A stretch of 64,000 bases of DNA from positions 1 through 64,000 of the IMG/VR virus record IMGVR_UViG_3300032116_000148. The stretch is one strand, 5' to 3'. The notes beneath the pieces are model-generated. The model did not search any database, was not told the origin of the DNA, and worked only from the letters and a program-made list of their open reading frames with translations. Shown piece by piece: positions 1 to 64,000 of this stretch (position 1 is its first letter; every line of letters begins with the position of its first letter). A program made the translations under genes and the position numbers. This DNA comes from a virus.

Positions 1-329
1 GGAGGTTCTGGTTTTTTCAGTTGAGCAGAAGGTTTCACCTCTACTATGTATTTCTCCTCGACTTCACCTCTCTTTACGATGATAAAATAGTCAGGGTAGT
101 AGTTATGAAATTTCTTGTCTAGAACATTATAGTATTTGATCTCAGTGGGTTCTGAGCTCCATTTGATCACCGCTGGGTTGGTATCACAAAATATAGCAAA
201 CTTCTTTTCCCAAGAAGATCGGCAAATTATGGGTAACTCTCCCACATATTTGCCGATGTTCTTTGGTTGAAAATAACTCTGTTTGAAGCCCGACTTTGAC
301 GTCGGTTTTACCCTCTTGATTTTACTCAT
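1..329 (-). CDS. 4: Head completion protein, T4 gp4-like (3' end cut by window)
   Basis: An open frame runs from an ATG at 329 down to base 1 without a stop, so the C-terminus lies outside the window. The visible 109 residues follow the T4 gp4 (gp50/65) pattern: a basic N-terminus, a KNIGKYVGELP segment, then RSSWEKKFAIFCDTNP, IKWSSEPTEIKYYN and YYPDYFII followed by EEKYIVEVKPS. In T4 the matching blocks are KNISKYRGD, RSNWEKFFFEWLDKNP, IAWGSE and IEIKPK. The D, ExK pattern is that of a restriction-endonuclease-like fold. gp4 finishes filled heads before the tail joins. Its ATG overlaps the TAA of the upstream sigma factor gene (TAATG), which suggests coupled translation. Confidence 0.8.
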   Translation of the reverse strand, partial: MSKIKRVKPTSKSGFKQSYFQPKNIGKYVGELPIICRSSWEKKFAIFCDTNPAVIKWSSEPTEIKYYNVLDKKFHNYYPDYFIIVKRGEVEEKYIVEVKPSAQLKKPEP

Positions 330-706
330 TAGATGCTGTATATGCCTTCGGAATCGTCTCCGTGGCTGTCCATGCTAATGGTACCTTTGTACTTCTTAGG
401 GTGTATCTGGTTCCAGCCTTTTGCGAATCCTCTTTTTGCTATTTCTGTGAAGTAAGCAAAGGCGTTAGTTCCTTTCTCTGGATTGAAGCTTCTCCAGTAT
501 TTCAAAAGATCTAAATAAGCTGCTGAAATGCAGTCTTTACGATCTTCTGGGTTTTTGTAAACGAGTCTCTGAGATGCCTTGTTAGCGATCTTAATCATCA
601 TTTCCTGTGCTCTCGGAGTTAAGGCGTCTTGCTTCTTCGAAATTACGATTTCCTCAAAGAATTCTTTGGGTTTTACGTAATATGGTTTTTCCTGATTTGC
701 TTTCAT
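329..706 (-). CDS. 55: Late-transcription sigma factor, T4 gp55-like
   Basis: 125 residues, shorter than T4 gp55 (185). The core (about residues 58-110) aligns by eye with the sigma region 2-like part of gp55: KDCISAAYLDLLKYWRSFNP, then NAFAYFTEIAKRGFAKG, against T4 [31 protein letters not shown]. In T4 this protein replaces the host sigma and directs RNA polymerase to TATAAATA late promoters with help from gp33 and the sliding clamp. The C-terminus here ends in GIYSI, which lacks the clear LDFL clamp-binding motif of T4 gp55, so clamp contact may differ. It overlaps the next gene (gp4) as TAATG and follows a small gene with the same overlap. Confidence 0.75.
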   Translation of the reverse strand: MKANQEKPYYVKPKEFFEEIVISKKQDALTPRAQEMMIKIANKASQRLVYKNPEDRKDCISAAYLDLLKYWRSFNPEKGTNAFAYFTEIAKRGFAKGWNQIHPKKYKGTISMDSHGDDSEGIYSI

Positions 707-900
707 TAAATCTGCGCTTTGAGGTTTTTTCTTAAAATAGTGCCACTGCCACCGTCCAAGGTTTTATAAGAGATCTCCTGTGAATCAGAAGACCTTGCGT
801 ATTCCTCAGCGTTGACTATTATTTTATCGCCAACTTTAAGATTTGTATCGCTCGCAGCTACTACGACGTAAGCTTCTCCACTTTTTATTGACTCAATCAA
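706..900 (-). CDS. Small conserved-looking protein of unknown function (TTG start)
   Basis: 64 residues, not recognised. The sequence suggests a compact beta-rich fold (EAYVVVAASD, VGDKIIVNAEEYA, SGTILRKNLK), similar in texture to small SH3-like or OB-like domains. There is no ATG; the most likely start is a TTG that overlaps the TGA stop of the preceding gene as TTGA, the same coupling geometry seen elsewhere as ATGA. Its stop overlaps the gp55 start as TAATG. Its place between a structural gene and gp55 in a tightly coupled run argues that it is translated. Confidence 0.5.
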   Translation of the reverse strand: MIESIKSGEAYVVVAASDTNLKVGDKIIVNAEEYARSSDSQEISYKTLDGGSGTILRKNLKAQI

Positions 901-2630
901 CTTTTTTTTTCTGAAATTTCAGAAATTCGGTGGTAGATTGATTGGAGTTCTTTTTCTTTAGCCTCGATCTCAGAAGTCAAAATGTCAAAAGCTTCTTTCA
1001 ACGGCTCGTGGTTTGGATGAAGAGCCATAGTAGCTATGACTTCTTTTTTCTTTTCCTCGAGAGATTGAAGATTTTCTTGGATAGAATTTTTCTTACCTTG
1101 AAGATCAAAAGCAAGTTTCTCTTCTGAGCTGAGCATTTCTTGAACTAGAGGAGTGATATCAAAGTTTACAAATTCGTTGACCAATTCTTGAGCAACTTTA
1201 GCATTGTTAACTTGGATCATTTCGTTACATCCCATCGCAGTATTGATTCTGTTGATGAAGATGCTTTCGTTGATTTTAGCAATGTTTACTGCTACGCCTC
1301 TACGCTGAGTAGAAACTACAGAGGTGAAGAGATCGATCTCTTTAACTGTATCGATAGATTCGATCAAGAAAGCAATTTTTTCTGAAACAATTTTAGAATC
1401 GTTAGAAGTAAGAGCACTTTCCTGTAAAGCTGTCATGATAGCTTCTGGAGTCGTATTCTCAAGAACTTTGTTCTCTACAGTAACTCCGTTCTCGTTGATA
1501 GTCAAAGACTTTCTCTTACCATAGTAAGTGAAGCCTTCGTTAGTCGCAGAGAAGATCGATAAAGCATCGAGAGTCTTTAAGAATCTAGAGCCAGGCTTTT
1601 GATTTTCTGATGCTTCTATGATGCTGTTTTCAGATACTGCGTAGAATTTACCAGCCAAAGAAATAGTTAAAGTTCCGTCTTCATTTTCTTGAACTGGGCT
1701 GTAGATCTTCTGCATTGCCGCAGTAGAAGTATCTTTCATCTCATTCAAAGTATTTGCAATTTTGGTAGCTGCAGTTCTAACTGGTACTGACCATGCAAAT
1801 GCCTTTAAAGAAGAGTAATTGTCTTTGATGAAATCTTCACCTTCTTCGATCATTTTCTCGATAGCTTCAACTGGTTTCGAGTTGAAAGCAACATATCTGT
1901 CGCTCTTCATATTGTAAAGAGCTTCCATTAAGAAAAGAGAAAGACGATTTTGAGACTTAGCCTCGTCGATATGTAGGCAAAGATCTTTTACTGATTCGAT
2001 CCAAGCATGCTCATGAAGCTTTTGTCTAAGAACGCTGATCGTCTCGAGATAATTTCTTTTCTCTGTAACGCTTAAAGCTTGTTTCTTAAGTTTTTCAAGT
2101 TCAGCTTGAGCGCTGCTCTTGTTCATATTAGCGTCTTCTAAAGACTTGTTAGTGTTATCGATAGACTTTAAAAGACCTTGGGCTTTTTCCATGTCTAGAG
2201 CTACGAGAGAAGCATCTAATGCTTCGCTGATCTTTTTAGCTGAAAAGCCATACTTACCGGCATTAGCCGCATCGAGCTCGCCGACAGATTGTTTTGTTTC
2301 TTGAATCTTCTTGACGAGATTCTCGACTGAAAACTTCATGTTTGTATTTTTTGTTTGTGAATTGTTTTCTTCAACGCTGATAACTTGTAAAAAAGTTTGA
2401 GCTGCTTTCTGCATTGCTACCTCAGAAGAGGTTGGAACTTTAGAAATTCCTTGAATGCCATTAGCGGCCTTTTCAGGATCTATTCCCATACCGAGAAGCA
2501 CGCTGTAGATCTGAGCATCGGTCTTTCCGCTTTTTCTGAACTCGTTGACCAAGATTGTTAGAGTGTCTTTCGCGGCTGCAGTTTCACCTGCATTCGGGAA
2601 ATGACCGTTTAAATAGACTGGGTATCCCAT
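897..2630 (-). CDS. Large helical protein of unknown function
   Basis: 577 residues, not recognised. An N-terminal segment (about residues 1-95) precedes MKFSVENLVKKIQETKQ, which could itself be a start. Residues about 95-210 and the last 60 residues are strongly heptad-like coiled coil (for example LEKLKKQALSVTEKRNYLE and LQSLEEKKKEVIATM). The centre (about 300-400) looks beta-rich (GTLTISLAGKFYAVSENSII). A candidate late promoter element ATATATAGA lies 22 bases upstream of the ATG, which favours a virion or assembly role over early metabolism. It sits between gp15 and gp55 homologues. It could be a head or tail assembly factor, but nothing specific supports that. Confidence 0.6.
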   Translation of the reverse strand: MGYPVYLNGHFPNAGETAAAKDTLTILVNEFRKSGKTDAQIYSVLLGMGIDPEKAANGIQGISKVPTSSEVAMQKAAQTFLQVISVEENNSQTKNTNMKFSVENLVKKIQETKQSVGELDAANAGKYGFSAKKISEALDASLVALDMEKAQGLLKSIDNTNKSLEDANMNKSSAQAELEKLKKQALSVTEKRNYLETISVLRQKLHEHAWIESVKDLCLHIDEAKSQNRLSLFLMEALYNMKSDRYVAFNSKPVEAIEKMIEEGEDFIKDNYSSLKAFAWSVPVRTAATKIANTLNEMKDTSTAAMQKIYSPVQENEDGTLTISLAGKFYAVSENSIIEASENQKPGSRFLKTLDALSIFSATNEGFTYYGKRKSLTINENGVTVENKVLENTTPEAIMTALQESALTSNDSKIVSEKIAFLIESIDTVKEIDLFTSVVSTQRRGVAVNIAKINESIFINRINTAMGCNEMIQVNNAKVAQELVNEFVNFDITPLVQEMLSSEEKLAFDLQGKKNSIQENLQSLEEKKKEVIATMALHPNHEPLKEAFDILTSEIEAKEKELQSIYHRISEISEKKS

Positions 2631-2651
2631 TTCTTTCGTATTTTCATTATT

Positions 2652-2660
2652 TCTATATAT
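2652..2660 (-). promoter_or_regulatory. Candidate late promoter element ATATATAGA
   Basis: On the minus strand the sequence reads GGATATATAGAAATAATG, 22 bases upstream of the ATG at 2630. The same 9-mer recurs on the minus strand at 17256, 26296, 30596, 33760, 41469 and 46043, nearly always just upstream of a gene. There is no matching -35 sequence here, as in T4 late promoters. Confidence 0.5.
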
Positions 2661-2664
2661 CCTG

Positions 2665-3633
2665 TCACAGAGTCTGAGGATTAGAGTTGTTATCGTTTCG
2701 ATACTCTTTGCTGTCAGAGCTCTCTATATCATTTGTATTGTAAGGTTGCACAATAGTTTCAGCGAACACCGGTCCAGTCGGAGTAACTCCACCCGTCGGA
2801 TCAGAAAGAGGATTGTAGCCTTGGTTGCTGGCTTCTCCTTCACTGTAAGGTGCCTTTCTGTAATCGTCGATGGTAGATTCTATAGTCTCCATCACATTAC
2901 CGAAATAGATTCCACCGCCGTTATAGATACCGACTCCGGCTAGTCGAGAATTGTTGGAAGTCTCTACGACCTGCATTGGTATTTCAGCCAACTGAAGGCC
3001 GTCCTCAAAGACGTAAAGAAAGCTGCTGACTGCGAGAGAAAAACTGACTTTGTACTCTTTTCTATCAGTGAAGCCATATTCGAAAAGCTGTTCTTGCGCC
3101 AAATCCTCAGGAAGAGAAAAATTAGACTGTGCCTGAAATCCACCGTAATCCACGTAGAAGAGATTGTTCTTGTAGAGACGGCTGATTAGAGCTTCTGTAA
3201 CTTTAAAGAGTTCTAAGTTATTGTTGACTACTACCGTGGTATTGAAATTTAAGCTGAGAGGGATTGCCTGCGTAGACAGAGCAAAAGTTTTTAGCTGGCC
3301 TTTGTAAGGTCTAATGATCTGAGTCCTAACAAATTTGTTTATCAAAGCAGCTGAATCGATCGCAGCAGACTCTAATTGAATGATGCCTCTAGGAGTTCTT
3401 TCGTAATCTCCTATCGCCTTTCCTTCGGCCTGAGCATCAAAAAGAAAATTATCCAACAAAAATCTTTCTTGTCCTGTTACTGAGTAGTAGAAAGGAATGT
3501 CGATCTTCTGTTTAGTGTCCTCGTCAAGGACATTATAGAAATAGATCTTGTTATTCAGCTCGTTGAGCAGAGCTACTATGATGTGTCTAATGTAAGACAG
3601 GTCCTTGTTATATTCTGCGTTGTATGCTGACAC
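2665..3633 (-). CDS. 15: Tail sheath stabiliser / tail completion protein, T4 gp15-like
   Basis: 322 residues; T4 gp15 has 272. The order of blocks fits gp15: an N-terminal helix-strand segment (LSYIRHIIVALLNELNNKI), IPFYYSVTGQERFLL, RGIIQLESAAID, a central region on which the protein packs (FKVTEALISRLYKNNLFYV), and EYKVSFSLAVSSFLYVF. The last about 70 residues are Pro/Gly/Asn-rich and look unstructured, as in T4. gp15 forms the terminal ring that locks the contracted or extended sheath at the head-proximal end. The start is GTG; the codon before it in frame is a stop, so no longer start is possible. An AATAAATAA element lies just upstream at about 3650. Confidence 0.65.
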   Translation of the reverse strand: MSAYNAEYNKDLSYIRHIIVALLNELNNKIYFYNVLDEDTKQKIDIPFYYSVTGQERFLLDNFLFDAQAEGKAIGDYERTPRGIIQLESAAIDSAALINKFVRTQIIRPYKGQLKTFALSTQAIPLSLNFNTTVVVNNNLELFKVTEALISRLYKNNLFYVDYGGFQAQSNFSLPEDLAQEQLFEYGFTDRKEYKVSFSLAVSSFLYVFEDGLQLAEIPMQVVETSNNSRLAGVGIYNGGGIYFGNVMETIESTIDDYRKAPYSEGEASNQGYNPLSDPTGGVTPTGPVFAETIVQPYNTNDIESSDSKEYRNDNNSNPQTL

Positions 3634-3722
3634 TTAGAGGGCTTTCTTTTCTTATTTATTCGCCTGAACGCAGAGACATTATGCTACAAGATTATTATAC
3701 TACCTTACTCATGCTATCGATG

Positions 3723-5390
3723 TCACGAGATGGTCTCGATTGATACTTCGCTAAAGCCTGAGACCTTAGCTATTTCTATTTTCTTGTCAAAAAGTTCGCT
3801 GGGTAGCACTGTGTGATTGATCACAAAGGCGTTAATCTTAGCCTCTTTGATCGTCTCGTGAATGATGCCTAAAATGTGATAGATCCCATCTGAATCGACC
3901 GAACTAAAAATCTCGTCTAAGAAAAGTACGTTCAAGCTCGGAAATCTCACTTTCATCATTTTGATGAGAGCGATAATGATCGCAAAATCGGCTTTCTTCT
4001 TTTCTCCGGTGCTCAGAGTTTTAGGATTGACTTCTTCTCCTAGATGCGTAATTACTGAATCGAATTTGTTATCGAATGAGATGTTAAAAGGGATTCCTAG
4101 AGTTCTTGTCATCTGAGAAATGTTGGCGTTCAAAGAAGGAAGAATCATCTTCATCGCCATGTTCTTAATCCCGTCATCTCCAAGCATCGCTTCTAAGATG
4201 CCGTAAAAATGTTCCTCAGAAGTAAGTTCAGTCTTCTTAGAAGTCTTTAACCTCTCCTTGGCTTGGAATTCTTCGATCAGAGATTGAAATTCTCCGTGCT
4301 CGCCTTTGTCCATTTTTTTGGCTAAGTCTAAAAGCTCGGCTTTGAATGATTGAATCTTAGAATTGAGATCTGATATTTTAGAAATGACTTTAGTCTCCTT
4401 GTTTCTGATCTCAGTGATCTCTTTTTCTACAGCAGTTACTCGATCTCTGACTCCTTTGAGCTCTTCTTCGTTCTCAGACTTTTCTTTCTCTAACTTATCT
4501 TTTAAGCCGAGGTGAAATTCTGATTTGAGATCTGCGTGGCAAGTAGGGCATTGGTCGTTCTTGAAGAGGTCTAATTCTTTCTCTAATTTTCTCTTATTAG
4601 ATTCACGGCTGATCAAAGACTTTCTGTCGTCTCTGAGACCATTTTCCTTTTCTACCTGCTGCTTCTTAATTGCGTTCTTGGCGTCTTCTAGTTTACCTTT
4701 GGCTTCGACTAGATCAGCTAATTTTTTCTTCAGATCTTCTATCTTCTCGCTGTTCTGCTCTTTAGCATTTTTTTCGAGGACTTCTAGCTTTCTCTGAGTT
4801 GCCTGAATAGAATCTGATATAGCACTGAGCTCGTCTTCTATCGACTTAATTCCAGTCTTGACTTCTCTCTTTTCTCTCTTGACTATCTCCAACATTTGGT
4901 TGATGACAGAGAAACCGAAGATCTTGTCGACTATGCCTTTCTTGTCTCCAGGCGACATCGTCAAAAAAGATTTAAAGTCGTTTACTGAGAGTATGATCAG
5001 ATTCTTAAATACGTTAGCGCTGATACCGAAGAGCTCTTCTTCTAAGTACTCCTGGACGTTGCTTTTTCCAGCCTGATCAAAATCAGTTCCATCGATCTTG
5101 ACTTTGAAAACAGATGGTGCCAATCCACGCTCTATCTCTATCTTCTTCCCTTTAGCTTCGAGATAGATTTTTCCCCAGAGCTCTTTGTTGATTCTATTCG
5201 GTAGATCAGAATTAGTGAATCCATCGACTTTGCCGTAGCAGAGAAACTTGATGATGTTGGCGATGGTGCTTTTTCCATTTCCGTTATTTCCCGTGATCAG
5301 ATGGAGACAGCCTTCTGACTCCATATCAATGTACTGTACTTTGTTACCGTACGACGCAAAGTTGCGAAATTCTATTCTGTTTATTTTCAT
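3723..5390 (-). CDS. 46: Recombination endonuclease ATPase subunit, gp46 (Rad50-like)
   Basis: 555 residues, SMC/Rad50 family, matching T4 gp46 (560). Walker A GNNGNGKST is at residues 34-42. Two long coiled-coil arms flank a zinc hook CPTC at about residue 281. The ABC signature LSTGEKKKADF is near 460 and Walker B NVLFLDEIFS near 488. With gp47 it forms the nuclease complex that resects DNA ends for recombination-dependent replication and helps degrade host DNA. The ATG overlaps the gp47 stop by 4 bases (ATGA), so the two subunits are made together. Confidence 0.93.
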   Translation of the reverse strand: MKINRIEFRNFASYGNKVQYIDMESEGCLHLITGNNGNGKSTIANIIKFLCYGKVDGFTNSDLPNRINKELWGKIYLEAKGKKIEIERGLAPSVFKVKIDGTDFDQAGKSNVQEYLEEELFGISANVFKNLIILSVNDFKSFLTMSPGDKKGIVDKIFGFSVINQMLEIVKREKREVKTGIKSIEDELSAISDSIQATQRKLEVLEKNAKEQNSEKIEDLKKKLADLVEAKGKLEDAKNAIKKQQVEKENGLRDDRKSLISRESNKRKLEKELDLFKNDQCPTCHADLKSEFHLGLKDKLEKEKSENEEELKGVRDRVTAVEKEITEIRNKETKVISKISDLNSKIQSFKAELLDLAKKMDKGEHGEFQSLIEEFQAKERLKTSKKTELTSEEHFYGILEAMLGDDGIKNMAMKMILPSLNANISQMTRTLGIPFNISFDNKFDSVITHLGEEVNPKTLSTGEKKKADFAIIIALIKMMKVRFPSLNVLFLDEIFSSVDSDGIYHILGIIHETIKEAKINAFVINHTVLPSELFDKKIEIAKVSGFSEVSIETIS

Positions 5391-6457
5391 TCTTGGTTGA
5401 CCTTTTGGTAGAGATTTTCTACCGTGGACAATAATCTTTCTTTGAGAGTGTCGTCATAACTGCTAGATGCGATGTATCTTTTAGAGATGTTGATCACATC
5501 GTAATCGTTAATCTCATCAGCTAAAGCTTGCGATTCTGCTTCTTCGCTCTCGTAAACTTCTGTCTGAATGCTTCTAGCTGAGCCTTCGAGAAGATTCAGA
5601 AGCAGGCTGACATTGTAATTTGAAAAAGTCGCTCTATCGACTTTTATGTCGACAAAATTGTTTTCAAATTCTTTCCTGAGTTCATCGATGGTCTTTTCAT
5701 ATAGAGACTCGATGGAATACTTTAGAAACTTCGGAGATCGAGTATTTTCATAGAATTCCTCGATTCCGGTATCAGGCTCTAAAGTCCAAATCCCTTTCGG
5801 ATTGTTTCTATCAGATCGAGTCATCTGAAAGATGTTACCTACGAAAGTCACGTTCTTATTCCGTTGAGAATAGTGAATGTGACCTGAATACATTCCTTTG
5901 TAACCGTTGTAGATCTCGACTGAATTGCCTCCTTCGTGGATCACGTAAGGGTTAGGATTGACTCTGAGACCTCTAACTTCTGAATGACAAAAAACCCAGT
6001 CTATGTTTTTGTGAGCTGCTAGAGTTTCTTTTTCATGTTCTTTATCTCTACGCCAAGGCATTAAAAGACATCTGCTCTTTTTGAACTCGTGTACTTGAGG
6101 TTCTTTGTAAACATGAACGTTTTTGATGTGACGAAGAATATCTACCGAGCTAATGTCGTTGGTGTTCTTTCTGTAGATGTCGTGGTTTCCGACTATGATG
6201 TAGACTGGAAGTCGTTGAGCGATTCTTTCAAAGAGATCTATCGCATAGCTAGCAACCATGAGATTCATTGTCTGCCGATTGTCAAAAACATCTCCTAGAC
6301 AATAGAAGACGTCTCCTTCTTTGACATTTTCATCCAGCCAAGTGAGAAAAAAGTTCTCAAAATAGTCTTTGGCTATCTCAAACCATTCTAAGTTATTTGA
6401 CCTGAGACCGAAGTGCCAGTCTGAAGAAAAAATTATTCGGGTTGCGTTTATTCTCAT
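5387..6457 (-). CDS. 47: Recombination endonuclease nuclease subunit, gp47 (Mre11-like)
   Basis: 356 residues, calcineurin-like metallophosphoesterase of the Mre11/SbcD type; T4 gp47 has 339. Metal-binding motifs appear in order: SSDWHFG (residues 11-17), CLGDVFDNRQ (about 53-62), IVGNHD (about 92-97), CHSE and SGHIHYSQ near the end of the catalytic domain. The remaining C-terminal part would dock on gp46. It overlaps gp46 and the upstream phosphoesterase gene by 4 bases each, in one run with gp41. Confidence 0.92.
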   Translation of the reverse strand: MRINATRIIFSSDWHFGLRSNNLEWFEIAKDYFENFFLTWLDENVKEGDVFYCLGDVFDNRQTMNLMVASYAIDLFERIAQRLPVYIIVGNHDIYRKNTNDISSVDILRHIKNVHVYKEPQVHEFKKSRCLLMPWRRDKEHEKETLAAHKNIDWVFCHSEVRGLRVNPNPYVIHEGGNSVEIYNGYKGMYSGHIHYSQRNKNVTFVGNIFQMTRSDRNNPKGIWTLEPDTGIEEFYENTRSPKFLKYSIESLYEKTIDELRKEFENNFVDIKVDRATFSNYNVSLLLNLLEGSARSIQTEVYESEEAESQALADEINDYDVINISKRYIASSSYDDTLKERLLSTVENLYQKVNQE

Positions 6458-8025
6458 TTGAATGTTGTAAACTGACCATTAATGAAATTGATGTGTTGAG
6501 CCTTCCCGTCGCCGTGAATGATCACGTGAGATTGCAACCATGAGCTAGGGCCTAGATTGTAATTGACTCTGAGCTTAGTTGAAGTTCCTACTGATAGGGC
6601 TCCGTCTTTTCTACCAGGCGAATGATAGTGTCCTACTACCATCTTCACATTTAACTTTCTAAATTGTAATAGAGAGCCGCGAGAACCGTTAGAACCGATG
6701 TCTCCGTGCTGTCCGAGTTCCCAGCCATTGACCACGAAACTGTCATTACGCCCTAGAGTTCTCATGTTCGGAAACTTCTTGTTGATCAAATGAGGAATGA
6801 TACCGTTAGGAGCCTCACCTCTGAGAAGAAGATAACTGTACTCCATGTACTCTATCGAATTCTTCATCGTGTTGGCTTTTCTCCAATCGGTATTTTTTAA
6901 CCAGCGATCTAAGAAATCGTCGTGGTTACTTCTAACCACTGTCACGTTGTAGTCTTTGAAAGCCTCGAGGCCGGTTAACATTGCTTCTATTTCAGCCTTT
7001 AGACAATTTGTCCCGTCCATTTCTTTTTTGAACTGTGCAAAAGGATCGTTCATCTCGTGATGGTTAATAGACATGCCGTCAAAAACATCGTGGAGAACTA
7101 CGTGATTAGGTTTGATCTTTTTCATCATCTGCAGAGTTCTCTTGATCACCTCTTCGTCGTGGTGACCATAGTGGAGGTCTCCTAGAATTAGTGCAGAAAT
7201 TTCTGATATCTCGTGAATGACTGAAGAGCTATTATTGAGATCATATTGCACTTTGTAATACAAGTCGTGGAAGTTACCATCGACATCGGCGGTGACTTGG
7301 CGTGCAAAAAAGACATCCTCGTCTTTTATTTCTACGATCACAAACCCTAAAGTATGGTGGAACTCTCCTTTCTTGCCAGATTTAGAATCTGTATAGTTCT
7401 TCTCGGTGCAAGCACCAGTCGTCATCATCATTTTAGGCATGCAGTCCTGAAGAACAGGTATCATTTCTAGCTGAACTTTCGGAGAGCCGAAAATGCATGA
7501 ATTGATTCCGCTCATTCCCTGCAGTCCAGTCATTGGATCCACTGCAGTAGGTTGGATCTTTACGTCAGACATGATCCACATGTGTTTATGGATCTCGTGA
7601 CGATTAGCGTCTAAGTACTGCTCTATTCTCTCCGACCAGGTCTCGTAATTTTTGTCGGTAAAAATGGATGTCGGATTTTTATATCTGCCTGCGATAACGT
7701 GTATGCTTGCATTGATCTTTTGTGAGTAAGCCTCGATGTTAGAAATGAAAGCTTCATGAACCGGCGTATCGTTCTGCGCCCAGGTGATGATGAAGCGTTT
7801 TTTCTTCTTGTCGAAGACTCTTTTCCTAGCTTCAATTAGTTGAGGAGATTCTTGATCAGGCTTCTCTTTGATGCCTAATTTAGAAAGCCAAATTTGTACT
7901 GTACGTTCAGACTTACCGATGAATGAGCTTAGCTCTGCCATTCTTTCATCGTAAGTTTTGTCTCTGTCCCAATAGACTTGAGCCATGTGCTGAACGTCAT
8001 GTTCTTGTAGTTCTTCGAATTTCAT
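6454..8025 (-). CDS. HTH plus calcineurin-like phosphoesterase, unknown role
   Basis: 523 residues. An N-terminal helix-turn-helix-like segment (about 25-52, ending SERTVQIWLSKLG) is joined to a central region and a C-terminal metallophosphoesterase domain starting near residue 277. The metal motifs are GDLHYGHHDE, LHDVFDG, VRSNHDDF, GQHGDIGSNG and VVGHYHSP, which make a complete active site. It is distinct from gp47 yet translated directly before it (ATGA overlap). Substrate unknown; a DNA- or RNA-directed nuclease or phosphatase with its own DNA-binding module is the simplest reading. Confidence 0.75.
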   Translation of the reverse strand: MKFEELQEHDVQHMAQVYWDRDKTYDERMAELSSFIGKSERTVQIWLSKLGIKEKPDQESPQLIEARKRVFDKKKKRFIITWAQNDTPVHEAFISNIEAYSQKINASIHVIAGRYKNPTSIFTDKNYETWSERIEQYLDANRHEIHKHMWIMSDVKIQPTAVDPMTGLQGMSGINSCIFGSPKVQLEMIPVLQDCMPKMMMTTGACTEKNYTDSKSGKKGEFHHTLGFVIVEIKDEDVFFARQVTADVDGNFHDLYYKVQYDLNNSSSVIHEISEISALILGDLHYGHHDEEVIKRTLQMMKKIKPNHVVLHDVFDGMSINHHEMNDPFAQFKKEMDGTNCLKAEIEAMLTGLEAFKDYNVTVVRSNHDDFLDRWLKNTDWRKANTMKNSIEYMEYSYLLLRGEAPNGIIPHLINKKFPNMRTLGRNDSFVVNGWELGQHGDIGSNGSRGSLLQFRKLNVKMVVGHYHSPGRKDGALSVGTSTKLRVNYNLGPSSWLQSHVIIHGDGKAQHINFINGQFTTFK

Positions 8026-8028
8026 CCC

Positions 8029-8595
8029 TTAAAATAATTTTCTGATCTTTTTCTTCTCCAAGATGTTAGTAGCCTTGTCAAGTTCGTTGATCAGTTCATT
8101 TTTGTACTTATTGGATAGAGAAGAATAGAACTTGGCTGGAGCAATGTCAAAATAATCTGTCAGATGAGAGAAAATGTCTATTCTTCTGATGTTGATCAGG
8201 TTGGATGAAATGTATCCAAAGACTTCGTTCATCTCTAGCTTGTTCAATTTACGGTGTTTCAAATTTTCATCGATCAAGTTATGAACTGAAAACTTGGAAC
8301 TCTCTATCAAACCGTGTATTTGTTGGAAGAGCAATCTTTCGTGGAGCTTCTCTTCAGGATTTTCATAAGAATGAAAGCTGCTGTCGACTGTGAATGATAC
8401 TCTTGTGTAAGAATCAGGCTCAACATCACCGTAAGTGTTGTCGAAAATCTTATCGACTTTGACTTTCAAAGGAGGTAGAGGCTGACCTTCGCTGTCGACT
8501 TCTCCTACCTCTTCGTGGCTCGTATCCTCTTCGAGGTGTTCGGTGTTCTCGATATCGAGCTCGTCGTCTCTAAATGTGTCCCCTTTTTCTATCAT
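8029..8595 (-). CDS. Acidic protein, possible gp33-like late transcription co-activator
   Basis: 188 residues. The first about 45 are very acidic (EDTSHEEVGEVDSEGQ). Residues about 120-180 are helical: MNEVFGYISSNLINIRRIDI then DYFDIAPAKFYSSLSNKYK and ELINELDKA. This resembles the core of T4 gp33 (FLEENSIPETQFAKFIP, then a helix), the small factor that bridges RNA polymerase and the sliding clamp at late promoters. The resemblance is short and by eye only. The protein is longer than gp33 (112), and its C-terminus KKIRKLF differs from the LDFLL clamp peptide. It overlaps gp41 by 4 bases. It could equally be an unrelated replication accessory factor. Confidence 0.4.
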   Translation of the reverse strand: MIEKGDTFRDDELDIENTEHLEEDTSHEEVGEVDSEGQPLPPLKVKVDKIFDNTYGDVEPDSYTRVSFTVDSSFHSYENPEEKLHERLLFQQIHGLIESSKFSVHNLIDENLKHRKLNKLEMNEVFGYISSNLINIRRIDIFSHLTDYFDIAPAKFYSSLSNKYKNELINELDKATNILEKKKIRKLF

Positions 8596-9893
8596 GATTG
8601 ATTAGTAATTATGTCTGAAGTCTCTGAGAGCTTCATGTAGTTATAGTCTATAGTGAACCTGCATTTAGTTCCCTTGCCCTCACCGTCTCTAATCTTCAAG
8701 ACTTTTAACCAGTATTCTCTGGCTGCATGCATCATTTGATCTTGTATGATAGCATACATCATATCTGCAGTGTGGGCCAAACCGGCAGATTCAGCGATAT
8801 TTTGCATGGTGACTTCTGTTGCGTCCCATGCGCCTCTAGTTAATTGAGTTGCCGTTATGATCAACCAATCATTTCTAACAGCCATTGCTCTAAGATCTTC
8901 TGCTATCTGCTTTATCTTCAAGTATGTATTTTCGCTGTTAGGATTTCTATAGTTAGCAAGAATGTTGATGTAATCGATGACAATGGCTTTTAATTTGAAC
9001 CCTTGCTTCTCTTCAAGACTCTTGAGAAAGTTTTCAATTTCCAGAACAGTGGCTTGGCTCGTTGGAAATTCTTTAACGAATAATTTTCCAGGTGGCATGA
9101 GACCGTTAGAAATTCTATCTAATCTTCTTTTTAGAAAATCTCTATCTGCACTTTTTTGTTGGTACTCTGACATCTGAATTCCTAGAAGATTAGCTCCTAT
9201 TCTTTTCATCACTTTAACTGCAGCCATTTCAGCAGTAACATAAACAGTGTTATATCCCATCCTCACAAAATTTGCTGCATCATTGGCCATCCAAATAGAT
9301 TTTCCGACGTTTTGTTCTCCGGCATAAACAATGAGAGATTTAGGATCATATCCGCCATTAGTTAGTCTATCGATGAAAGTAAGACCTGATTGAATCTTCT
9401 GACCTTCTAGTTGAAGGTGATCTTCAGGTGAGAAAAAGTCTAAGCCGAATTTTTCATCAAAAGAAAGAGAACCTTGGTTAAGAAGACCGATTGCGTGGTT
9501 GACAACATTTTCTACATTGTCAGGTGATACTTCTTGAAGCTTTACATATTCAACGACAGATATCAATTTTCTATCGAAATACTGCCACTTGACCCAGGCC
9601 TCAGTAGTTCTTTTTAACCACTCTTCATCATATTCTTTAATGTCAGTTTGAAAGATTGCTTCTACAATGTCATCATCTAATTTTCTCTTAGTTTTGATGT
9701 CTTTGATCAAAATCTTTAACTGCTCTTTAGAAGGAGTCTCTGAGAATTTTGTGAGAAACTGTTTAGAAACTTTCGCCAAAAGATCAATATCAGGATTCTT
9801 GAAAAATCCTTCGTAGACTTTGTCTAAGAGAATTGGGTTTCTCAGAAAATACAAGAAAAAAATCTTTTCAAAATCTACACCGTAACGATCCAT
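8592..9893 (-). CDS. 41: Replicative DNA helicase, gp41 (DnaB family)
   Basis: 433 residues, RecA-fold hexameric helicase; T4 gp41 has 475. Walker A AGEQNVGKS lies at about 191-199, followed by VYVTAEMAA; Walker B AIVIDYINIL near 308; and the conserved ITATQLTRGAWD near 345. The N-terminal about 170 residues form the helical collar that would bind the primase gp61. It unwinds the fork for the phage polymerase. A TCGACTATAAAA element, shared with the nrdB leader, lies 8 bases upstream of the ATG. Confidence 0.93.
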   Translation of the reverse strand: MDRYGVDFEKIFFLYFLRNPILLDKVYEGFFKNPDIDLLAKVSKQFLTKFSETPSKEQLKILIKDIKTKRKLDDDIVEAIFQTDIKEYDEEWLKRTTEAWVKWQYFDRKLISVVEYVKLQEVSPDNVENVVNHAIGLLNQGSLSFDEKFGLDFFSPEDHLQLEGQKIQSGLTFIDRLTNGGYDPKSLIVYAGEQNVGKSIWMANDAANFVRMGYNTVYVTAEMAAVKVMKRIGANLLGIQMSEYQQKSADRDFLKRRLDRISNGLMPPGKLFVKEFPTSQATVLEIENFLKSLEEKQGFKLKAIVIDYINILANYRNPNSENTYLKIKQIAEDLRAMAVRNDWLIITATQLTRGAWDATEVTMQNIAESAGLAHTADMMYAIIQDQMMHAAREYWLKVLKIRDGEGKGTKCRFTIDYNYMKLSETSDIITNQS

Positions 9894-9901
9894 TTTATTT
9901 T

Positions 9902-9913
9902 TTTTATAGTCGA
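9902..9913 (-). promoter_or_regulatory. TCGACTATAAAA element upstream of gp41
   Basis: The minus-strand dodecamer TCGACTATAAAA stands just before the gp41 start. The same 12 bases stand directly before nrdB (17152-17163). TATAAA could serve as a -10 box, but no convincing -35 is visible. Reported because the two copies are identical and equally placed. Confidence 0.35.
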
Positions 9914-9931
9914 AGATGACAAAGTTTCCGG

Positions 9932-10219
9932 TTATACGTAAGGATTGTTGTCAACCTTAACGATCATCTTTTCTTCAGAAACTTTACCTATTTTAATGTA
10001 GCCTTGAGATGAGAGAGAAGTTAGAAGAGTCCTGATTCTTTCTCTATCCTCTCCTAATTGAGAGGCTAGTTGGACATCAGTGAAAGAAGGATCTTTTCGG
10101 CTACCTACTTCTTTGATGATATGAAAAAGTAGATCATGCTCATCAGGATAGCCAGGCAAATCTTTGGCTATCCCGAGAACGTGTTTTATTTTGACTTTGT
10201 TCCAATTTATGTTACTCAT
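9932..10219 (-). CDS. Small winged-helix protein
   Basis: 95 residues. The predicted order is helix, helix, DVQLASQLGEDRERIRTLL (helix-turn-helix), then a hairpin wing SQGYIKIGKVSEEKMIVKV. This is a compact winged-helix DNA-binding fold. It starts 8 bases inside the uvsX 3' end and sits between uvsX and gp41, where a helicase loader (T4 gp59) or a middle-gene regulator might be expected. Sequence similarity to gp59 is not evident. Role unassigned. Confidence 0.6.
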   Translation of the reverse strand: MSNINWNKVKIKHVLGIAKDLPGYPDEHDLLFHIIKEVGSRKDPSFTDVQLASQLGEDRERIRTLLTSLSSQGYIKIGKVSEEKMIVKVDNNPYV

Positions 10220-11432
10220 TTTCTTTTGTAAGTTCTTCAGCTATCTCGTCAGAATCTTCAAAAGTCTCAGGATCATCATCAAACTCTTCATCAACTCCGT
10301 AACTGAAGGTTGGTTTGATTATTTTTTCATCTAAGAGATCTAAGACTTCTTTCGTGATAACCTCAGGTTTGAAAAGCATGTTCAAATCTACTGTATCGTT
10401 CAAGTGTTTGACGCAAAGCTTACGAGCAGTTTCAGAAGGCTGGAAGTAAACAGTGACCTCATCACCTTTTTCGTTCTTGTATGTGTGTTTACGACAAGGT
10501 TCTTTATCCTTTTCAGACATCTTCATGAAATCTTTTTCGTTGATCAGTCTGCCTCTCTGAATACCGCAATTGTCCCAGCTGATAAATTCCTGAAGACCGA
10601 CGTAGGGGTTCATTCCTTTGTTGAAGTCTATCCAAAACTTGACAGGCGTTGGTTTTGCGAATCTGTTCTTGTTAGGCTTTGCAGTAACTATGATTCCTGT
10701 AGAATTACCGTCTGCTAATTTTGCTTTGTTCAAGAAAAGAATAATAGATGCTGCGTATTCAGGTCCCGTTCCTCCACCTGCAACTTGCTTGCTAAAAAGA
10801 TCTTGAGTCTGATAGACGTGGTTAGTAAAGAGAAAAGGAATCTTGCAAATACCCATTTGCGTCATCAAAATTCTGAAAGTAGATTTCAAGAGTCTTGCTC
10901 TTGTCATATCTGATTTATCTGAGCCGGATGCTGCATCATCGATTTCTTTTTGAGTTGCGAGGTTACCTGCAGAATCCAGGATCACCATGATGCGAGGAAG
11001 CTCTGATCCTTTCTTCTTAGCTTCTAACATTGCTTTGGTCAAGTTAGTGACGCTAGATCTAAATTCCTGGACAGTGTTACAGGGTTCGTAACGAAGCTTA
11101 GCAGGATCGATACCGAATTTATCTGTAAGGCTTCTATCTACAGCGTTCTCAGAATCGTAGTAGATGATAGAGTAGCCTAGTTTTTGAGCTTCTCTAACTG
11201 CATTTAAGATCAGATAAGTCTTTCCGGTGCCTGAAGGTCCTGCGATGGCTACTGATCTGTTATTGGGGAATCCGCCCCAAACTGAACCGGTAAGAGCTGC
11301 ATTAAGAGCATAGTTACCGGTGCTGATATGATGATCAACCGTACTTACTTCGCTCTTGTCTAAAGTATCTCCGAATGTAGATATTTTAGAAAGCTCTTTG
11401 TTCAGGTCTTCGAATGTGAAAGTCTTAGACAT
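10212..11432 (-). CDS. uvsX: Recombinase UvsX (RecA family)
   Basis: 406 residues; T4 UvsX has 391. Walker A GPSGTGKT spans 65-72, IYYDSENAV follows near 94, and Walker B PRIMVILDSAGNL near 150. The L2-like segment with GGTGPEYAAS and the acidic C-terminal tail (EEFDDDPETFEDSDEIAEEL) fit the family. It forms filaments on single-stranded DNA and starts recombination-dependent replication with UvsY and gp32. It has its own promoter-like sequence upstream (11449-11478). Confidence 0.92.
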   Translation of the reverse strand: MSKTFTFEDLNKELSKISTFGDTLDKSEVSTVDHHISTGNYALNAALTGSVWGGFPNNRSVAIAGPSGTGKTYLILNAVREAQKLGYSIIYYDSENAVDRSLTDKFGIDPAKLRYEPCNTVQEFRSSVTNLTKAMLEAKKKGSELPRIMVILDSAGNLATQKEIDDAASGSDKSDMTRARLLKSTFRILMTQMGICKIPFLFTNHVYQTQDLFSKQVAGGGTGPEYAASIILFLNKAKLADGNSTGIIVTAKPNKNRFAKPTPVKFWIDFNKGMNPYVGLQEFISWDNCGIQRGRLINEKDFMKMSEKDKEPCRKHTYKNEKGDEVTVYFQPSETARKLCVKHLNDTVDLNMLFKPEVITKEVLDLLDEKIIKPTFSYGVDEEFDDDPETFEDSDEIAEELTKENE

Positions 11433-11448
11433 AGTTTTTTATTTGATT

Positions 11449-11478
11449 ATTGTAGTGAAAAGAAAGCTTTTGTTTCAT
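11449..11478 (-). promoter_or_regulatory. Promoter of uvsX, ATGAAA-N18-TACAAT
   Basis: On the minus strand ATGAAAC at 11478 is followed after an 18-base spacer by TACAAT at 11454-11449, 17 bases before the uvsX ATG. The same architecture (TGAAAC, 18-base spacer) occurs before gp45, the Hc1-like gene, gp56 and gp32. Confidence 0.55.
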
Positions 11479-11479
11479 T

Positions 11480-12628
11480 CTAAAAAACAGAAGCAGAATA
11501 AACAAGATTCCGATCTAATTTACCTAGACCCATTGCATCAATGACTCGATTGATAGGATCGACAATGCATCTTTCGAATTGCAGATCATGATCTACGCTA
11601 GGAGCAAATTCCACGGGAAAATCTCCTGGAGGAAAAGCAAAGACGTTACAAGTCTTGTCTTTACTGATGTAGTATTTGATCTTTTCACCGTCCGTCAAAG
11701 TCTTATAACGATTCTTGTATTTGCTGTTATTCAAGAGATAGTTGTAGTAACCTGCAGCTCTGATATGGATGGGACACCCTGAAGCAATCTCAAAATGATC
11801 ATAATCTGAAAGAACGTATTTTCGATAGTTGTTAATCCTAACGTTGAAAGTAATATGTTCAGTATTAGCCAACTTGAATTCTCTTTTCAATTTCTTAAGT
11901 AGATTGACAAGATCACTGAGCTCGACTTTTTCCACAGAAAATATGAATTTGAGAACTTCTTTCAGCTTATTTCTAGCAAAGAGAGGAGTACTTGATTGAA
12001 TGATCTCAAACCCTTTAGCGCTGATTTTTGTAAGAGGCTCATAATGCAGATTAGGATCTTTCCAAACGATGTTCTGCATGTATTTTTTCTTGGCCAACCA
12101 GATGGCATTCTTAGCGATGGATTCCATCTCAAAATCAAGAAAATTATCTGCGTTGAGATCCTTTGCATATTTTTCAAGAACTTTAACATTGAAGCTGGAG
12201 AGACGGTATTCGTACAACTTAAGTACGAATTCTTTTTCATCTCCTTTCCACGTACAGTTTTCTAAAACTTCCTGAAAGCTCAAATAACATGAATCAGTAT
12301 CAATGTAAATGACCATAGGCTTTTTGATCTGACCCGTGATTTCAATTCCCATTTTTTCATGCACCTCTTTGTCTTTGGTCCAGTACTCCTGAAAGTACTT
12401 ATTGATCATCTTTTCAGTATAGAGGATCGCATCCTGACCTTGCAAAGTGATGGTTTCAGCAATATCAACATTGAAAAAATAGAACCACTCGTTACCGAAT
12501 GCTCCGTAGATAGAGTTCAGCATGAGCTTTACGGCCTGTTCAAAGTTATAGTATTTCTGAGCTTCGAACTCTACCTGAGCCAATCTTTCTTGTAATTCTT
12601 CTAGCTTTTCTCTTTTACTCATTGTCAT
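11480..12628 (-). CDS. 43B: DNA polymerase gp43, C-terminal half (palm motif C and thumb)
   Basis: 382 residues holding only the second half of a family B polymerase. A charged helix at the N-terminus (REKLEELQERLAQVEFEAQ) leads straight into motif B KLMLNSIYGAFG (residues 34-45) and then motif C YIDTDSCY near 110; the rest is palm and thumb. The exonuclease and motif A are encoded 4.7 kb upstream in a separate gene. The break corresponds to the tip of the fingers between the two long helices, so two chains could rebuild a whole enzyme. Two ATGs are possible (12628 and 12622); the second overlaps the gp45 stop as ATGAGTAA. It follows the clamp gene directly. Confidence 0.92.
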   Translation of the reverse strand: MTMSKREKLEELQERLAQVEFEAQKYYNFEQAVKLMLNSIYGAFGNEWFYFFNVDIAETITLQGQDAILYTEKMINKYFQEYWTKDKEVHEKMGIEITGQIKKPMVIYIDTDSCYLSFQEVLENCTWKGDEKEFVLKLYEYRLSSFNVKVLEKYAKDLNADNFLDFEMESIAKNAIWLAKKKYMQNIVWKDPNLHYEPLTKISAKGFEIIQSSTPLFARNKLKEVLKFIFSVEKVELSDLVNLLKKLKREFKLANTEHITFNVRINNYRKYVLSDYDHFEIASGCPIHIRAAGYYNYLLNNSKYKNRYKTLTDGEKIKYYISKDKTCNVFAFPPGDFPVEFAPSVDHDLQFERCIVDPINRVIDAMGLGKLDRNLVYSASVF

Positions 12629-13373
12629 CTACGATGGCGAGAGCTACGGTAAGAATTGTGTTAGTGTCTAGAGATTTAAAAATGGCTTTGTTCTCGCAAA
12701 CAACCACTTTATAGTTCTCTTTGTCTAAGATCGGAATGTATTTTTTATACATGCTGACTTCTGTCATCTCTTCATTGTGAATTTCGACCTGGTGAGTGAG
12801 GACTGCATCATATCTGTCACCGGATACATGTACTCCTTTTTCAGATACTTTGAATTTGAAGAGTTCTCTATCATCTTCGAGTTTGAAGAGAGACTTCATC
12901 TTATCCACATGGACTGTAAGAAGTTCAAAGCTGAAAACTTTACCGGTTGCTCCGAATGCTCTTTTGATTTCGTCATCGGTCATTTCCATGAAGTTCAAGC
13001 TTGGGTCTGCACAGTAAAGATTGATCTTCAGATTTTCATCTTCTACAGTAAAGTCTGTAGCTACTAGATCATCTCCGATTTTCTGGTAAGATACTTTTGC
13101 TGAAATTTCTTCACCGAAGAAAGATAGAGCATCAATTACTTTGTTGCCGTTGAAGAACGAGATCTTGATAGGAGCTGCTGGTGCTTCTTCAAGCTCGAAC
13201 ATTTCTGCGGTCTTTACTGTGGTGAACTTGACGGCGTCTTTCTGTGGAAGATAGACGGAAGAGGTTACTTGATCTGCAGCCAATTTCATGAAGATGAATT
13301 TATCGATCGATAAAAGCTTCTTCACAAAGGTCTGAAATTCGACCCCGTTAATTTTTTTGATTTTGAGTTCCAT
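12615..13373 (-). CDS. 45: Sliding clamp, gp45
   Basis: 252 residues; T4 gp45 has 228. The sequence has the alternating strand-helix texture of a clamp (KISFFNGNKVIDALSFFG, LKINLYCADPSLNF, VDKMKSLFKLEDDRELFKFK, AIFKSLDTNTILTVALA). The trimeric ring tethers the polymerase and, in T4, activates late transcription with gp33 and gp55. The start is directly downstream of a promoter-like sequence (13398-13427) that follows a terminator, and the stop overlaps the polymerase C-terminal gene. Confidence 0.82.
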   Translation of the reverse strand: MELKIKKINGVEFQTFVKKLLSIDKFIFMKLAADQVTSSVYLPQKDAVKFTTVKTAEMFELEEAPAAPIKISFFNGNKVIDALSFFGEEISAKVSYQKIGDDLVATDFTVEDENLKINLYCADPSLNFMEMTDDEIKRAFGATGKVFSFELLTVHVDKMKSLFKLEDDRELFKFKVSEKGVHVSGDRYDAVLTHQVEIHNEEMTEVSMYKKYIPILDKENYKVVVCENKAIFKSLDTNTILTVALAIVDDNE

Positions 13374-13397
13374 TTTTTGAAATAGTTTGAATTAGTA

Positions 13398-13427
13398 TTT
13401 TTATTGAAAAAATGACCAGAGTTTCAC
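13398..13427 (-). promoter_or_regulatory. Promoter of gp45, GTGAAA-N18-TAAAAA
   Basis: Minus-strand GTGAAAC at 13427, an 18-base spacer and TAAAAAT at 13403, about 25 bases upstream of the gp45 ATG. It lies just behind the terminator at 13435-13462, as expected for a new transcription unit. Confidence 0.5.
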
Positions 13428-13434
13428 GTTTAGC

Positions 13435-13462
13435 AAAAAAAAGCCCAAACTTACGTTCGGGC
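13435..13462 (-). terminator. Intrinsic terminator after the Hc1-like gene
   Basis: On the minus strand GCCCGAAC-GTAA-GTTTGGGC forms an 8-bp stem with a 4-base loop, followed by eight T residues. It begins 24 bases after the stop of the Hc1-like gene and separates it from the gp45 unit. Confidence 0.85.
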
Positions 13463-13485
13463 CTTTAACACTCGTATGAACAAAA

Positions 13486-13680
13486 TTATTTCTTATCAGC
13501 GGCGTCTGTTTCCTTCTTAGAATTCTGGACTTCTAGTCTCATTTCTTGAGCAAGACCTTTTAACTCTTGCATCGCTTTTCTGATTCTAGTTCCAGCAGCC
13601 TTGTTGCCTTTGACGAAGAATTTATCCACGTCATCTTCAGTTGCTTTAATGAGCTCCTGAATCTTTTGAAATGTACTCAT
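13486..13680 (-). CDS. Histone H1-like (Hc1-type) small DNA-binding protein
   Basis: 64 residues, lysine-rich, helical. The central part KFFVKGNKAAGTRIRKAMQE (residues 20-39) followed by LKGLAQEMRLEVQ carries the hallmark of the short histone H1-like proteins found widely in Bacteroidota (KGNKAAGTRxRKAMQELK). Those proteins bind and compact DNA. In the phage it could coat or organise replicating or packaged DNA, or act on the host nucleoid. It has its own promoter-like sequence upstream and a terminator downstream, forming a one-gene unit between nrdA and gp45. Probably acquired from a Bacteroidota host. Confidence 0.8.
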   Translation of the reverse strand: MSTFQKIQELIKATEDDVDKFFVKGNKAAGTRIRKAMQELKGLAQEMRLEVQNSKKETDAADKK

Positions 13681-13711
13681 ATTGATTTTTTTTGTTAGAC
13701 AAATTTAGATA

Positions 13712-13741
13712 TTTCTATTGAAACCAGAAAAAAAGTTTCAA
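13712..13741 (-). promoter_or_regulatory. Promoter of Hc1-like gene, TTGAAA-N18-TAGAAA
   Basis: Minus-strand TTGAAAC at 13741, an 18-base spacer and TAGAAA at 13717-13712. It falls in the 68-base gap between the nrdA stop and the Hc1-like start, and its first nine bases equal those of the gp32 promoter. Confidence 0.5.
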
Positions 13742-13748
13742 CATTTTT

Positions 13749-16169
13749 TTATCCGCTACACATTTCGCATGCCTCAGGGTTATCGAGGGAGCAAGCCAAA
13801 GCTTCAGCCATGTCCGTCGTAACTTCAACTTTATCAGCTGGATGTGCGGTCGAAGTAGAAGCTTTCTTCAAAGCCTCCATATCTATTCCTAGTCCAGCCA
13901 AAGCTTCTATTGCAGCCTTAGTTCTGAGATAGTACATGCCCGTCTTTAGACCTCTCTTCCAAGCGTGGAAGTGAGCTGATGTCAATTTAGCAGGGTTACA
14001 ATTCTCAATGAAGAGATTCAAGCTCTGACTCTGGCAAATGAAAGCTCCACGGTCAGCCGACATATCAATTATGTCCTTCTGTTTCATTTCCCAAACTGTG
14101 CGGTAAATTTCTCTGAGGTCTTCGGGAATGTCTGTGATGTTCTGTACAGATCCCTTGTGAGCAATGAGTCTCAACCTCATCTCTTCTCCCCACATTCCTC
14201 TATCGATAAGATCTTCTACGAGATACTTATTGACCACTGTGTATTCTCCTGCGAGAGTTCTTCTCTTGTAAAGATTGGAAGTGAAAGCTTCAAAAGCTTC
14301 ATTATTTCCTAAGATCTGCGCAGTAGATGCAGTAGGCATTGGAGCCAAGAGAAGAGAGTTTCTAACACCATGTTTCATGATCTCTTTCTTTAAGCCATCC
14401 CAATCCCAACGAACAGTAGGAGTTACTCCCCACATATCAAATTGGAAAATTCCTTGAGAAATAGGGCTTCCTTCGTAAGATTCATATTTCCCTTCCTTCT
14501 TCGCCAAATCTTTAGAAGCAGTGAGAGAAGCAAAGTAAATAGTCTCAAATATCTCTCTGTTCATCTTTTTGGCTTCCTCAGAAGTGAAAGGCAATCCTAA
14601 AAGGGCGAACATATCAGCCAGACCTTGGATACCGATTCCGATAGGACGGTGTCTCATGTTAGAATTTCTAGCTTCAGGTATCGGATAGTAATTGACATCG
14701 ATAACTCTGTTCAAGTTTTTAGTAATCTGATATGTTACTTCATAGAGTCGTTGGAAGTTAAAGCTCCTCTTAGACTTGTCTTGTTTTCTAGTCGTAGGAT
14801 AGTCAATGTATTTCGGAAGAGCAATTGAAGCAAGGTTACATACAGCTGTCTCATCCGCGCTGGTGTATTCCATGATCTCTGTGCAGAGATTGCTGCCGTG
14901 AAGAACTCCTAGATTTTTCTGGTTGTTCTTTTTATTAGCAGAGTCTTTGTAGAGCATGTAAGGAGTTCCAGTCTCAATCTGAGATTCCAAAATCTTTTGC
15001 CATATCTCACGAGCCTTAACGGTTTTTCTGCCACGACCTTCTTGTTCGTATTGCGTGTAGAGAGCTTCAAACTCTTCACCGTATTTCTCGTGGAGATTAG
15101 GTGCCTCACTAGGACTGAAAAGAGTCCAGTCTTGGTCAGTTTCTACGCGTTGCATAAAGAGATCTGGAATCCAAAGAGCTAAGAAAAGATCTCTGGCTCT
15201 CATTTCTTCTTTACCGTGATTCTTTCTAAGATCTAGAAAATCCATCACGTCAGCGTGCCAAGGTTCTAAATAAACGGCTATTGAGCCTTTTCTCTTTCCT
15301 CCTCCTTGATCTACATATCGAGCAGTCTCGTTGAAGACTTTAAGCATCGGTATGAGGCCGTTAGAAGTTCCGTTAGTCCCTTTAATGTAAGATCCTTTAG
15401 CTCTGACATTATGAATGTGAATACCTATCCCTCCTGCATTCTTAGAAATCATAGCGCTATCAGCAAGAGTTTTATAGATTCCTTCTAGAGAATCATCTTT
15501 CATCATGAGAAGGAAGCATGAAGACAACTGAGGTCTCTTGGTTCCAGCGTTGAATAGGGTAGGTGTTGCATGAGTGAAGAGACCTTGTGAGAGAAGCTCA
15601 TAAGTCTCTAAAGCTTCTTTCAAACTGTTGTACCAAACTCCGCATGCCACTCTCATCAACATGTGCTGAGGCCTTTCCGCAGGAAGACCGTTGGTCTTCA
15701 AGAGGTAGCTTTTCTCTAAAGTCTTGAAACCGAAATAATCATAGTTAAAATCTCGGTTATAATCGATCGCTTCTTCTATCGCGTTCTTGTTCTTCTCAAT
15801 GAATTTGAAGACTTCATCGCTGATCATTCCGGCATTTTCTCCCGTTTTAGGATCGACATATTCATAGAGATCTTTGATAGTCTCGTAAAAAGACTTCTTC
15901 GTGCTCTTATGAAGAGAAGTGACGGCGATTCTAGAAGCGAGTATCGAATAATCTGGATGGAGAGATGTCATGCTAGCAGCAGTTTCTGCTGCCAAGTTGT
16001 CCAACTCTATAGTGGTCACTCCATCGTGAACTCCTTGAATGACTTTCTTCGCGACTTCTAAAGCGTCCACATAGTCTGAGTTCAACCCATACGTCTGTTT
16101 TCTGATTCTGATAGTGATTTTATCGTATTTCACGAGCTCTCGGCTCCCGTCTCTCTTAATTACCTGCAT
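13749..16169 (-). CDS. nrdA: Ribonucleoside-diphosphate reductase large subunit NrdA (class Ia)
   Basis: 806 residues, full length. An N-terminal ATP-cone ([16 protein letters not shown]) suggests allosteric activity control. The catalytic cluster NLCTEIMEY followed by [13 protein letters not shown] holds the thiyl-radical Cys, the Glu and the redox Cys; an upstream SSCFLLMM supplies the partner cysteine. The C-terminus CEMCSG is the CxxC shuttle to thioredoxin or glutaredoxin. It makes deoxynucleotides from host ribonucleotides. It lies 14 bases after nrdB, in the same unit. Confidence 0.96.
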
Positions 16170-16183
16170 TGTCTTTTTATTTT

Positions 16184-17152
16184 TTAGAAATCTGTGTCAA
16201 ATGAGAATGTCTCGTTCTCTGACGCCTTGTTAAGAATTCCAGCCTTTTGATACTCTCCTACTCTCTTTTCGAAGAAATTAGTTTTTCCTTCGAGAGCGAT
16301 GTTCTCCATGAAATCGAAAGGGTTCTTAGATCCGTACTCTTTCTCATAACCTAGTGAGACGAGAAGTCTGTCAGTAACGAATTCTAAGTACTGCTTCATG
16401 AGGTCAGAATTCATTCCAATAAGTCTGACTGGAAGAGCTTCAGTGATGAATTCTTTTTCGATGGTAAGAGCTGAGTCTAAGATCTCAAGCACTCTTTCTC
16501 TAGACAATTTGTTATCGATGTGGTTGCGATAGAGAAGACATGCAAAATCTGTGTGCATTCCTTCGTCTCTAGAAATAAGTTCATTAGAGAAAGAAAGACC
16601 TGGCATCAACCCTCTTTTCTTTAACCAGAAGATGGAACAAAAACTGCCTGAGAAGAAAATACCTTCGACTGCTGCGAAAGCGATGAGTCTCTCGACAAAA
16701 TGGGGACTGTTAATCCAACGAAGAGCCCATTCCGCCTTTTTGCTTACAGCTGGCACGTTTTCAAGGGCATTGAACAGAAAGTCCTTTTCTGCTGAATCAG
16801 TGATGTAAGTATCGATGAGAAGCGAATACACTTCAGAGTGTATGTTCTCGATCATGATCTGAAAGCCATAAAAACAGCGAGCTTCTGCGTATTGTACTTC
16901 TGAAAGAAAATTGACTCCTAGATTTTCATTAACGATACCGTCAGATGCAGCAAAGAATGCAAGGACGTGTTTAATGAAATGCTGCTCGTCTGCATTTAAC
17001 TTTTCTCTCCAATCAGTAAGATCTTGAGCTAGATCAATCTCTTCAGCGGTCCAGAAAGCAGCTTGGTGTGTCTTGTACATTTGCCAGATATCGTGGTGCT
17101 TTATTGGGAAAAGCACGAAACGATTAGGTTCTTCAATCAGAATTTTCTCCAT
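16184..17152 (-). CDS. nrdB: Ribonucleotide reductase small subunit NrdB
   Basis: 322 residues. Ferritin-like di-iron protein: [38 protein letters not shown] (ExxH and the radical-tyrosine region), and [17 protein letters not shown] (second ExxH). The C-terminus ends FSFDTDF, an acidic-aromatic tail that docks in NrdA. It precedes nrdA and follows the N-terminal half of the polymerase after a 141-base leader that carries an ATATATAGA element and a hairpin. Confidence 0.95.
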
Positions 17153-17163
17153 TTTATAGTCGA
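17152..17163 (-). promoter_or_regulatory. TCGACTATAAAA element at nrdB start
   Basis: Identical 12-base minus-strand copy of the element before gp41 (9902-9913), here touching the nrdB ATG as TATAAAATGG. It may be a -10 box of a shared promoter class or only an A-rich translation leader. Confidence 0.3.
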
Positions 17164-17182
17164 TTTATTGTTTTTACGTGAT

Positions 17183-17210
17183 AAAAAAATCCTCCATCTT
17201 TCGAAGAGGA
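17183..17210 (-). terminator. Weak hairpin plus T-tract in the nrdB leader
   Basis: Minus-strand TCCTC, an 11-base loop, GAGGA and seven T residues. The stem is short. It lies between the polymerase N-terminal gene and nrdB but downstream of the ATATATAGA element at 17256, so it may attenuate rather than simply end transcription. Confidence 0.4.
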
Positions 17211-17255
17211 CGGAACTAGTCTTTGATACGTGTTGTCACATATCTGCTTAGTTGT

Positions 17256-17264
17256 TCTATATAT
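17256..17264 (-). promoter_or_regulatory. Candidate late-type element ATATATAGA in nrdB leader
   Basis: Minus-strand AAATATATAGAAC, 104 bases before nrdB and 30 bases after the stop of the polymerase N-terminal gene. Same 9-mer as at six other minus-strand sites. Confidence 0.4.
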
Positions 17265-17293
17265 TTTTGGGATGCCCCTCGCGGAAGTAGAAA

Positions 17294-18706
17294 TCATAGC
17301 TCGTTTTTTATGTTCTTAATTTCTTCTCTTAATTTTTCAGCTTCGACTTGATACTTCTTAGATTCTCCTTTGTAGACCTTTCGATTTGTGTAGAGCTCTG
17401 TCAAGATGTTCTTGAGAATAGAATCATCCTTCTTATAGATGGCACCTGTTACCGATACGATCTTATCAGGAGATTTTTCTTTCAGAGCTTCGACAGGATC
17501 GATCTTCTTGATGAAAGATTCAGGGCTGATATTGATCTGCCTCATGATCGATGGATATAGAGAAGCAAAGTCAAAGCAGGCAACTGCTCTGTGCATTCCT
17601 ACGACAGGAGCTTTTACATAGGCTCCAGTATATTGTGTGTCTTTTCTTGAATCTTCAACGAAGTTTCTGGCCATTACTTTATTCTGAGCTAAGAATTTTC
17701 GGCAGAGCATCGATTCAGTAATTGCGACCGGTGAAGCTGCTTTGTAAATTCCAATCCTACACATAGTAGCAATAGTCAATGCAATATCCATCGTTCTCAA
17801 TTTCTGATGGATGAGATATACGAGACAGGTATCTACCACGTTGTAATAGACGTATTTTGTATATTCTTTTTCGTACAAATCTTGGATGGTACCGCTATAC
17901 TTGATTTTTTTCAATCCAACTACTGCTTCGGCTGTAGAATCGAGAGTAAAGTTTTCTTTGATAAAATCTGAACGATCCCATTTTCGATAGAGTTCCAAGT
18001 AGTCCATCATTCCTACGTGAAGAGGGAGATTTTCCTTTCCCCAGAGTTCTCCGACTGGGCTTGATATTGCTGGATCTATTGCTAGCTTGGAAGCTCGATT
18101 GACAAGATATTTCCAGTCAAAGTTAATGAAGTTCCAACCTGTGATCATTGGAAACTTTGAAACGAAAGATTTGAAGAATGTATAGAGAAGATCGTATTCT
18201 GAATCAAATTTCTTATAGACAAAACTAAATCTCGTATTTGTGTCTTTGAAATAGTCATCGACATCATTTTGAATCTTCTGTTGTTGATCTTGGGGAAGAT
18301 CTCCAGTAGCCAAAACAATCGCTTGTGCGTTTGGTGTAACTATTGCTATGGTAGTGACCGGTGTATCTGCTCTATCGGCTTCAGGGAAGCCGTCCTTGAC
18401 TTCAACCTCGATATCTACAAAATAGGTCTTTGGTAAGTTGTAACCAAATATCTCTTCAGTTTCCTCAAAGGATAGCTCATCGATGAATTGGATGAGAGAG
18501 TATTTGTCTAGTGATTTTGAAGCCGTTCTTTTGACTGGTCGGCCGTCCCAGTTTCTGAATTTATCTGATTTGTTCTTGTCTCTTTCTTCACAGACTTCCC
18601 AGTTGGCGACTTGGCTTACTTTATACTGTTTGTAGTTAGTGTTGCCTTCTTTGTCGTAATATGAAATTGTAAGGTTCGTCCCTCTCTGTTGTACATCAAG
18701 CAGCAT
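17294..18706 (-). CDS. 43A: DNA polymerase gp43, N-terminal half (exonuclease and motif A)
   Basis: 470 residues. The 3'-5' exonuclease is complete: Exo I YFVDIEVEV (D98, E100), Exo II GWNFINFDWKYL near 195, Exo III YNVVDTCLVY near 290. Palm motif A DFASLYPSIM lies near 380. The chain ends in a charged helix (YQVEAEKLREEIKNIKNEL), the first fingers helix, where the intact T4/RB69 enzyme continues. Motifs B and C are on the separate gene at 11480-12628. This is a gene split, not decay: both parts have clean starts and stops and intact motifs. Confidence 0.92.
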   Translation of the reverse strand: MLLDVQQRGTNLTISYYDKEGNTNYKQYKVSQVANWEVCEERDKNKSDKFRNWDGRPVKRTASKSLDKYSLIQFIDELSFEETEEIFGYNLPKTYFVDIEVEVKDGFPEADRADTPVTTIAIVTPNAQAIVLATGDLPQDQQQKIQNDVDDYFKDTNTRFSFVYKKFDSEYDLLYTFFKSFVSKFPMITGWNFINFDWKYLVNRASKLAIDPAISSPVGELWGKENLPLHVGMMDYLELYRKWDRSDFIKENFTLDSTAEAVVGLKKIKYSGTIQDLYEKEYTKYVYYNVVDTCLVYLIHQKLRTMDIALTIATMCRIGIYKAASPVAITESMLCRKFLAQNKVMARNFVEDSRKDTQYTGAYVKAPVVGMHRAVACFDFASLYPSIMRQINISPESFIKKIDPVEALKEKSPDKIVSVTGAIYKKDDSILKNILTELYTNRKVYKGESKKYQVEAEKLREEIKNIKNEL

Positions 18707-18712
18707 ATCTTT

Positions 18713-18742
18713 ATTTTATCTCTCATCTCTAAATAGTTTCTC
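18713..18742 (-). promoter_or_regulatory. Possible promoter of polymerase N-terminal gene, GAGAAA-N18-TAAAAT
   Basis: Minus-strand GAGAAAC at 18742, an 18-base spacer and TAAAAT at 18718-18713. The spacing equals the other promoters of this class, but the -35 deviates by two bases from TTGAAA, so it is a weak candidate. Confidence 0.3.
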
Positions 18743-18743
18743 A

Positions 18744-19211
18744 TCAGTAGCCTCTTTTTTGGCGATCGATGTTCTCTTTGTTCTTGCTCATATACATGTT
18801 GTACATTTCTTGGGGTGTCATTCCTACTGATACGGCCATGTTCATGAAAAAATGCAAGATGTCTATAATCTCGAACTTACATTCTAATTGATCATTCTCT
18901 GAAAGATCTGAGAACTTAATGTCTGAATAAGTTGAGTAAGCCTTCTTCCACCTTTTCCAGATAGCGCTTCCGTTACCGTCTTTAATGCCACCGAGAGCGT
19001 CTGTAGCTTCGTGAATCTCATCAAGGAGAGCGTGGTTGTTCATGTGCCAGAATCCCATAAGATCTCTAAGAGTCATGTTCTCAAAATCCCACCCGTAAAT
19101 CTCTTTCTGAGTGTACGCCTGAGTGTTGAGGATGTCTCCGAGTGTGTCCTTAGAGGAACTGTGCAAATTTTCGATCTCTAATTGAGAACAGCTGTTGTCA
19201 ATGTTTGCCAT
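18744..19211 (-). CDS. 56: dCTPase/dUTPase, gp56-like (all-alpha NTP pyrophosphatase)
   Basis: 155 residues; T4 gp56 has 171. The order of motifs fits the dimeric dUTPase/MazG superfamily: LLDEIHEATDAL (EExxE-type metal site), IWKRWKKAY, DQLECKFEIIDILHFFMNM (second metal site ExxD) and MSKNKENIDRQKRGY. These align closely with T4 gp56 (WKKWKARY, DQLEIKFELVDIFHFVLNM, LKNKENFARQDNGY). It hydrolyses dUTP and dCTP, keeping uracil, and in T4 unmodified cytosine, out of phage DNA and feeding dTMP synthesis. Its own promoter lies upstream. Confidence 0.88.
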   Translation of the reverse strand: MANIDNSCSQLEIENLHSSSKDTLGDILNTQAYTQKEIYGWDFENMTLRDLMGFWHMNNHALLDEIHEATDALGGIKDGNGSAIWKRWKKAYSTYSDIKFSDLSENDQLECKFEIIDILHFFMNMAVSVGMTPQEMYNMYMSKNKENIDRQKRGY

Positions 19212-19230
19212 ATTTCTTTCTTTTGCTTAG

Positions 19231-19260
19231 ATTATAGTGCACGAAAGAAAAGTGTTTCAA
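19231..19260 (-). promoter_or_regulatory. Promoter of gp56, TTGAAA-N18-TATAAT
   Basis: Minus-strand TTGAAAC at 19260, an 18-base spacer and a perfect TATAAT at 19236-19231, about 20 bases before the ATG. It directly follows the terminator at 19264-19290. Best example of the class in the window. Confidence 0.65.
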
Positions 19261-19263
19261 AGA

Positions 19264-19290
19264 AAAAGAGGACTTTTTAAGGTCCTCTTT
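19264..19290 (-). terminator. Intrinsic terminator upstream of gp56
   Basis: Minus-strand AAAAGAGGAC, a short loop and GTCCTCTTTTT give a 10-bp stem with T-tract. It ends the unit of capsid-targeted genes above it. The A/T flanks on both sides could make it work in both directions. Confidence 0.85.
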
Positions 19291-19379
19291 TGTATTCACA
19301 ATTCCAACACGTCTCAGGGATCTCTCCGTCCTAGCGCGAAAACCTTGCTGGTATCTCGACAAGCAGGTGGTGATTGAAA

Positions 19380-20150
19380 TCAACGCCAACCCTCAAGAGA
19401 CTTTCGAAAAGAGATGAATTCCTCAACTGCATCTATCACGCTTTTCGATCTGCTAGATTTTGCTAGATCAAGTAATTGTTCATGATCGAGCATTTCGAAT
19501 TTCGAGCGTGAGGTACGAGGCGATAATTTATCAAGAGAAAAGTGAGTTTGCCCGAAGGGGTCTTTATCTAAAGGATACGCAATTGCATTTTTCATAGCGA
19601 AGTTTAAAGCTTGTTTAGCGTCTTTCTCATTCAAAAACCTACCAGGCATTGCATATTCTCTGTAATCTGAATTAGGATAATTCTCGTAAAGCGCTAATCG
19701 AAGCGAAGGTGCCTTAGAATTTGTACCTGCGAATTTGAAGTCAGCTTCAACAGAAAAATGTTTTATGAATGGCGCAAGTATGTTTTCTGCTTCGGCTAAA
19801 ATGTCTGCAGGAACTGGAGAAGGTGTGTTGGCGATTCTCTTTTGTAAGTCTCTATAGTAATTTTCATCAACTCTTGCGCTATCAAGCCCTTCTTGAATTG
19901 AATCTGCATTAATCGTAAGCTCTTCTACATTAAACGCATCGTCAATCGGCCCCCTAGAATAAAGTCTACTATTTCCTGTATTATATTCAAACGTTAATTT
20001 CTTCAAGAGATCAATATATTTTTGGGCAGCATTTTTGTTATCGAAGAGAAAATTGCCAGCCTCATATACTTTCATTGTTCCCTTATTCTCAATTATACGT
20101 TCAGAAGAGAGAGAAACGATGAAGTCTTCGTAAAGTTTTACGTATTTCAT
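19380..20150 (-). CDS. Putative capsid-targeted internal protein (CTS family)
   Basis: 256 residues, function unknown. The N-terminus MKYVKLYEDFIVSLSSE shares the KLxExF pattern of the window's capsid-targeting-like leaders, though the clear (I/L)xE-A site is less obvious; MKVYEA at about residues 26-31 is a candidate. The remainder is soluble, mixed alpha/beta, without recognised motifs (for example ADILAEAENILAPFIKHFSV and FEMLDHEQLLDLAKSSRS). A TATAAATA late element lies 22 bases before the ATG, which fits a structural, head-packaged protein. It is followed by a terminator. Confidence 0.6.
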   Translation of the reverse strand: MKYVKLYEDFIVSLSSERIIENKGTMKVYEAGNFLFDNKNAAQKYIDLLKKLTFEYNTGNSRLYSRGPIDDAFNVEELTINADSIQEGLDSARVDENYYRDLQKRIANTPSPVPADILAEAENILAPFIKHFSVEADFKFAGTNSKAPSLRLALYENYPNSDYREYAMPGRFLNEKDAKQALNFAMKNAIAYPLDKDPFGQTHFSLDKLSPRTSRSKFEMLDHEQLLDLAKSSRSKSVIDAVEEFISFRKSLEGWR

Positions 20151-20172
20151 ATTTTTTGTTTTGTTAGCATGT

Positions 20173-20180
20173 TATTTATA
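20173..20180 (-). promoter_or_regulatory. T4-type late promoter element TATAAATA
   Basis: Exact minus-strand TATAAATA overlapping the stop codon of the upstream gene and 22 bases before the ATG at 20150. This is the T4 late consensus recognised by gp55-RNA polymerase. Confidence 0.5.
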
Positions 20181-21057
20181 CGAGTTTCTTGAGATCTTTG
20201 TTAGCATCATCGATAGTCTTCGATTCTTTCTTGAAGACTCCGAGAAGCTTGTTGATCGCTCCCTTGATGGCATTCTTGATCTTGTCAAAGATTGAAGCTT
20301 CTGCTACAACCACTTTATCGATGGAGAAGCTGTGCTTTACCTGAGTGACTTTTTTGCTTGCTTCGAGAGCCTCTTCAAGAACTCTACGAGTTGCCGCATT
20401 TACTTTACCGAGAGCGTTTTCAAAAGCAGTCTTGTAGGATGCATCTTTTCTCTCTCCACCGAAGCGGGAGACCTTGATCACGAACCCTTCAGTCTCAGCC
20501 AACTTATCGCCGACTTCTTTCATTCCATCAAGCATCGGCTTGACTTCTCCTTCGAACTGCTTGAATGCGAGCTTCTTTTCTTCAAGCTCGGCTTCCATTC
20601 TCTTAATCTCATTCTGGAGATCGTAGAATTCAGCGATGCTTGCTTTAACTCCTGGATCATCGATGAAAGCTTCAAAGACGAATTCTTCAAACATCTTTAC
20701 TATTTTCATATCTTTCTTTGTTTTTAATCTTTTGCGAGAAGCCGGTACGTCTCCGGATCCTGTTCTTTGAGTAGGAAATGACGTGAGATCTCCTGGATCT
20801 CCTGAAAAAGAGACAGCTCCCATTCCATTGACATTAGATGGAGTAGCCATCGACTCGTCCTTCTTCTTTACTTTGTTAGGCAAGCCTTTGTGTTTTGTGG
20901 CTGCAAAATCTTTCAGCTGCTTCTGGGTCATTCCCTGAGAGAGATCTTCTATCTCGTCTCTGTACTGGGGATTGATATCAGATGGATCAAGATCACCCTT
21001 TTTAAGAGCATAAGCTTGAGCCATGAGCCGTTGTTGTGCTATTGAACGTGCTGGCAT
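20176..21057 (-). CDS. DUF3008-like domain joined in frame to a capsid-targeted coiled-coil protein
   Basis: 293 residues in one frame. Residues 1-66 match the small DUF3008-type phage protein pattern (MPARSIAQQRLMAQAYALKK, MTQKQLKDFAATKHKGLP). A 50-residue linker leads to Met117, where MKIVKMFEEFVFEA begins, a typical capsid-targeting-like leader with a VFE-A site. The rest is coiled coil with a basic C-terminal part. The leader should be N-terminal to work, so internal initiation at the ATG at 20709 is likely; its upstream bases (AAACAAAGAAAGATATG) look like the A-rich start leaders of neighbouring genes. Two products, 293 and 177 residues, are possible. Confidence 0.65.
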   Translation of the reverse strand: MPARSIAQQRLMAQAYALKKGDLDPSDINPQYRDEIEDLSQGMTQKQLKDFAATKHKGLPNKVKKKDESMATPSNVNGMGAVSFSGDPGDLTSFPTQRTGSGDVPASRKRLKTKKDMKIVKMFEEFVFEAFIDDPGVKASIAEFYDLQNEIKRMEAELEEKKLAFKQFEGEVKPMLDGMKEVGDKLAETEGFVIKVSRFGGERKDASYKTAFENALGKVNAATRRVLEEALEASKKVTQVKHSFSIDKVVVAEASIFDKIKNAIKGAINKLLGVFKKESKTIDDANKDLKKLV

Positions 21058-21069
21058 CTTTGCTTTTTG

Positions 21070-22209
21070 TTATCTTTTAACTTGAATTTCATCATCTAAA
21101 ATGATGCTGTAATCTTCGACAAAAGCTTCAATGTCTTCTTTAGATCCTACGATAGAAAAACCTGATGAAGTTCTATCTTCAACATCTAAATTATAGTCTT
21201 TTTTAATTTCTTTATCAGATCCTCCCGGTTTTCTTCTATCGTCTATGTATGCAATATATTTTTCATCGTTCTTTTCACGAAGAGGACCAGAACCGCCTGC
21301 GCCTAGTGCAAGTTCAGTGTTCTTCTTTAACCATGCTAGAGCTTTGCCAGCTGAATACTTGAGCATCTTCTTGAAAGTAGTGGCCACGTCTTCAATGTTC
21401 CCACCTGGCTTAGCCTGGTAGCCGTAGACTTTACCGTTGATGCTCACATAGAAAAAGTCTTTAGTGAGATCGAGTGGATCGACGATGAGGTTTTCTTCTA
21501 AGCCGAATTCTTCGTAAATTTCAAGAACTTCGGATTCGTTGAGGGCGCTCATGATCACATGGCCGCTCTTAGTCAAAGAATAGTATTTTATACCGTCCTC
21601 TTCTTCAACTTTGAAAAAGTGAGAGTTACGGCTGATCCACTTCGTAGGAGCTCCAGCCTTAGAGACTGCATCCATGAAATCCTGTTCTGCGACTCTGCCG
21701 TTTCTTAAGATTTCGAGAACCTTATTACGAACTGGAGCGTTAGCATAAACGTGGTTGAGGGCGATGCGGCCTTCGTGGAGATTTTCATTTTCTCCGTCTT
21801 GAGCCATGTGGGCAGCTTCATCGTATAGAGAAGTTGGTAGATCATATCCAGCTTTCTTGGCAGCCGCATGAGCTTTATTATAATCGTTCGGTAATGCGCC
21901 GCCGAAAAAATCTAACACCGAGAAGGCGTCTGGAAATTTCTTGGCTTCATTGATGAACTGTTCGAAGAGTTTTAAGTGCTTCATTATGCTATGTGTTTTT
22001 AGATTCATTGGTGAATTGCTCTCGCCTACGAAGAAGTCTGCTTCTTTACCGTTGAGAGTCTTCCCGTCTTCCCAGGTGAGACCGATCATGTGGCCGTTAG
22101 CTGCTTTGATCATGTAATCGCCTTTCGCCTTGACTACTTGGTAACCTTTGTTGCTCCAGTAGACCTTTTTGCCAGCGTCTACAGCTGCTTTTATTTCCTG
22201 AGCGTTCAT
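21070..22209 (-). CDS. Small phage domain joined in frame to a capsid-targeted protein
   Basis: 379 residues in one frame. Residues 1-62 form a compact domain (AAVDAGKKVYWSNKGYQVVK, NGHMIGLTWEDGKTLNGKE) of a type that I recall as a free-standing small protein in other phages. Met76 starts MKHLKLFEQFINEAKK, the clearest capsid-targeting leader in the window with a FINE-A protease-like site. The ATG of the internal start is at 21984. The remaining about 290 residues include a helical part and a domain with KIYSL-type strands (EEDGIKYYSLTKSGHVIMS) and are not recognised. As with the next gene, internal initiation would be needed for head targeting. Confidence 0.65.
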   Translation of the reverse strand: MNAQEIKAAVDAGKKVYWSNKGYQVVKAKGDYMIKAANGHMIGLTWEDGKTLNGKEADFFVGESNSPMNLKTHSIMKHLKLFEQFINEAKKFPDAFSVLDFFGGALPNDYNKAHAAAKKAGYDLPTSLYDEAAHMAQDGENENLHEGRIALNHVYANAPVRNKVLEILRNGRVAEQDFMDAVSKAGAPTKWISRNSHFFKVEEEDGIKYYSLTKSGHVIMSALNESEVLEIYEEFGLEENLIVDPLDLTKDFFYVSINGKVYGYQAKPGGNIEDVATTFKKMLKYSAGKALAWLKKNTELALGAGGSGPLREKNDEKYIAYIDDRRKPGGSDKEIKKDYNLDVEDRTSSGFSIVGSKEDIEAFVEDYSIILDDEIQVKR

Positions 22210-23495
22210 TTAAGCTCTATTTTTATTTCTTCTGATATGAGAGACTTATCGACTTCTTCGATGAAAATGCCTTCCATGACACGCTTATCGTTCAGATAGT
22301 CTCCGAAAGTCTTAAACCCTGAAGCTTCTTTTTGATGAGTGATCTCCTTGATCTTATTTATCAACTTGTTAAGGTCTTGGATGACCAGCGGTGTGAGAAC
22401 ATCGTTAGATCTCTCGGGGTCTCTCTTCTTCCTAAGACAGTTGAGGAAGATCTGGAAAATCTTTTCGTTGTTACCAGATTTTTCGATGATCTCTCGAGTC
22501 TTTTCGTTTGGAATCATCTCTACGTTCAGAGAATGTTCAGCATTCTTGGCAAAATCCCGAGTCTCGAAATTCAAACCTTGTAGGTCTGATTCTCTCTTCT
22601 CCATGTAATCGTTGTAGATGGAGCAGACGAGAGTGAGATACTTTTCGTCTGGAAATTCTCCTAGAGCCATTTCAGACTTGATGCCGTGAGTCTCTAAAAA
22701 CTCTAACAAGTCTAAGAGGAGTATCGATACTGAATCGGTGGATCTACGTTTGCTCGCCTCTTTTTTGTAGAGAGACTTCATGTAGGGGTCGACTATCTTG
22801 GCAGTGACTATTGATTCTCCACCAGGCTTTACGAACTTGAAGATGAGAGAATCGAAGACTGTCTCATCATCACCGGCCAGAAGAGGACGATATGTGTAAT
22901 AGCCTTTGGGATCTAATATGCTGAAGAGGTATCTGAAAAAAGAATCGGTACCGATTATTTCCTCCAGCTCGTCTTTAGGAACCGCTAGAAATTCAAGGAT
23001 CTTTTTCTTTCTTTCATCGTCTAATTTTCCAGCGAAGAGCGGAGGATTCTCAGAGACTCCTAAGCGATGAGCCCAGTCAGAGAGTACTCGTGGATCTTCC
23101 ACTGTCTTTAGAGTTCTCGTATTTTGAGGATTCTTGATCATGATCCTGCTGAGGATCAAACCTGATGGAGGAACTTTGCCATAGATGGAAGTCTCACCAG
23201 GAAAATAGTCGAAGCCGAAGAGCCAGTCTTCAGGCATTTTGAGCTTCACGTCCATCGGAAGATCTTCGAAGTGTTTGATGCCTTTCTCGTAAAAGAGGGC
23301 AAGAGTACGATCGATGAGATTGATCTTTTCTTCACCTTTCTTAAAATAACACAGAGAAGAACCTTCTCTCATGACATAGAAGTCTGAGGCGTTGATCTTC
23401 TCAGAGACTATCACATAAGAATCGAAGAGGTCCTGTAGAAAAGTCTGGCCTCTTTCTCGGTAAAGCTTGTCGAGCTCTGGTATGTTCCCTATCAT
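22206..23495 (-). CDS. Putative ligase-superfamily nucleotidyltransferase
   Basis: 429 residues. YVIVSEKINASDFYV (K33) resembles ligase motif I, KxDG or KxNG with the adenylated lysine. DWLFGFDYFPGE near 95 may be motif III, and ESIVTAKIVDPYMKSLYKK near 230 resembles motifs IV and V (EGIVVK). The helical C-terminal half is unrecognised. This suggests an ATP-dependent RNA or DNA ligase or related enzyme, but several motifs deviate (ESIV instead of EGxV). It overlaps the next gene by 4 bases. An AATAAATAA element precedes the start at about 23507. Confidence 0.45.
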   Translation of the reverse strand: MIGNIPELDKLYRERGQTFLQDLFDSYVIVSEKINASDFYVMREGSSLCYFKKGEEKINLIDRTLALFYEKGIKHFEDLPMDVKLKMPEDWLFGFDYFPGETSIYGKVPPSGLILSRIMIKNPQNTRTLKTVEDPRVLSDWAHRLGVSENPPLFAGKLDDERKKKILEFLAVPKDELEEIIGTDSFFRYLFSILDPKGYYTYRPLLAGDDETVFDSLIFKFVKPGGESIVTAKIVDPYMKSLYKKEASKRRSTDSVSILLLDLLEFLETHGIKSEMALGEFPDEKYLTLVCSIYNDYMEKRESDLQGLNFETRDFAKNAEHSLNVEMIPNEKTREIIEKSGNNEKIFQIFLNCLRKKRDPERSNDVLTPLVIQDLNKLINKIKEITHQKEASGFKTFGDYLNDKRVMEGIFIEEVDKSLISEEIKIELK

Positions 23496-23500
23496 ATCTT

Positions 23501-23881
23501 TTATTTATTCAAGCTCCTCAGATAGCCGATGAGTTCTTTGTCAGTAGGCTGGATCTCGTAATTGTTCTTCTGAAAGATCTCCCAAGAGTCTTGAGCGTAT
23601 TGGCCGATGCCGTGGAGCTCTATGGGTTCTTTCCAATCTTTCTCTGTCCATTCTCGACTGAATTTAATAAGAGTACGAGCTCTCCTGTTATAGAGCCCTA
23701 GAGGTTTTATTACTCTAGCGATCTCTTCTGGATCGGCTGAAGCCATTTCTATGGGATCAGGCCAGAAAGAAAAGAGATCTTCTCTTACGCTGTCGACCTG
23801 GGTTCTCGTCGTCTGGTTCAAAAGGATACATCCTACTAGCATTTTCCACGGATCGTGCAGATATATCTCCTGAAGCATCAT
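23501..23881 (-). CDS. MBD4-like HhH-GPD DNA glycosylase
   Basis: 126 residues from the ATG at 23881 (a TTG at 23887 is also possible). The chain follows the catalytic domain of the thymine/uracil mismatch glycosylase MBD4 from end to end: LHDPWKMLVGCILLNQT, IKPLGLYNRRARTLIKFSRE, PIELHGIGQYAQDSWEIF (helix-hairpin-helix GIG and catalytic Asp98), and YEIQPTDKELIGYL. No iron-sulfur cysteines are present, as in MBD4. It would excise U or T, or a modified base, from DNA. No methyl-CpG-binding domain is attached. It lies between a ligase-like gene and a 2OG oxygenase. Confidence 0.82.
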   Translation of the reverse strand: MMLQEIYLHDPWKMLVGCILLNQTTRTQVDSVREDLFSFWPDPIEMASADPEEIARVIKPLGLYNRRARTLIKFSREWTEKDWKEPIELHGIGQYAQDSWEIFQKNNYEIQPTDKELIGYLRSLNK

Positions 23882-23920
23882 AGACAAATCTAGTAAAAAA
23901 GATCCACTTTAGAAACTGTT

Positions 23921-24631
23921 TTAGCTGAACCAGCCAGTGAATGAAAGCCTTTTAGCGTAAGAAGGTGCATTCACATGAGAGACGAAGTGATCAGTGCCCG
24001 CAGATGTTGAGAGATCGAAAAGTATCAGAGAATTGTATCGAGGAGAGATGACTTTTTCTACACCGTTAGGATCTCCCTGCTTTAGAAAATGAAGCATTCC
24101 TCCCCATTCCGGACGCCAGCCTCGAGAAATGTTATAGACAAAGCCCATCTGGCCGTTAGGACCATCGCTGTGAGTCGAAAGGAAGTCTCCGATGCTATAC
24201 CAAGAAGCGAAAAGCTCGTTGCTGCTGGAGACTGGAATGTCAGTGATCTGAGTAATGAATTGGTGGACTTCCGAAGTAGCTAAGTAGCTCCTAAGCTCAC
24301 ACTCTACACAGTTACAGCCTTCAACGTGATCGTTGAGAGTTCTTCGAAAAATGTAAGAGAATTGAGAATTTGCAAAAGCCTTACGAGCTGCAGATTCTTT
24401 CTCAGCAATGAGATCAGCGTTGTCTTCGGAATAGTAGCAGTTATGCATTTTATTCTCTCCGTCAGGAGAGGGTCGAGTGCTCACTGACCACCACCATTGG
24501 GGCATTCCCTCGTTGAAGTGGTTGAAGATTCTATCAGCTTGTTCAGGTACGAGAAAATTATCGATGATGACAGAACCGTCTCTTAGAAATTCGTATTTGA
24601 GTTTTCTCTTGTTAAGATCCTTGTTTAGCAT
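23921..24631 (-). CDS. 2-oxoglutarate/Fe(II)-dependent oxygenase (prolyl-hydroxylase type)
   Basis: 236 residues, double-stranded beta-helix fold. The iron ligands are H154 and D156 in STHSDG and H219 in HFVSHV; R228 in AKRLSF would bind 2-oxoglutarate. MGFVYNISRGWRPEWGGML is the typical core strand region. A Cys cluster CNCVEC (106-111) with H102 nearby may hold a metal. Similar phage enzymes are often annotated P4H-like. The substrate could be a protein or a nucleic-acid base; the adjacent glycosylase makes DNA or nucleotide modification worth considering. The ATG stands 3 bases after the T-tract of a terminator-like hairpin. Confidence 0.8.
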   Translation of the reverse strand: MLNKDLNKRKLKYEFLRDGSVIIDNFLVPEQADRIFNHFNEGMPQWWWSVSTRPSPDGENKMHNCYYSEDNADLIAEKESAARKAFANSQFSYIFRRTLNDHVEGCNCVECELRSYLATSEVHQFITQITDIPVSSSNELFASWYSIGDFLSTHSDGPNGQMGFVYNISRGWRPEWGGMLHFLKQGDPNGVEKVISPRYNSLILFDLSTSAGTDHFVSHVNAPSYAKRLSFTGWFS

Positions 24632-24633
24632 AT

Positions 24634-24664
24634 AAAAAAGGGAGAAGCTTTAGCCCCTCCCTTT
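24634..24664 (-). terminator. Terminator-like hairpin abutting the oxygenase start
   Basis: Minus-strand AAGGGAGGGGCT, a short loop and AGCTTCTCCCTT, then six T residues and ATATG. The stem is long with two G-T pairs. It ends the unit above it, while the overlapping promoter (24662-24692) would start transcription inside the left arm. Confidence 0.8.
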
Positions 24665-24692
24665 ATAGATTTATGTAAATTAAAAGTTTCAA
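24662..24692 (-). promoter_or_regulatory. Promoter of oxygenase gene, TTGAAA-N19-TATAAA
   Basis: Minus-strand TTGAAACTT at 24692, a 19-base spacer and TATAAA at 24667-24662. The first nine bases equal those of the gp32 and Hc1-like promoters. The -10 box overlaps the terminator stem. Confidence 0.5.
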
Positions 24693-24694
24693 CT

Positions 24695-25357
24695 CTATCG
24701 ATCGAGAGTATTACTTGAATTGAGAAAATTCATTAGAATAAAATCTCTATCAAGAATAGGCGGAACAACAGCAGTTTTTAAAAATCCTGGATCAATTCGA
24801 CCCTCAATCATGCCTGCCCAACTCGATGCTGTGCGCCATCTCTGTTCATTTCTCTTTCTCGGCGCAAGATAATAGTAGGTAGGTTTGATCCACGCCATGA
24901 AAAGTTTCACAGGATCTTTTTGATCAAAATCCATGAATGCTTCAGAATATGATGGAAAAAACTCTCCTTTAGGATCTACCTCAAATTCTACTGTAAATTT
25001 TGCATCATCCGGAAATTTTACTGCTTTGAGAACTTTTTCAAATTCTTGGTAAGCTTTTTTAGAATCAGCATTAAAGGCTTTTACTGCATTTTCAAGATCT
25101 TTTTCGATCTTTTTCTTGTCGATTGAAAGGGTCGGATCAACTATCAAAGCTTTTCGAAGAGAAGTTATGTTACGGAACTTTTCGATGATCTCTAATCTCC
25201 GATTCCTAAGACTTGTTAAATCTATGCGAAAATTAGGCACTTCTACACCCGCTGCCTCCAAATCATAAGAGCCAAAACGATCTCCGGTAGGATTTACTTT
25301 CATAGCCTCATTAATTCTAAGGTCTATGAACTGTTCGAATAATTTTACGTGCTTCAC
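24695..25357 (-). CDS. Putative capsid-targeted internal protein (CTS family)
   Basis: 220 residues, function unknown. The N-terminus MKHVKLFEQFIDLRINEAMK is almost the same as in the 21070-22209 protein over the first ten residues, with an INE-A protease-like site at about residues 15-18. The mature part is helical at first (RNRRLEIIEKFRNITSLRKA, KKIEKDLENAVKAFNADSKK) and then has a beta-rich segment (AKFTVEFEVDPKGEFFPSYS). The start is GTG. A terminator follows. Confidence 0.65.
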   Translation of the reverse strand: MKHVKLFEQFIDLRINEAMKVNPTGDRFGSYDLEAAGVEVPNFRIDLTSLRNRRLEIIEKFRNITSLRKALIVDPTLSIDKKKIEKDLENAVKAFNADSKKAYQEFEKVLKAVKFPDDAKFTVEFEVDPKGEFFPSYSEAFMDFDQKDPVKLFMAWIKPTYYYLAPRKRNEQRWRTASSWAGMIEGRIDPGFLKTAVVPPILDRDFILMNFLNSSNTLDR

Positions 25358-25377
25358 TGTTCTGATTTTATTTTAGT

Positions 25378-26265
25378 TTAGTATGAGCGAGGTAGCCCTA
25401 ATTCATCTGTCATTTCTTGCCATCTAAATTCGTCTATAACTTCCTTTGCTTTCATACCATTCATTTCTCCCCATTCTGATATGTAATCAAAAAGTGCTTC
25501 AGGGGTAAATTCATCTTCGTCAAATTTACGATTGTCTTGGTAATCGTCGATGATTTCTCTAGACATGTCTTCTGCAAAATCTTTTAATTTCTTAATGTCA
25601 GATGAAGAATAATATCCCTCATTAACGTTGCCTTCATTAACAGACATCTTCTTCACAAAAGAATCGAAGTCCATAACCGCTTTCTCAGGCTTACCGTCTT
25701 CTACTTTCTTTTTCTCAATTTCCTTAGCAGTGTCCTCATCCGGTACAAGTTCTGCAGCTTTACCAGCTTCTGGATCTTCTTTAGCATCTGCAGCAGGAGT
25801 TACTTCTTCCGGTTGTTTTTCTACGTCACCTTCAGCTTTTTCAGGTTCGCCTTGTTTTACTTTTTCTTTCTCGATGTCTTCGGCTTCGTCTTCTTCGATT
25901 TCTTCAGCGCCTTTTTCTTTTTCTTTGCTTTCGTTAGAAGCGACATCGTCGATGATTTCCTCTTCTTCTTTCTCCTCTTCGGCTTCGCCTTCCTCTTCTT
26001 TTACTGGAGCATCTCCGCCTTCTTTGTCAACGAGCTCTTCGCCTTTAGCAGTCTGGCCTTCGCCTTTCTTATAGAAGTCTCCGATCTCATTGAAGAACTC
26101 TTTCTTCTTATCGTCATCGAGTTCACCTGGAGAACTCACTCCGTATTTTTTAAGGAGTGACATAAAAACTTCGCCGTATTCTTTTTGAAGATCAGCTTCT
26201 TTGATCGCTTGTGTAGACTCAGCTTTCTTAGTTTGAAAGTCTGTAAATTTTTGAATTGGTTGCAT
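25378..26265 (-). CDS. Highly acidic capsid-targeted or prohead-core-like protein
   Basis: 295 residues. The leader MQPIQKFTDFQTKKAESTQA followed by IKE-A is a divergent capsid-targeting type. Residues about 70-200 are almost only E, K, D, A and P, with an internal duplication (EDIEKEKVKQGEPEKAE and KEIEKKKVEDGKPEKAV). Then VMDFDSFVKKMSVNEGNVNEG repeats the leader pattern internally with two NE-G sites, before a folded C-terminal domain rich in acidic and aromatic residues. Such acidity is typical of prohead scaffold or core proteins and of DNA mimics. Antisense Ser/Phe-rich frames over this gene are shadows of its codon bias. Confidence 0.6.
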   Translation of the reverse strand: MQPIQKFTDFQTKKAESTQAIKEADLQKEYGEVFMSLLKKYGVSSPGELDDDKKKEFFNEIGDFYKKGEGQTAKGEELVDKEGGDAPVKEEEGEAEEEKEEEEIIDDVASNESKEKEKGAEEIEEDEAEDIEKEKVKQGEPEKAEGDVEKQPEEVTPAADAKEDPEAGKAAELVPDEDTAKEIEKKKVEDGKPEKAVMDFDSFVKKMSVNEGNVNEGYYSSSDIKKLKDFAEDMSREIIDDYQDNRKFDEDEFTPEALFDYISEWGEMNGMKAKEVIDEFRWQEMTDELGLPRSY

Positions 26266-26295
26266 GTCTGTTTTTTTAATTTTTGGACAATTTGT

Positions 26296-26304
26296 TCTAT
26301 ATAT
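26296..26304 (-). promoter_or_regulatory. Candidate late promoter element ATATATAGA
   Basis: Minus-strand AGATATATAGAACAAATTG, directly after the uvsW stop and 30 bases before the ATG of the acidic protein gene. Confidence 0.5.
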
Positions 26305-26306
26305 CT

Positions 26307-27815
26307 TTAGAATTTTACGTTCTTAATCGTATACGGGAACTTCTGTTCTAGATAGATGTCTCTACGGGCCTCACCGTGGCGATAAAGGTAATTCTTATAG
26401 ACCCTGCTGTCTGCGGTGTATCTCATGTCATCTACGAAATCCACGATGTTTAGCATGTTCTTGCTCTCATGTTTTCTAAGACCACGACCGATTGATTGTC
26501 TGATGATGACTTCAGACTTAAAGCTCTCCGTGAGGAAGATATTGTGGATCCTCTTGACCGAAATACCGGTCGAAAAGGTACCGTAACTAGCCACGAGGAT
26601 CACGTTGTCTTTGTTCTCCATCTTTTTCTTATAGACTTCTCGATAGTCTTTATCAGTGCCTCCATCGACATAATAGACTTCCTTTCCAGGAATCTGCCGC
26701 AGAGAGTTGTAAAGAGCCTCTCCCTGTTCAATTCTGTAGAAGAGGACCAAGCTATTATGATTGGTCTTGGCTATGACATCGAGAATGAACTTTCTCCTCT
26801 TCTCGGAAGATATTACGAAGTTCTGTTCTAGATTGAAGAGGTTCTTTCGATCTTCGGGGGTTCGAGATAGAAAATAGAAGCTCTCTTTCTGCTCCTCTGA
26901 AGCATAATCCATTTCAATGATCATCACTTTACAAGGAGAGACGTGGCCCTGTTCTTGAAGGAAAGAAGCGCTGACGTTGGTGATCAGAGGTCCGGTGCAG
27001 GCCATGAGAGTAAGTCTATCAATAGTCCCTTTCTTGGGAATAGTTCCTGACAAACCGAACCTGTAATCGCAGTGCCAACACTGATCGAGGATAGTCCTGA
27101 TGGAAAGAGACTTGGCTTTATGAGTCTCATCGACCATCACCACATCAAATTCAGCAAAATAATCTGCGGGCTTCTTCACCAGCGATTGGTAAGTCCCGAC
27201 CACGATGTTAGAGCTCTTCTTGATCTTGGCTCCTGCGTAGATCTGCTGGACCTTCAGAGGAATTCTATCTTTGAGGTTGTATTCATCGAAATCTTCTGTG
27301 GCCTGGATGACCAGAGAGACGTTAGGTACGATAAAAAGGATCCGCTTCTTTTTGAGGACTTCTAGCAGATAGGCCACGACCATAAAACTGATCAGGGTCT
27401 TACCTGCTGATGTGGCTAATTCAGCCAAGCATCTACGATATTTTAAGATTCTGAAAGCTGCTTGGATCTGATAGTCTCTCGGTTGGAACTTAGGGTGCTT
27501 GGCGAAGAAATCGGTAGCCCATTTGGTGAAATCTTCTTCTTTGATCTCCTCGTCGAAGATCTTCTTCACACCTTGCACCTTGATCTCGAAATTGTATTCT
27601 TGACCGATCTCCATGACTTCTTTCCAGAGTCCTGATGGGATCTTATTTCCCTTAATGTAAGAAATGTAGCCGTCCCAGAGACGTTTTTTGACCAGCGGGT
27701 GGAACCTCCAGCCCTCAATTCTTTTGGTCAGAGAGAGACGCATCTGCTCATATTCGAGTTCAGTGCATTCATCAATGATTAGAAATTTTTTATCTTCTGA
27801 TAGTCTAATCTCCAT
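26307..27815 (-). CDS. uvsW: Recombination helicase UvsW
   Basis: 502 residues, same length as T4 UvsW (503). Superfamily 2 helicase: Walker A LATSAGKTLISF near 137, DEAD-like VMVDETHKA near 227, SGT(I) LSGTIPKK near 257, and motifs V and VI SYGTFSTGISVKRIHN and RQSIGRGLRKHE. The N-terminal about 100 residues form the DNA-binding domain (RLSLTKRIEGWRFHP). It unwinds R-loops and stalled forks, shifting T4 from origin-dependent to recombination-dependent replication. It follows uvsY with 13 bases between. Confidence 0.93.
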   Translation of the reverse strand: MEIRLSEDKKFLIIDECTELEYEQMRLSLTKRIEGWRFHPLVKKRLWDGYISYIKGNKIPSGLWKEVMEIGQEYNFEIKVQGVKKIFDEEIKEEDFTKWATDFFAKHPKFQPRDYQIQAAFRILKYRRCLAELATSAGKTLISFMVVAYLLEVLKKKRILFIVPNVSLVIQATEDFDEYNLKDRIPLKVQQIYAGAKIKKSSNIVVGTYQSLVKKPADYFAEFDVVMVDETHKAKSLSIRTILDQCWHCDYRFGLSGTIPKKGTIDRLTLMACTGPLITNVSASFLQEQGHVSPCKVMIIEMDYASEEQKESFYFLSRTPEDRKNLFNLEQNFVISSEKRRKFILDVIAKTNHNSLVLFYRIEQGEALYNSLRQIPGKEVYYVDGGTDKDYREVYKKKMENKDNVILVASYGTFSTGISVKRIHNIFLTESFKSEVIIRQSIGRGLRKHESKNMLNIVDFVDDMRYTADSRVYKNYLYRHGEARRDIYLEQKFPYTIKNVKF

Positions 27816-27828
27816 TGTTCTTTATTTT

Positions 27829-28272
27829 TTAGAAATCGTCCTCTGCGAGTTTTATTCTATTTCTAATTGCAAAGGCCGAGTTGTCTAGAGTTCTGATACA
27901 TTCTCGATAGAAATCGAGGTGTGACTCTAACAGGGATATTTGACGTTGGATAGCTGATAGATCAGATTTTACGAACCTGTCTTTCTCTCCTCCGTTCAAC
28001 TTCAAATTTCCGGTTGTGCTATATTCGATGTACTTTTCTTTGTACTTGTTTTCGTAGATTGATTTCTTCTTATAGATGAGAGCTTGGATCTCAGTGATGT
28101 GATCGACCAACATGTGTCTGTAGGAGAGCATGTTGACTTGAGAATCTACCAGCTGATCCATCTGCTTTAGACCTTGGATCATCTCCAAGATCCTCTTGCT
28201 CCATTTTTCTCTGTCGCTAATTAGCTTGTCATCAAGCTCTTGTATTTTGTCTTCTATTACTTTTTCGCTCAT
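27829..28272 (-). CDS. uvsY: Recombination mediator UvsY
   Basis: 147 residues; T4 UvsY has 137. Both are helical and share a pattern across the second half: KDRFVKSDLSAIQRQISLLE, then LDFYRECIRTLDNSAFAIRN, against T4 MDRYEKSEMKTVLSADKDVL and ILLDFCSGALDAIKSRGFAIKH. UvsY loads UvsX on gp32-coated single strands. The neighbours gp32, gp61 and UvsW support the call. It starts at the stop of the small gene before it. Confidence 0.75.
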   Translation of the reverse strand: MSEKVIEDKIQELDDKLISDREKWSKRILEMIQGLKQMDQLVDSQVNMLSYRHMLVDHITEIQALIYKKKSIYENKYKEKYIEYSTTGNLKLNGGEKDRFVKSDLSAIQRQISLLESHLDFYRECIRTLDNSAFAIRNRIKLAEDDF

Positions 28273-28484
28273 CAGAAGATGTTATCGTTGTCTTTTTCTT
28301 TACGGTGAATTCTCACCACTTTCTTTTTTACTTTCTTCTTTTCTATCGGAGGAAGAGAGAAGCCTTTGCCTCCATAAGTAGAAGCAGCGGCAAATCTGAG
28401 AAGCATCTTATACTTCTTCTTGCTCTTTTCATCGTCTTCAAAAAATTTATCGAGTTCTTCCATCACTTCTCTTTCTTTATACAT
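28272..28484 (-). CDS. Small charged protein between primase and uvsY
   Basis: 70 residues from the ATG at 28484, whose first codons overlap the primase stop as ATGTATAA; a longer form from a GTG at 28508 is less likely. The N-terminal half is acidic-helical (MEELDKFFEDDEKSKKKYK) and the C-terminal half very basic (EKKKVKKKVVRIHRKEKD). Not recognised. Its position in a coupled replication run suggests a small accessory factor, perhaps nucleic-acid binding. Confidence 0.55.
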   Translation of the reverse strand: MYKEREVMEELDKFFEDDEKSKKKYKMLLRFAAASTYGGKGFSLPPIEKKKVKKKVVRIHRKEKDNDNIF

Positions 28485-29538
28485 AGATGATGTCTCTAGG
28501 GTTATCACTAAAATATAAGTTTATAGTGTTCAAAGCCTGTTTGTTTTCTTCTCGGTAGCAGACCTTGACCAAGTCGTTGAGATCTTTGATCCTATGACGA
28601 GTCAACCTGTTATCTGATATGTATTTCTGCCAGAGAAAGCCTTTCTTGCCCATCTTCATCTTTTCAATGATCTTTCTTTTACCTTCTCTATCATTATCAA
28701 AGAAGTATCTTACTGAATCTAGCTCATCAAAATCTTCGACGTTCTTTCTGACTCCTGTGAGGCCGATTGAGTTCTTCATGAACATTGCATCTATGGGCCC
28801 TTCAAAGACGGTAAAGTCTCTTGCAAAATCGAGATGGAGGATACCAAACAACATTGAGATCTTGTTCAGAGCATCCATTTTTTCAGGAGGAATCTCTAGA
28901 GTCTTGTTCAGCCTCTTATACATCCTCTCCAGATTGTAGCTGAGATATTTAGCATCGCCATCACCGAGGTTCCTTACTTGGTAGCCGATGACTCTATCAC
29001 CGGAAGTATCAGGATTAAAGACGTAGAGGAGGTTCTTTCTCGGATCAAAGCCGAATCGATCGAGGTTGCCGGTAAGAAGTCGGCTTCTGAGATATGCGTA
29101 TGCTCTGCGAGTTCTATCATTAATGGGATAGACGTTCAGAGATCGATATAGTTCATCTCGAGGTATTGATAAGTTATCAATCTCTAGAAAGAGGTCAAAC
29201 TTGATCATGTTGGAGACCTCGTATTTCTTCTTCTCTCTTACGAGTTTTACGAGCTCAATCCTCTGTTCTCCTTCGAAGCCTTCCTCAAAGTCTCTAAGAA
29301 AAGAATCTACGTCTCTGTGTTTTCCACAGTTAAAACAGTGAAAAGAGAGGCTCTCCCAATAGAGATTGCCCCTCTTTTTTCTTTCATCATCGACTGAATC
29401 TCCGCAATATGGACATGCGAAGTTCAGTCTTTGATGCATCTGTTTCAAGCGAGACCTGTCGGAAAGTCTGTGAGTTCTGAGAAGAATCGCTTGGACTCTA
29501 TCGGCAATCTCTGACTTTAAGTTGTCAGTTAATTGCAT
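28477..29538 (-). CDS. 61: DNA primase, gp61
   Basis: 353 residues; T4 gp61 has 342. Zinc finger CPYCGDS (residues about 39-45) with CFNCGKH (about 68-74) gives four cysteines. The TOPRIM domain has VFEGPIDAMFM near 248 and FFDNDREGKRK near 285. It makes the pentamer-type RNA primers for lagging-strand synthesis in complex with gp41. It lies 3 bases after gp32. Confidence 0.92.
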   Translation of the reverse strand: MQLTDNLKSEIADRVQAILLRTHRLSDRSRLKQMHQRLNFACPYCGDSVDDERKKRGNLYWESLSFHCFNCGKHRDVDSFLRDFEEGFEGEQRIELVKLVREKKKYEVSNMIKFDLFLEIDNLSIPRDELYRSLNVYPINDRTRRAYAYLRSRLLTGNLDRFGFDPRKNLLYVFNPDTSGDRVIGYQVRNLGDGDAKYLSYNLERMYKRLNKTLEIPPEKMDALNKISMLFGILHLDFARDFTVFEGPIDAMFMKNSIGLTGVRKNVEDFDELDSVRYFFDNDREGKRKIIEKMKMGKKGFLWQKYISDNRLTRHRIKDLNDLVKVCYREENKQALNTINLYFSDNPRDIIYV

Positions 29539-29541
29539 TGA

Positions 29542-30471
29542 TTAGAGATCTAAACCTTTTAAGAAATCATTGAGATCATCACCGTCATCCGAGCTCGTTT
29601 CTTCTTCGACCTGCTTTGGTTTAGCTGGTTCTTTTTTAGGAGCTGGCTCATTATCGAAGTTGAAATCATCGAGAGAAGAGTAACTCTCTTCTTTCTTGGA
29701 GACCACCTTACCGATGGCCGATCCAGGAGAGCGATAGTTGTCTAAGATTCTTTCGATAGATGAACGAGTTGAGTCATCCCAAGGTTTGAAATCGAAAGAA
29801 TCTAATTCAGGAACTTCTTTAAGATATTCCATGATCTTCTTTCTATCATCTCCGGTGTTACCCATTGCACTGCCATCGATGGTGAGTGCTGTTCTTTTAC
29901 CTTGGAATTTAGAAGCAGTGAAGCTATTGTAGCCTGCGCTCTTTGTAACTTTCAATTCAAAGTTTTTACCTTCGAAGAGATCGAATACTTGGCAAGGCTC
30001 ATCAAATTGTGGATTGAGTTCCTCATCGATCTTTTGTTTGATCTGGTAGCCGTACTTAAATACTTTTACAGATCCTTCCATGTCTGGGTTCTGAGGATCT
30101 TTAATGATCTGAACCAGAGAATAGTAGATCTCTCTTCTCTTCAATTTTTCAGCCATTTTCTTATCCACTGCAGATTCACTATTTCTCAATTTGAAAAATA
30201 GATCTTGTACTGGACATTTTTCGCCGATTGTCGAAGGAGAATCATAGTAAGCACCTTTGCCTTCGCCGTCTTCCAGCCAATAGACAAATTTACGAACAAT
30301 TGATTTTTGAGGGTTTTTAGGATTCGGTACGAATCTAATCAAGGATGTGTAGACGCCGTCTTTGCCTTGATCTGCGGTGGGTTTGTAAAGATCTGAGCCT
30401 TTACTTTCTGTCCTCTGATAGCTATCGATATCATCGACGCTGAGGTTGAAGATGTCAAATTCCTTTGCCAT
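29542..30471 (-). CDS. 32: Single-strand DNA-binding protein, gp32
   Basis: 309 residues; T4 gp32 has 301. The basic N-terminal cooperativity segment, an OB-fold core (SLIRFVPNPKNPQKSIVRKF, EKCPVQDLFFKLRNSES, SLVQIIKDPQNPDMEGSVKV, GKNFELKVTKSAGYNSF) and a Ser/Asp-rich acidic C-terminal tail ending LNDFLKGLDL all fit. The T4 zinc cysteines are not all obvious here. It coats single strands and coordinates gp41, gp61, UvsX and UvsY. A leader of about 125 bases separates the promoter from the ATG. Confidence 0.9.
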   Translation of the reverse strand: MAKEFDIFNLSVDDIDSYQRTESKGSDLYKPTADQGKDGVYTSLIRFVPNPKNPQKSIVRKFVYWLEDGEGKGAYYDSPSTIGEKCPVQDLFFKLRNSESAVDKKMAEKLKRREIYYSLVQIIKDPQNPDMEGSVKVFKYGYQIKQKIDEELNPQFDEPCQVFDLFEGKNFELKVTKSAGYNSFTASKFQGKRTALTIDGSAMGNTGDDRKKIMEYLKEVPELDSFDFKPWDDSTRSSIERILDNYRSPGSAIGKVVSKKEESYSSLDDFNFDNEPAPKKEPAKPKQVEEETSSDDGDDLNDFLKGLDL

Positions 30472-30595
30472 TTTAATTGCCTTTTGTTTAAGTTATTGAT
30501 TACGTAAGCCGCCAAAATGCCGTTCTCTGATTTAGATTGGATTTCCCGGGTTGCCGCTCTTTGCCAGTTGATTGCCATTTTAATTACTTACTTAA

Positions 30596-30604
30596 TCTAT
30601 ATAT
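30596..30604 (-). promoter_or_regulatory. ATATATAGA element at the gp32 promoter
   Basis: The 9-mer shared with late-type sites coincides here with the -10 box of the TTGAAA-type promoter, so gp32 could be read by both promoter classes. Confidence 0.4.
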
Positions 30605-30627
30605 TGAGAATCTGAGTCAAGTTTCAA
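30598..30627 (-). promoter_or_regulatory. Promoter of gp32, TTGAAA-N18-TATATA
   Basis: Minus-strand TTGAAACTT at 30627, an 18-base spacer and TATATA at 30603-30598. It follows a terminator (30650-30685). The transcript would carry a leader of about 120 bases with a short overlapping open frame (ATG at 30578). Confidence 0.55.
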
Positions 30628-30649
30628 CTTTTCTGATTTTTTTATCATG

Positions 30650-30685
30650 AAAAAAAAGTTTGATAAACGTGATCGTTTTTGAAAC
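30650..30685 (-). terminator. Terminator after the RuvC-like gene
   Basis: Minus-strand GTTT-CAA-AAACG-ATCA-CGTTT-ATC-AAAC followed by eight T residues: a two-part stem with a symmetric internal loop. A palindrome GCTGCGCAGC lies just before it. The region 30472-30738 otherwise holds only this terminator, the gp32 promoter and its leader. Confidence 0.65.
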
Positions 30686-30738
30686 AAAGCTGCGCAGCAC
30701 TATATAAAGGGTACTGGAGCCGTTGGTGAAAAAGACTC

Positions 30739-31371
30739 TTAGAGCGCAGAGCTGCTAAGAAGTCTAGAGATCCAGTAAGCATCTACAAGATCGTCTATCG
30801 GCTTCGGTATCTCTCCCTGAGCAAGATCTCGCCTCTCAGCACACCACTTCCAAAATTCAGAACCCGCTAGCAGCGGATCCTCCGAACGGTTCTCGACGAA
30901 AGCTGAGAACATTCCCTGCTTGTTCAAGTTCCCTTTCCCTGCTCGAGTCTTTACCTGTGAGGGCGTGTAGACAGTGACACTGTGACCCTCTAACCAAAGT
31001 CTGTTTCTGAGAACTGAGTTGAATGCGATGAGATCGATGAAAGAGTTCCCTTTAGATCCGTAGCTGTAGCCTTCAAGCCCGACCGGAGCTCCTTCTGGAA
31101 TCTGAGACTCAATGAGGACTGCGAGAGAGTGGCCATCTTCAATCTTCTGAGCCTGATCGATAGAATAGTTATCGTGCTTCTTCCTCCGCTTGAATTTATG
31201 GACTGAGACTCCTGAGAGAGCTGAGATCTCGTGGTGAACTAGGAAGTCTCTAGGGTTTCCCTTCTTGAAGTTCTTGCCCTCTTCATTGTAGAAAGCTACA
31301 AATTGTAAAGAGTCCGACTCTCTGAGACAGATAGCCGGACTGTTAATTGAAAAATCTATGCCTATGTGCAA
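30739..31371 (-). CDS. RuvC/RNase H-fold nuclease (putative Holliday junction resolvase)
   Basis: 210 residues. The acidic residues of a RuvC-like active site appear in order: GIDFSINSPAIC at the very N-terminus, VGLEGYSYGSKG near 98, and PIDDLVDAYWISRLL near the C-terminus. YTPSQVKTRAGKGNLNKQGM fits the RuvC strand-helix following the second motif. The start must lie close before GIDFS; no ATG is available, so a TTG at 31371 (or the ATT before it) is used. It would resolve recombination or packaging junctions, the role of gp49 (endonuclease VII) in T4. A terminator follows. Confidence 0.7.
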   Translation of the reverse strand: MHIGIDFSINSPAICLRESDSLQFVAFYNEEGKNFKKGNPRDFLVHHEISALSGVSVHKFKRRKKHDNYSIDQAQKIEDGHSLAVLIESQIPEGAPVGLEGYSYGSKGNSFIDLIAFNSVLRNRLWLEGHSVTVYTPSQVKTRAGKGNLNKQGMFSAFVENRSEDPLLAGSEFWKWCAERRDLAQGEIPKPIDDLVDAYWISRLLSSSAL

Positions 31372-31392
31372 AATATAGAGTGTTAAAGGTGA

Positions 31393-32520
31393 TTAAGATT
31401 CTTGTGCAATCATTGCGTGTGTAATGTTAACTGAGATCCATCCTGCTTTATTGAAGAATTCTTTTGCGATCTTTTTGACCTTTTCAGCTTCTCCCATTGA
31501 TATTGGATCTTCTCCTCTATCGTTCCAGTCTTTTACGGCTTCTTTGAAAGTGGCCTCAAAATCTTTTGACTTGATAGCAAATTCAGGATCGCTCTGTCCA
31601 GAAGTATCTGTGTTATAATCTGTCCAGTATTTGACGTCGATAGCTTCGTTCTGCTGGAACGGGTGTTTTTCTATTTTTTGGAGATCTGCAACCACTCCGC
31701 TGTTGTCTTTGAGGATTTTGGCTATGATGTCAGCAATCTCCTCGTAGGTATCTCCGCCAATAGCGTCAGATTTTTTGTATGCTGGGTTTGTCGGCTTTCC
31801 TATTTCCAGAGTTACGCCTACAGATTTCTGAACAATGTGTAGTCCGATGTATGGATTAAGATCGGCCGAGAGCATGACATCATGCTCAGGGTTGAACTGA
31901 AGTCCGATTTTGTTCTTCATCAGAGATGAATTGAGGGCTGGAAGCAGCATCTTCATGTCAAAGCCTCTGAACGTATCCTTTTTTTGCCAAAATTTGCGAA
32001 GATTGAATTTTTGCGATAATTCAGCCAAGTTTGCTAAAGTTGAAAAAGGTGTTTTCTTGATAAAGTCGTAAGCTTCATTCATAGAAGCTGAAGCGAGAAG
32101 TGAAGCAATTGCTTCTACGAGATCTTCAGTTTTTTTCTTTACCGGGATGACTTCCATGTCAACAAGCTTGTTCAGGACTTTGTGAGCAAGAATTCTTCCG
32201 CCTTTGATAGAAACTACGCCTTCGTTGAGTTCAGCTTCGTTAAATGCATAATAGCCAATACCCGACGGAGAAATTATTTTTCCATCTTTGAATGCTTTTT
32301 CAACTTTATTTTTTAGCTCTTGCGCTTCTTTCTGTGATCCGGTTGTTAAATAACTCATAACAAGCTCATCTCCGATAAAATAACCGATCTCTAAATTATA
32401 GGTAAGATGATTCTTATTATTGATTTTAATATCCTTTAACTTCAATGGCTCTGGAGCTCCACTGGATGCTTCATTAGATTTCGATGAAGTAAAGTCTTCG
32501 AATAATTGAATGTGTTTCAT
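31393..32520 (-). CDS. Capsid-targeted protein with several possible protease sites
   Basis: 375 residues, function unknown. Leader MKHIQLFEDFTSSKSNEASS. Further NE-A/G sites occur: FNEAELNEGVVS near 101-112, MNEAYDF near 147 and QQNEAIDV near 291, so it could be processed into several peptides. The stretch after LNE-G (VVSIKGGRILAHKVLNKLVD) resembles the whole mature part of the small protein at 33197-33409, suggesting a shared module. The C-terminal part is mixed alpha/beta. It follows the lipoprotein gene with one base between. Confidence 0.6.
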   Translation of the reverse strand: MKHIQLFEDFTSSKSNEASSGAPEPLKLKDIKINNKNHLTYNLEIGYFIGDELVMSYLTTGSQKEAQELKNKVEKAFKDGKIISPSGIGYYAFNEAELNEGVVSIKGGRILAHKVLNKLVDMEVIPVKKKTEDLVEAIASLLASASMNEAYDFIKKTPFSTLANLAELSQKFNLRKFWQKKDTFRGFDMKMLLPALNSSLMKNKIGLQFNPEHDVMLSADLNPYIGLHIVQKSVGVTLEIGKPTNPAYKKSDAIGGDTYEEIADIIAKILKDNSGVVADLQKIEKHPFQQNEAIDVKYWTDYNTDTSGQSDPEFAIKSKDFEATFKEAVKDWNDRGEDPISMGEAEKVKKIAKEFFNKAGWISVNITHAMIAQES

Positions 32521-32521
32521 T

Positions 32522-33187
32522 TTATTTCTTCTTTGTTGCTCCTACTGGAATTGGTGTGCCTACTGGATAAGGAGATCCCTCCTTAGCGGCAGTTACTGAT
32601 GTTTCTCCGTTCTTTACCGGAATTGCAATGCGTAAAGGTACTGCATCTTCATTTAGAGGACCGTATACTTTAGCAAGAACAATGCCTGTCGAAGTTGTAT
32701 CAAAAATGACACCTGGCATCGCAAACATGTTGCTTTCGCTCGTTTCAGGTTTGCTCATGTCAATGATGAAAGATCGATTTACTGGGTGCATCATTTCCCA
32801 TTCTTTAGATTCAGGATTGAATTGAGGAATGAGAGTAGTTGAATCATAGTACCAGAAGAAAGACCAGACTGTCTTGTCTGTTCCATCAGGAGTCTGGAAG
32901 TTGTCTTCCACGTTGAAATCTCCCCATGTTCCACCACTGCCGTTCATTGCTAAGTTTGCAATAGAAGGGCCGTCAAGAACAGGACAGATGGCGCAGCCTT
33001 CTTGGAATTCTTTCCCTTGTACGATGATTGTTTTACCAGTCGGTACTGCTGCAGATGCTCCACAAAATGCAAATTTGCCTTCGTGAATTCTGAGTACGCT
33101 TTTTTCAGGAGCTTGTACCGTTGTAGATTCAGTGTTGCAGCTGGCCAGTAATAGAGCAGCTGCTAATGTAAATAGTATTTGCTTCAT
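32522..33187 (-). CDS. Phage-encoded lipoprotein
   Basis: 221 residues. MKQILFTLAAALLLASCNTE is a clear lipoprotein signal peptide with lipobox LAS-C (Cys17). The mature part has three further Cys (CGAS and CAICP types), Trp- and aromatic-rich strands and a Gly/Pro-rich C-terminus. It would be anchored in the host envelope. Phage lipoproteins often act in superinfection exclusion or receptor blocking, but no family was recognised. Placement between capsid-targeted genes is odd, since it would be made in the infected cell and not packaged. Confidence 0.7.
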   Translation of the reverse strand: MKQILFTLAAALLLASCNTESTTVQAPEKSVLRIHEGKFAFCGASAAVPTGKTIIVQGKEFQEGCAICPVLDGPSIANLAMNGSGGTWGDFNVEDNFQTPDGTDKTVWSFFWYYDSTTLIPQFNPESKEWEMMHPVNRSFIIDMSKPETSESNMFAMPGVIFDTTSTGIVLAKVYGPLNEDAVPLRIAIPVKNGETSVTAAKEGSPYPVGTPIPVGATKKK

Positions 33188-33196
33188 ATATGTGAT

Positions 33197-33409
33197 TTAG
33201 AATGTGCTGTCCATGATGATTTTCTGCACATCATCAATTAAGATATTTCTGACAAAAGGATTCAGATACTTCTTTTTGACGAGATCATCTACGATGACCA
33301 TAGCGAGTACTTTTGCGCCAGACGGTTTGTCGCGACCTGCAATTTGAACAGAAGCTTCATCTAATTTAGGCTCATTAGAGAAGTCCTCGAGTGTTAAAAT
33401 GTTTTTCAT
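33197..33409 (-). CDS. Small capsid-targeted protein (CTS family)
   Basis: 70 residues. Leader MKNILTLEDFSNEPKLDEAS with an LDE-A protease-like site at residues 16-19. The mature 51 residues (ASVQIAGRDKPSGAKVLAMV, then VDDLVKKKYLNPFVRNILID) match in pattern the module after LNE-G in the 31393-32520 protein, so this looks like its single-domain version. Function unknown. Confidence 0.6.
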   Translation of the reverse strand: MKNILTLEDFSNEPKLDEASVQIAGRDKPSGAKVLAMVIVDDLVKKKYLNPFVRNILIDDVQKIIMDSTF

Positions 33410-33413
33410 AAAA

Positions 33414-33755
33414 TTAAATTCTTTTTCCTAAGTGAAATCCAATGGCTGCTCCGACTAATCGGCTGGTAAAGAGATCGAATAAAAGACCCTTTTCAACTCC
33501 TAATGCGTTCGCCACAATTTTGCCGACTCCCTGCCCTAGAGCAAATCCAGTTAGTCCACCGAGAATAGAACCGATGAAACCCTCGTTAGTGAGCTCTCGT
33601 TCTAATTGTTCTAAAGTATAACCTTCATCTTGGGCCTTCTTAATGAAAGCAGCTACTGCCTCGTCTATCGCGTTCTGATCGACAGATTCGTTCATCACAG
33701 CTTCCAAATCTTGAAAGTCTTCTTTTTCTCCAATGAATTCTTTGAATGTCTGCAT
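33414..33755 (-). CDS. Capsid-targeted protein with glycine-zipper membrane segment
   Basis: 113 residues. Leader MQTFKEFIGEKED is the one closest to the T4 internal-protein leader (MKTYQEFIAE), with IGE as protease-like site. After a helical spacer (with LTNE-G) comes a Gly-rich hydrophobic hairpin: GFIGSILGGLTGFALGQGVG, then SRLVGAAIGFHLGKR. GxxxG spacing suggests a glycine zipper that inserts in membranes. It could help DNA or cargo cross the host envelope. The ATATATAGA element is only 4 bases before the ATG. Confidence 0.6.
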   Translation of the reverse strand: MQTFKEFIGEKEDFQDLEAVMNESVDQNAIDEAVAAFIKKAQDEGYTLEQLERELTNEGFIGSILGGLTGFALGQGVGKIVANALGVEKGLLFDLFTSRLVGAAIGFHLGKRI

Positions 33756-33759
33756 AATG

Positions 33760-33768
33760 TCTATATAT
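33760..33768 (-). promoter_or_regulatory. ATATATAGA element immediately before a capsid-targeted gene
   Basis: Minus-strand AAATATATAGACATTATG: the 9-mer overlaps the stop of the upstream gene and ends 4 bases before the ATG. If it is a -10 element, the message would be almost leaderless. Confidence 0.4.
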
Positions 33769-34323
33769 TTACTGAAATTCTAGGTTGACTCTGAGATTGT
33801 TGTAGACGAAAGTGACCTCAAATGTCTTGAACTCTGGTGAGTTAGTTGAGAAGTTCAGGTTGAGATCAGGTATGCTCTGAAAGAGGACCCTGTCAAGGAA
33901 GATGGTGACGAGTATGTTGCCTTCACCGTCTATCATCTGAAGCCTGAATCCGTCTGGCAGATAAGGTCTCTTTTCTTTGAAGTCATAATAGTATTGGAAG
34001 ATCTCGTACATCATCCAGTAATTGAAGTGTCCGTCAAAAAGCTGCATACCGACTGTGAGCTCTTTGGCGAAGAGTTCAGTAACCGGTAAAGAACTTCTGT
34101 ATTGTCTCTTAGTTCCTGGAAAATCGACCTGTTCAACCGGATCAAAAGAAAAGCTGGGAATAGTCACAGACTGAACTGAATAGTTCAGGAGCTCTATCGG
34201 TTCGCTGATGATGTTTCCAGGAATGCGGTTCATGTATCGAGAGTACTTGGCCGCGATCTCCGCTGGAACGAAAGACTTCGGAAAATTGAATCTGAATTGA
34301 TTGCTCTTAGCTGTCTGTAACAT
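33769..34323 (-). CDS. Tail-tube-fold protein (gp19/gp54-like)
   Basis: 184 residues. The pattern fits tail tube proteins: N-terminal FRFNFPKSF strand, IELLNYSVQSVTIPSFSF, a strand pair with KELTVGMQLFDGHFNYWMMYEIF (helix), FRLQMIDGEGNILVTIFLDR, and the final TFEVTFVYNNLRVNLEF. T4 gp19 ends in a comparable TFEVTLALDYWE. It could be the tail tube itself or a tube-initiator like gp54. It is the last tail gene before the capsid-targeted block. Confidence 0.55.
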   Translation of the reverse strand: MLQTAKSNQFRFNFPKSFVPAEIAAKYSRYMNRIPGNIISEPIELLNYSVQSVTIPSFSFDPVEQVDFPGTKRQYRSSLPVTELFAKELTVGMQLFDGHFNYWMMYEIFQYYYDFKEKRPYLPDGFRLQMIDGEGNILVTIFLDRVLFQSIPDLNLNFSTNSPEFKTFEVTFVYNNLRVNLEFQ

Positions 34324-35051
34324 TATGCTTCAATTATTCTTCTAACAAATCCTCTTCGTCTTCTAGCCGCAGCCTCAGATGCTGGAACTCCTTCCACCGG
34401 AGTCGGAACTACTACATTCGCCTTTTTCTCCATTTCCATGACGTCTTTTGGTGCACTTTCGCCTGGAGGAATGAGACCTTCTTTCGTTAATCCGCTAGTC
34501 TTCAAAGATGAGAGCTTAGCTAAATTAGCGTTCAGAGTCGTTTCAAGAGAGACTTTCTCGGCTTCTTTTGAATTCACTGCAGATGCGAGAGACTCGATCT
34601 CGGCCAAAAGAGAAGCTCTTTCAGTTTCTAGAGATGCTATTTTAGAAGTGTTAGCCTGTACCGTTTGATTGATGCCTATTGATAGAGCATTGTAATCGTT
34701 CTCTGCGCTCTTTTCAAATAGATCCCAAGTTCCAGTAAAGATGACAGTTTCGTCAGATGTTCCGTCAGGATAATCTCTGATCACTGAGATCAAAAAATTC
34801 TTCGTCTTTATCTTTCTAGCCTGTTGAGCATCGTAAGAAAGAACTATGAAATTGACTTCTCCTTGTTGAGCACTAGTCTGTCCGAAAAGCGGAGAAGACT
34901 TTACTCTCACTGCGTAAGTATCAGAATCTTTGAAAGTGAGGTATGCTTCTCTGTACACTGACAGATCAGTAGCAACTCTCACTCCATTGAGCTGAGACTC
35001 TATGGTAAAGAGAAAGAAATTATCAAAAGGGCTCAATAATATGTCTATCAT
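34323..35051 (-). CDS. Tail/fibre protein with N-terminal beta domain and coiled coil
   Basis: 242 residues. The N-terminal about 115 residues (REAYLTFKDSDTYAVRVKSS, EVNFIVLSYDAQQARKIK, ETVIFTGTWDLFEKS) form a beta-sandwich like the BppU-type base domains. A trimeric-looking coiled coil follows (SKIASLETERASLLAEIESL) and a basic tail RRRRGFVRRI. The next gene has the same arrangement, so the two are probably distant paralogues that share an attachment site. Confidence 0.6.
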   Translation of the reverse strand: MIDILLSPFDNFFLFTIESQLNGVRVATDLSVYREAYLTFKDSDTYAVRVKSSPLFGQTSAQQGEVNFIVLSYDAQQARKIKTKNFLISVIRDYPDGTSDETVIFTGTWDLFEKSAENDYNALSIGINQTVQANTSKIASLETERASLLAEIESLASAVNSKEAEKVSLETTLNANLAKLSSLKTSGLTKEGLIPPGESAPKDVMEMEKKANVVVPTPVEGVPASEAAARRRRGFVRRIIEA

Positions 35052-35052
35052 C

Positions 35053-36396
35053 TTAAAGCTCTACTTCTCCGATTAGATCGGTTATTTTTGTTTGTGGATC
35101 TACGTCTCTAGCGTAGACCACATATTTGTAATAGTAATTGTCGCCTCCGCCTAGGTAATAAGCTGTTGCACTTTGGTTGGACGAAGAGTATTCGACAGGT
35201 GGTTCTTTCACCGGATCAGTTCCGATCATGATCTTAAACTGTTCCTTGGCATCAAATTGATCCAATCTCTTATCAACGAGAACCATTAGATTTGCCTTTC
35301 CTGGTGCAGGCCGGCCGCCTTCACTGTCTTTGATAGTGAACCAAGAATCATCTATGTAGCTAGCAGACTTCGTCGTTCCAAAAGCCAGCTTTGCAGTTTT
35401 TGCATCAGCGTAGATCCAAGCAAACTTTCTTACCGTTACTTTCTCTTTAGTATCCTCAAGCTCCAGAGTGTAGTTGACTTGATATTTCTTCTTAGCAGCT
35501 GCAGCTGCTAGACCTGCGATAGGATTAAGAACAAAGGCAATTGCTCCGATAGGATTTTTAAAGAATGATCCGACTTTCTTGAAGAAAGGGACTTTCTGTT
35601 TAGACTCAACGATCTTGGCTTTTCTCCTCTTCATCTTCTTAGCCTGCTGTTCTTCTTGAGCCTTCTGCTGTTCTGCCGCGGCTTCAGCTGTAGCCTCAGC
35701 CTCGACGGCTTGAGCTTCTTTCTCCTTCTCGATCTTAGACTCAATCTGAGTAATCTCTTCGCTGGCTAAGCCTATTTGATTTTTTAGATCTGCTATGATG
35801 ACGTCTAACTGAACAGATCTTGCTGTTAGATTAGCTTTTCTCTTTTTGAGTTCGTCCACTTCTTTTTGCAACAGATCCACCTGCGTTTGAGAAGATTCTG
35901 CACTAGCTCTGAGTATCTGAAGCCTCTGAGAATATGTTACTCTTTCAGGTTCATTAGATTTCTGCCAAACTCCAGCATATAAAACCGTTTCGTTCACCAC
36001 TGCTGCTCCGACAGAGACTGCAGTAGATACGAAGAAGTATCTGTTAGTGAGTTGAAATATGGCCGAGCTCTGATCTTTGGTGATCTTAAAAACTGCTTGA
36101 CCGACAGCTTTATTGATATTAGCTACGTCTTGCAAAGAAGGAACTTTCACCTGTCTTTGATCGTCAATGAAAGTGAGATAGACTTGGCCGGCTCCTGTGA
36201 GATCAGTTTCTTCTAGAGAATTATCAGGAAGCCTTTGTGAAAAATCGAACATTACATAGCTGTCGAAATCAGGTATCACCAGAGTTCCGTCTCCAGGTAA
36301 AAATTCCGAAGTGTTAGGCGTCGTCGGTTGGACCAAGAAAGTGTAAGCCTTGTTGGTAGTTACTGTTAAACTGTCTGTCCTAATTGTGTTAGCCAC
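35053..36396 (-). CDS. Larger paralogue-like tail protein with coiled coil and hydrophobic segment
   Basis: 447 residues. The N-terminal beta domain (QVYLTFIDDQRQVKVPSL, FQLTNRYFFVSTAVSVGAAV, ETVLYAGVWQKSN) parallels the 34323-35051 protein. A long coiled coil (about 165-260) is followed by a Lys-rich stretch and a small hydrophobic segment NPIGAIAFVLNPIAGLAAAA, then a C-terminal beta domain with Tyr-rich YYLGGGDNYYYKYVVYARD. Likely part of a fibre or baseplate appendage. It overlaps the upstream structural gene by 8 bases. Confidence 0.6.
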   Translation of the reverse strand: MANTIRTDSLTVTTNKAYTFLVQPTTPNTSEFLPGDGTLVIPDFDSYVMFDFSQRLPDNSLEETDLTGAGQVYLTFIDDQRQVKVPSLQDVANINKAVGQAVFKITKDQSSAIFQLTNRYFFVSTAVSVGAAVVNETVLYAGVWQKSNEPERVTYSQRLQILRASAESSQTQVDLLQKEVDELKKRKANLTARSVQLDVIIADLKNQIGLASEEITQIESKIEKEKEAQAVEAEATAEAAAEQQKAQEEQQAKKMKRRKAKIVESKQKVPFFKKVGSFFKNPIGAIAFVLNPIAGLAAAAAKKKYQVNYTLELEDTKEKVTVRKFAWIYADAKTAKLAFGTTKSASYIDDSWFTIKDSEGGRPAPGKANLMVLVDKRLDQFDAKEQFKIMIGTDPVKEPPVEYSSSNQSATAYYLGGGDNYYYKYVVYARDVDPQTKITDLIGEVEL

Positions 36397-37765
36397 CTAT
36401 GTTCTCATTTACTGTTAGTGTCACCGGTGAGATTCTAGCGAGGACCGTCGATCTGTCTCTATAGACAGTGTTGATCACCACTTGCGTCTGAACCGGAGAA
36501 TTGGCCACCTGGCCGGTCGTATTTTGTTGGACGTTGACAGTGTCACCTCCGATTATTATCTGAGTCTTACTGTCATCCACTACTTTATTGTATACTTTAA
36601 CGACTTCAGGAACTTTTCCGAGATAGATCTTAGATAGTTTTCTACCATAGACTCCTACGTCCCTAGAAGTTATTGTTGCGTTTCTGATGATCTGTTCTTG
36701 AGAATCTCTGTTTACTATTCTCAAGATATAATCGATAGTGAAACTGACTGCCACTGATGAGTTCATCACTACAGGTCTGTAGATCGTAGGCAGATCATAG
36801 TCGTCTGTCTGCGTGATCATCTGTGAAGCAGTGGTTACGAATCTCGTTCCTATCTGCTCTTTCAAATCTATCTGGTGGATCGCGATCCAATTTCCATTAG
36901 GTTGAGCATTAAGGCTTGCCATGAAATTTGCGAAGATCTGACCATTATATTCTCCGTAGAGTTCAAAATAATCTCCTGATGAAGATTGTTCTATCACTGC
37001 TACTAAGAGATTAAAAGGATCTGTCTGAGGCAGAGCCACAGTATTTAGAGTTCTAGTGTCATAGACAGGGAAGCCTTGCTCTTTGACAGTTTTGTAGATA
37101 CCAAATGCTGTTATATTGATCGTTGAAGTCTTGATGAAGCCTTTTCCTTGAGTCAATCTGTAGCCTAGCCCATTGGTGTTGCTAGGTGCTGCGTAAAATC
37201 CGTCTATCAGATATTTGAGAGCAGGTATCTTGATCTCGATGTAAGTAGAATAGAGTCTTTCGCCAATCATGAAAGGGCGAGGATTTAATGTCGGAGTATC
37301 GCTCTTGAGATAAACTCTAGACATGAGAAAAGAATTTACAGAATCTCTTCTCTGATATCCTATCTGAAAGATCAATCCGTCGTAATTGTCAAAATTGAAC
37401 CCTGCCGCAAAATGGACTTTGATGGAGTCGTAGATTACGCTTACTTGCGGAACGAATGTCTGTAGAACTTGGCTGTTTGGAGTGAGCTCAGGATCTATGT
37501 CATTGTAAGAAATGCTTCTAGACGTTGTCAGTGAAGCAAACGTTGAATAGTTAGCATCAATAGGAACAGCTGAAACACTTCTGGTGTTTTCAGTCACAGC
37601 CGAATAAGTAGGTGGATTGAACAGAAAAGTGTTGTCAGTGTAACCGTCTGACATGATCTCTATCGGAAGAGTCCCTGTGGAATAAGTTAGCGGATCTGCT
37701 GGATCTGCATAGACATATTCAACCAGAGCGCCATCGTAGATCGGTATGAATCTTGAGCTTGTCAT
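36389..37765 (-). CDS. Tail or baseplate structural protein, unrecognised
   Basis: 458 residues, beta-rich and poor in charged runs, typical of phage tail proteins. Notable segments are SVIYDSIKVHFAAGFNFDNY, YSTYIEIKIPALKYLIDGF and a C-terminal VNTVYRD-type strand region with VTLTVNENIGG. No family recognised. It sits between the spanin-like pair and the coiled-coil tail proteins and is probably a virion protein. Confidence 0.55.
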   Translation of the reverse strand: MTSSRFIPIYDGALVEYVYADPADPLTYSTGTLPIEIMSDGYTDNTFLFNPPTYSAVTENTRSVSAVPIDANYSTFASLTTSRSISYNDIDPELTPNSQVLQTFVPQVSVIYDSIKVHFAAGFNFDNYDGLIFQIGYQRRDSVNSFLMSRVYLKSDTPTLNPRPFMIGERLYSTYIEIKIPALKYLIDGFYAAPSNTNGLGYRLTQGKGFIKTSTINITAFGIYKTVKEQGFPVYDTRTLNTVALPQTDPFNLLVAVIEQSSSGDYFELYGEYNGQIFANFMASLNAQPNGNWIAIHQIDLKEQIGTRFVTTASQMITQTDDYDLPTIYRPVVMNSSVAVSFTIDYILRIVNRDSQEQIIRNATITSRDVGVYGRKLSKIYLGKVPEVVKVYNKVVDDSKTQIIIGGDTVNVQQNTTGQVANSPVQTQVVINTVYRDRSTVLARISPVTLTVNENIGG

Positions 37766-37768
37766 GTT

Positions 37769-38188
37769 TTATCTTGAGATAAGAAGAAATCCAAGACCGA
37801 GCATAGCTCCGCCTGAAATGATCTTCGTGAATTTATTTTTGACTTTCTCTTTCCTTAAAGCTTTTTCCAAAGATTTAGAATAGTCTTCTTGGATTTTGAA
37901 CTTCTCTCTTTCAGCATCAATGATCATCAGATAGTTGCTTTCCTTCTGTTTCATCGTGGTGATGATGCTGTCTTTTAAAGAGACTTTGAGTTCTGTCTCT
38001 TTCAATTGGACCTCGGTCAGTTCTAAAGTCTTAATAGCTTCATCGCCTCTCAACAAATCTTTGACGATCAGTTTGACTACAGGAATCGGAAAACACTTAA
38101 CGGGGGTTTTCGTAGTATCCGTAGCGGACTGTGAAAAAGCTGTCAAGCTGATAATCATTATAGCTATTAACAGAACTAATTTTTTCAT
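37769..38188 (-). CDS. Secreted coiled-coil protein with C-terminal hydrophobic end (outer spanin-like)
   Basis: 139 residues. MKKLVLLIAIMIISLTAFSQ is a signal peptide of Bacteroidota style, with cleavage probably after TAFS. A coiled coil follows (LTEVQLKETELKVSLKDS) and the chain ends in a hydrophobic stretch IISGGAMLGLGFLLISR. There is no lipobox. The first 92 bases overlap the preceding membrane-protein gene in another frame, as in Rz/Rz1 pairs. It might be the outer partner of a two-component spanin that fuses the envelope at lysis; without lipidation this remains an inference. Confidence 0.55.
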   Translation of the reverse strand: MKKLVLLIAIMIISLTAFSQSATDTTKTPVKCFPIPVVKLIVKDLLRGDEAIKTLELTEVQLKETELKVSLKDSIITTMKQKESNYLMIIDAEREKFKIQEDYSKSLEKALRKEKVKNKFTKIISGGAMLGLGFLLISR

Positions 38189-38498
38189 GGTAGATCTCTT
38201 TAATTGTTGTCTTTTGAGATTTTATCTCGGTGATACGGGTATCGACTTGATTTATCTCTTCTCCGTATTCTTCTATTTTTACATCCAGCTCTTTTTGATT
38301 TTCTTCAATTGCTTCAATGTGAACATTCAAAGAGTCAATGGCTTGTTTAGATTCTGCGCTCATTTCGACTTTAGGCGTCAAAACAAAGACTATCCAATAG
38401 AGGACGAAAAGCCCGAGAGCTGCGTAACCTAAAAATTTGTAATTCTTCTTAACGAAGTCTAAGACTGCGCTAGAAGCTTGTTTTACTTTTTGTGTCAT
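38097..38498 (-). CDS. Inner-membrane anchored periplasmic coiled-coil protein (inner spanin-like)
   Basis: 133 residues. A basic N-terminus precedes one membrane segment, FLGYAALGLFVLYWIVFVL (about 23-41), followed by a periplasmic coiled coil (AIDSLNVHIEAIEENQKELD). This is the N-in, C-out plan of Rz-type inner spanins. It overlaps the next gene by 92 bases out of frame and the previous one by 4 bases. T4's PseT.2/PseT.3 spanins have comparable topology. No holin or endolysin is visible nearby. Confidence 0.55.
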   Translation of the reverse strand: MTQKVKQASSAVLDFVKKNYKFLGYAALGLFVLYWIVFVLTPKVEMSAESKQAIDSLNVHIEAIEENQKELDVKIEEYGEEINQVDTRITEIKSQKTTIKEIYHEKISSVNSYNDYQLDSFFTVRYGYYENPR

Positions 38499-38740
38499 AC
38501 TACTTCTTCTTTTAGGACTTCAAGAAGATAATCTGCATTGATCTTCTCTGTTCCGTAAATGAGTCTTAGAGTGTTGATGAAAGCTTTTTCATCTTCTCTA
38601 GTCATCATCATTTCATTCTGTAAAAAATCTATCTCTTTTTTGATGTCTTCGATTCTCTTTTGTGCTGAATCGATTTTAACATAAAGGGAATTGTAAGCAT
38701 ATACAAAATCCCTCGCTTTTTTCTTTTCTTCTGATGTCAT
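38495..38740 (-). CDS. Small helical coiled-coil protein
   Basis: 81 residues, almost wholly helical: DFVYAYNSLYVKIDSAQKRI, IEDIKKEIDFLQNEMM, then a short C-terminal helical domain (AFINTLRLIYGTEKINADYL). No membrane segment or signal. It is coupled to the inner spanin-like gene (ATGA overlap), so it could belong to the lysis group or be a tail accessory. Not recognised. Confidence 0.55.
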   Translation of the reverse strand: MTSEEKKKARDFVYAYNSLYVKIDSAQKRIEDIKKEIDFLQNEMMMTREDEKAFINTLRLIYGTEKINADYLLEVLKEEVV

Positions 38741-38751
38741 GTAATTTTTAT

Positions 38752-41403
38752 TTAGACTGATACGTTATATGAAAATGAGTTTGCAAAGTTTAGTTCTACC
38801 GCAAATTGGCCTGATCCCAAACTATAAGCTGAAGGCGGGAAGTAAGGGTTTCCTATCGGAGCAGATCCATAAGTATCCCATTCGAAAGTTGTTGTTGCAT
38901 TGATAACTGCAACCAACCCTAATGCTACATCTTCGGCAGTATCTCCAGGTGCGGCCGGATAAGAAACAGTGTAACTATAAACCGACATACTGTAGACAGC
39001 TCCTGCTGGAACATAAGTTCCAATTTCAAAAGTTTGAATTCTGTAAACACCTGAATATGGGATATTGCTTGTTTGAGTAAACGTTGGAAGAGCATTCAAC
39101 CTGCCTTCCCAAATATATTGATCACCTGTTGACCAAGGTGAAGGTGCGTACCATGTCACGGTGTTACCTGATCCCGCTGTAGAGACGAAGCTCGTACTGA
39201 TAGGACCGACGCTGGTAACTCCACTGCTCGTTATTGCCCAAGTTAATCCTTGGAAATAGGTAGAAGTACCAAAAGTGTTATTGGTTAGCGTTGCTCTGTA
39301 GTAAGCTGCAGTGTTCAATCCAGTGCTCGTTGAAACGCTGGTTCCGGCTAGAGATCTAGTCAAGTTAGAAACAGGAGTCCATGTCATCAAATCAGAGCTG
39401 GATTCCACTATCAAACTGTTAGGGCTAGCTGGAGCTTGTAGCTGAGAAAGAACGCTAAAGCCGGTTCCGTTTCCTGTTCCGCTGGTTCCTCCCGTGCCGC
39501 CTGTTCCGCTGGTTCCTCCAGTTGCAGCCGAGCAAGGATTACCCGCCGGTGCAGAAGTGACCAGGTAAGAAGCGCTAAAATTGAGGACGCCGTCCGTAGA
39601 TCCTTGATAATCTATGAAGCTTAATCTTCTCATGCTCTTATAGAAAGATCCAGGGTTGTTGGCATCGTTGACGTAGAAAGCCATAGCTACTCCGCTAGTA
39701 CTAGCACAGTAAAAAGAAGCCTTGACAGTTCCAGCGATAGGAACTGTAGAACAACTGCCCGATATATTGTGAGCACCTGCTGAATAGAAAGGCATTCCGT
39801 ATTCTGTACCTACTGCTGAAGAAGCCACTGATGAATTTTCAATGTCAGGGCTATGAGGAAATCCTGTGACAATGAGGCCTGCCTGGTAGTAATCCGGAGA
39901 TCCAGGACAAGGAACTGATCCAGGTATCGTGATATTGAAGACTGCGTCAACAGTAATCATATTGCCGACCCTCGTATATTTTGCTTTCTTTATTGAATAG
40001 AAGCTCGTACCGCTAGTTCCGAATGTTCCACTGATAGAACCTGCGTTGAAAACTTGCAGATTAGGTGTCCAAGAACCTTCTTCGTAATAGTCTAGAGAAT
40101 AAGGGTCGTTGGAAGGAACACCCGTTGATGGGAATGCCAGAGCCTGTGTTAATCTACCAGAAGTAGAAAGTCCGAACACCTCGGCTGAAGCATTGGTCTT
40201 GATAGAAATCAATTGCTGAGAAGCAGTTGCTCCTCTGACATCCAAACCGATGTTGTTAGTACCTGGCGTATTGATTGCGAAACTACGTCCAGAAGTTGTG
40301 ACTATTGATCTGCCTGAGAAGATAGAAATGTCTGAACTTGTTCCCGCATTTTTTATGTAAATAGATGCGTCTCCGGCCAAAGGTACTGCAGTAGGATCTG
40401 AGTTACCGAGAACGATGATTGCATCTCCCAGAGAACCACTAGTTCCTTTTTTCAACGTTAAGGCAGCTCCTGCGTATCCTGAAAGAGTTGATTGTTTTGC
40501 CCAAAGAGTGATATTACCTACGCTGTTATCAGCTCCGAAGATTCCTGAGCTGTAGTTAGTGATAGGATTGTAAGTCTCTATGAGAATGTTACGGCCTGCT
40601 CCTAAATATGCTCTTGAATCGAGAGAGTTTACGTTTATGCCGTTAGGATATGAACTAAAGATCGAAGAATTGTTGACCCTTTTCTGAGAAATCATCTCTA
40701 TCCCATCAGCTACGTCCAAAGTAATGTAACTCATATCAGCCACCACGTTAGTGTTGAACGTCGATGAGCCGTCGCCCTGTACTCTGGAGAGAATAATGTT
40801 TTTGCCTACTCCAAGATCTTTTGGAGCATGCACGAAAAGAGAACCGTTGTCAGTGTTAACATCATCGGCATAAATGTCAGAAATGTAGTCAACTGGTGTC
40901 CCTCCGATTCCTTGATCGTCAGCAGCTCCGAAAGGAGCTCCTCCGATTAAAACCGCCTGTTCGTTGCTAAGATCAGAAGTAGCAGTCGCTAAATCAGAAC
41001 TAGGCCTCAAATATCTAAATTTGTAGAGAGGTAGAGAAGTACTGATGCTAGTAGAAGAGCCGTCAATTTGATCCCAGATAGTACCTGTTCCAGTTAAGTC
41101 TATGCCGGTCGCCACCCAAGTGCTGCCGTTGTATTCATAAACCAAACCCGAACTCTCCAAAAAGAGATCACCTGTAATTAATCCTGTGGATGGAAAGCTA
41201 CCGCCTTCAAACCATTTAGTCCCTCTGACACCCTGAGGACCGATGACGCCTTGAGGGCCCGTAGGTCCAAAGGGGCCTTGCGGTCCTTGCGGGCCAGCCG
41301 GACCTCCTCCGTTCTGTAACAGCTGGTCAAAGTTGTAATTGACCTTGTCTGCCATCTGGGAGATGGTATCCGATGCGATGATTTCGTATATTGTGATAGC
41401 CAT
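38752..41403 (-). CDS. Collagen-like tail fibre protein
   Basis: 883 residues. The N-terminus ITIYEIIASDTISQMADKVN followed by YNFDQLL is a short attachment segment also seen in the 52123-52770 protein. Residues about 34-62 are Gly-X-Y repeats (GPQGPQGPFGPTGPQG), a triple helix. A long beta-rich shaft follows, then a domain with SYYSIKKAKYTRVGNMITVD-type strands, a Gly/Thr/Ser-rich linker of GTGGTSGTG units near 625-650, and a C-terminal beta domain. Likely a trimeric host-recognition fibre, with the tip domain the most variable. Confidence 0.75.
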   Translation of the reverse strand: MAITIYEIIASDTISQMADKVNYNFDQLLQNGGGPAGPQGPQGPFGPTGPQGVIGPQGVRGTKWFEGGSFPSTGLITGDLFLESSGLVYEYNGSTWVATGIDLTGTGTIWDQIDGSSTSISTSLPLYKFRYLRPSSDLATATSDLSNEQAVLIGGAPFGAADDQGIGGTPVDYISDIYADDVNTDNGSLFVHAPKDLGVGKNIILSRVQGDGSSTFNTNVVADMSYITLDVADGIEMISQKRVNNSSIFSSYPNGINVNSLDSRAYLGAGRNILIETYNPITNYSSGIFGADNSVGNITLWAKQSTLSGYAGAALTLKKGTSGSLGDAIIVLGNSDPTAVPLAGDASIYIKNAGTSSDISIFSGRSIVTTSGRSFAINTPGTNNIGLDVRGATASQQLISIKTNASAEVFGLSTSGRLTQALAFPSTGVPSNDPYSLDYYEEGSWTPNLQVFNAGSISGTFGTSGTSFYSIKKAKYTRVGNMITVDAVFNITIPGSVPCPGSPDYYQAGLIVTGFPHSPDIENSSVASSAVGTEYGMPFYSAGAHNISGSCSTVPIAGTVKASFYCASTSGVAMAFYVNDANNPGSFYKSMRRLSFIDYQGSTDGVLNFSASYLVTSAPAGNPCSAATGGTSGTGGTGGTSGTGNGTGFSVLSQLQAPASPNSLIVESSSDLMTWTPVSNLTRSLAGTSVSTSTGLNTAAYYRATLTNNTFGTSTYFQGLTWAITSSGVTSVGPISTSFVSTAGSGNTVTWYAPSPWSTGDQYIWEGRLNALPTFTQTSNIPYSGVYRIQTFEIGTYVPAGAVYSMSVYSYTVSYPAAPGDTAEDVALGLVAVINATTTFEWDTYGSAPIGNPYFPPSAYSLGSGQFAVELNFANSFSYNVSV

Positions 41404-41411
41404 CTATCTAG

Positions 41412-44400
41412 TTATTTCTTTGTTAGGTTAATGCTGACTCCTACCGATATCGAGTATCCTAGCTTCTTTCTATATATTGTCTCGAAATTAAGGCTGTCTG
41501 CTCTCTGATTTTGAATCCCGAAGTTCTTATTGATACTCAGGCCACCGTTGCTCTTTACGGAATTGTTGAGAGACATCCACGTAAAATCGTCAGTACCTCC
41601 AGCAGTTTCTTTCGTGTACAAATTAACAAAGTTGATTTTGTACAGAGGCAATACATTCTTTAAGATGTAAGAATCTATGAATTGGCTTAGATCAGTATGA
41701 GAGAAGCTCGTAAATTTCGGATTGACATAAGTGACAAAAGCATCGTAAACGTTCTGTCTAAAATATCTTATGAATCTTTCTTGCAGAGCTAAGAAGATGA
41801 TCAAGGAATTCTCAGGACCGTAGCTGGAAGTGAATTCTCCAGGTTCAAAGGTGTCTAAGATGACGGTCTGAGGAACTTTAAGATATTTAGAACCGAAGAA
41901 ACTCTTCTTTTCCAAAGATGAGAAAGTCCCTGGTATGAGTACCTTTTCAGTCTTAGTCAGATATGTGCTAAAATATCCAGGGTCCCATGCAGAAGCAAAT
42001 GCATAGAATCTATCTCTCTTGTCAATAGCAATCTCACCGATCAATGGATACAAGCTTCTGAAAGAAGTATCAGATGAAAGTTCCAGTATTGCTCCAGGGT
42101 TCGTAGCATTGACCTTGTGGAAGAAATAATTTCTGATCTGACCAAAATTTACATAGCTGAGGTCAAACTGGGTGTTTTTGTATCTACACAGATTGAAAAC
42201 GCTAGTCTTGTACGTGGTGACTCCGATGTTTTCAGTTATTTCTTGTATGTAAGGATCTTTGAATTTAAAGAGATCGACAAATTTAATGTTATAGTTACCA
42301 GACTGTCTATAGATCGGTAAGACTCCCGGCGTTTTAGCTACAGCCAGTTCATAACCGACCACGTCTTCTAAGTTGAAGACTGTAGGCTTGTTAGGATCTG
42401 GAACATATCTCAGATACGAAGCTTTCATATCTAAACTTCCGGCTGATAATTGCAGGAGAAACTCATCGTAGGAAAGTTGTCCCGTTTCACTTACTGTCTC
42501 GTAGATCACGTTAGGGTCACCTAAATTGATAGCATTATAAATGTTCGCAAAACTAGCTGCGTTCATTCTATTGACTAGAGCTTCGTAACCACCACCTACT
42601 ACACCGTAAAAGCCGTTCTTAAAGTCTTGAAGATTGGCTCCACCGATCGGAAGGTTGATATCGACACCGTTCTTTTTAACAGATAGAGCTAATAAGTTTC
42701 CGTTACTGAGAACTTGAGTAATTCCTGATATTTGATAAACGTCAGGAGCAACGTTAAAAGTTATATCTTTGAACGTACCTGCGCTGCCTTCTGTAATCTG
42801 TGTTAAGAATTGTGTGCCCACGCCTTTGATATTGTAGACAGATCCTATTGTTCCGGTGCTGGTCAGAGGATTGATCCAGCCTGTCATCAAGGTGGTAGAA
42901 TAAGTCGCAGGGTTGTAAGCAGTGACAGGAGACGGATAGAAGCCTGAAACAGCTGAAGCTATGTTAGGGTTATATGTCGTCAAGTTCGACCCGCTCACTG
43001 TAAATGTGCCTGATTGAATAATGCTCTGCAGATTATAGAGAAGAGTTCTATCAATGACGGTAGGATCTTGTCCTGGTTGTATCGAAGCATAATCCACTTT
43101 CAAGAAGATCATCATCGTGATAGTCTTCCACTTTTTATTTCTAACGACCTTAATCTGAAAGTTAGGTTTGTCAGATCTGGTAGTAGGAATGAGCATTGCT
43201 GCAAACTTGTAATCGTTGAATTCTCCGTTTCTGGTCGTCTGAATAGAGTCTGCATTGTAGTTAAGATCTACGCTGCTTTCTACTCTCTGCTTAGCTATGA
43301 CTTTAATTCCTCTAAAGAAAGCCTCTGAGAAATTTTGTGCATTTCCACCTTTGAGTCTAGCATATCTGATCTGCTTATCGAAATAAGCATAAGTCGGAGT
43401 AGGTGCAGTAAATGAGACTAGGTTATCAACTATAAAAAAGTTTGAGAAGTTATCGGTAGTGACGTTTTGAAAGTAGCCTAGAGTGCTTCCCGTATTATCG
43501 TCTGGCGTAAAGTTAAAATAACTCCATGACCCTAATAGAGCAGATTCTCCGAAATAAGAAGGGACCTGACCCAAATAATACCATTCATGAGAAAATGATA
43601 GAGCATCTTGCTTGTTAGAATAAGGTGAGGGCGAGAAGTTGTAGACTCCAAAAGCTTCTGAGAAGTTAAGTCTATAAGGTTTGTTTCTCACGTCTTTTCC
43701 ATATTCATCATAGACCCATTTGCAGACAGTAGGTACCGTTCTCGAGAAAGTCGATAGATTTTTGTTGAAATTTTCAAAAAGTCTATCGTATTCTGAAAGA
43801 ATGATAGTCTCTTCTTGATCACTGTTAGCAGTGTTTTCCAACACCGGCTGCAGCTTAGAGAATCCACCGTTCAGATAGAAATTCACGATGTTAGGGTAAG
43901 AACCTTGGTTAACAGGAAGCAAGAGAATTTGATTCGAGCTATTGACCAGTTTTACTCTCTGATTGTATTCATTGTACTCTTCTGCTAATTCACCTTCCTC
44001 GCTATACTGAGAGCTGTAAAAATCAAAATCGAAATCTCTGACAGGAAATATCGAAAGTCGGCCGAAGGGAACGTCATATAGATCATAGATCGATACACCG
44101 CCTGATCGGCTAGCTTTGATTCCATCTTCATCGAAGAAAGCTGAAACGTAAGTCTTGACGTTTTTAAACTCGACAGGGTTGCTGTTCCTATCAAAAACGG
44201 GTTCTTCTAAATAAAGCCCATATCCTAGACATTCAGCTTTCGCTCCGCTGTTTAGATCTGTATACTTTCCAGTTATCGTAGAACTCAAACTGATCGGAAT
44301 TCGTATCCTCGATTTTTCATAATCGCTTCCGCCTGTAAAATAGAATTTTGAGGTTATTCCGCCTGTGCTAGTCGTGACAGATCTCGGAAAAACAGTGAAT

Positions 44401-46022
44401 TCTGGAATTTCTCCTAGCGTAGAATCTAATTCGAAATTTAATCTGTTGAATCTAGAACCTGCAAATCTGGAATAAAAGACTACGGTGCCACCTTGAACTG
44501 CCGCATTAAAAAAGCGCTGCCCTTGCCCGTAGAAATTTAGAGCTGAAGCTATGGCTTTAGCAATATCAGCAGGCTGTCCCTGTCCATTAAAGAAGTATTG
44601 AAAACTCTTGCCTACAGAGTTAGGTCCTAAATTAGAATTGACGAGAGTTGCGTTACTCTCAATAGTAAGAGTAAAACCGCTTCCGTCATAAAAATTGATG
44701 GTATAGCCGATAGGAATTTCTCCTAAAATCTCCCAACTTACCGAAGACTTCGCCTTGCCTGGTAAGATAAGAGAATCGAAGAAGCCTTCTGAAGGAGTGT
44801 ACCCAGAGAAAGCTGCTACGTCGACTTTAGTGTCAGAAAGTCTTATTGAATTAGGATTCCACTGTGATCCTTTTTTCAATGAATGAACCTCGCTGTTCTT
44901 GTTTTTTACCACGAAGAATGAGCTGATGTTATTTACATTCGAAGGAGTAGGGATACCTGTCGTAGTATTTACGCTTTCAGGTTGAAAATAAAGAACTACT
45001 CCGTTAGGATTGTCCATTGAAAAATAAGCTCTTTTCTCTAAAGCATCTTTTTCGGGAAGAGCAGGCGTTTGAGTCTTCTCTGAAGCAGCATTTATGTAAA
45101 ACGATTCTCCATCTAATTTGAAGGTACCTTCTTGCACAAAATTTGCATACAGACCGAAATATCTGTTTATTGAAAAGTCTTCTGCGGTAGAATCAGAGAA
45201 TAAAAACTCAAAATTGAGTAGATTTGCGACCATTACGCCGTTTCTTTCAAATCCACTGCTAACAAAGTACTCTTCTTCAATGATAGACTTGTCTCTACCA
45301 AAAAACTGCTTATATAGAATTTCTCCTTTTTCGACAAACCTACCGTCTGAATAAGAAATTCCACGGTATTGAGTCATCTGATCCGGCTGCAAACTGACAA
45401 AGAGAGGAGACTCCGGAAATGTCTGCTGAGATCTGTAGTTTCTAACGTACTTGCCTACATCACTGGAATCAGTGAGATCAAACGATTTTATCAGAGTACA
45501 TGAATTGAAAACATTTTGAACGAAGTCCGTAGCCGTAGTAGCTGAGTCTAATCCAGCTAAAGGGTTGGTTTGACCTGCTAAATTAAAAGCAACTGGATCA
45601 TCGATTCTGAAGACTAAAAAATAGTCTGGAATTTGCTCTTCTAACCAAAGAGGAGCTAAGATGCCTAAGTCTTCGGTATATGCTTCTGATGAGATTGCTT
45701 GAGTCCCCGAAGCATAGAACATTTCATATTGCAGATCATATGTCGGTAGAACCGCAGTGTCGTCACTCTGCTGATTGAGACCAAACGCTACTTCTTTCGG
45801 AGTTTTTCGAGTCGCGTAAAAACTAGCGACGTCTTTGTCGTAAGATGATTTGGGATCTACTGGGATCGCCTTGTAAATAGAGTTAGAAAGTACTGAATTC
45901 GCGTCAAAGGACTCCAAGAAAATCTTGCCCGAGCTGTTCACTACTAGCTTTACGTTAGTAGTCAATTTCGGATTAGTTCTAATCAGCTGAAAAGAAGCCT
46001 TGTCTAAGATAGCTCCAGCCAT
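41412..46022 (-). CDS. Very large tail or baseplate structural protein (1536 residues)
   Basis: Among the largest proteins of the window. It is beta-rich with many aromatic residues and no low-complexity parts except short Gly/Ser turns. The N-terminus (FQLIRTNPKLTTNVKLVVNS) and PLWLEEQIPDYFLVFRIDDP are distinctive, but no family was recognised. An ATATATAGA element lies 20 bases before the ATG, so it is a late gene candidate. From its place after the gp6-gp25 cluster it is probably a baseplate wedge or fibre-network component. Confidence 0.6.
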   Translation of the reverse strand: MAGAILDKASFQLIRTNPKLTTNVKLVVNSSGKIFLESFDANSVLSNSIYKAIPVDPKSSYDKDVASFYATRKTPKEVAFGLNQQSDDTAVLPTYDLQYEMFYASGTQAISSEAYTEDLGILAPLWLEEQIPDYFLVFRIDDPVAFNLAGQTNPLAGLDSATTATDFVQNVFNSCTLIKSFDLTDSSDVGKYVRNYRSQQTFPESPLFVSLQPDQMTQYRGISYSDGRFVEKGEILYKQFFGRDKSIIEEEYFVSSGFERNGVMVANLLNFEFLFSDSTAEDFSINRYFGLYANFVQEGTFKLDGESFYINAASEKTQTPALPEKDALEKRAYFSMDNPNGVVLYFQPESVNTTTGIPTPSNVNNISSFFVVKNKNSEVHSLKKGSQWNPNSIRLSDTKVDVAAFSGYTPSEGFFDSLILPGKAKSSVSWEILGEIPIGYTINFYDGSGFTLTIESNATLVNSNLGPNSVGKSFQYFFNGQGQPADIAKAIASALNFYGQGQRFFNAAVQGGTVVFYSRFAGSRFNRLNFELDSTLGEIPEFTVFPRSVTTSTGGITSKFYFTGGSDYEKSRIRIPISLSSTITGKYTDLNSGAKAECLGYGLYLEEPVFDRNSNPVEFKNVKTYVSAFFDEDGIKASRSGGVSIYDLYDVPFGRLSIFPVRDFDFDFYSSQYSEEGELAEEYNEYNQRVKLVNSSNQILLLPVNQGSYPNIVNFYLNGGFSKLQPVLENTANSDQEETIILSEYDRLFENFNKNLSTFSRTVPTVCKWVYDEYGKDVRNKPYRLNFSEAFGVYNFSPSPYSNKQDALSFSHEWYYLGQVPSYFGESALLGSWSYFNFTPDDNTGSTLGYFQNVTTDNFSNFFIVDNLVSFTAPTPTYAYFDKQIRYARLKGGNAQNFSEAFFRGIKVIAKQRVESSVDLNYNADSIQTTRNGEFNDYKFAAMLIPTTRSDKPNFQIKVVRNKKWKTITMMIFLKVDYASIQPGQDPTVIDRTLLYNLQSIIQSGTFTVSGSNLTTYNPNIASAVSGFYPSPVTAYNPATYSTTLMTGWINPLTSTGTIGSVYNIKGVGTQFLTQITEGSAGTFKDITFNVAPDVYQISGITQVLSNGNLLALSVKKNGVDINLPIGGANLQDFKNGFYGVVGGGYEALVNRMNAASFANIYNAINLGDPNVIYETVSETGQLSYDEFLLQLSAGSLDMKASYLRYVPDPNKPTVFNLEDVVGYELAVAKTPGVLPIYRQSGNYNIKFVDLFKFKDPYIQEITENIGVTTYKTSVFNLCRYKNTQFDLSYVNFGQIRNYFFHKVNATNPGAILELSSDTSFRSLYPLIGEIAIDKRDRFYAFASAWDPGYFSTYLTKTEKVLIPGTFSSLEKKSFFGSKYLKVPQTVILDTFEPGEFTSSYGPENSLIIFLALQERFIRYFRQNVYDAFVTYVNPKFTSFSHTDLSQFIDSYILKNVLPLYKINFVNLYTKETAGGTDDFTWMSLNNSVKSNGGLSINKNFGIQNQRADSLNFETIYRKKLGYSISVGVSINLTKK
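41469..41477 (-). promoter_or_regulatory. ATATATAGA element upstream of the fibre gene
   Basis: The 9-mer lies inside the last codons of the 1536-residue gene, 65 bases before the ATG of the collagen-like fibre, on the minus strand. Confidence 0.35.
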
Positions 46023-46042
46023 GCACGCCTTTTATTTCTTGA

Positions 46043-46051
46043 TCTATATAT
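46043..46051 (-). promoter_or_regulatory. Candidate late promoter element ATATATAGA
   Basis: Minus-strand GGGAAATATATAGATC in the 53-base gap before the 1536-residue gene, 20 bases from its ATG. Confidence 0.5.
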
Positions 46052-46075
46052 TTCCCGTGCAGGGCAATGATCTTC

Positions 46076-49000
46076 TTATTGGAAATTCTGCGCAAATTGA
46101 TCACGAACCGTGAAATCACCTTCTACGCCGTAGACTCCTCTGCCGAGTCCACCGCCACCACCACCACCTCCTACGCTAGGAGCGATAGTTCTGATAGTGT
46201 TCTGCAGATCATAAAGAGCACCGGTTACGTCCACTCTAGGGATGAGATCTAGATTAAGGTTGTCTGGTGAGTATTTAGCCGAGATTTCAATATCGAAAGA
46301 AAAGACGTCTCCACCTTTAACATAGATGTCAACACCCATTGCTTTGGTATATTTAAGATTTGTAGTTCTTCCTGTAGGATCTCCGCCAATGTTTCCTATC
46401 CCTGTCGTTCCAGATCCGAAATAGTCAGTCATTCTGTATTGGAAACTGACCGGTATTTTAATAGAAGCTGTGGTACCCGCAGTGATAACTTTAACAGATG
46501 TCTGAGACTTGCCGTTCACTACTATCGAATCATGTTTGTCAGTCGATAAGAACATGTAAGCTCCGCAGCTTCTCTTTCCAAGAAAATACTGATCATTGCT
46601 ATCGAAGGCCATTTTAAGCCCTCTCTGATAATTGAAAGGAGCTAAGCCTGCTCCAGTATAAGAAGTACCACCACCACTTACGATTCCCAAAGAGCTATCA
46701 GTCAATGATGGGCTAGGAGTAATGTTAAAAGTTCCAGCAGTTCCCATTGCATTCATCTTTTCGTAAAGATATATTGACTGCTGCTTGCCTCTAGAATCAC
46801 TGTCTATCAAAGGAATGAATTTTGAGTGTCTGAATAGAGGCATTGCCACTTTTCTACCTAGAGTAGTTGAGCTAGGTTGAACTGCTGTACATGCAGAAAA
46901 TACGTCGATTGGCGTAGAATTGGCTCTAAGATCAGTTGAACTAGGGATTGTAGCACCGAGTCCTGATCCTGTACCGGTGTCATAAGTAGAAGTCTCATAG
47001 TAAGACTTGAGAGAATCTATACCTGCTGCGATGACCGGATGATTTACGTGTACTTCTAATACATCACCAGTTGCTGCTCCGCTGCCTGCATAACCACTGT
47101 CAGTTGTCGGCTTGAATGTAGAGCTTCCAGCATCCCAATAGAAGCCTCCGCCCCAGATGAACTGGGAAGAGTTTCCAGTAGTAGTGGCAGTGCTTCTAGT
47201 ATAGAAGTTTTCTGCTCCATCCAATTTATCGATTCTCGTTCCAGTAGGGTCAGTATAAGAGTAGAAATCTTGTTCTGCCGCTATATCCTTGTATCTAGCG
47301 TAAAGGAACTGTCCTTTCACCTGACATGATTGGAAAGGAGAAAGAGAATCGACGTTTCCGTATTTGTTGTTGGCAGGAACGTCAGGGTTAGTTAAGAGAA
47401 GAGGGACGATATCGTATCTTCTCACCGTATTATAATCGCTATCAGATGAATTATAAGTATTGTAGTTGTCTAAGTAACTGTAAATTGAAGCAGGTATGTT
47501 GGCAGATATGCCGTTTGTCGGATTTTCTGATTCAACTACCTGTCTGTCGCTGCTTCCCCATACTCTAGAAACAAGTTCAAGAGGAGTTTGAGTAGCATTT
47601 TTAATGTTGATGAAGAACGTCTTAGTCACAATGGCTCCCTTCTTAACGGTAAGTCCATTAACAGCATCTGTGTAGTAGCCTGCAAAAAGAGAATTCTTCT
47701 GGTTTCTAGCTATCGGCGTTTCTACTCCATTCTCATCCAAGAAAGTAAGCTGAATTTCAGCTTTAACTCCTGTTATCTGCTGTTGTAGCTGAATGATGAT
47801 ATTCTGTAGTTCGTTGATCTTTGTAAAGAGATCGATAGGCTGCTGAGTGCTACTAGCCACAAAACCTGAAGCGATGACGGATGCATCATGAGCAAAATAT
47901 CTTTCGCCTGAATAGAAAGAACTGGCCAAGTGAGTGTCTATCCCTTTTGCATTGATAGCCTCCTGTAATGTTACAGCAGCTACAGCATCTTGGTTCTGTT
48001 TGATGATGTCACTTAACGCATTGTTAGTGTTTATGTCCTCAGGAAAAGGAATAATCACGCTGTTAGAATAAGGAGAAGAAGCTGGATTGGATGGCCATCC
48101 TGCTTCAGAGATAGATTTAATTCTGATCTCTACTTGTTCACCTTTTTGAACCGGTATGTCTACCTGATTTATGTTGATGCTGTCAGCGTCTTGAGTAATG
48201 ACTGGATCCCACTCATACTGCTCTGTGGCAGCGTTATAAGTCCTAGGCCTGATAGAGCTATAGACTTGGTTCCAGTTAGAATATGCTCCAGTCGTAGAGA
48301 CTCCGTTATCCACGAAATCGAAAGTTTTGACAGGATTTGCTGCACCGTTCGTTGACAGATATCTGTATTCTAATAAGAATTGTACGACTTGTTGCGTTCC
48401 AGTTTCTGCAGAGACTCTAGGTTCAGGAATAGGGAAGAATCCTCTAATTCTGTATTTAGGGTCTGCTGAAATCAAACCAGTGTCTCTGACTCTTGCATCA
48501 ATTTCTTTGACTAGAGAGTTATAGAGATCGGCTTTAGTGCTTCTCTGTTGAACTAATCCTAACAAGTTGTTTCTATCAGCATCTCTTTCTACGTTATTCT
48601 GATAGTTTTTTGTAGCAATTTCTGCTCTTTTCTGAGTAATAGCATTGTCAAGTTCTTTTAACTCAGAACTGAGACTAGTCTTTTGCTTGCTCAAATCTTC
48701 AATGTTCTTAACGATAGTTTGATCAGTAACCTGTTGGTTAATCTGTACTACCTGGAAATCAGTTTCGACTAGAGAAGGTGCGTTAGGTTGTAAACCTTGT
48801 GCACTTGTAGGAAACTTGTCTATCGATAAAGACATGATGTAACGACCGAAATCAATGACAGCATTCTTGTAATATGTAGACAGAGGAATTACGGTTCCGT
48901 CGCCCTGTGTGAAAAGAAGATCGTTAGTATAAAATGCAGTGCCTGGAGACCAGTTCACTGAAGGTATTCTAGAATTTGGATCTACGGGTTTGATGAAGAC

Positions 49001-49993
49001 CATCATATACTCGTTGAATCCTACGTTGAGATCAACTGAAATTGTATCATCTGTCGTAGAATAGATCTTGAGAACGTTGGCTCCTATCGCTATTCCTTTG
49101 TTACCTTCAACAAGTTCCAAAGTAACGGCATTCGTGGATGTGTCAATGCTCTTGATCACGTATCTCGTATCAATCGGAGAACTGTTAACCACCAAACTAT
49201 CACCTACCTTTAGCGTCAAAGAACCTGTAACGGTTAATGAAGCATCGCTGTAAGTCAGCTTGTTCAATATGAAAAGCTTAGTAGTCTGAGAGCTCTGAAC
49301 GCTGTTTACGACTTGAGTCACGTTAGACGTGGTAATATCAACTACATCAAAATCTCCATAGTACTTGTTGATATTCGGAGGGAGATTGACCACGCTCTCG
49401 TCAGTAACATAAACGATTTGTTGATCATCTAATGCGGTGAGAGTAGTTGAATAATCTAAAGTGGTCGAACCCTTCAAATTTTCGTTGAAATAGTTCAACT
49501 TCTGAGGAGTATCTAAAGTCATGAAGACTCTTTCAACTACAGCTTCTTCAGTCTGATTAGGAACCTGCCCTGTCAGATCAAATGAGATGTAAAGTAGAGG
49601 AGTCAAAAAGTCATCAAAGAAATAGTTGTCTTTGACTTTGAACTGATTTACGCTAGGAATGCTTGTCAAATCTGGAGCTTCAGAAAGGAGACTCGAAAGA
49701 ATGATCTTTCTAAAAGTTCCATCGCTGAGAAGCAAACTACTGTTACCTCCTACGTTGAAGTTAGTCAGAGTCTTTATGTTCTGATCCAACCTGTCAATCT
49801 CACTCTTCAGATAACCGAAGCTAGGGACTTGGATTTTTTTAGTATTTCCAAGCCCGTCAGTGAGATCCACTGAGACTGTCTGCGATGAGCTAGTGATTGC
49901 CTCGGTTATCTTCTCGTAAGCTGTTACGTTGTTATTGTACAGCCTCAAGAGTTGAGGTAGGATCGTTGATATTGAATTTTGACTGTTCGACAT
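46076..49993 (-). CDS. Very large baseplate/tail protein (1305 residues) with fibronectin-like domain
   Basis: The N-terminal part is helical then beta-rich. A coiled coil (about 425-490; SKQKTSLSSELKELDNAITQ) precedes a fibronectin-III-like domain near 515-640 (FLLEYRYLSTNGA, VEIRIKSISEAGWPSNPASS). The C-terminal 600 residues are beta-rich with many aromatic turns and a Gly-rich run SVGGGGGGGGLG near the end. No family recognised. Position and composition point to a baseplate or tail-network protein. Confidence 0.6.
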   Translation of the reverse strand: MSNSQNSISTILPQLLRLYNNNVTAYEKITEAITSSSQTVSVDLTDGLGNTKKIQVPSFGYLKSEIDRLDQNIKTLTNFNVGGNSSLLLSDGTFRKIILSSLLSEAPDLTSIPSVNQFKVKDNYFFDDFLTPLLYISFDLTGQVPNQTEEAVVERVFMTLDTPQKLNYFNENLKGSTTLDYSTTLTALDDQQIVYVTDESVVNLPPNINKYYGDFDVVDITTSNVTQVVNSVQSSQTTKLFILNKLTYSDASLTVTGSLTLKVGDSLVVNSSPIDTRYVIKSIDTSTNAVTLELVEGNKGIAIGANVLKIYSTTDDTISVDLNVGFNEYMMVFIKPVDPNSRIPSVNWSPGTAFYTNDLLFTQGDGTVIPLSTYYKNAVIDFGRYIMSLSIDKFPTSAQGLQPNAPSLVETDFQVVQINQQVTDQTIVKNIEDLSKQKTSLSSELKELDNAITQKRAEIATKNYQNNVERDADRNNLLGLVQQRSTKADLYNSLVKEIDARVRDTGLISADPKYRIRGFFPIPEPRVSAETGTQQVVQFLLEYRYLSTNGAANPVKTFDFVDNGVSTTGAYSNWNQVYSSIRPRTYNAATEQYEWDPVITQDADSININQVDIPVQKGEQVEIRIKSISEAGWPSNPASSPYSNSVIIPFPEDINTNNALSDIIKQNQDAVAAVTLQEAINAKGIDTHLASSFYSGERYFAHDASVIASGFVASSTQQPIDLFTKINELQNIIIQLQQQITGVKAEIQLTFLDENGVETPIARNQKNSLFAGYYTDAVNGLTVKKGAIVTKTFFINIKNATQTPLELVSRVWGSSDRQVVESENPTNGISANIPASIYSYLDNYNTYNSSDSDYNTVRRYDIVPLLLTNPDVPANNKYGNVDSLSPFQSCQVKGQFLYARYKDIAAEQDFYSYTDPTGTRIDKLDGAENFYTRSTATTTGNSSQFIWGGGFYWDAGSSTFKPTTDSGYAGSGAATGDVLEVHVNHPVIAAGIDSLKSYYETSTYDTGTGSGLGATIPSSTDLRANSTPIDVFSACTAVQPSSTTLGRKVAMPLFRHSKFIPLIDSDSRGKQQSIYLYEKMNAMGTAGTFNITPSPSLTDSSLGIVSGGGTSYTGAGLAPFNYQRGLKMAFDSNDQYFLGKRSCGAYMFLSTDKHDSIVVNGKSQTSVKVITAGTTASIKIPVSFQYRMTDYFGSGTTGIGNIGGDPTGRTTNLKYTKAMGVDIYVKGGDVFSFDIEISAKYSPDNLNLDLIPRVDVTGALYDLQNTIRTIAPSVGGGGGGGGLGRGVYGVEGDFTVRDQFAQNFQ

Positions 49994-50004
49994 TTATTCT
50001 CGTA

Positions 50005-52104
50005 TTATCGTAGTATATCTATTGCGAAAACATAGAGGTCAGCGTCCAAGCAGGTTACCTCAAAAATAGGTCTGCTCGATGATAAGTCAGAAGCGAAGAT
50101 GTTACCCACCGTCACTCCGTAATTTCCAAAGCCTTTTCTGTTTACTGAATCTGTGAATATCTGAATGTTCCTTCCTGCCATATCTACTATGTTAGGAAAT
50201 ACCACTCTAGAAACTTGCCCTTTTAAGAAAGGAGCGCTGCTATCATCGATGAAGATCTTTAAGTCTCCGCCGGCTGAGCCTGTCGTGTAAACTCTACACA
50301 TGTTAGTGTAAGGTTCTAAAAGATAGACTACACCGGGAGAAGATATTGAAATATCCAAAGGTGTTGCAGCTGTGATCAATGCGCCATTGAGGTCTGACGG
50401 AGCATCTATTGCATAAGTCTGGACCTTATTTGCGATTTTGATCTTATTAGGAACTGATTTATCAAGAACTATTCCGGGACCTTGATATAAGACATCCGTG
50501 TTATACTGGAGATTCACGCTAATGCTGCCGTTGACCAGCGCATTTAACTCCTTATTGATCTTATTAATCATGTCTAACAATGCCGTAGACGAACTGTAAT
50601 TCATTCGTGCGTTCTGCAAGTTAGTCTCCAGAGTCTGGATCTTTCCGTTAATGTCTTGAACATTAGGAATCGTGGCTGCTCTGTTCTCCAAAGCCTGAAC
50701 TCTAGTGTTCAGCTCTGTATATTTCAGCTGTTGAGATTCGAAGAATCTAACTGATTGTTGGAGCTCAGCCACAGCTTCTACGAATTGGCCAGTCGAGAAG
50801 TTGCTATATTCGTTGACTATTGAATTCACACCTACCGTAACCGAAGAAGCATCTATTCTAAGATTCAGCTTGAAACCGTAAGAGTTACCGTTCTCACCAG
50901 TTAGAGAGTTCGGTTTGAATTTCTGAAGTCTCTGAATGTAACCGCCTTCTGTAGTTGGAGTGATGTTATCTAAAAGAAGAATTCCGTAAAGATTAGTCGA
51001 TTTGTTCAGCGGGTTGCTGACATCGTAGAGATCGTAATAGACTAAGACTGCATTGAATTCAAAGTTACCTGCCTGATCAGATCCGTTGAACTGCATGATA
51101 GTGTCCAAATTAGGATCTGCGACGATTGAAGCATAATCGTTAGCTTCAAAGTCTACACCGATTCCGTCTAAGTTAGTTCTTCTGTAAGCAACTCCGTTGA
51201 AACCGACTGGATTGTTATAGTCTGCCGGATATTTCTGGATGTCAGAATTGGTAGCATCAGTGAAAGAACTTGGCTGAGTAAAATAAGCATTGACCACAGT
51301 CTGTGGGTACGGATCATTCATCCAATCTGCGTCGGGATCAGTCCAATCGACTTGATCATCAACGTCATAGTATGCTCTGATGTCCAATCCTTCTGGATGG
51401 ATTGTATCTATGCTTCTACCTAAAATGTATTCGCTATTTCCCTGAGCTATCATGTCAGGTTGGTAGTTAGCATCTGAAGTTGTTTGGAAAAGAACAGTAG
51501 GAGTGTTACCAACCTGAGTCGGTACGTAAATGTAAACTTCTGTGTAGCTATCTCCTCCTTTTTCTACGTTATTGATGACGTCTATGTCACCGATAAATTT
51601 AACCACTCTCTGATACTGGACCGCTCCGGTGCCAGCTGAGTCTTCTTCCACAAATCTAGGATTGAGAACTGTAGGGCTGACTTCGGCTGTAGTTGCATTT
51701 CTGAATCGGATAGCTCCTGTTTCCTTCAGCCATTTGAAAAATAGTCTTTCTGCGACTCCTTGCTTCAAAGAAGTGTCGTATTCTACGTCGTTAAGTATCA
51801 AGCTCTCGAAATTAAGAGCATAATTCTGGAGGCTTTGAGCAAAGTCTACGTTAGGGTCTCCTGTCAATCCACCGTTAACTATGCATCCATCAATTGTGTT
51901 GAACTGCATGTAGTTATTGTAGTCCCCAAAATCTGAGAACGGGAGAGAATTAAAATCAGGAAGATCCAGAAGAACATATTTAGAAAACACGAATCTCAGA
52001 TTCGTGTTGTTAATAGTCTTCGAAAGGTCTTTCGCAGCAGAAGAGAACGTATAAAACGTTCCTCCTTGCACCTGTGGCGTCCTTATGAGTGGGGCTACTG
52101 CCAT
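50005..52104 (-). CDS. Baseplate/tail structural protein (699 residues)
   Basis: The N-terminal half contains the distinctive FESLILNDVEYDTSLKQGVA and ERLFFKWLKETGAIRFRNAT blocks. A coiled coil near 450-520 (SVRFFESQQLKYTELNTRVQ) is followed by a C-terminal beta domain. Not recognised from memory; the KWLKETGAIRF motif should be a good search handle. It lies between a short fibre-like gene and the 1305-residue gene, downstream of gp6. Confidence 0.6.
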   Translation of the reverse strand: MAVAPLIRTPQVQGGTFYTFSSAAKDLSKTINNTNLRFVFSKYVLLDLPDFNSLPFSDFGDYNNYMQFNTIDGCIVNGGLTGDPNVDFAQSLQNYALNFESLILNDVEYDTSLKQGVAERLFFKWLKETGAIRFRNATTAEVSPTVLNPRFVEEDSAGTGAVQYQRVVKFIGDIDVINNVEKGGDSYTEVYIYVPTQVGNTPTVLFQTTSDANYQPDMIAQGNSEYILGRSIDTIHPEGLDIRAYYDVDDQVDWTDPDADWMNDPYPQTVVNAYFTQPSSFTDATNSDIQKYPADYNNPVGFNGVAYRRTNLDGIGVDFEANDYASIVADPNLDTIMQFNGSDQAGNFEFNAVLVYYDLYDVSNPLNKSTNLYGILLLDNITPTTEGGYIQRLQKFKPNSLTGENGNSYGFKLNLRIDASSVTVGVNSIVNEYSNFSTGQFVEAVAELQQSVRFFESQQLKYTELNTRVQALENRAATIPNVQDINGKIQTLETNLQNARMNYSSSTALLDMINKINKELNALVNGSISVNLQYNTDVLYQGPGIVLDKSVPNKIKIANKVQTYAIDAPSDLNGALITAATPLDISISSPGVVYLLEPYTNMCRVYTTGSAGGDLKIFIDDSSAPFLKGQVSRVVFPNIVDMAGRNIQIFTDSVNRKGFGNYGVTVGNIFASDLSSSRPIFEVTCLDADLYVFAIDILR

Positions 52105-52122
52105 CTATTCTTTAGTTTATTG

Positions 52123-52770
52123 TTAGCTAGCTAGTGTGTATCCTAATCCACCGATCAAATACCAAACTGGATTATTTGATGCATCAGGAACACAAAGGAA
52201 GTGAGCAGTTTGACCGATTCCATCGAGAACTACCTTAGTCCAAGTTCCGGTGAGAACAAGCACTGTGCTTACGTCTGCGATGATGTCTACAGCTCCTGAA
52301 GTAGAATCATAGTAACAGAAGATGATCTCCTGTCCTATTTCTCCTTCAAATACTGTGACAGTTACCGGAGTTGAGCCGTTGTTAGAGACTCTTTCGATCG
52401 TGTAAGTCGGTACAGCTGATGATGAGCCGATGCTCTTCGTGTAAGATGGAGCTGTGGTGACTTCGTTGATCAAAGTAGAATCGACATTATCTCTGTAGAG
52501 ATTACCTTGAAGATTCATGTTACCTTGAACTACAGGGTTGGCCGTGATGTTAAAGGCCGAGGTAGTCACCTGCAGTCTCGGGGAACTCAGACCGACAGTT
52601 AGAGTGTTAGTCGTGAGGCTCGTGAGATTCGTTAACGTGCCAGAAGAAGTGTTTAGATAGACCAAGACATCGTTTACAGCGTCCGCTAAGACGTTGAAGT
52701 TATCGTTGATCACTAACCTGGAACCTGCTAGTGAATCCGTTCCGAGGATTTCCGTTACTGAGATTGACAT
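52123..52770 (-). CDS. Short fibre-like structural protein
   Basis: 215 residues. The N-terminus SVTEILGTDSLAGSRLVIND then NFNVLADAVND resembles the start of the collagen-like fibre (IYEIIASDTI, NYNFDQLL). This type of N-terminal segment is frequent in phage appendage proteins. The middle is a Thr/Asn-rich beta repeat (TNLTSLTTNTLTVGLSSP) and the C-terminus a small beta domain (EIIFCYYDSTSGAVDIIADV). Probably a short fibre or baseplate plug. Confidence 0.55.
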   Translation of the reverse strand: MSISVTEILGTDSLAGSRLVINDNFNVLADAVNDVLVYLNTSSGTLTNLTSLTTNTLTVGLSSPRLQVTTSAFNITANPVVQGNMNLQGNLYRDNVDSTLINEVTTAPSYTKSIGSSSAVPTYTIERVSNNGSTPVTVTVFEGEIGQEIIFCYYDSTSGAVDIIADVSTVLVLTGTWTKVVLDGIGQTAHFLCVPDASNNPVWYLIGGLGYTLAS

Positions 52771-52782
52771 TTTTACTCGTTT

Positions 52783-55656
52783 TTAGTTTATTATGAGAAA
52801 ATTCTTCACTGCTTCGTATTTGTTACCGTTCGTATCTTTCAGGTTGAGTCCTATTGAATACTCTCCTGGCATATCGAAAAGGTAAGCTAAATACCTCGCT
52901 GTAATATATTTATCATCGCCGAATTCTGAATTCGTGTTGTTACTGATTGACCAATTTGCTGTCATCGGGTCCTTTCCTCTAATGGCTGATAGATCGAAAG
53001 AAAATACCACGTGAGTGGAACGAGGTAGAGTGATCTGGTTATCTATCACTCTTGCAGAATTCCAATTTATCGAATAGTTTTTAGAAGTAGAAGTTCTTCC
53101 TATAGCTAATTCAGCAGTATTGCCGTACACGTCTGAAAAATCTCCAAAAGCTCCAAAATATCTAGAGACGCATTGAATGTACAAGATGTTATTGTAGTCG
53201 TCTTTGTCTCTGATAGGATTGTATGAGTACTTTGAGAATGTAGGATTTGTTGTACCGTTTAGCCACTGAGAGAGTTCTAAAAGACCACCGCCCAATTGAG
53301 GAATGCTTATGTTATGCGTACCTTCAGAATCTACCAAAGTCAAAACAGTATACGGAGAAGTTGGATTGTAGTAGATGATATTGAAAAACGCAGGCGTATC
53401 TCCAGCAACAACCGTCCCTTCCCACCAGTTATGCGCATTGTCCATCCATCTGGAGTTTTCTAAATTATCCCAGAAGAAAGGACCTACAAAGCTGTATTCG
53501 TCATTATCTCTGAATGTCGAGATATGAAAATTGGCAAAAGGGCTGTATTGGTTGTTCAAAGCATAATTTCCACGGTTGAACATTTCCCAACTGACTTCGA
53601 ATTTTTCGAAAGGGTCGTTAGGGTGAAAAGGGAGATCCCAATAAGCTGCATATTCTGCTATCATAGGAGACTGTGCAGCTGGTTTTCCAGGGACTCTAAG
53701 TCTCTGAGGAACTTCTATCTTAGTGTTCCAAGTGTAGTAAGGTTCTCTGATAGCGTAAGTCCCCAAAATCTCCAAGTTTCTGGCTTTAACGATGACGTAA
53801 TCTTCCTGTCTGCTCGTCGAAATGTTATTGTAATAATCGTAAAGTCTCATCTCTACGTCATAAGCTCCGATATAAGGTAAGAAAAGAGCTATTTGATCAT
53901 AGTCTTTTATATTGCCTCTGAGAGAATAGAAGAAAGCTGGAGATTCATTAGTCTTAGGTTTGCTGACTATCCATTCTATCTCAGCTATGTTTCTGTATTC
54001 AATGTAGTTCCAACTGAATACCTGTGAACCGCTGCCAAAGGTGTCTAACTCATTCCAATAAGAATTCGAGTTATCCCATGTGGTGTCTTCAAAACTTGTG
54101 TTAATTAGAACTAACGGAGCTCCGACTGGAATGCCGGTATTATCTGGAAGCTGTTGAACTGTATTTAGATTAGGTGCATATCTGCTAAAATATGCTAGTA
54201 GCACGTTAGCCAGATCTCCGACGGTGAACTGTTTTCCGTCAGTAGGTCCGCCGAGCGGTCCGTTAGGGTTAGGGTATTTGTTAGTGAGATGCTCAACACC
54301 ACCGATGCTTTGAGGGCTGAAACCGATATTGTAGCCACCTACTGTGAAAGGTTCTCCTCTAGGACCTACGAAGATATTCTGCGGTATGTCATAAGGTGTG
54401 TACTTTGCAAAATCTAAGTCGTCTATAGTCCTCAAATCTTGGAGAAAAATAGTCTTACCTGGACTCGTCTCGAATGACACACTGTAGCCGGTTATGACTG
54501 TATCAGTTCTGTTAGAACTAGGCTGAACTGTTATTAAGCTTTTCCCAAAAAAGTCGGCTTCTCCGACTATGTCGATGATCTTAGCATTTAAGGGTAGAAA
54601 ATCTTTTTGAAGCTTTTGCTTTAGACCGTACAGTTTGATCAAGACTTCCTCTAAAGAATATGAAAAGGATTCTCTAGTGACAGGTAGATCGTACTCATCG
54701 TACTCGTCAGCGACGACTTCATTGATTCTATAGAATAAACCGAACTTGCCCGTCTTTCTTAAATTTCGGCTAGGAACGTTCACGTTCATGTCATTGAAGC
54801 GAGCGCTAGGTTTCAATAGTTCTATGGGAAGAGTCTGCACATATTTGCCAAAGTAAGCAGAATACGGGTCGACATCTCTCCAATACTCTTTCATGTAGAT
54901 GTCATCATATCCGAAATACTTGATGGCCGTCAAAAGAGCTCTATAAGAACCGGTGTACGGGAAGATGTTGCTCCCTTCTAAGAGAGCTTCTTTCTTCTTC
55001 TCGTTCAAAAGTATTTGATTGTACAGAGGTTCTTTAACGTCGCTGTCTCTAAAAATCTGATAATCGCTATTATTGATAGCATAACCTAGATTTGAAGTCA
55101 TGACGCTTAAACGAGGATCTTCACCTACGACTTCACCGTAGATCATCACCTCAGCGATCAAATTGCCGCTAGGTCTATCGATGAGAGAGAATGTTCTCTT
55201 ATAGATGTTCTCGTTCGGAGATGAGAGAGCCACGTTAATCTGTAGAACGCCATTAGTGACTACAGAAGTGTGTAAGTTACCTTCGGTATCATAGTATTGA
55301 TAAGGATCCCAGTCAGGTTTTACTGAAAGTTCGTCAGCCTTTTCTAAGAAAGGTGCTAAAGATTCAGAATCATAAGTGAAGAAAAAGATCTCACTAGGCA
55401 GATCATAATTCCAAACTGCAACCCAACCAGGTTCTCCAGTTGAAGAAGGCGCCTCAAGTTCATGAGGAAAAGCATATCTGACGACTCCTCTAGAATCATA
55501 CATCTTCTGAACGACGAAGATCTGAGCAATCTCAAAAAGATCAGTTGATACTCTCGGAAGGTATATCGAACCATACCAGGCCTGAGCGGTCTCGTCGTAG
55601 GCAAAGTTTAAGTTGTTGCCCTGCTTATCGAAAAACAGTAGGTCTTGGTACCTCAT
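52783..55656 (-). CDS. Large baseplate wedge-like protein (957 residues) with PKD-like domains
   Basis: Placed directly after gp25, gp6 and a small gene, where T4 has gp7 (1032 residues), and of similar size; sequence similarity to gp7 was not evident. Two Ig/PKD-like beta domains are suggested, near 575-640 (FLPYIGAYDVEMRLYDYYNN) and at the C-terminus (FDMPGEYSIGLNLKDTNGN). The central part GSYRALLTAIKYFGYDDIYM is distinctive. Probably a wedge component connecting hub and fibres. Confidence 0.55.
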   Translation of the reverse strand: MRYQDLLFFDKQGNNLNFAYDETAQAWYGSIYLPRVSTDLFEIAQIFVVQKMYDSRGVVRYAFPHELEAPSSTGEPGWVAVWNYDLPSEIFFFTYDSESLAPFLEKADELSVKPDWDPYQYYDTEGNLHTSVVTNGVLQINVALSSPNENIYKRTFSLIDRPSGNLIAEVMIYGEVVGEDPRLSVMTSNLGYAINNSDYQIFRDSDVKEPLYNQILLNEKKKEALLEGSNIFPYTGSYRALLTAIKYFGYDDIYMKEYWRDVDPYSAYFGKYVQTLPIELLKPSARFNDMNVNVPSRNLRKTGKFGLFYRINEVVADEYDEYDLPVTRESFSYSLEEVLIKLYGLKQKLQKDFLPLNAKIIDIVGEADFFGKSLITVQPSSNRTDTVITGYSVSFETSPGKTIFLQDLRTIDDLDFAKYTPYDIPQNIFVGPRGEPFTVGGYNIGFSPQSIGGVEHLTNKYPNPNGPLGGPTDGKQFTVGDLANVLLAYFSRYAPNLNTVQQLPDNTGIPVGAPLVLINTSFEDTTWDNSNSYWNELDTFGSGSQVFSWNYIEYRNIAEIEWIVSKPKTNESPAFFYSLRGNIKDYDQIALFLPYIGAYDVEMRLYDYYNNISTSRQEDYVIVKARNLEILGTYAIREPYYTWNTKIEVPQRLRVPGKPAAQSPMIAEYAAYWDLPFHPNDPFEKFEVSWEMFNRGNYALNNQYSPFANFHISTFRDNDEYSFVGPFFWDNLENSRWMDNAHNWWEGTVVAGDTPAFFNIIYYNPTSPYTVLTLVDSEGTHNISIPQLGGGLLELSQWLNGTTNPTFSKYSYNPIRDKDDYNNILYIQCVSRYFGAFGDFSDVYGNTAELAIGRTSTSKNYSINWNSARVIDNQITLPRSTHVVFSFDLSAIRGKDPMTANWSISNNTNSEFGDDKYITARYLAYLFDMPGEYSIGLNLKDTNGNKYEAVKNFLIIN

Positions 55657-55659
55657 CGT

Positions 55660-55956
55660 TTAGTTTATGTAGCGTGTGTCTTTATCGACGGTAAAATTAT
55701 AGTAGACTCTGATCTTTTTCACTGTCTCAATGTACTCCACACAGATGTCATTTAGATATTTCAAGAAGTTTGATACCTTCAAGTTTCTTAAAAGATAAGG
55801 AGATACCGAATTAGCTAAAAGCTTTTCTCTGTAATCGTAGCCTTGCCACTTAATGTTATCTCTAAGAGTGTCTTGTGCTGCATAGAGACTTACACCTCCG
55901 TTATTCTCTTCATTTTGAGAAAGAGCGTCGAATTCGCTCAAACTGTCAACTGCCAT
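55660..55956 (-). CDS. Small protein between gp6 and the large wedge-like gene
   Basis: 98 residues. Helical, with an acidic N-terminus (MAVDSLSEFDALSQNEE) and a C-terminal helix-strand (VSNFLKYLNDICVEYIETVK). Not recognised. Its place within the baseplate run suggests a small wedge or adaptor protein. Confidence 0.55.
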   Translation of the reverse strand: MAVDSLSEFDALSQNEENNGGVSLYAAQDTLRDNIKWQGYDYREKLLANSVSPYLLRNLKVSNFLKYLNDICVEYIETVKKIRVYYNFTVDKDTRYIN

Positions 55957-55968
55957 CTATTCAATTTT

Positions 55969-57792
55969 TTATCCGCCTAGAACTGAAGAAGGGTTAGAAT
56001 CGACCACTGTATTATTGGTAGTCAGTGTTCGGTTTCTTAGCTTCTCAAAATTCTGATTTTGTATCTGATTGTACAAGTCAGCTTTGATGCTCTCCTTAAA
56101 GAAGACGTTCAAAGACGAGAGCTTGTTATCGTCTGGGTATTCTTCGTAATAGTTATTGTTTCTGTCATACCAGTCTCCTCTGATCGCGACTATTTCATCG
56201 TCTACGATTTTAATGTCTCCAAAATCGTCTAATCCAAGACCTGGATCTTCACCTGGCGTCAAAGTTATTCTCTTTGTAGCAAGAAGAGCCTTTTGTTTCG
56301 TCACTGGATCGTAACCTTGGACTTCGACATCGTAATAACCGTTTCTAATAGCTGTCTCATTTTGCTCTGAAACGAAGAAGATATTCACCGAGTCTACGCC
56401 TGGTACTTGTTCTACGAGAGAAACTAAATCCGATCTAGGCACTCTGTCTCTTCTCTTCACGTTTAAGAAGTACTCATTTAATCTAGATCTAATAAGACTT
56501 CTAATCTGAGATTTATCTGCATTATCGAAGAATCTAAGAACTACGTTGATAGCGTATTTTCTAACGTCTATGTCAACTATTCTATTCTCAGCTGTTATTA
56601 ACATTTGACCGCTGTTGTCTAGAAGTTCATAGACCCTTGTCTTTTCAGTTTCAGTAAGAGTAAATTCGTCCAAAGGAAGAGTGAAATAATCTAGATCTGA
56701 CGTCAACTTTGCCTTTATGTCAGGTATTAAAACCAAATAGACTATATTGTCATCATCTATATACTGGTCGTCCTTCGTGTTGTACGCGTTTACAAAAGAA
56801 AAGAAACCATATTTCTTCAGAAAATAGATGTAAGCGTCAGGATTCGCTAGGACAAAAGATTTACTAGCATGCGGAGCAATGATTCTAGTGAAGTCTGGAT
56901 TCTCCGGGGCAGAACCGAAATCTGGCGGCAGAGAAACGAAAATTTGGAAAGCATCGTTCAAATTGACGGTGTTTCCGAATTCATCCGAACCTTCAGTGAT
57001 GAAAGTAAATGTCGCTCCAGCATTGCCTTGAAGATTACCGATAGGACCGCGAGAAATCATGTATTCTACTTCTATCAAACTACCAGCAGGTGGCTTTCTT
57101 CCAAAATTACCGTTTCCGAAATAGACGTCTATGCCTCCACTGATTCCAGTTTTGACTAGGCATCCTCTTTCTTCAGGGCCCATGTCATAGAGAGAATCAT
57201 ATACAGAATACTCGACACCGTTGACTCTTACTCTGGTATAAAAATGATCAGTTGGGTTGTTGGTGATGATAGAGAAGCTCTGCATAGAAGTACCTAAGCC
57301 TGTGAAGCTTTGAGTCTCTATCGAACCTTCTTTGATGGTAAAGTAAAAAGTCTCTTGGCTTGTTTTGTCAATTCTTTTTTCTGATGAATCCAAAAACATC
57401 ATGTAGATCAAGCTGTTATCGAGACACTGTAATTCTGTTTTGTCTCTGATGACTATGTAATTTCCTTGAATTCCTTGTGCGGCATCAGTCTTGGGTACTA
57501 ATGCTATTTTACCGATAGCTGATATTGCTCGGGTTGGATTGTGACCCGTAAGTCTTGAGAGACCGTAGATAGAAGCCACGTTCTTTGCAGTAGCAAAGTT
57601 AAGTTCAGATATTGCGCTCTCGATGTAATAGAAGATTAACTCGCCTATGTTCGAAAGAACAGTAAGAAGCTGACCATAAGGTGAAGCCGGTGTGAAGGCG
57701 TTCTTGGTCTGCCCATAGACTTTCGTCATATAGTTGTAGGCTTGAGTATAGATCCTCAGGGCCGTGATTGCATTTTTACTTAAGAATCCCAT
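55969..57792 (-). CDS. 6: Baseplate wedge protein gp6 (J-like)
   Basis: 607 residues; T4 gp6 has 660. The N-terminal part (NAITALRIYTQAYNYMTKVY, then LSRLTGHNPTRAISAIGKIA) and the central baseplate_J-like core (RRDRVPRSDLVSLVEQVPGV, DSVNIFFVSE) match the family that builds the wedge ring around the hub. The region near 360-460 holds the strand-helix DIDVRKYAINVVLRFFDNAD typical of J proteins. It lies 14 bases after gp25, its usual partner. Confidence 0.75.
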   Translation of the reverse strand: MGFLSKNAITALRIYTQAYNYMTKVYGQTKNAFTPASPYGQLLTVLSNIGELIFYYIESAISELNFATAKNVASIYGLSRLTGHNPTRAISAIGKIALVPKTDAAQGIQGNYIVIRDKTELQCLDNSLIYMMFLDSSEKRIDKTSQETFYFTIKEGSIETQSFTGLGTSMQSFSIITNNPTDHFYTRVRVNGVEYSVYDSLYDMGPEERGCLVKTGISGGIDVYFGNGNFGRKPPAGSLIEVEYMISRGPIGNLQGNAGATFTFITEGSDEFGNTVNLNDAFQIFVSLPPDFGSAPENPDFTRIIAPHASKSFVLANPDAYIYFLKKYGFFSFVNAYNTKDDQYIDDDNIVYLVLIPDIKAKLTSDLDYFTLPLDEFTLTETEKTRVYELLDNSGQMLITAENRIVDIDVRKYAINVVLRFFDNADKSQIRSLIRSRLNEYFLNVKRRDRVPRSDLVSLVEQVPGVDSVNIFFVSEQNETAIRNGYYDVEVQGYDPVTKQKALLATKRITLTPGEDPGLGLDDFGDIKIVDDEIVAIRGDWYDRNNNYYEEYPDDNKLSSLNVFFKESIKADLYNQIQNQNFEKLRNRTLTTNNTVVDSNPSSVLGG

Positions 57793-57806
57793 TCTCTTTT
57801 TCTAAT

Positions 57807-58163
57807 TTAGAATACCACAGTCAGCGCTGGAGCTCCGCTTATATTTATGTTGACCTCAGCCAAATCTCTAGATTCTCCTTCATAAAATGCCACTGACACA
57901 TCCACCGGATACGTCGTGACTAGAGGAAGAAACAGACCTATTTGAGTTCTAATAGTGCTCTCGATCGCTATAGTGTTGAAAGTCAGATCAAAAATGTAGT
58001 CTTCTAGGTTCAGCCCGAAATCTTGAACTCCCATTACTCTAGACTTCGGAGTAGTCAAAAGACACTCTAGCTGTTGTAACAGAATACTGATGTCATCGTT
58101 CAGCTCCAGAGTTGTATCTGAATAACCGATCGAATCTATAGGCTTACAATAGATGTCTGACAT
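57807..58163 (-). CDS. 25: Baseplate wedge protein gp25
   Basis: 118 residues; T4 gp25 has 132. The fold is gp25/lysozyme-like: DISILLQQLECLLTTPKSRV, MGVQDFGLNLEDYIFD, then TIRTQIGLFLPLVTTYPVDV and a final strand pair. The family core motif (EPR in many members) appears as a variant here. gp25 starts the contact between wedge and sheath. An exact TATAAATA element stands 16 bases before the ATG. Confidence 0.82.
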   Translation of the reverse strand: MSDIYCKPIDSIGYSDTTLELNDDISILLQQLECLLTTPKSRVMGVQDFGLNLEDYIFDLTFNTIAIESTIRTQIGLFLPLVTTYPVDVSVAFYEGESRDLAEVNINISGAPALTVVF

Positions 58164-58179
58164 TCTCTTCTAATTTGTA

Positions 58180-58187
58180 TATTTATA
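58180..58187 (-). promoter_or_regulatory. T4-type late promoter element TATAAATA before gp25
   Basis: Minus-strand GATATAAATATAC contains the exact T4 late consensus, 16 bases before the gp25 ATG, in the 62-base gap between genes. Confidence 0.6.
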
Positions 58188-58225
58188 TCGTTAGATTATT
58201 GTAATACATTCAGATCGTGTGATAG

Positions 58226-58444
58226 CTAGGCTATTCCCTTTTTCTGAATCTCTTTAGCTCTGTTCCAAAGCTTCTTGATCATAGCAGTGTCGCTGATTTC
58301 TCTGCTTTTCATGAAATCCTCAGTCTTTTCAGGTGACTTTGGCAGTTCATTTCCATAGTAGTCAATCATGTCTACCGCTAAAAGATCTATCTTTTCTTTC
58401 TCAGATGCTTCGTTCAAGAAATTGTCAAAAGATTGTAGTTGCAT
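58226..58444 (-). CDS. Small capsid-targeted protein inside the baseplate cluster
   Basis: 72 residues. Leader MQLQSFDNFLNEASEKEK with a FLNE-A protease-like site at residues 9-13, matching the capsid-targeting pattern. The mature 60 residues are helical and charged (KIDLLAVDMIDYYGNELPKS, KKLWNRAKEIQKKG). Function unknown. It is the only member of the family located within the baseplate genes. Confidence 0.55.
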   Translation of the reverse strand: MQLQSFDNFLNEASEKEKIDLLAVDMIDYYGNELPKSPEKTEDFMKSREISDTAMIKKLWNRAKEIQKKGIA

Positions 58445-58454
58445 AGTTTAAATT

Positions 58455-59234
58455 TTAGTCTGTGAAGAAGTAGTCTGTTCCTTCGTCTTCTTTGATTTCT
58501 GTTTCTATTTCTTTCAATTCATCAACGCCTTCAGATTTGATATCGGCATAGTTGATTTGAATGTTACCGGGTAGATTGAAAGTGAATGTCCCTAAAATTC
58601 TACCTAGCTGCTTTTTCACCTGTGCCACGACGTATCTGATGAAGATCTCGTCGCTGAAGAGAGCACAATCGCTGATTTTTTCGTAGATGAGGAAAATCAC
58701 GTTGTTTGTAGGGAGTTCTCCCATGAATCTGAATTTCTTGTTCAGATAATTATAGTTATAGGAAATCATCCCTTGCAAGTTCATTCTCGCGATGTCGATG
58801 AAATAAGCATTGATAACATAGAACATCATCTGTTCTGAACCGATACCTGCACCGTAAACGTTATTATAGATGAACTTATCAAGAGCAAAATCCGGATCCA
58901 ATCCTACAAAGCTCATACCTCCGAATCCACCGTCTTCTCCAGCCCAGCCTGATATCTGATAAACCGAATTGACTGCCCATACAGAATCAGGCATCGTAAT
59001 CTCTCCAGTCTTTTTGAAAGTTTCAGTGTTAAATGTGGAAGCCTTGATAGCATAGTACTTCTCTTGAACAGAGTATTCGTAATGCTTATAAAACCACATT
59101 TTAGCGTTGTTAATGATACGTATCACCTCTTCTTTAGGAATAGTGAAAGGTATCTGGCAGAAAGACGTGATCTCCTGCTGTACCTGAGCAACCAGGCTAT
59201 CATAACACGCTTTCTGTTCTGCTGTCATTGCCAT
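58455..59234 (-). CDS. Structural protein, possibly neck or tail adaptor
   Basis: 259 residues. N-terminal helical (EEVIRIINNAKMWFYKHYEY) and a C-terminal part with FIRYVVAQVKKQLGRILGTF, FNLPGNIQINYADIKSEGVD and ELKEIETEIKED. That C-terminal pattern (helix, G-N-F, LPG, helix) recalls a structural protein often seen in T4-like phages of marine hosts, but I cannot name it with certainty. Its neighbours are baseplate genes. Confidence 0.5.
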   Translation of the reverse strand: MAMTAEQKACYDSLVAQVQQEITSFCQIPFTIPKEEVIRIINNAKMWFYKHYEYSVQEKYYAIKASTFNTETFKKTGEITMPDSVWAVNSVYQISGWAGEDGGFGGMSFVGLDPDFALDKFIYNNVYGAGIGSEQMMFYVINAYFIDIARMNLQGMISYNYNYLNKKFRFMGELPTNNVIFLIYEKISDCALFSDEIFIRYVVAQVKKQLGRILGTFTFNLPGNIQINYADIKSEGVDELKEIETEIKEDEGTDYFFTD

Positions 59235-59237
59235 TCT

Positions 59238-60518
59238 TTACGCTATTTTTTCAAATGAAATTATTTCTGTCATGTCTGATATCTTAGCCTGGCGAGTTAC
59301 CACCTTTCCAGATATCAATCTGCCTCCATCCATTTTTCCAGAAATGATAGAAGAAAATCCCATCACATCGCAGTCAATCAGAGAGCTGTTACTATTTAGA
59401 TAACTTTGATCGAAGAAGGAATCTCTCGCTGTGCTCTTATTGAAAAGGTTTGACATGTAGATATCAGAGTTTTCAATCATACAGCTGAAGAGGTCACAGT
59501 TAGAAATGTTACCGTTGATCTTGCTGTCAAATATATCTATGCCTTCGAAGAGATAAGCATTCTCAATGGTGGTATCTTTAATCTGAAGCTTGCCCTGATT
59601 GCTGTCATAGTTCAAAAGACCTCTGGTCATTCTAGTCTCAGATAACAGCTTGAAAACTCTATCTCTGATATAAGGATAGAGAGTGCCTACTATCTGACGA
59701 TTAGTCGTTAGATCTGTCAATAGAGTAATCTCAGGAAATTCTTTAACGAAGGCTTCTATAGAAGAATACGAGTTGATGATCTTCTGATTGCTTTCTAGAA
59801 TTTCTTCTAGACTTTTCTTCTCTTCTTCAGTCAGTCCCGGATTAGTAATACAGTGTCTTAGACAGTCTATTGATAGATCGATGACCTGCCAGTTCTTATC
59901 GAACTTGCTTTCATAGTCAGTACCGCCCAGATATCTAAATCGAAGAGATCCTGTATCCAAAGACGTGAAGTCGATACCGTAGTATTTTCTAAGAGGAAAC
60001 GTGAAGCTGTTACTGCTCAGGCTTGACGGAGTATCAATGTAAAATTTGCTGCTCGGGTAGATGTTCTTGATAGACTTTGATCTAGGAAATCTCTTTCTCT
60101 CTGGAAATAGCCCGTAAACGGCTGATTCGGGATAGTGTAGTATCATCTTAAGAATGTTCAATCTCGACACGTTAGGAGTTCCTAAGATGCCAAAATCTTT
60201 GAACATAATGCTGAAATTGAAATCACAATCCCACAGTGTCTTGCCTTTTCTTTGAATCCATTCAAAGACTTTTTGAGTCAAGAGACGAGCCTCAGAGTAA
60301 GGTAAGAAGCCAGAGCTGAGCCTGTACTTCTTGCTATGCATCTGCTCTAATTTGAGAAAATCAAAGTCTGGAAGCACCGGTTCCATCAAAACGTCTGCTT
60401 TGAGAACTTTTCTGCTCGTCGCCGAGGCCAACTGCATTCTCACCGACGTCTCTAATTCTTTAGAATAGAAATCCATTTCTAAAGAGATCATGCTAGTATA
60501 TCGATCTTGTACGAACAT
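59238..60518 (-). CDS. Protein with C-terminal pentapeptide-like beta-helix
   Basis: 426 residues. The first about 310 residues are mixed alpha/beta without recognised motifs. From about 315 a right-handed beta-helix is suggested by a five-residue periodicity: IKDTTIENAYLFEGIDIFDS, then KINGNISNCDLFSCMIENSD and so on, with inward hydrophobic or aromatic positions. An ATAAATAGA late-type element lies 17 bases before the ATG, and a terminator separates it from S1. Probably a virion protein. Confidence 0.5.
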   Translation of the reverse strand: MFVQDRYTSMISLEMDFYSKELETSVRMQLASATSRKVLKADVLMEPVLPDFDFLKLEQMHSKKYRLSSGFLPYSEARLLTQKVFEWIQRKGKTLWDCDFNFSIMFKDFGILGTPNVSRLNILKMILHYPESAVYGLFPERKRFPRSKSIKNIYPSSKFYIDTPSSLSSNSFTFPLRKYYGIDFTSLDTGSLRFRYLGGTDYESKFDKNWQVIDLSIDCLRHCITNPGLTEEEKKSLEEILESNQKIINSYSSIEAFVKEFPEITLLTDLTTNRQIVGTLYPYIRDRVFKLLSETRMTRGLLNYDSNQGKLQIKDTTIENAYLFEGIDIFDSKINGNISNCDLFSCMIENSDIYMSNLFNKSTARDSFFDQSYLNSNSSLIDCDVMGFSSIISGKMDGGRLISGKVVTRQAKISDMTEIISFEKIA

Positions 60519-60532
60519 TGCACATTTTGGTT

Positions 60533-60545
60533 GTTCTATTTATCC
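60533..60545 (-). promoter_or_regulatory. Candidate late promoter element ATAAATAGAAC
   Basis: Minus-strand GGATAAATAGAAC links the two late-type forms: ATAAATA of T4 and TAGAAC of the ATATATAGAAC sites. It lies between the S1 terminator and the ATG at 60518. Confidence 0.5.
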
Positions 60546-60550
60546 AAAAG

Positions 60551-60579
60551 AAAAAGGGAGAAGATCGAACCTTCTCCCT
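60551..60579 (-). terminator. Intrinsic terminator after the S1 gene
   Basis: Minus-strand GGGAGAAG, loop GTTCGAT, CTTCTCCC, then TTTTTC: an 8-bp GC-rich stem with T-tract, 32 bases downstream of the S1 stop codon. Confidence 0.85.
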
Positions 60580-60610
60580 CTTGTCTTTCAAGGACATTTT
60601 GTCCTATCGA

Positions 60611-61720
60611 TTAAGCTTTTCGAAGAACTATCTTCCTAGAAGCCTGTTCGATTTTACTAATGATAACTTCTACGTCCTCACCTTCTTTGAAGTCAGAGTC
60701 TTTAGGGAGTTGAGAAGAATGCATCAATCCAGAAATACCTTTTTCGATCTCTACAAAGACGCCATAGTTAGTGATTTTGACAACCTGTCCTATGACGAGC
60801 TGCTCTGGAGAAAATCTGTTCTGGATGTCATCCCATGGAGAGACTTCTTTTTCTTTCTCAGTCAAAAGTATTTTGCTGTCTGAGATGATCTGTTTAATTC
60901 TGAATTCTACAGATCGACCTGGTTTGATCAAACCAGCTTTGAAGTCTTCTTCGCTCTTCTCTATTTCAACTACTGGAATTAGACCGGTTAAACAATCTTC
61001 AAATTCTACGAAGATACCAGCACCGCTGGTTCCTGTCACGAAACCTGTTCTCCAAGAATCTATCGTCTCTGTTACTTTTTCGATCTTAGAAGGGATCATC
61101 GTCTTCAGATAGTCTCGGTGAGAAACTACAGGGATGTCTCTTTCTTTCGAATAGTTGACAGGCACTACGATGATCTCTTTACCTAAGAGACTTGCGAAGT
61201 CTACAAGCTTGTTCATTCCGGCTAAAGAACCAGGCATGAAACATTTGATCACATCAATCTCTACGAAGTAACCTCCGTGGATGAGTTCGGTGACTTTGGC
61301 TCTGTAACCTACTTTTTGACCGATAGAATCTACGATCTCTTGCATCTTACGCTTGTTGATAGCATCAGTGAAGCTCGCTTCGTAGTTACCGTTATGGCCG
61401 AATTTTAATTTAACTGGAATGTGATCGCCTACTCTGAGATCTTCTAAACCTCTCTCTTTTCTCATGTTCATGTAAGCGTCTTGCTTACCGTCCAAGCTGA
61501 GAATCACATGATCAGGTCTCATCGAGATGACCTCGAGCGTTCTGATTTCGTTTTCTTGTGGTGGTTCTTTGATCTCTAATCCCTCATAGAATCTGAGGAG
61601 TTCAAGCACGTTAGAATCCTGGGAAAGGATTTTTGTTCCTCTTGGAAGATCGACCTCTACTGTTACTGTGCTGAAGGGATCTTGGTCGTCTTGTCGGAAC
61701 GTTACTTTTTGTTTGGGCAT
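60611..61720 (-). CDS. Ribosomal protein S1 homologue (four S1 domains)
   Basis: 369 residues. Four OB-fold S1 domains are visible: near 60-120 (RPDHVILSLDGKQDAYMNMR, divergent), 135-200 (VTELIHGGYFVEIDVIKCFM), 220-290 (GFVTGTSGAGIFVEFEDCLT) and 308-369 (GQVVKITNYGVFVEIEKGIS, then LMHSSQL). Bacterial S1 has six. Domains 3 and 4 keep the aromatic and glycine positions for RNA binding. It could bind the ribosome or phage mRNA, steering translation to A-rich phage leaders, or act in phage RNA metabolism. A terminator follows it. Confidence 0.85.
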   Translation of the reverse strand: MPKQKVTFRQDDQDPFSTVTVEVDLPRGTKILSQDSNVLELLRFYEGLEIKEPPQENEIRTLEVISMRPDHVILSLDGKQDAYMNMRKERGLEDLRVGDHIPVKLKFGHNGNYEASFTDAINKRKMQEIVDSIGQKVGYRAKVTELIHGGYFVEIDVIKCFMPGSLAGMNKLVDFASLLGKEIIVVPVNYSKERDIPVVSHRDYLKTMIPSKIEKVTETIDSWRTGFVTGTSGAGIFVEFEDCLTGLIPVVEIEKSEEDFKAGLIKPGRSVEFRIKQIISDSKILLTEKEKEVSPWDDIQNRFSPEQLVIGQVVKITNYGVFVEIEKGISGLMHSSQLPKDSDFKEGEDVEVIISKIEQASRKIVLRKA

Positions 61721-61794
61721 TAATTTTTGAGATTAAAAGGTGAATGAAATAATGAATGTGTCTAAATAATATATCTAAGTCAGAAATGTTAGCG

Positions 61795-62853
61795 TCAGAA
61801 TTTTAATAGAGATTTGATCACGGTAGGCAAAAAAGTTATTGCAAATGTTAGACTGCATGCAATCAGACCAAAAATCGGAGCTACCGCTTGAAAAACTTTA
61901 GAAGCAAATTTCTTCAAATCTATTTTTTTGAGAGAAAAAACGAGATTCAAAAAGTTTTTTATGTCTGCTTTGACTTTTGCCGCTGACTCTTTTACCTTAG
62001 AAAACTTTTTAGCCAGAGCGATGAGAATAGGCTCTAGAGCTTTTTTCAAAAGATCTAAAAAAAGCTTAACTGGATTTTTTATCAAATTGCTTAAGAGCTC
62101 AAGCAGCTTTTTCACAGGATTCTTCAGAGCATCGATAGCAAGTTTGAAAGTACTTAAAATGAAATCTATTCCAGTTTGAACGAAACTGAGCAGCAACGTT
62201 ATCTGTTTTATCACCCATTCAGGGCCCTTCGCGATTTCCTTGATGATCTCAGCTACATAAGCTTTGGCGTCTTGTAGTTCTTTCTCAGCTGCAGCTATTG
62301 CTTCATTTCCGCTTTGCTTAGCTTTTGCTACTTTAGCCGTCGCTTCTGACAATATCTCTTGAGCTCTTGTTTGTGATTCTGATCCGTCGCCTTTGACTAA
62401 TTTTTTGAGAGCTTTCTTTCTTTCAGCATCTTTAATGTCGTCAATTTTACCCGATAGATTTATTTTTAGAGGACCTATCGGTAAGGTGAGAGGAAGTGCG
62501 AATTTTTTAAGCGGCTCTACGATTTTTTCAACTACAAATTGGATTATGTTAGAAACTGCTTTCTGTATCTCTTGAATGAGCTCATTGATCTTTTTCACGA
62601 TCTCGGCCAACTTCGGAGGATCTGTAAGAGCAGCTTTTACTCTTTTGGCCAGATCTACGAGTTTAGCATAAGGTGACAACGCAGTAGCGTAAATTTTATC
62701 AAAGAATTCTACGATGGTAAAGATAAGATTCTCTAATCCGGGCTCGTTCTTTCTCTTAGGATCGATTTTTACTTTCAACCCTTTATCGTTGAGACACTTT
62801 TCAAACTGCTTGATTGCAGTGTCTATTCCTTTCGTATCTAGAAATTCTGCCAT
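61795..62853 (-). CDS. Long amphipathic helical protein, unrecognised
   Basis: 352 residues, almost all helix, rich in Lys, Ala, Leu and Ile. Long amphipathic stretches such as INELIQEIQKAVSNIIQFVV and PVKKLLELLSNLIKNPVKLF repeat, and the C-terminus SLTFAITFLPTVIKSLLKF is hydrophobic enough to enter a membrane. It overlaps the gp5-like gene by one base. Candidates are a tail tape-measure-like or hub-associated membrane-active protein injected during infection. Confidence 0.5.
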   Translation of the reverse strand: MAEFLDTKGIDTAIKQFEKCLNDKGLKVKIDPKRKNEPGLENLIFTIVEFFDKIYATALSPYAKLVDLAKRVKAALTDPPKLAEIVKKINELIQEIQKAVSNIIQFVVEKIVEPLKKFALPLTLPIGPLKINLSGKIDDIKDAERKKALKKLVKGDGSESQTRAQEILSEATAKVAKAKQSGNEAIAAAEKELQDAKAYVAEIIKEIAKGPEWVIKQITLLLSFVQTGIDFILSTFKLAIDALKNPVKKLLELLSNLIKNPVKLFLDLLKKALEPILIALAKKFSKVKESAAKVKADIKNFLNLVFSLKKIDLKKFASKVFQAVAPIFGLIACSLTFAITFLPTVIKSLLKF

Positions 62854-63647
62854 TATTCAGTTTTAGACACCTTGCTCAGCTCCAATCCTGAAAGAGGAAT
62901 GATCGGTGGCCCTGTCGGAGCTCCGAGGTTACCGAGGTGGGTGTGATTATTAAATAGTTTCTGAAAAGTATTGCCCTTAATTACAGCTTCAGCAGCATTA
63001 GGTCCTAGCTCGACATTAGGTGAGCTTAGATGAGCTTTTTGAGAAGCCTTTACTGTGGCGTTCTTACATTCTATATTGACGTCTGTTCTCACTTTGATTG
63101 TCAGATTACCGTCTTTTGTCAAAATGATGACGTCGCCTCCTGCATTTTTTACCTCTATCGATTCATCAGGTTTGATGTTGATCGTGTTTTTCTTGTAGTC
63201 GAGCATCAATCCTTTGCTCTCAGTAAAGAACACTTTGACAGCCCCTTCTGTAACAGTATCGTAGATTAAAGAATGAGCATTGGTGTAGCTGTCTTTTATT
63301 TCTGCTGTGAGTTCTTCTGAGAGGTGAGCCAATGCACTGTATTCTGGGTAGTATGGGTTACCGTTGTCGAAAGAGACGTTCACGACAGATCCAGTCTTAG
63401 GCACTGAAAAAGATCCTGAACCGCTTGAACTTCCGCCGGAAAAATAACCTCTAGGAAAAGCCCATGGAATTGAATCATCAGGGATTACGTATCTGCTAGC
63501 CGGATCATAAGGATTTTCTCTCGTGTCAAACTTACCAAAGACTCTAACGCGTACTCTGCCTAGAAGAAGAGGATCAGAATTATCTACCACTTCTCCCAGC
63601 CAAGATGTACCGACTAGGTTATCACTTATGCTATCTAAGTTTATCAT
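62853..63647 (-). CDS. 5: Baseplate hub/spike protein, gp5-like (no lysozyme domain)
   Basis: 264 residues. The N-terminal OB-fold has WLGEVVDNSDPLLLGRVRVR and VFGKFDTRENPYD, followed by IPWAFPRG and the GSVVNVSFDNGNPYYPEYSA strand pair typical of gp5/VgrG. The C-terminal part is a repetitive beta-helix (INIKPDESIEVKNAGGDVII, LTIKVRTDVNIECKN). The lysozyme domain of T4 gp5 is absent, so wall digestion must come from elsewhere. It forms the membrane-puncturing spike. Confidence 0.8.
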   Translation of the reverse strand: MINLDSISDNLVGTSWLGEVVDNSDPLLLGRVRVRVFGKFDTRENPYDPASRYVIPDDSIPWAFPRGYFSGGSSSGSGSFSVPKTGSVVNVSFDNGNPYYPEYSALAHLSEELTAEIKDSYTNAHSLIYDTVTEGAVKVFFTESKGLMLDYKKNTINIKPDESIEVKNAGGDVIILTKDGNLTIKVRTDVNIECKNATVKASQKAHLSSPNVELGPNAAEAVIKGNTFQKLFNNHTHLGNLGAPTGPPIIPLSGLELSKVSKTE

Positions 63648-64000
63648 TCAAATAAATTTTCAGCCGTTAATACAGGGCCAGGAGGGCCTCCTGATCCAAG
63701 AACGTTAGTCCTAGTCAAAGTAGGCGTAGGTATTCCATCGTTGTTAGTTGGTCTATATGCAGGTGGCATTATTCTCTCTGTAGAAAGACTCTGAGCAGGA
63801 GCTCCAGTACCCAAAGGATTAGTCCTAACTGCTGGCTGCAAAGGATCTCCCAGGCCTACAGGGTTTGATGACACCAACGGACCCGGTTGGTCTCCAGACT
63901 CTAAAGCTCTAAACGAAGTAAAGTTTGGATTTTGAACTCCAGTCCCTATCAGATTCTCTTGATTCAGTGGAGGCTGATTCACTCCATCAAAATTAGTAGG
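63644..64000 (-). CDS. Pro/Gly-rich repeat protein (5' end beyond the window)
   Basis: The frame is open to the window edge; a GTG at 63982 is the first possible start inside, but upstream codons (PTNFDG) continue the same composition, so the real start is probably outside. About four degenerate repeats of T/S-N-x-(L/V)-G-x-G: ENLIGTGVQNP, SNPVGLGDPLQP, TNPLGTGAPAQS and TNVLGSGGPPGP. No charged core, likely extended. It overlaps the gp5-like gene by 4 bases and may be a spike- or hub-associated protein. Not recognised. Confidence 0.5.
   Translation of the reverse strand, partial: PTNFDGVNQPPLNQENLIGTGVQNPNFTSFRALESGDQPGPLVSSNPVGLGDPLQPAVRTNPLGTGAPAQSLSTERIMPPAYRPTNNDGIPTPTLTRTNVLGSGGPPGPVLTAENLFE

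Follow-up and report, generated by a model that had tools for sequence, protein, structure and literature searches.

The window examined here, a stretch of 64,000 nucleotides of viral DNA belonging to a contig fragment of 68,860 bases, carries a gene for a homologue of ribosomal protein bS1 among genes for baseplate and neck proteins (Table 1). This gene stands apart from its neighbours, from which it is separated by gaps of 74 nt and 92 nt, and the terminator hairpin sits inside the 92-nt gap located 3' of S1, in agreement with the separate unit and strong terminator reported in a preliminary description of this DNA. A structured autoregulatory leader such as that of E. coli rpsA was ruled out, the leader in the window being unstructured, and no Rfam match was obtained anywhere in the window.

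Table 1. Features of the S1 locus and related sites. Positions are those of the window unless a contig is named.
Feature	Position	Strand	Basis or remark
Phage bS1-like gene, 369 aa, bS1 domains 1-4 (S1/OB), without D5-D6	60611..61720	(-)	Profile, PDB, Pfam and AF2 matches
N-terminal beta-hairpin (aa 3-24) and short helix (aa 38-45), at the site of the E. coli bS1 uS2-binding helix; Tyr45 aligns with Phe9	61586..61714	(-)	AF2 secondary structure, residue mapping
OB1/D1; Lys79 corresponds to Lys43 of E. coli bS1 (uS2 zinc pocket)	61373..61546	(-)	AF2, residue mapping
OB2/D2; Tyr151 and Phe161 align with mRNA-gripping Phe120 and Phe130; clade-specific FMPG(S/N)	61121..61306	(-)	AF2, residue mapping
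OB3/D3	60860..61051	(-)	AF2, residue comparison
OB4/D4 with S1-domain set Tyr319/Phe322/His334	60617..60799	(-)	Pfam, AF2, residue comparison
Intrinsic terminator downstream of S1, 14-bp stem, T tail	60552..60582	(-)	Shuffle z = -3.56
A/T-rich unstructured S1 leader, 74 nt, no SD; weak late-promoter-like GATATATTATT at 61765-61775	61721..61794	(-)	Folding z = 0.86
gp5-like baseplate hub gene, conserved upstream neighbour	62853..63647	(-)	PHROG; 71/78 loci
Conserved downstream neighbour, 426 aa	59238..60518	(-)	Locus comparison
Neck/head-tail connector protein, conserved neighbour	58455..59234	(-)	PHROG 211; 'neck protein' in PTm1, MA9V-2
Baseplate wedge genes, conserved neighbours: gp25-like (57807-58163), gp6-like (55969-57792)	55969..58163	(-)	PHROG, locus comparison
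Apparently split family B DNA polymerase ORFs	17294-18706 and 11480-12628	(-)	Intervening genes include that for the ribonucleotide reductase large subunit
Inverted-repeat sites at the S1 stop in related contigs	L020:9159, L034:9164, L035:9158, L043:9173, L051:9191, L060:9160, L065:3002		

The 369-aa product matches the profile TIGR00717 (1.1e-36) over positions 12-340 of 516, which correspond to bS1 domains D1-D4 with their order kept, and it also matches bS1 chains of the PDB (6.6e-26) and the Pfam S1 family (2.8e-16). Only two S1 repeats pass Pfam by themselves, while the AF2 model, built with 25 family members (mean pLDDT 86, pTM 0.55), contains four OB domains with helices between them, preceded by an N-terminal beta-hairpin and a short helix; the four S1 domains previously announced are recovered by both profile and model. 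The best PDB fold match for this model is the bS1 of a 30S mRNA delivery complex (E 7.6e-26). The protein, which lacks D5-D6, scores 126 bits against the 577 required by the curated rpsA cut-off, and in 20 of 61 genomes real Bacteroidota bS1s likewise fall under it. The homology of the window protein to bS1 is genuine, beyond the mere presence of S1 motifs. With the bS1 (rpsA) of Bacteroidota and E. coli it has in common the D1-D4 order, Lys43, Phe130 and the OB4 RNA-binding residues; however, the bacterial proteins are about 557-650 aa long, and the window S1 differs from them in its missing D5-D6, in FMPG(S/N) replacing FLPGS and in its N-terminal beta-hairpin.

In E. coli bS1, docking on uS2 relies on Phe5, Phe9 and Lys43, and mRNA is held in OB2 by Lys117, Phe120 and Phe130, OB1-OB2 being chiefly ribosome-binding; on the 30S subunit, OB1 is contacted by bS21 (PMC10123108). 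Among 23 phage homologues, the Lys43 equivalent is K or R in 21 and that of Phe9 is Tyr in 21, this Tyr being also found in 25 of 39 Bacteroidota bS1s. The Phe5 equivalent is mostly hydrophobic and non-aromatic in phage S1s, and non-aromatic too in 30 of the 39 Bacteroidota proteins. In OB2, the Phe120 equivalent is aromatic (Tyr/Phe) and the Phe130 equivalent is Phe in all 23 homologues; that of Lys117 is mostly His, and that of Phe79 has not been retained. The OB3 His is replaced by Pro in 15/23 phage S1s, and the OB4 aromatic pair (Tyr or Phe, then Phe; Leu in four) and His are retained in most family members. Comparison with host S1 domains, a check suggested in the preliminary description, shows that phage S1 keeps the domain order, together with several of the residues used by E. 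coli bS1 for mRNA grip and, apparently, several of those used for uS2 docking.

Relatives of the window S1 were found in at least 595 IMG/VR contigs by a two-pattern scan, whereas none turned up when 84,980 prokaryote species genomes were scanned for the signature FMP(G/N)(S/T)L(A/G)GxN, a one-pattern search that more diverged prophage copies could escape. An unrooted tree was built with 23 phage representatives, 39 Bacteroidota bS1s and six others, the non-Bacteroidota sample being small. All 23 phage representatives, Lak included, were monophyletic with 100/100 support and separate from the Bacteroidota bS1s and the six others, the window S1 sharing this clade (100/100) with LR756500, LR756502, LR756504, LR756501, LR745206 and Lak-A2. 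Records LR756500-LR756504 and LR745206 are presumably the huge-phage genomes of Al-Shayeb et al. 2020, with which their sizes (735 kb) are consistent. The tree places the window S1 in one old phage-only lineage, and its long stem branches rule out a recent capture from the host. Cell contamination was also ruled out, S1 lying amid phage baseplate and neck genes in 78 usable loci, and is likewise opposed by the pattern scan of genome contigs, which returned no relative. In the window's nearest clade, phage S1 is under strong purifying selection, with dN/dS values of 0.04-0.10 between close pairs.

The N-terminus varies within the family. The hairpin motif is present in the window's clade and absent from L078, L085 and the 540-735 kb huge phages. 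Near its N-terminus, Lak S1 (L010 = Lak-A2, 7449-8558) keeps a Bacteroidota-bS1-like FNWxxYE segment, and the S1 of L085 (8001-9176) has FDWxAYE, where most of the family has the beta-hairpin instead; these segments could point to an origin from Bacteroidota bS1. At its C-terminus, Lak S1 has an acidic tail in which D4 is not recognisable, even when recoded TAG is read through.

The nearest matches of the core proteins of the window belong to uncultured huge phages, Prevotella Lak phages, phages of Tenacibaculum, Chryseobacterium and Flavobacterium, and also PAU (listed under Sphingomonas), and between its ribonucleotide reductase genes and those of the Tenacibaculum phage pT24 the identity is 58-70%. 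These core proteins point to a large T4-like phage, with Bacteroidota as its most likely hosts. The family B DNA polymerase of the window is apparently split, its exonuclease side (470 aa) and polymerase side (382 aa) being about 4.7 kb apart.

The position of S1 between baseplate and neck genes is fixed in the window's nearest clade. Among the 78 loci in which S1 gave a usable hit, 71-77 retain the gene order hub - S1 - 426-aa gene - neck - gp25 - gp6, missing neighbours mostly reflecting contig ends; the related contigs are fragments, and absence counts are lower bounds. Outside this clade, S1 is found beside large fibre-like genes in huge phages LR756502 and LR745206, behind a tail-tube homologue in the 636-735 kb phages LR756504 and LR756501, and, in Lak, close to the gene of a DnaB helicase homologue, at a distance of about 2 kb. 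As for the 426-aa neighbour, its relatives among the phage records searched occur only in uncultured huge phages, and in the 630-735 kb genomes it is encoded far from S1; pT24 gene 175 was compared with it and ruled out as a homologue.

Regarding expression, the motif ATATATAA was found in 32 of 67 pooled leaders of S1-positive viral contigs (L016-L085), against 3.1 expected, mostly 19-38 nt ahead of the start codon, and it is present in the leader of 12/17 related S1 genes. The same script recovered the known T4 late promoter TATAAATA (9/26 vs 0.5) as a control, and ATATATAA looks like a late promoter of this phage clade, analogous to that of T4. Late expression of S1 is likely in the family; the window S1 has just a weak copy of the motif, farther upstream than in its relatives, and this promoter-like motif, together with the location of the gene, suggests that it would also be expressed late in the window phage. 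In 7/17 representative contigs, an inverted repeat lies just 3' of the S1 stop, with the ATATATAA of the next gene in its loop. Such motif-enclosing hairpins number 10 among 70 motifs, vs 1.65 in shuffled flanks, 7 of the 10 being located 16-27 nt behind S1, and the post-S1 hairpin is possibly an S1 terminator carrying the next promoter in its loop.

The A-rich leaders devoid of Shine-Dalgarno (SD) sites described previously were confirmed by the statistics of leader composition run on the window, for which gene starts were taken from one simple longest-ORF caller. An SD core (4 nt, about -18 to -4) precedes 0/51 window genes, compared with 5% in shuffles, the anti-SD energy of the starts equals that of shuffles, and the leaders (-20..-1) contain 49% A vs 33% in coding sequence. 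The script has the power to detect SD sites, since it found them in T4 (59% vs 11%). The pooled S1-positive contigs are SD-poor (6% vs 4%), and one huge phage (L009) shows a slight SD excess (13% vs 7%). However, in S1-less pT24 the SD core was found in 0/59 genes, and its A peaks are similar to those of the window. It is known that Bacteroidota ribosomes do not read SD, and that F. johnsoniae bS1 gives approximately 2-fold more initiation on SD-less mRNA in vitro (PMC9976891). Taking into account that pT24 is equally SD-less, the absence of SD tracks Bacteroidota hosts and does not indicate that S1 is acting, an argument in which pT24 is the single S1-less phage. A-rich SD-less starts are general in phages of Bacteroidota, this S1-less one included, and SD absence was discarded as a feature marking phages with S1. 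This takes weight from the correlation argued by Al-Shayeb et al. and from that of the preliminary description, in which missing SD sites had been taken as evidence for S1 function; most simply, they are a host trait and cannot be used in that way.

A second ribosomal protein accompanies S1 in several of these phages. bS21 is co-encoded in 4/6 complete S1 huge phages vs 0/5 S1-less relatives (Fisher p=0.06, small sample), and is found at or near cut-off, in one case below it, in 9 of 32 S1 contig fragments. With S1-positive records as control, no S1 was found by profile or Pfam in pT24, PTm1, MA9V-2, MaF61 or PAU, and T4 has no S1 homologue. Phage bS21 is, like bS1, a 30S-platform ribosomal protein encoded by Bacteroidota phages, with late expression reported, although it is a different protein, whose incorporation into E. 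coli ribosomes has been demonstrated (Mizuno 2019, PMC6375957; Chen 2022, PMC9723584).

The homology, domain make-up, kept residues, conservation and locus of phage S1 are established, and its bS1 homology, kept residues and selection, together with the frequent bS21, fit a ribosome-directed role. From the sequence we infer ribosome docking, exchange with host bS1 and a preference for phage mRNA, and we consider it rather probable that a late-expressed bS1 paralogue docks on the host 30S subunit and loads phage mRNAs. S1 would be a near-core gene of large T4-like Bacteroidota phages, encoding a divergent bS1 paralogue cut down to the ribosome-docking half (OB1-OB2) and the first two mRNA-binding domains (OB3-OB4), and would be made late, together with the virion genes. 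OB1 would dock at the bS1 site of host uS2, beside or replacing loosely bound host bS1, and OB2-OB4 would catch the short A-rich unstructured phage leaders and pass them to the 30S subunit. Against this proposal, it has to be noted that Phe5 is non-aromatic, Phe79 lost, Lys117 mostly His and the OB3 His mostly Pro; that the score is far under the curated rpsA cut-off; that the fixed locus among baseplate genes would equally suit a virion role; and that the bS21 contrast is small (p=0.06).

Because the S1 locus lies among tail genes, the main rival is a virion or assembly protein, in which bS1 domains would have been recruited to the baseplate or neck, or to an assembly factor, with loss of ribosome action. 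OB folds are frequent in baseplates; in the window's clade S1 is invariably placed among the hub, neck and wedge genes, and in the two 636-735 kb phages it follows a tail-tube homologue. Nevertheless, this role appears rather unlikely, taking into account that the RNA-binding and docking residues are retained, that Lak S1 is placed near the helicase homologue instead, that the tail-bearing relatives pT24, PTm1, MA9V-2, MaF61 and PAU, as well as T4, dispense with S1, and that the homology is to full bS1 and not to known virion OB proteins; the window S1 has no PHROG match.

The RNA-binding set retained in OB4 would also suit an RNA factor acting off the ribosome, which could protect, unwind or anneal late phage mRNAs, or help in transcription, RNA decay or recombination. 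Host S1 is reported to have such extra-ribosomal roles, with RegB, Qbeta replicase and lambda beta (PMC13157829), and Al-Shayeb et al. admit an action 'on or off the ribosome' (PMC7162821); however, OB1-OB2, with the lysine of the uS2 pocket, are no less conserved than the RNA domains, and we regard this possibility as unlikely. The absence of D5-D6 and the altered OB2 and OB3 positions (His for Lys117, Pro for the OB3 His) could in turn reflect a competitor or decoy that displaces host bS1 and initiates poorly, so that host translation would be shut off and phage mRNAs would not be served. This is very improbable, the late structural locus and the promoter-like motif suiting the synthesis of late messages better than an early host shut-off.

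S1 was already reported from huge phages by Al-Shayeb et al. 2020, who related it to missing SD sites and proposed a hijacking of ribosomes, leaving its role open (PMC7162821). The interpretation of the preliminary description, whose S1-SD link had already been published, gains from the true bS1 homology, the selection, the residues and bS21, and loses its SD argument. The window protein is a new member of this family: the huge-phage rpS1 proteins are of the same family and lineage, that of LR756500, a phage with syntenic baseplate genes, being 43% identical, but the window is another phage, 43% being the highest identity of its S1 to any of them. Two other relatives known by annotation, from Virus NIOZ-UU157 (A0A7S9STL2, 42% identity) and an uncultured marine phage (A0A8D9CG03, 27%), have 373-380 aa and full-length fold matches. 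Microcystis phage PhiMa05 likewise encodes a bS1, reported as acquired with other ribosomal proteins from a Vampirovibrio-like host (PMC13157829); this bS1 had no match in the phage collection searched. Earlier, rpsA was noted in viromes by Roux et al. 2013, who called for the genomic context of viral S1 (PMC3877843), and S1 domains were omitted as ambiguous by Mizuno et al. 2019 (PMC6375957). What the present analysis adds is the single phage lineage, the fixed locus, the selection, the conservation of residues, the comparison of bS21 between phages with and without S1, and the finding that SD absence is confounded with the host.

It is possible, although this is put forward tentatively, that one ancient four-domain bS1 lineage, near-core in giant Bacteroidota phages, rebuilds the mRNA-docking platform of the host 30S subunit late in infection together with phage bS21; if true, this would mean a specialised phage-made ribosome, in bacteria of a phylum in which ribosomes take no account of SD sequences. 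S1 is the mRNA-catching arm of the ribosome and, since it is kept in hundreds of related viruses, it probably helps viral messages onto host ribosomes late in infection. With one phage-only lineage, a fixed locus, strong selection and docking residues that appear to be kept, the role of viral S1 can be put to a concrete test.
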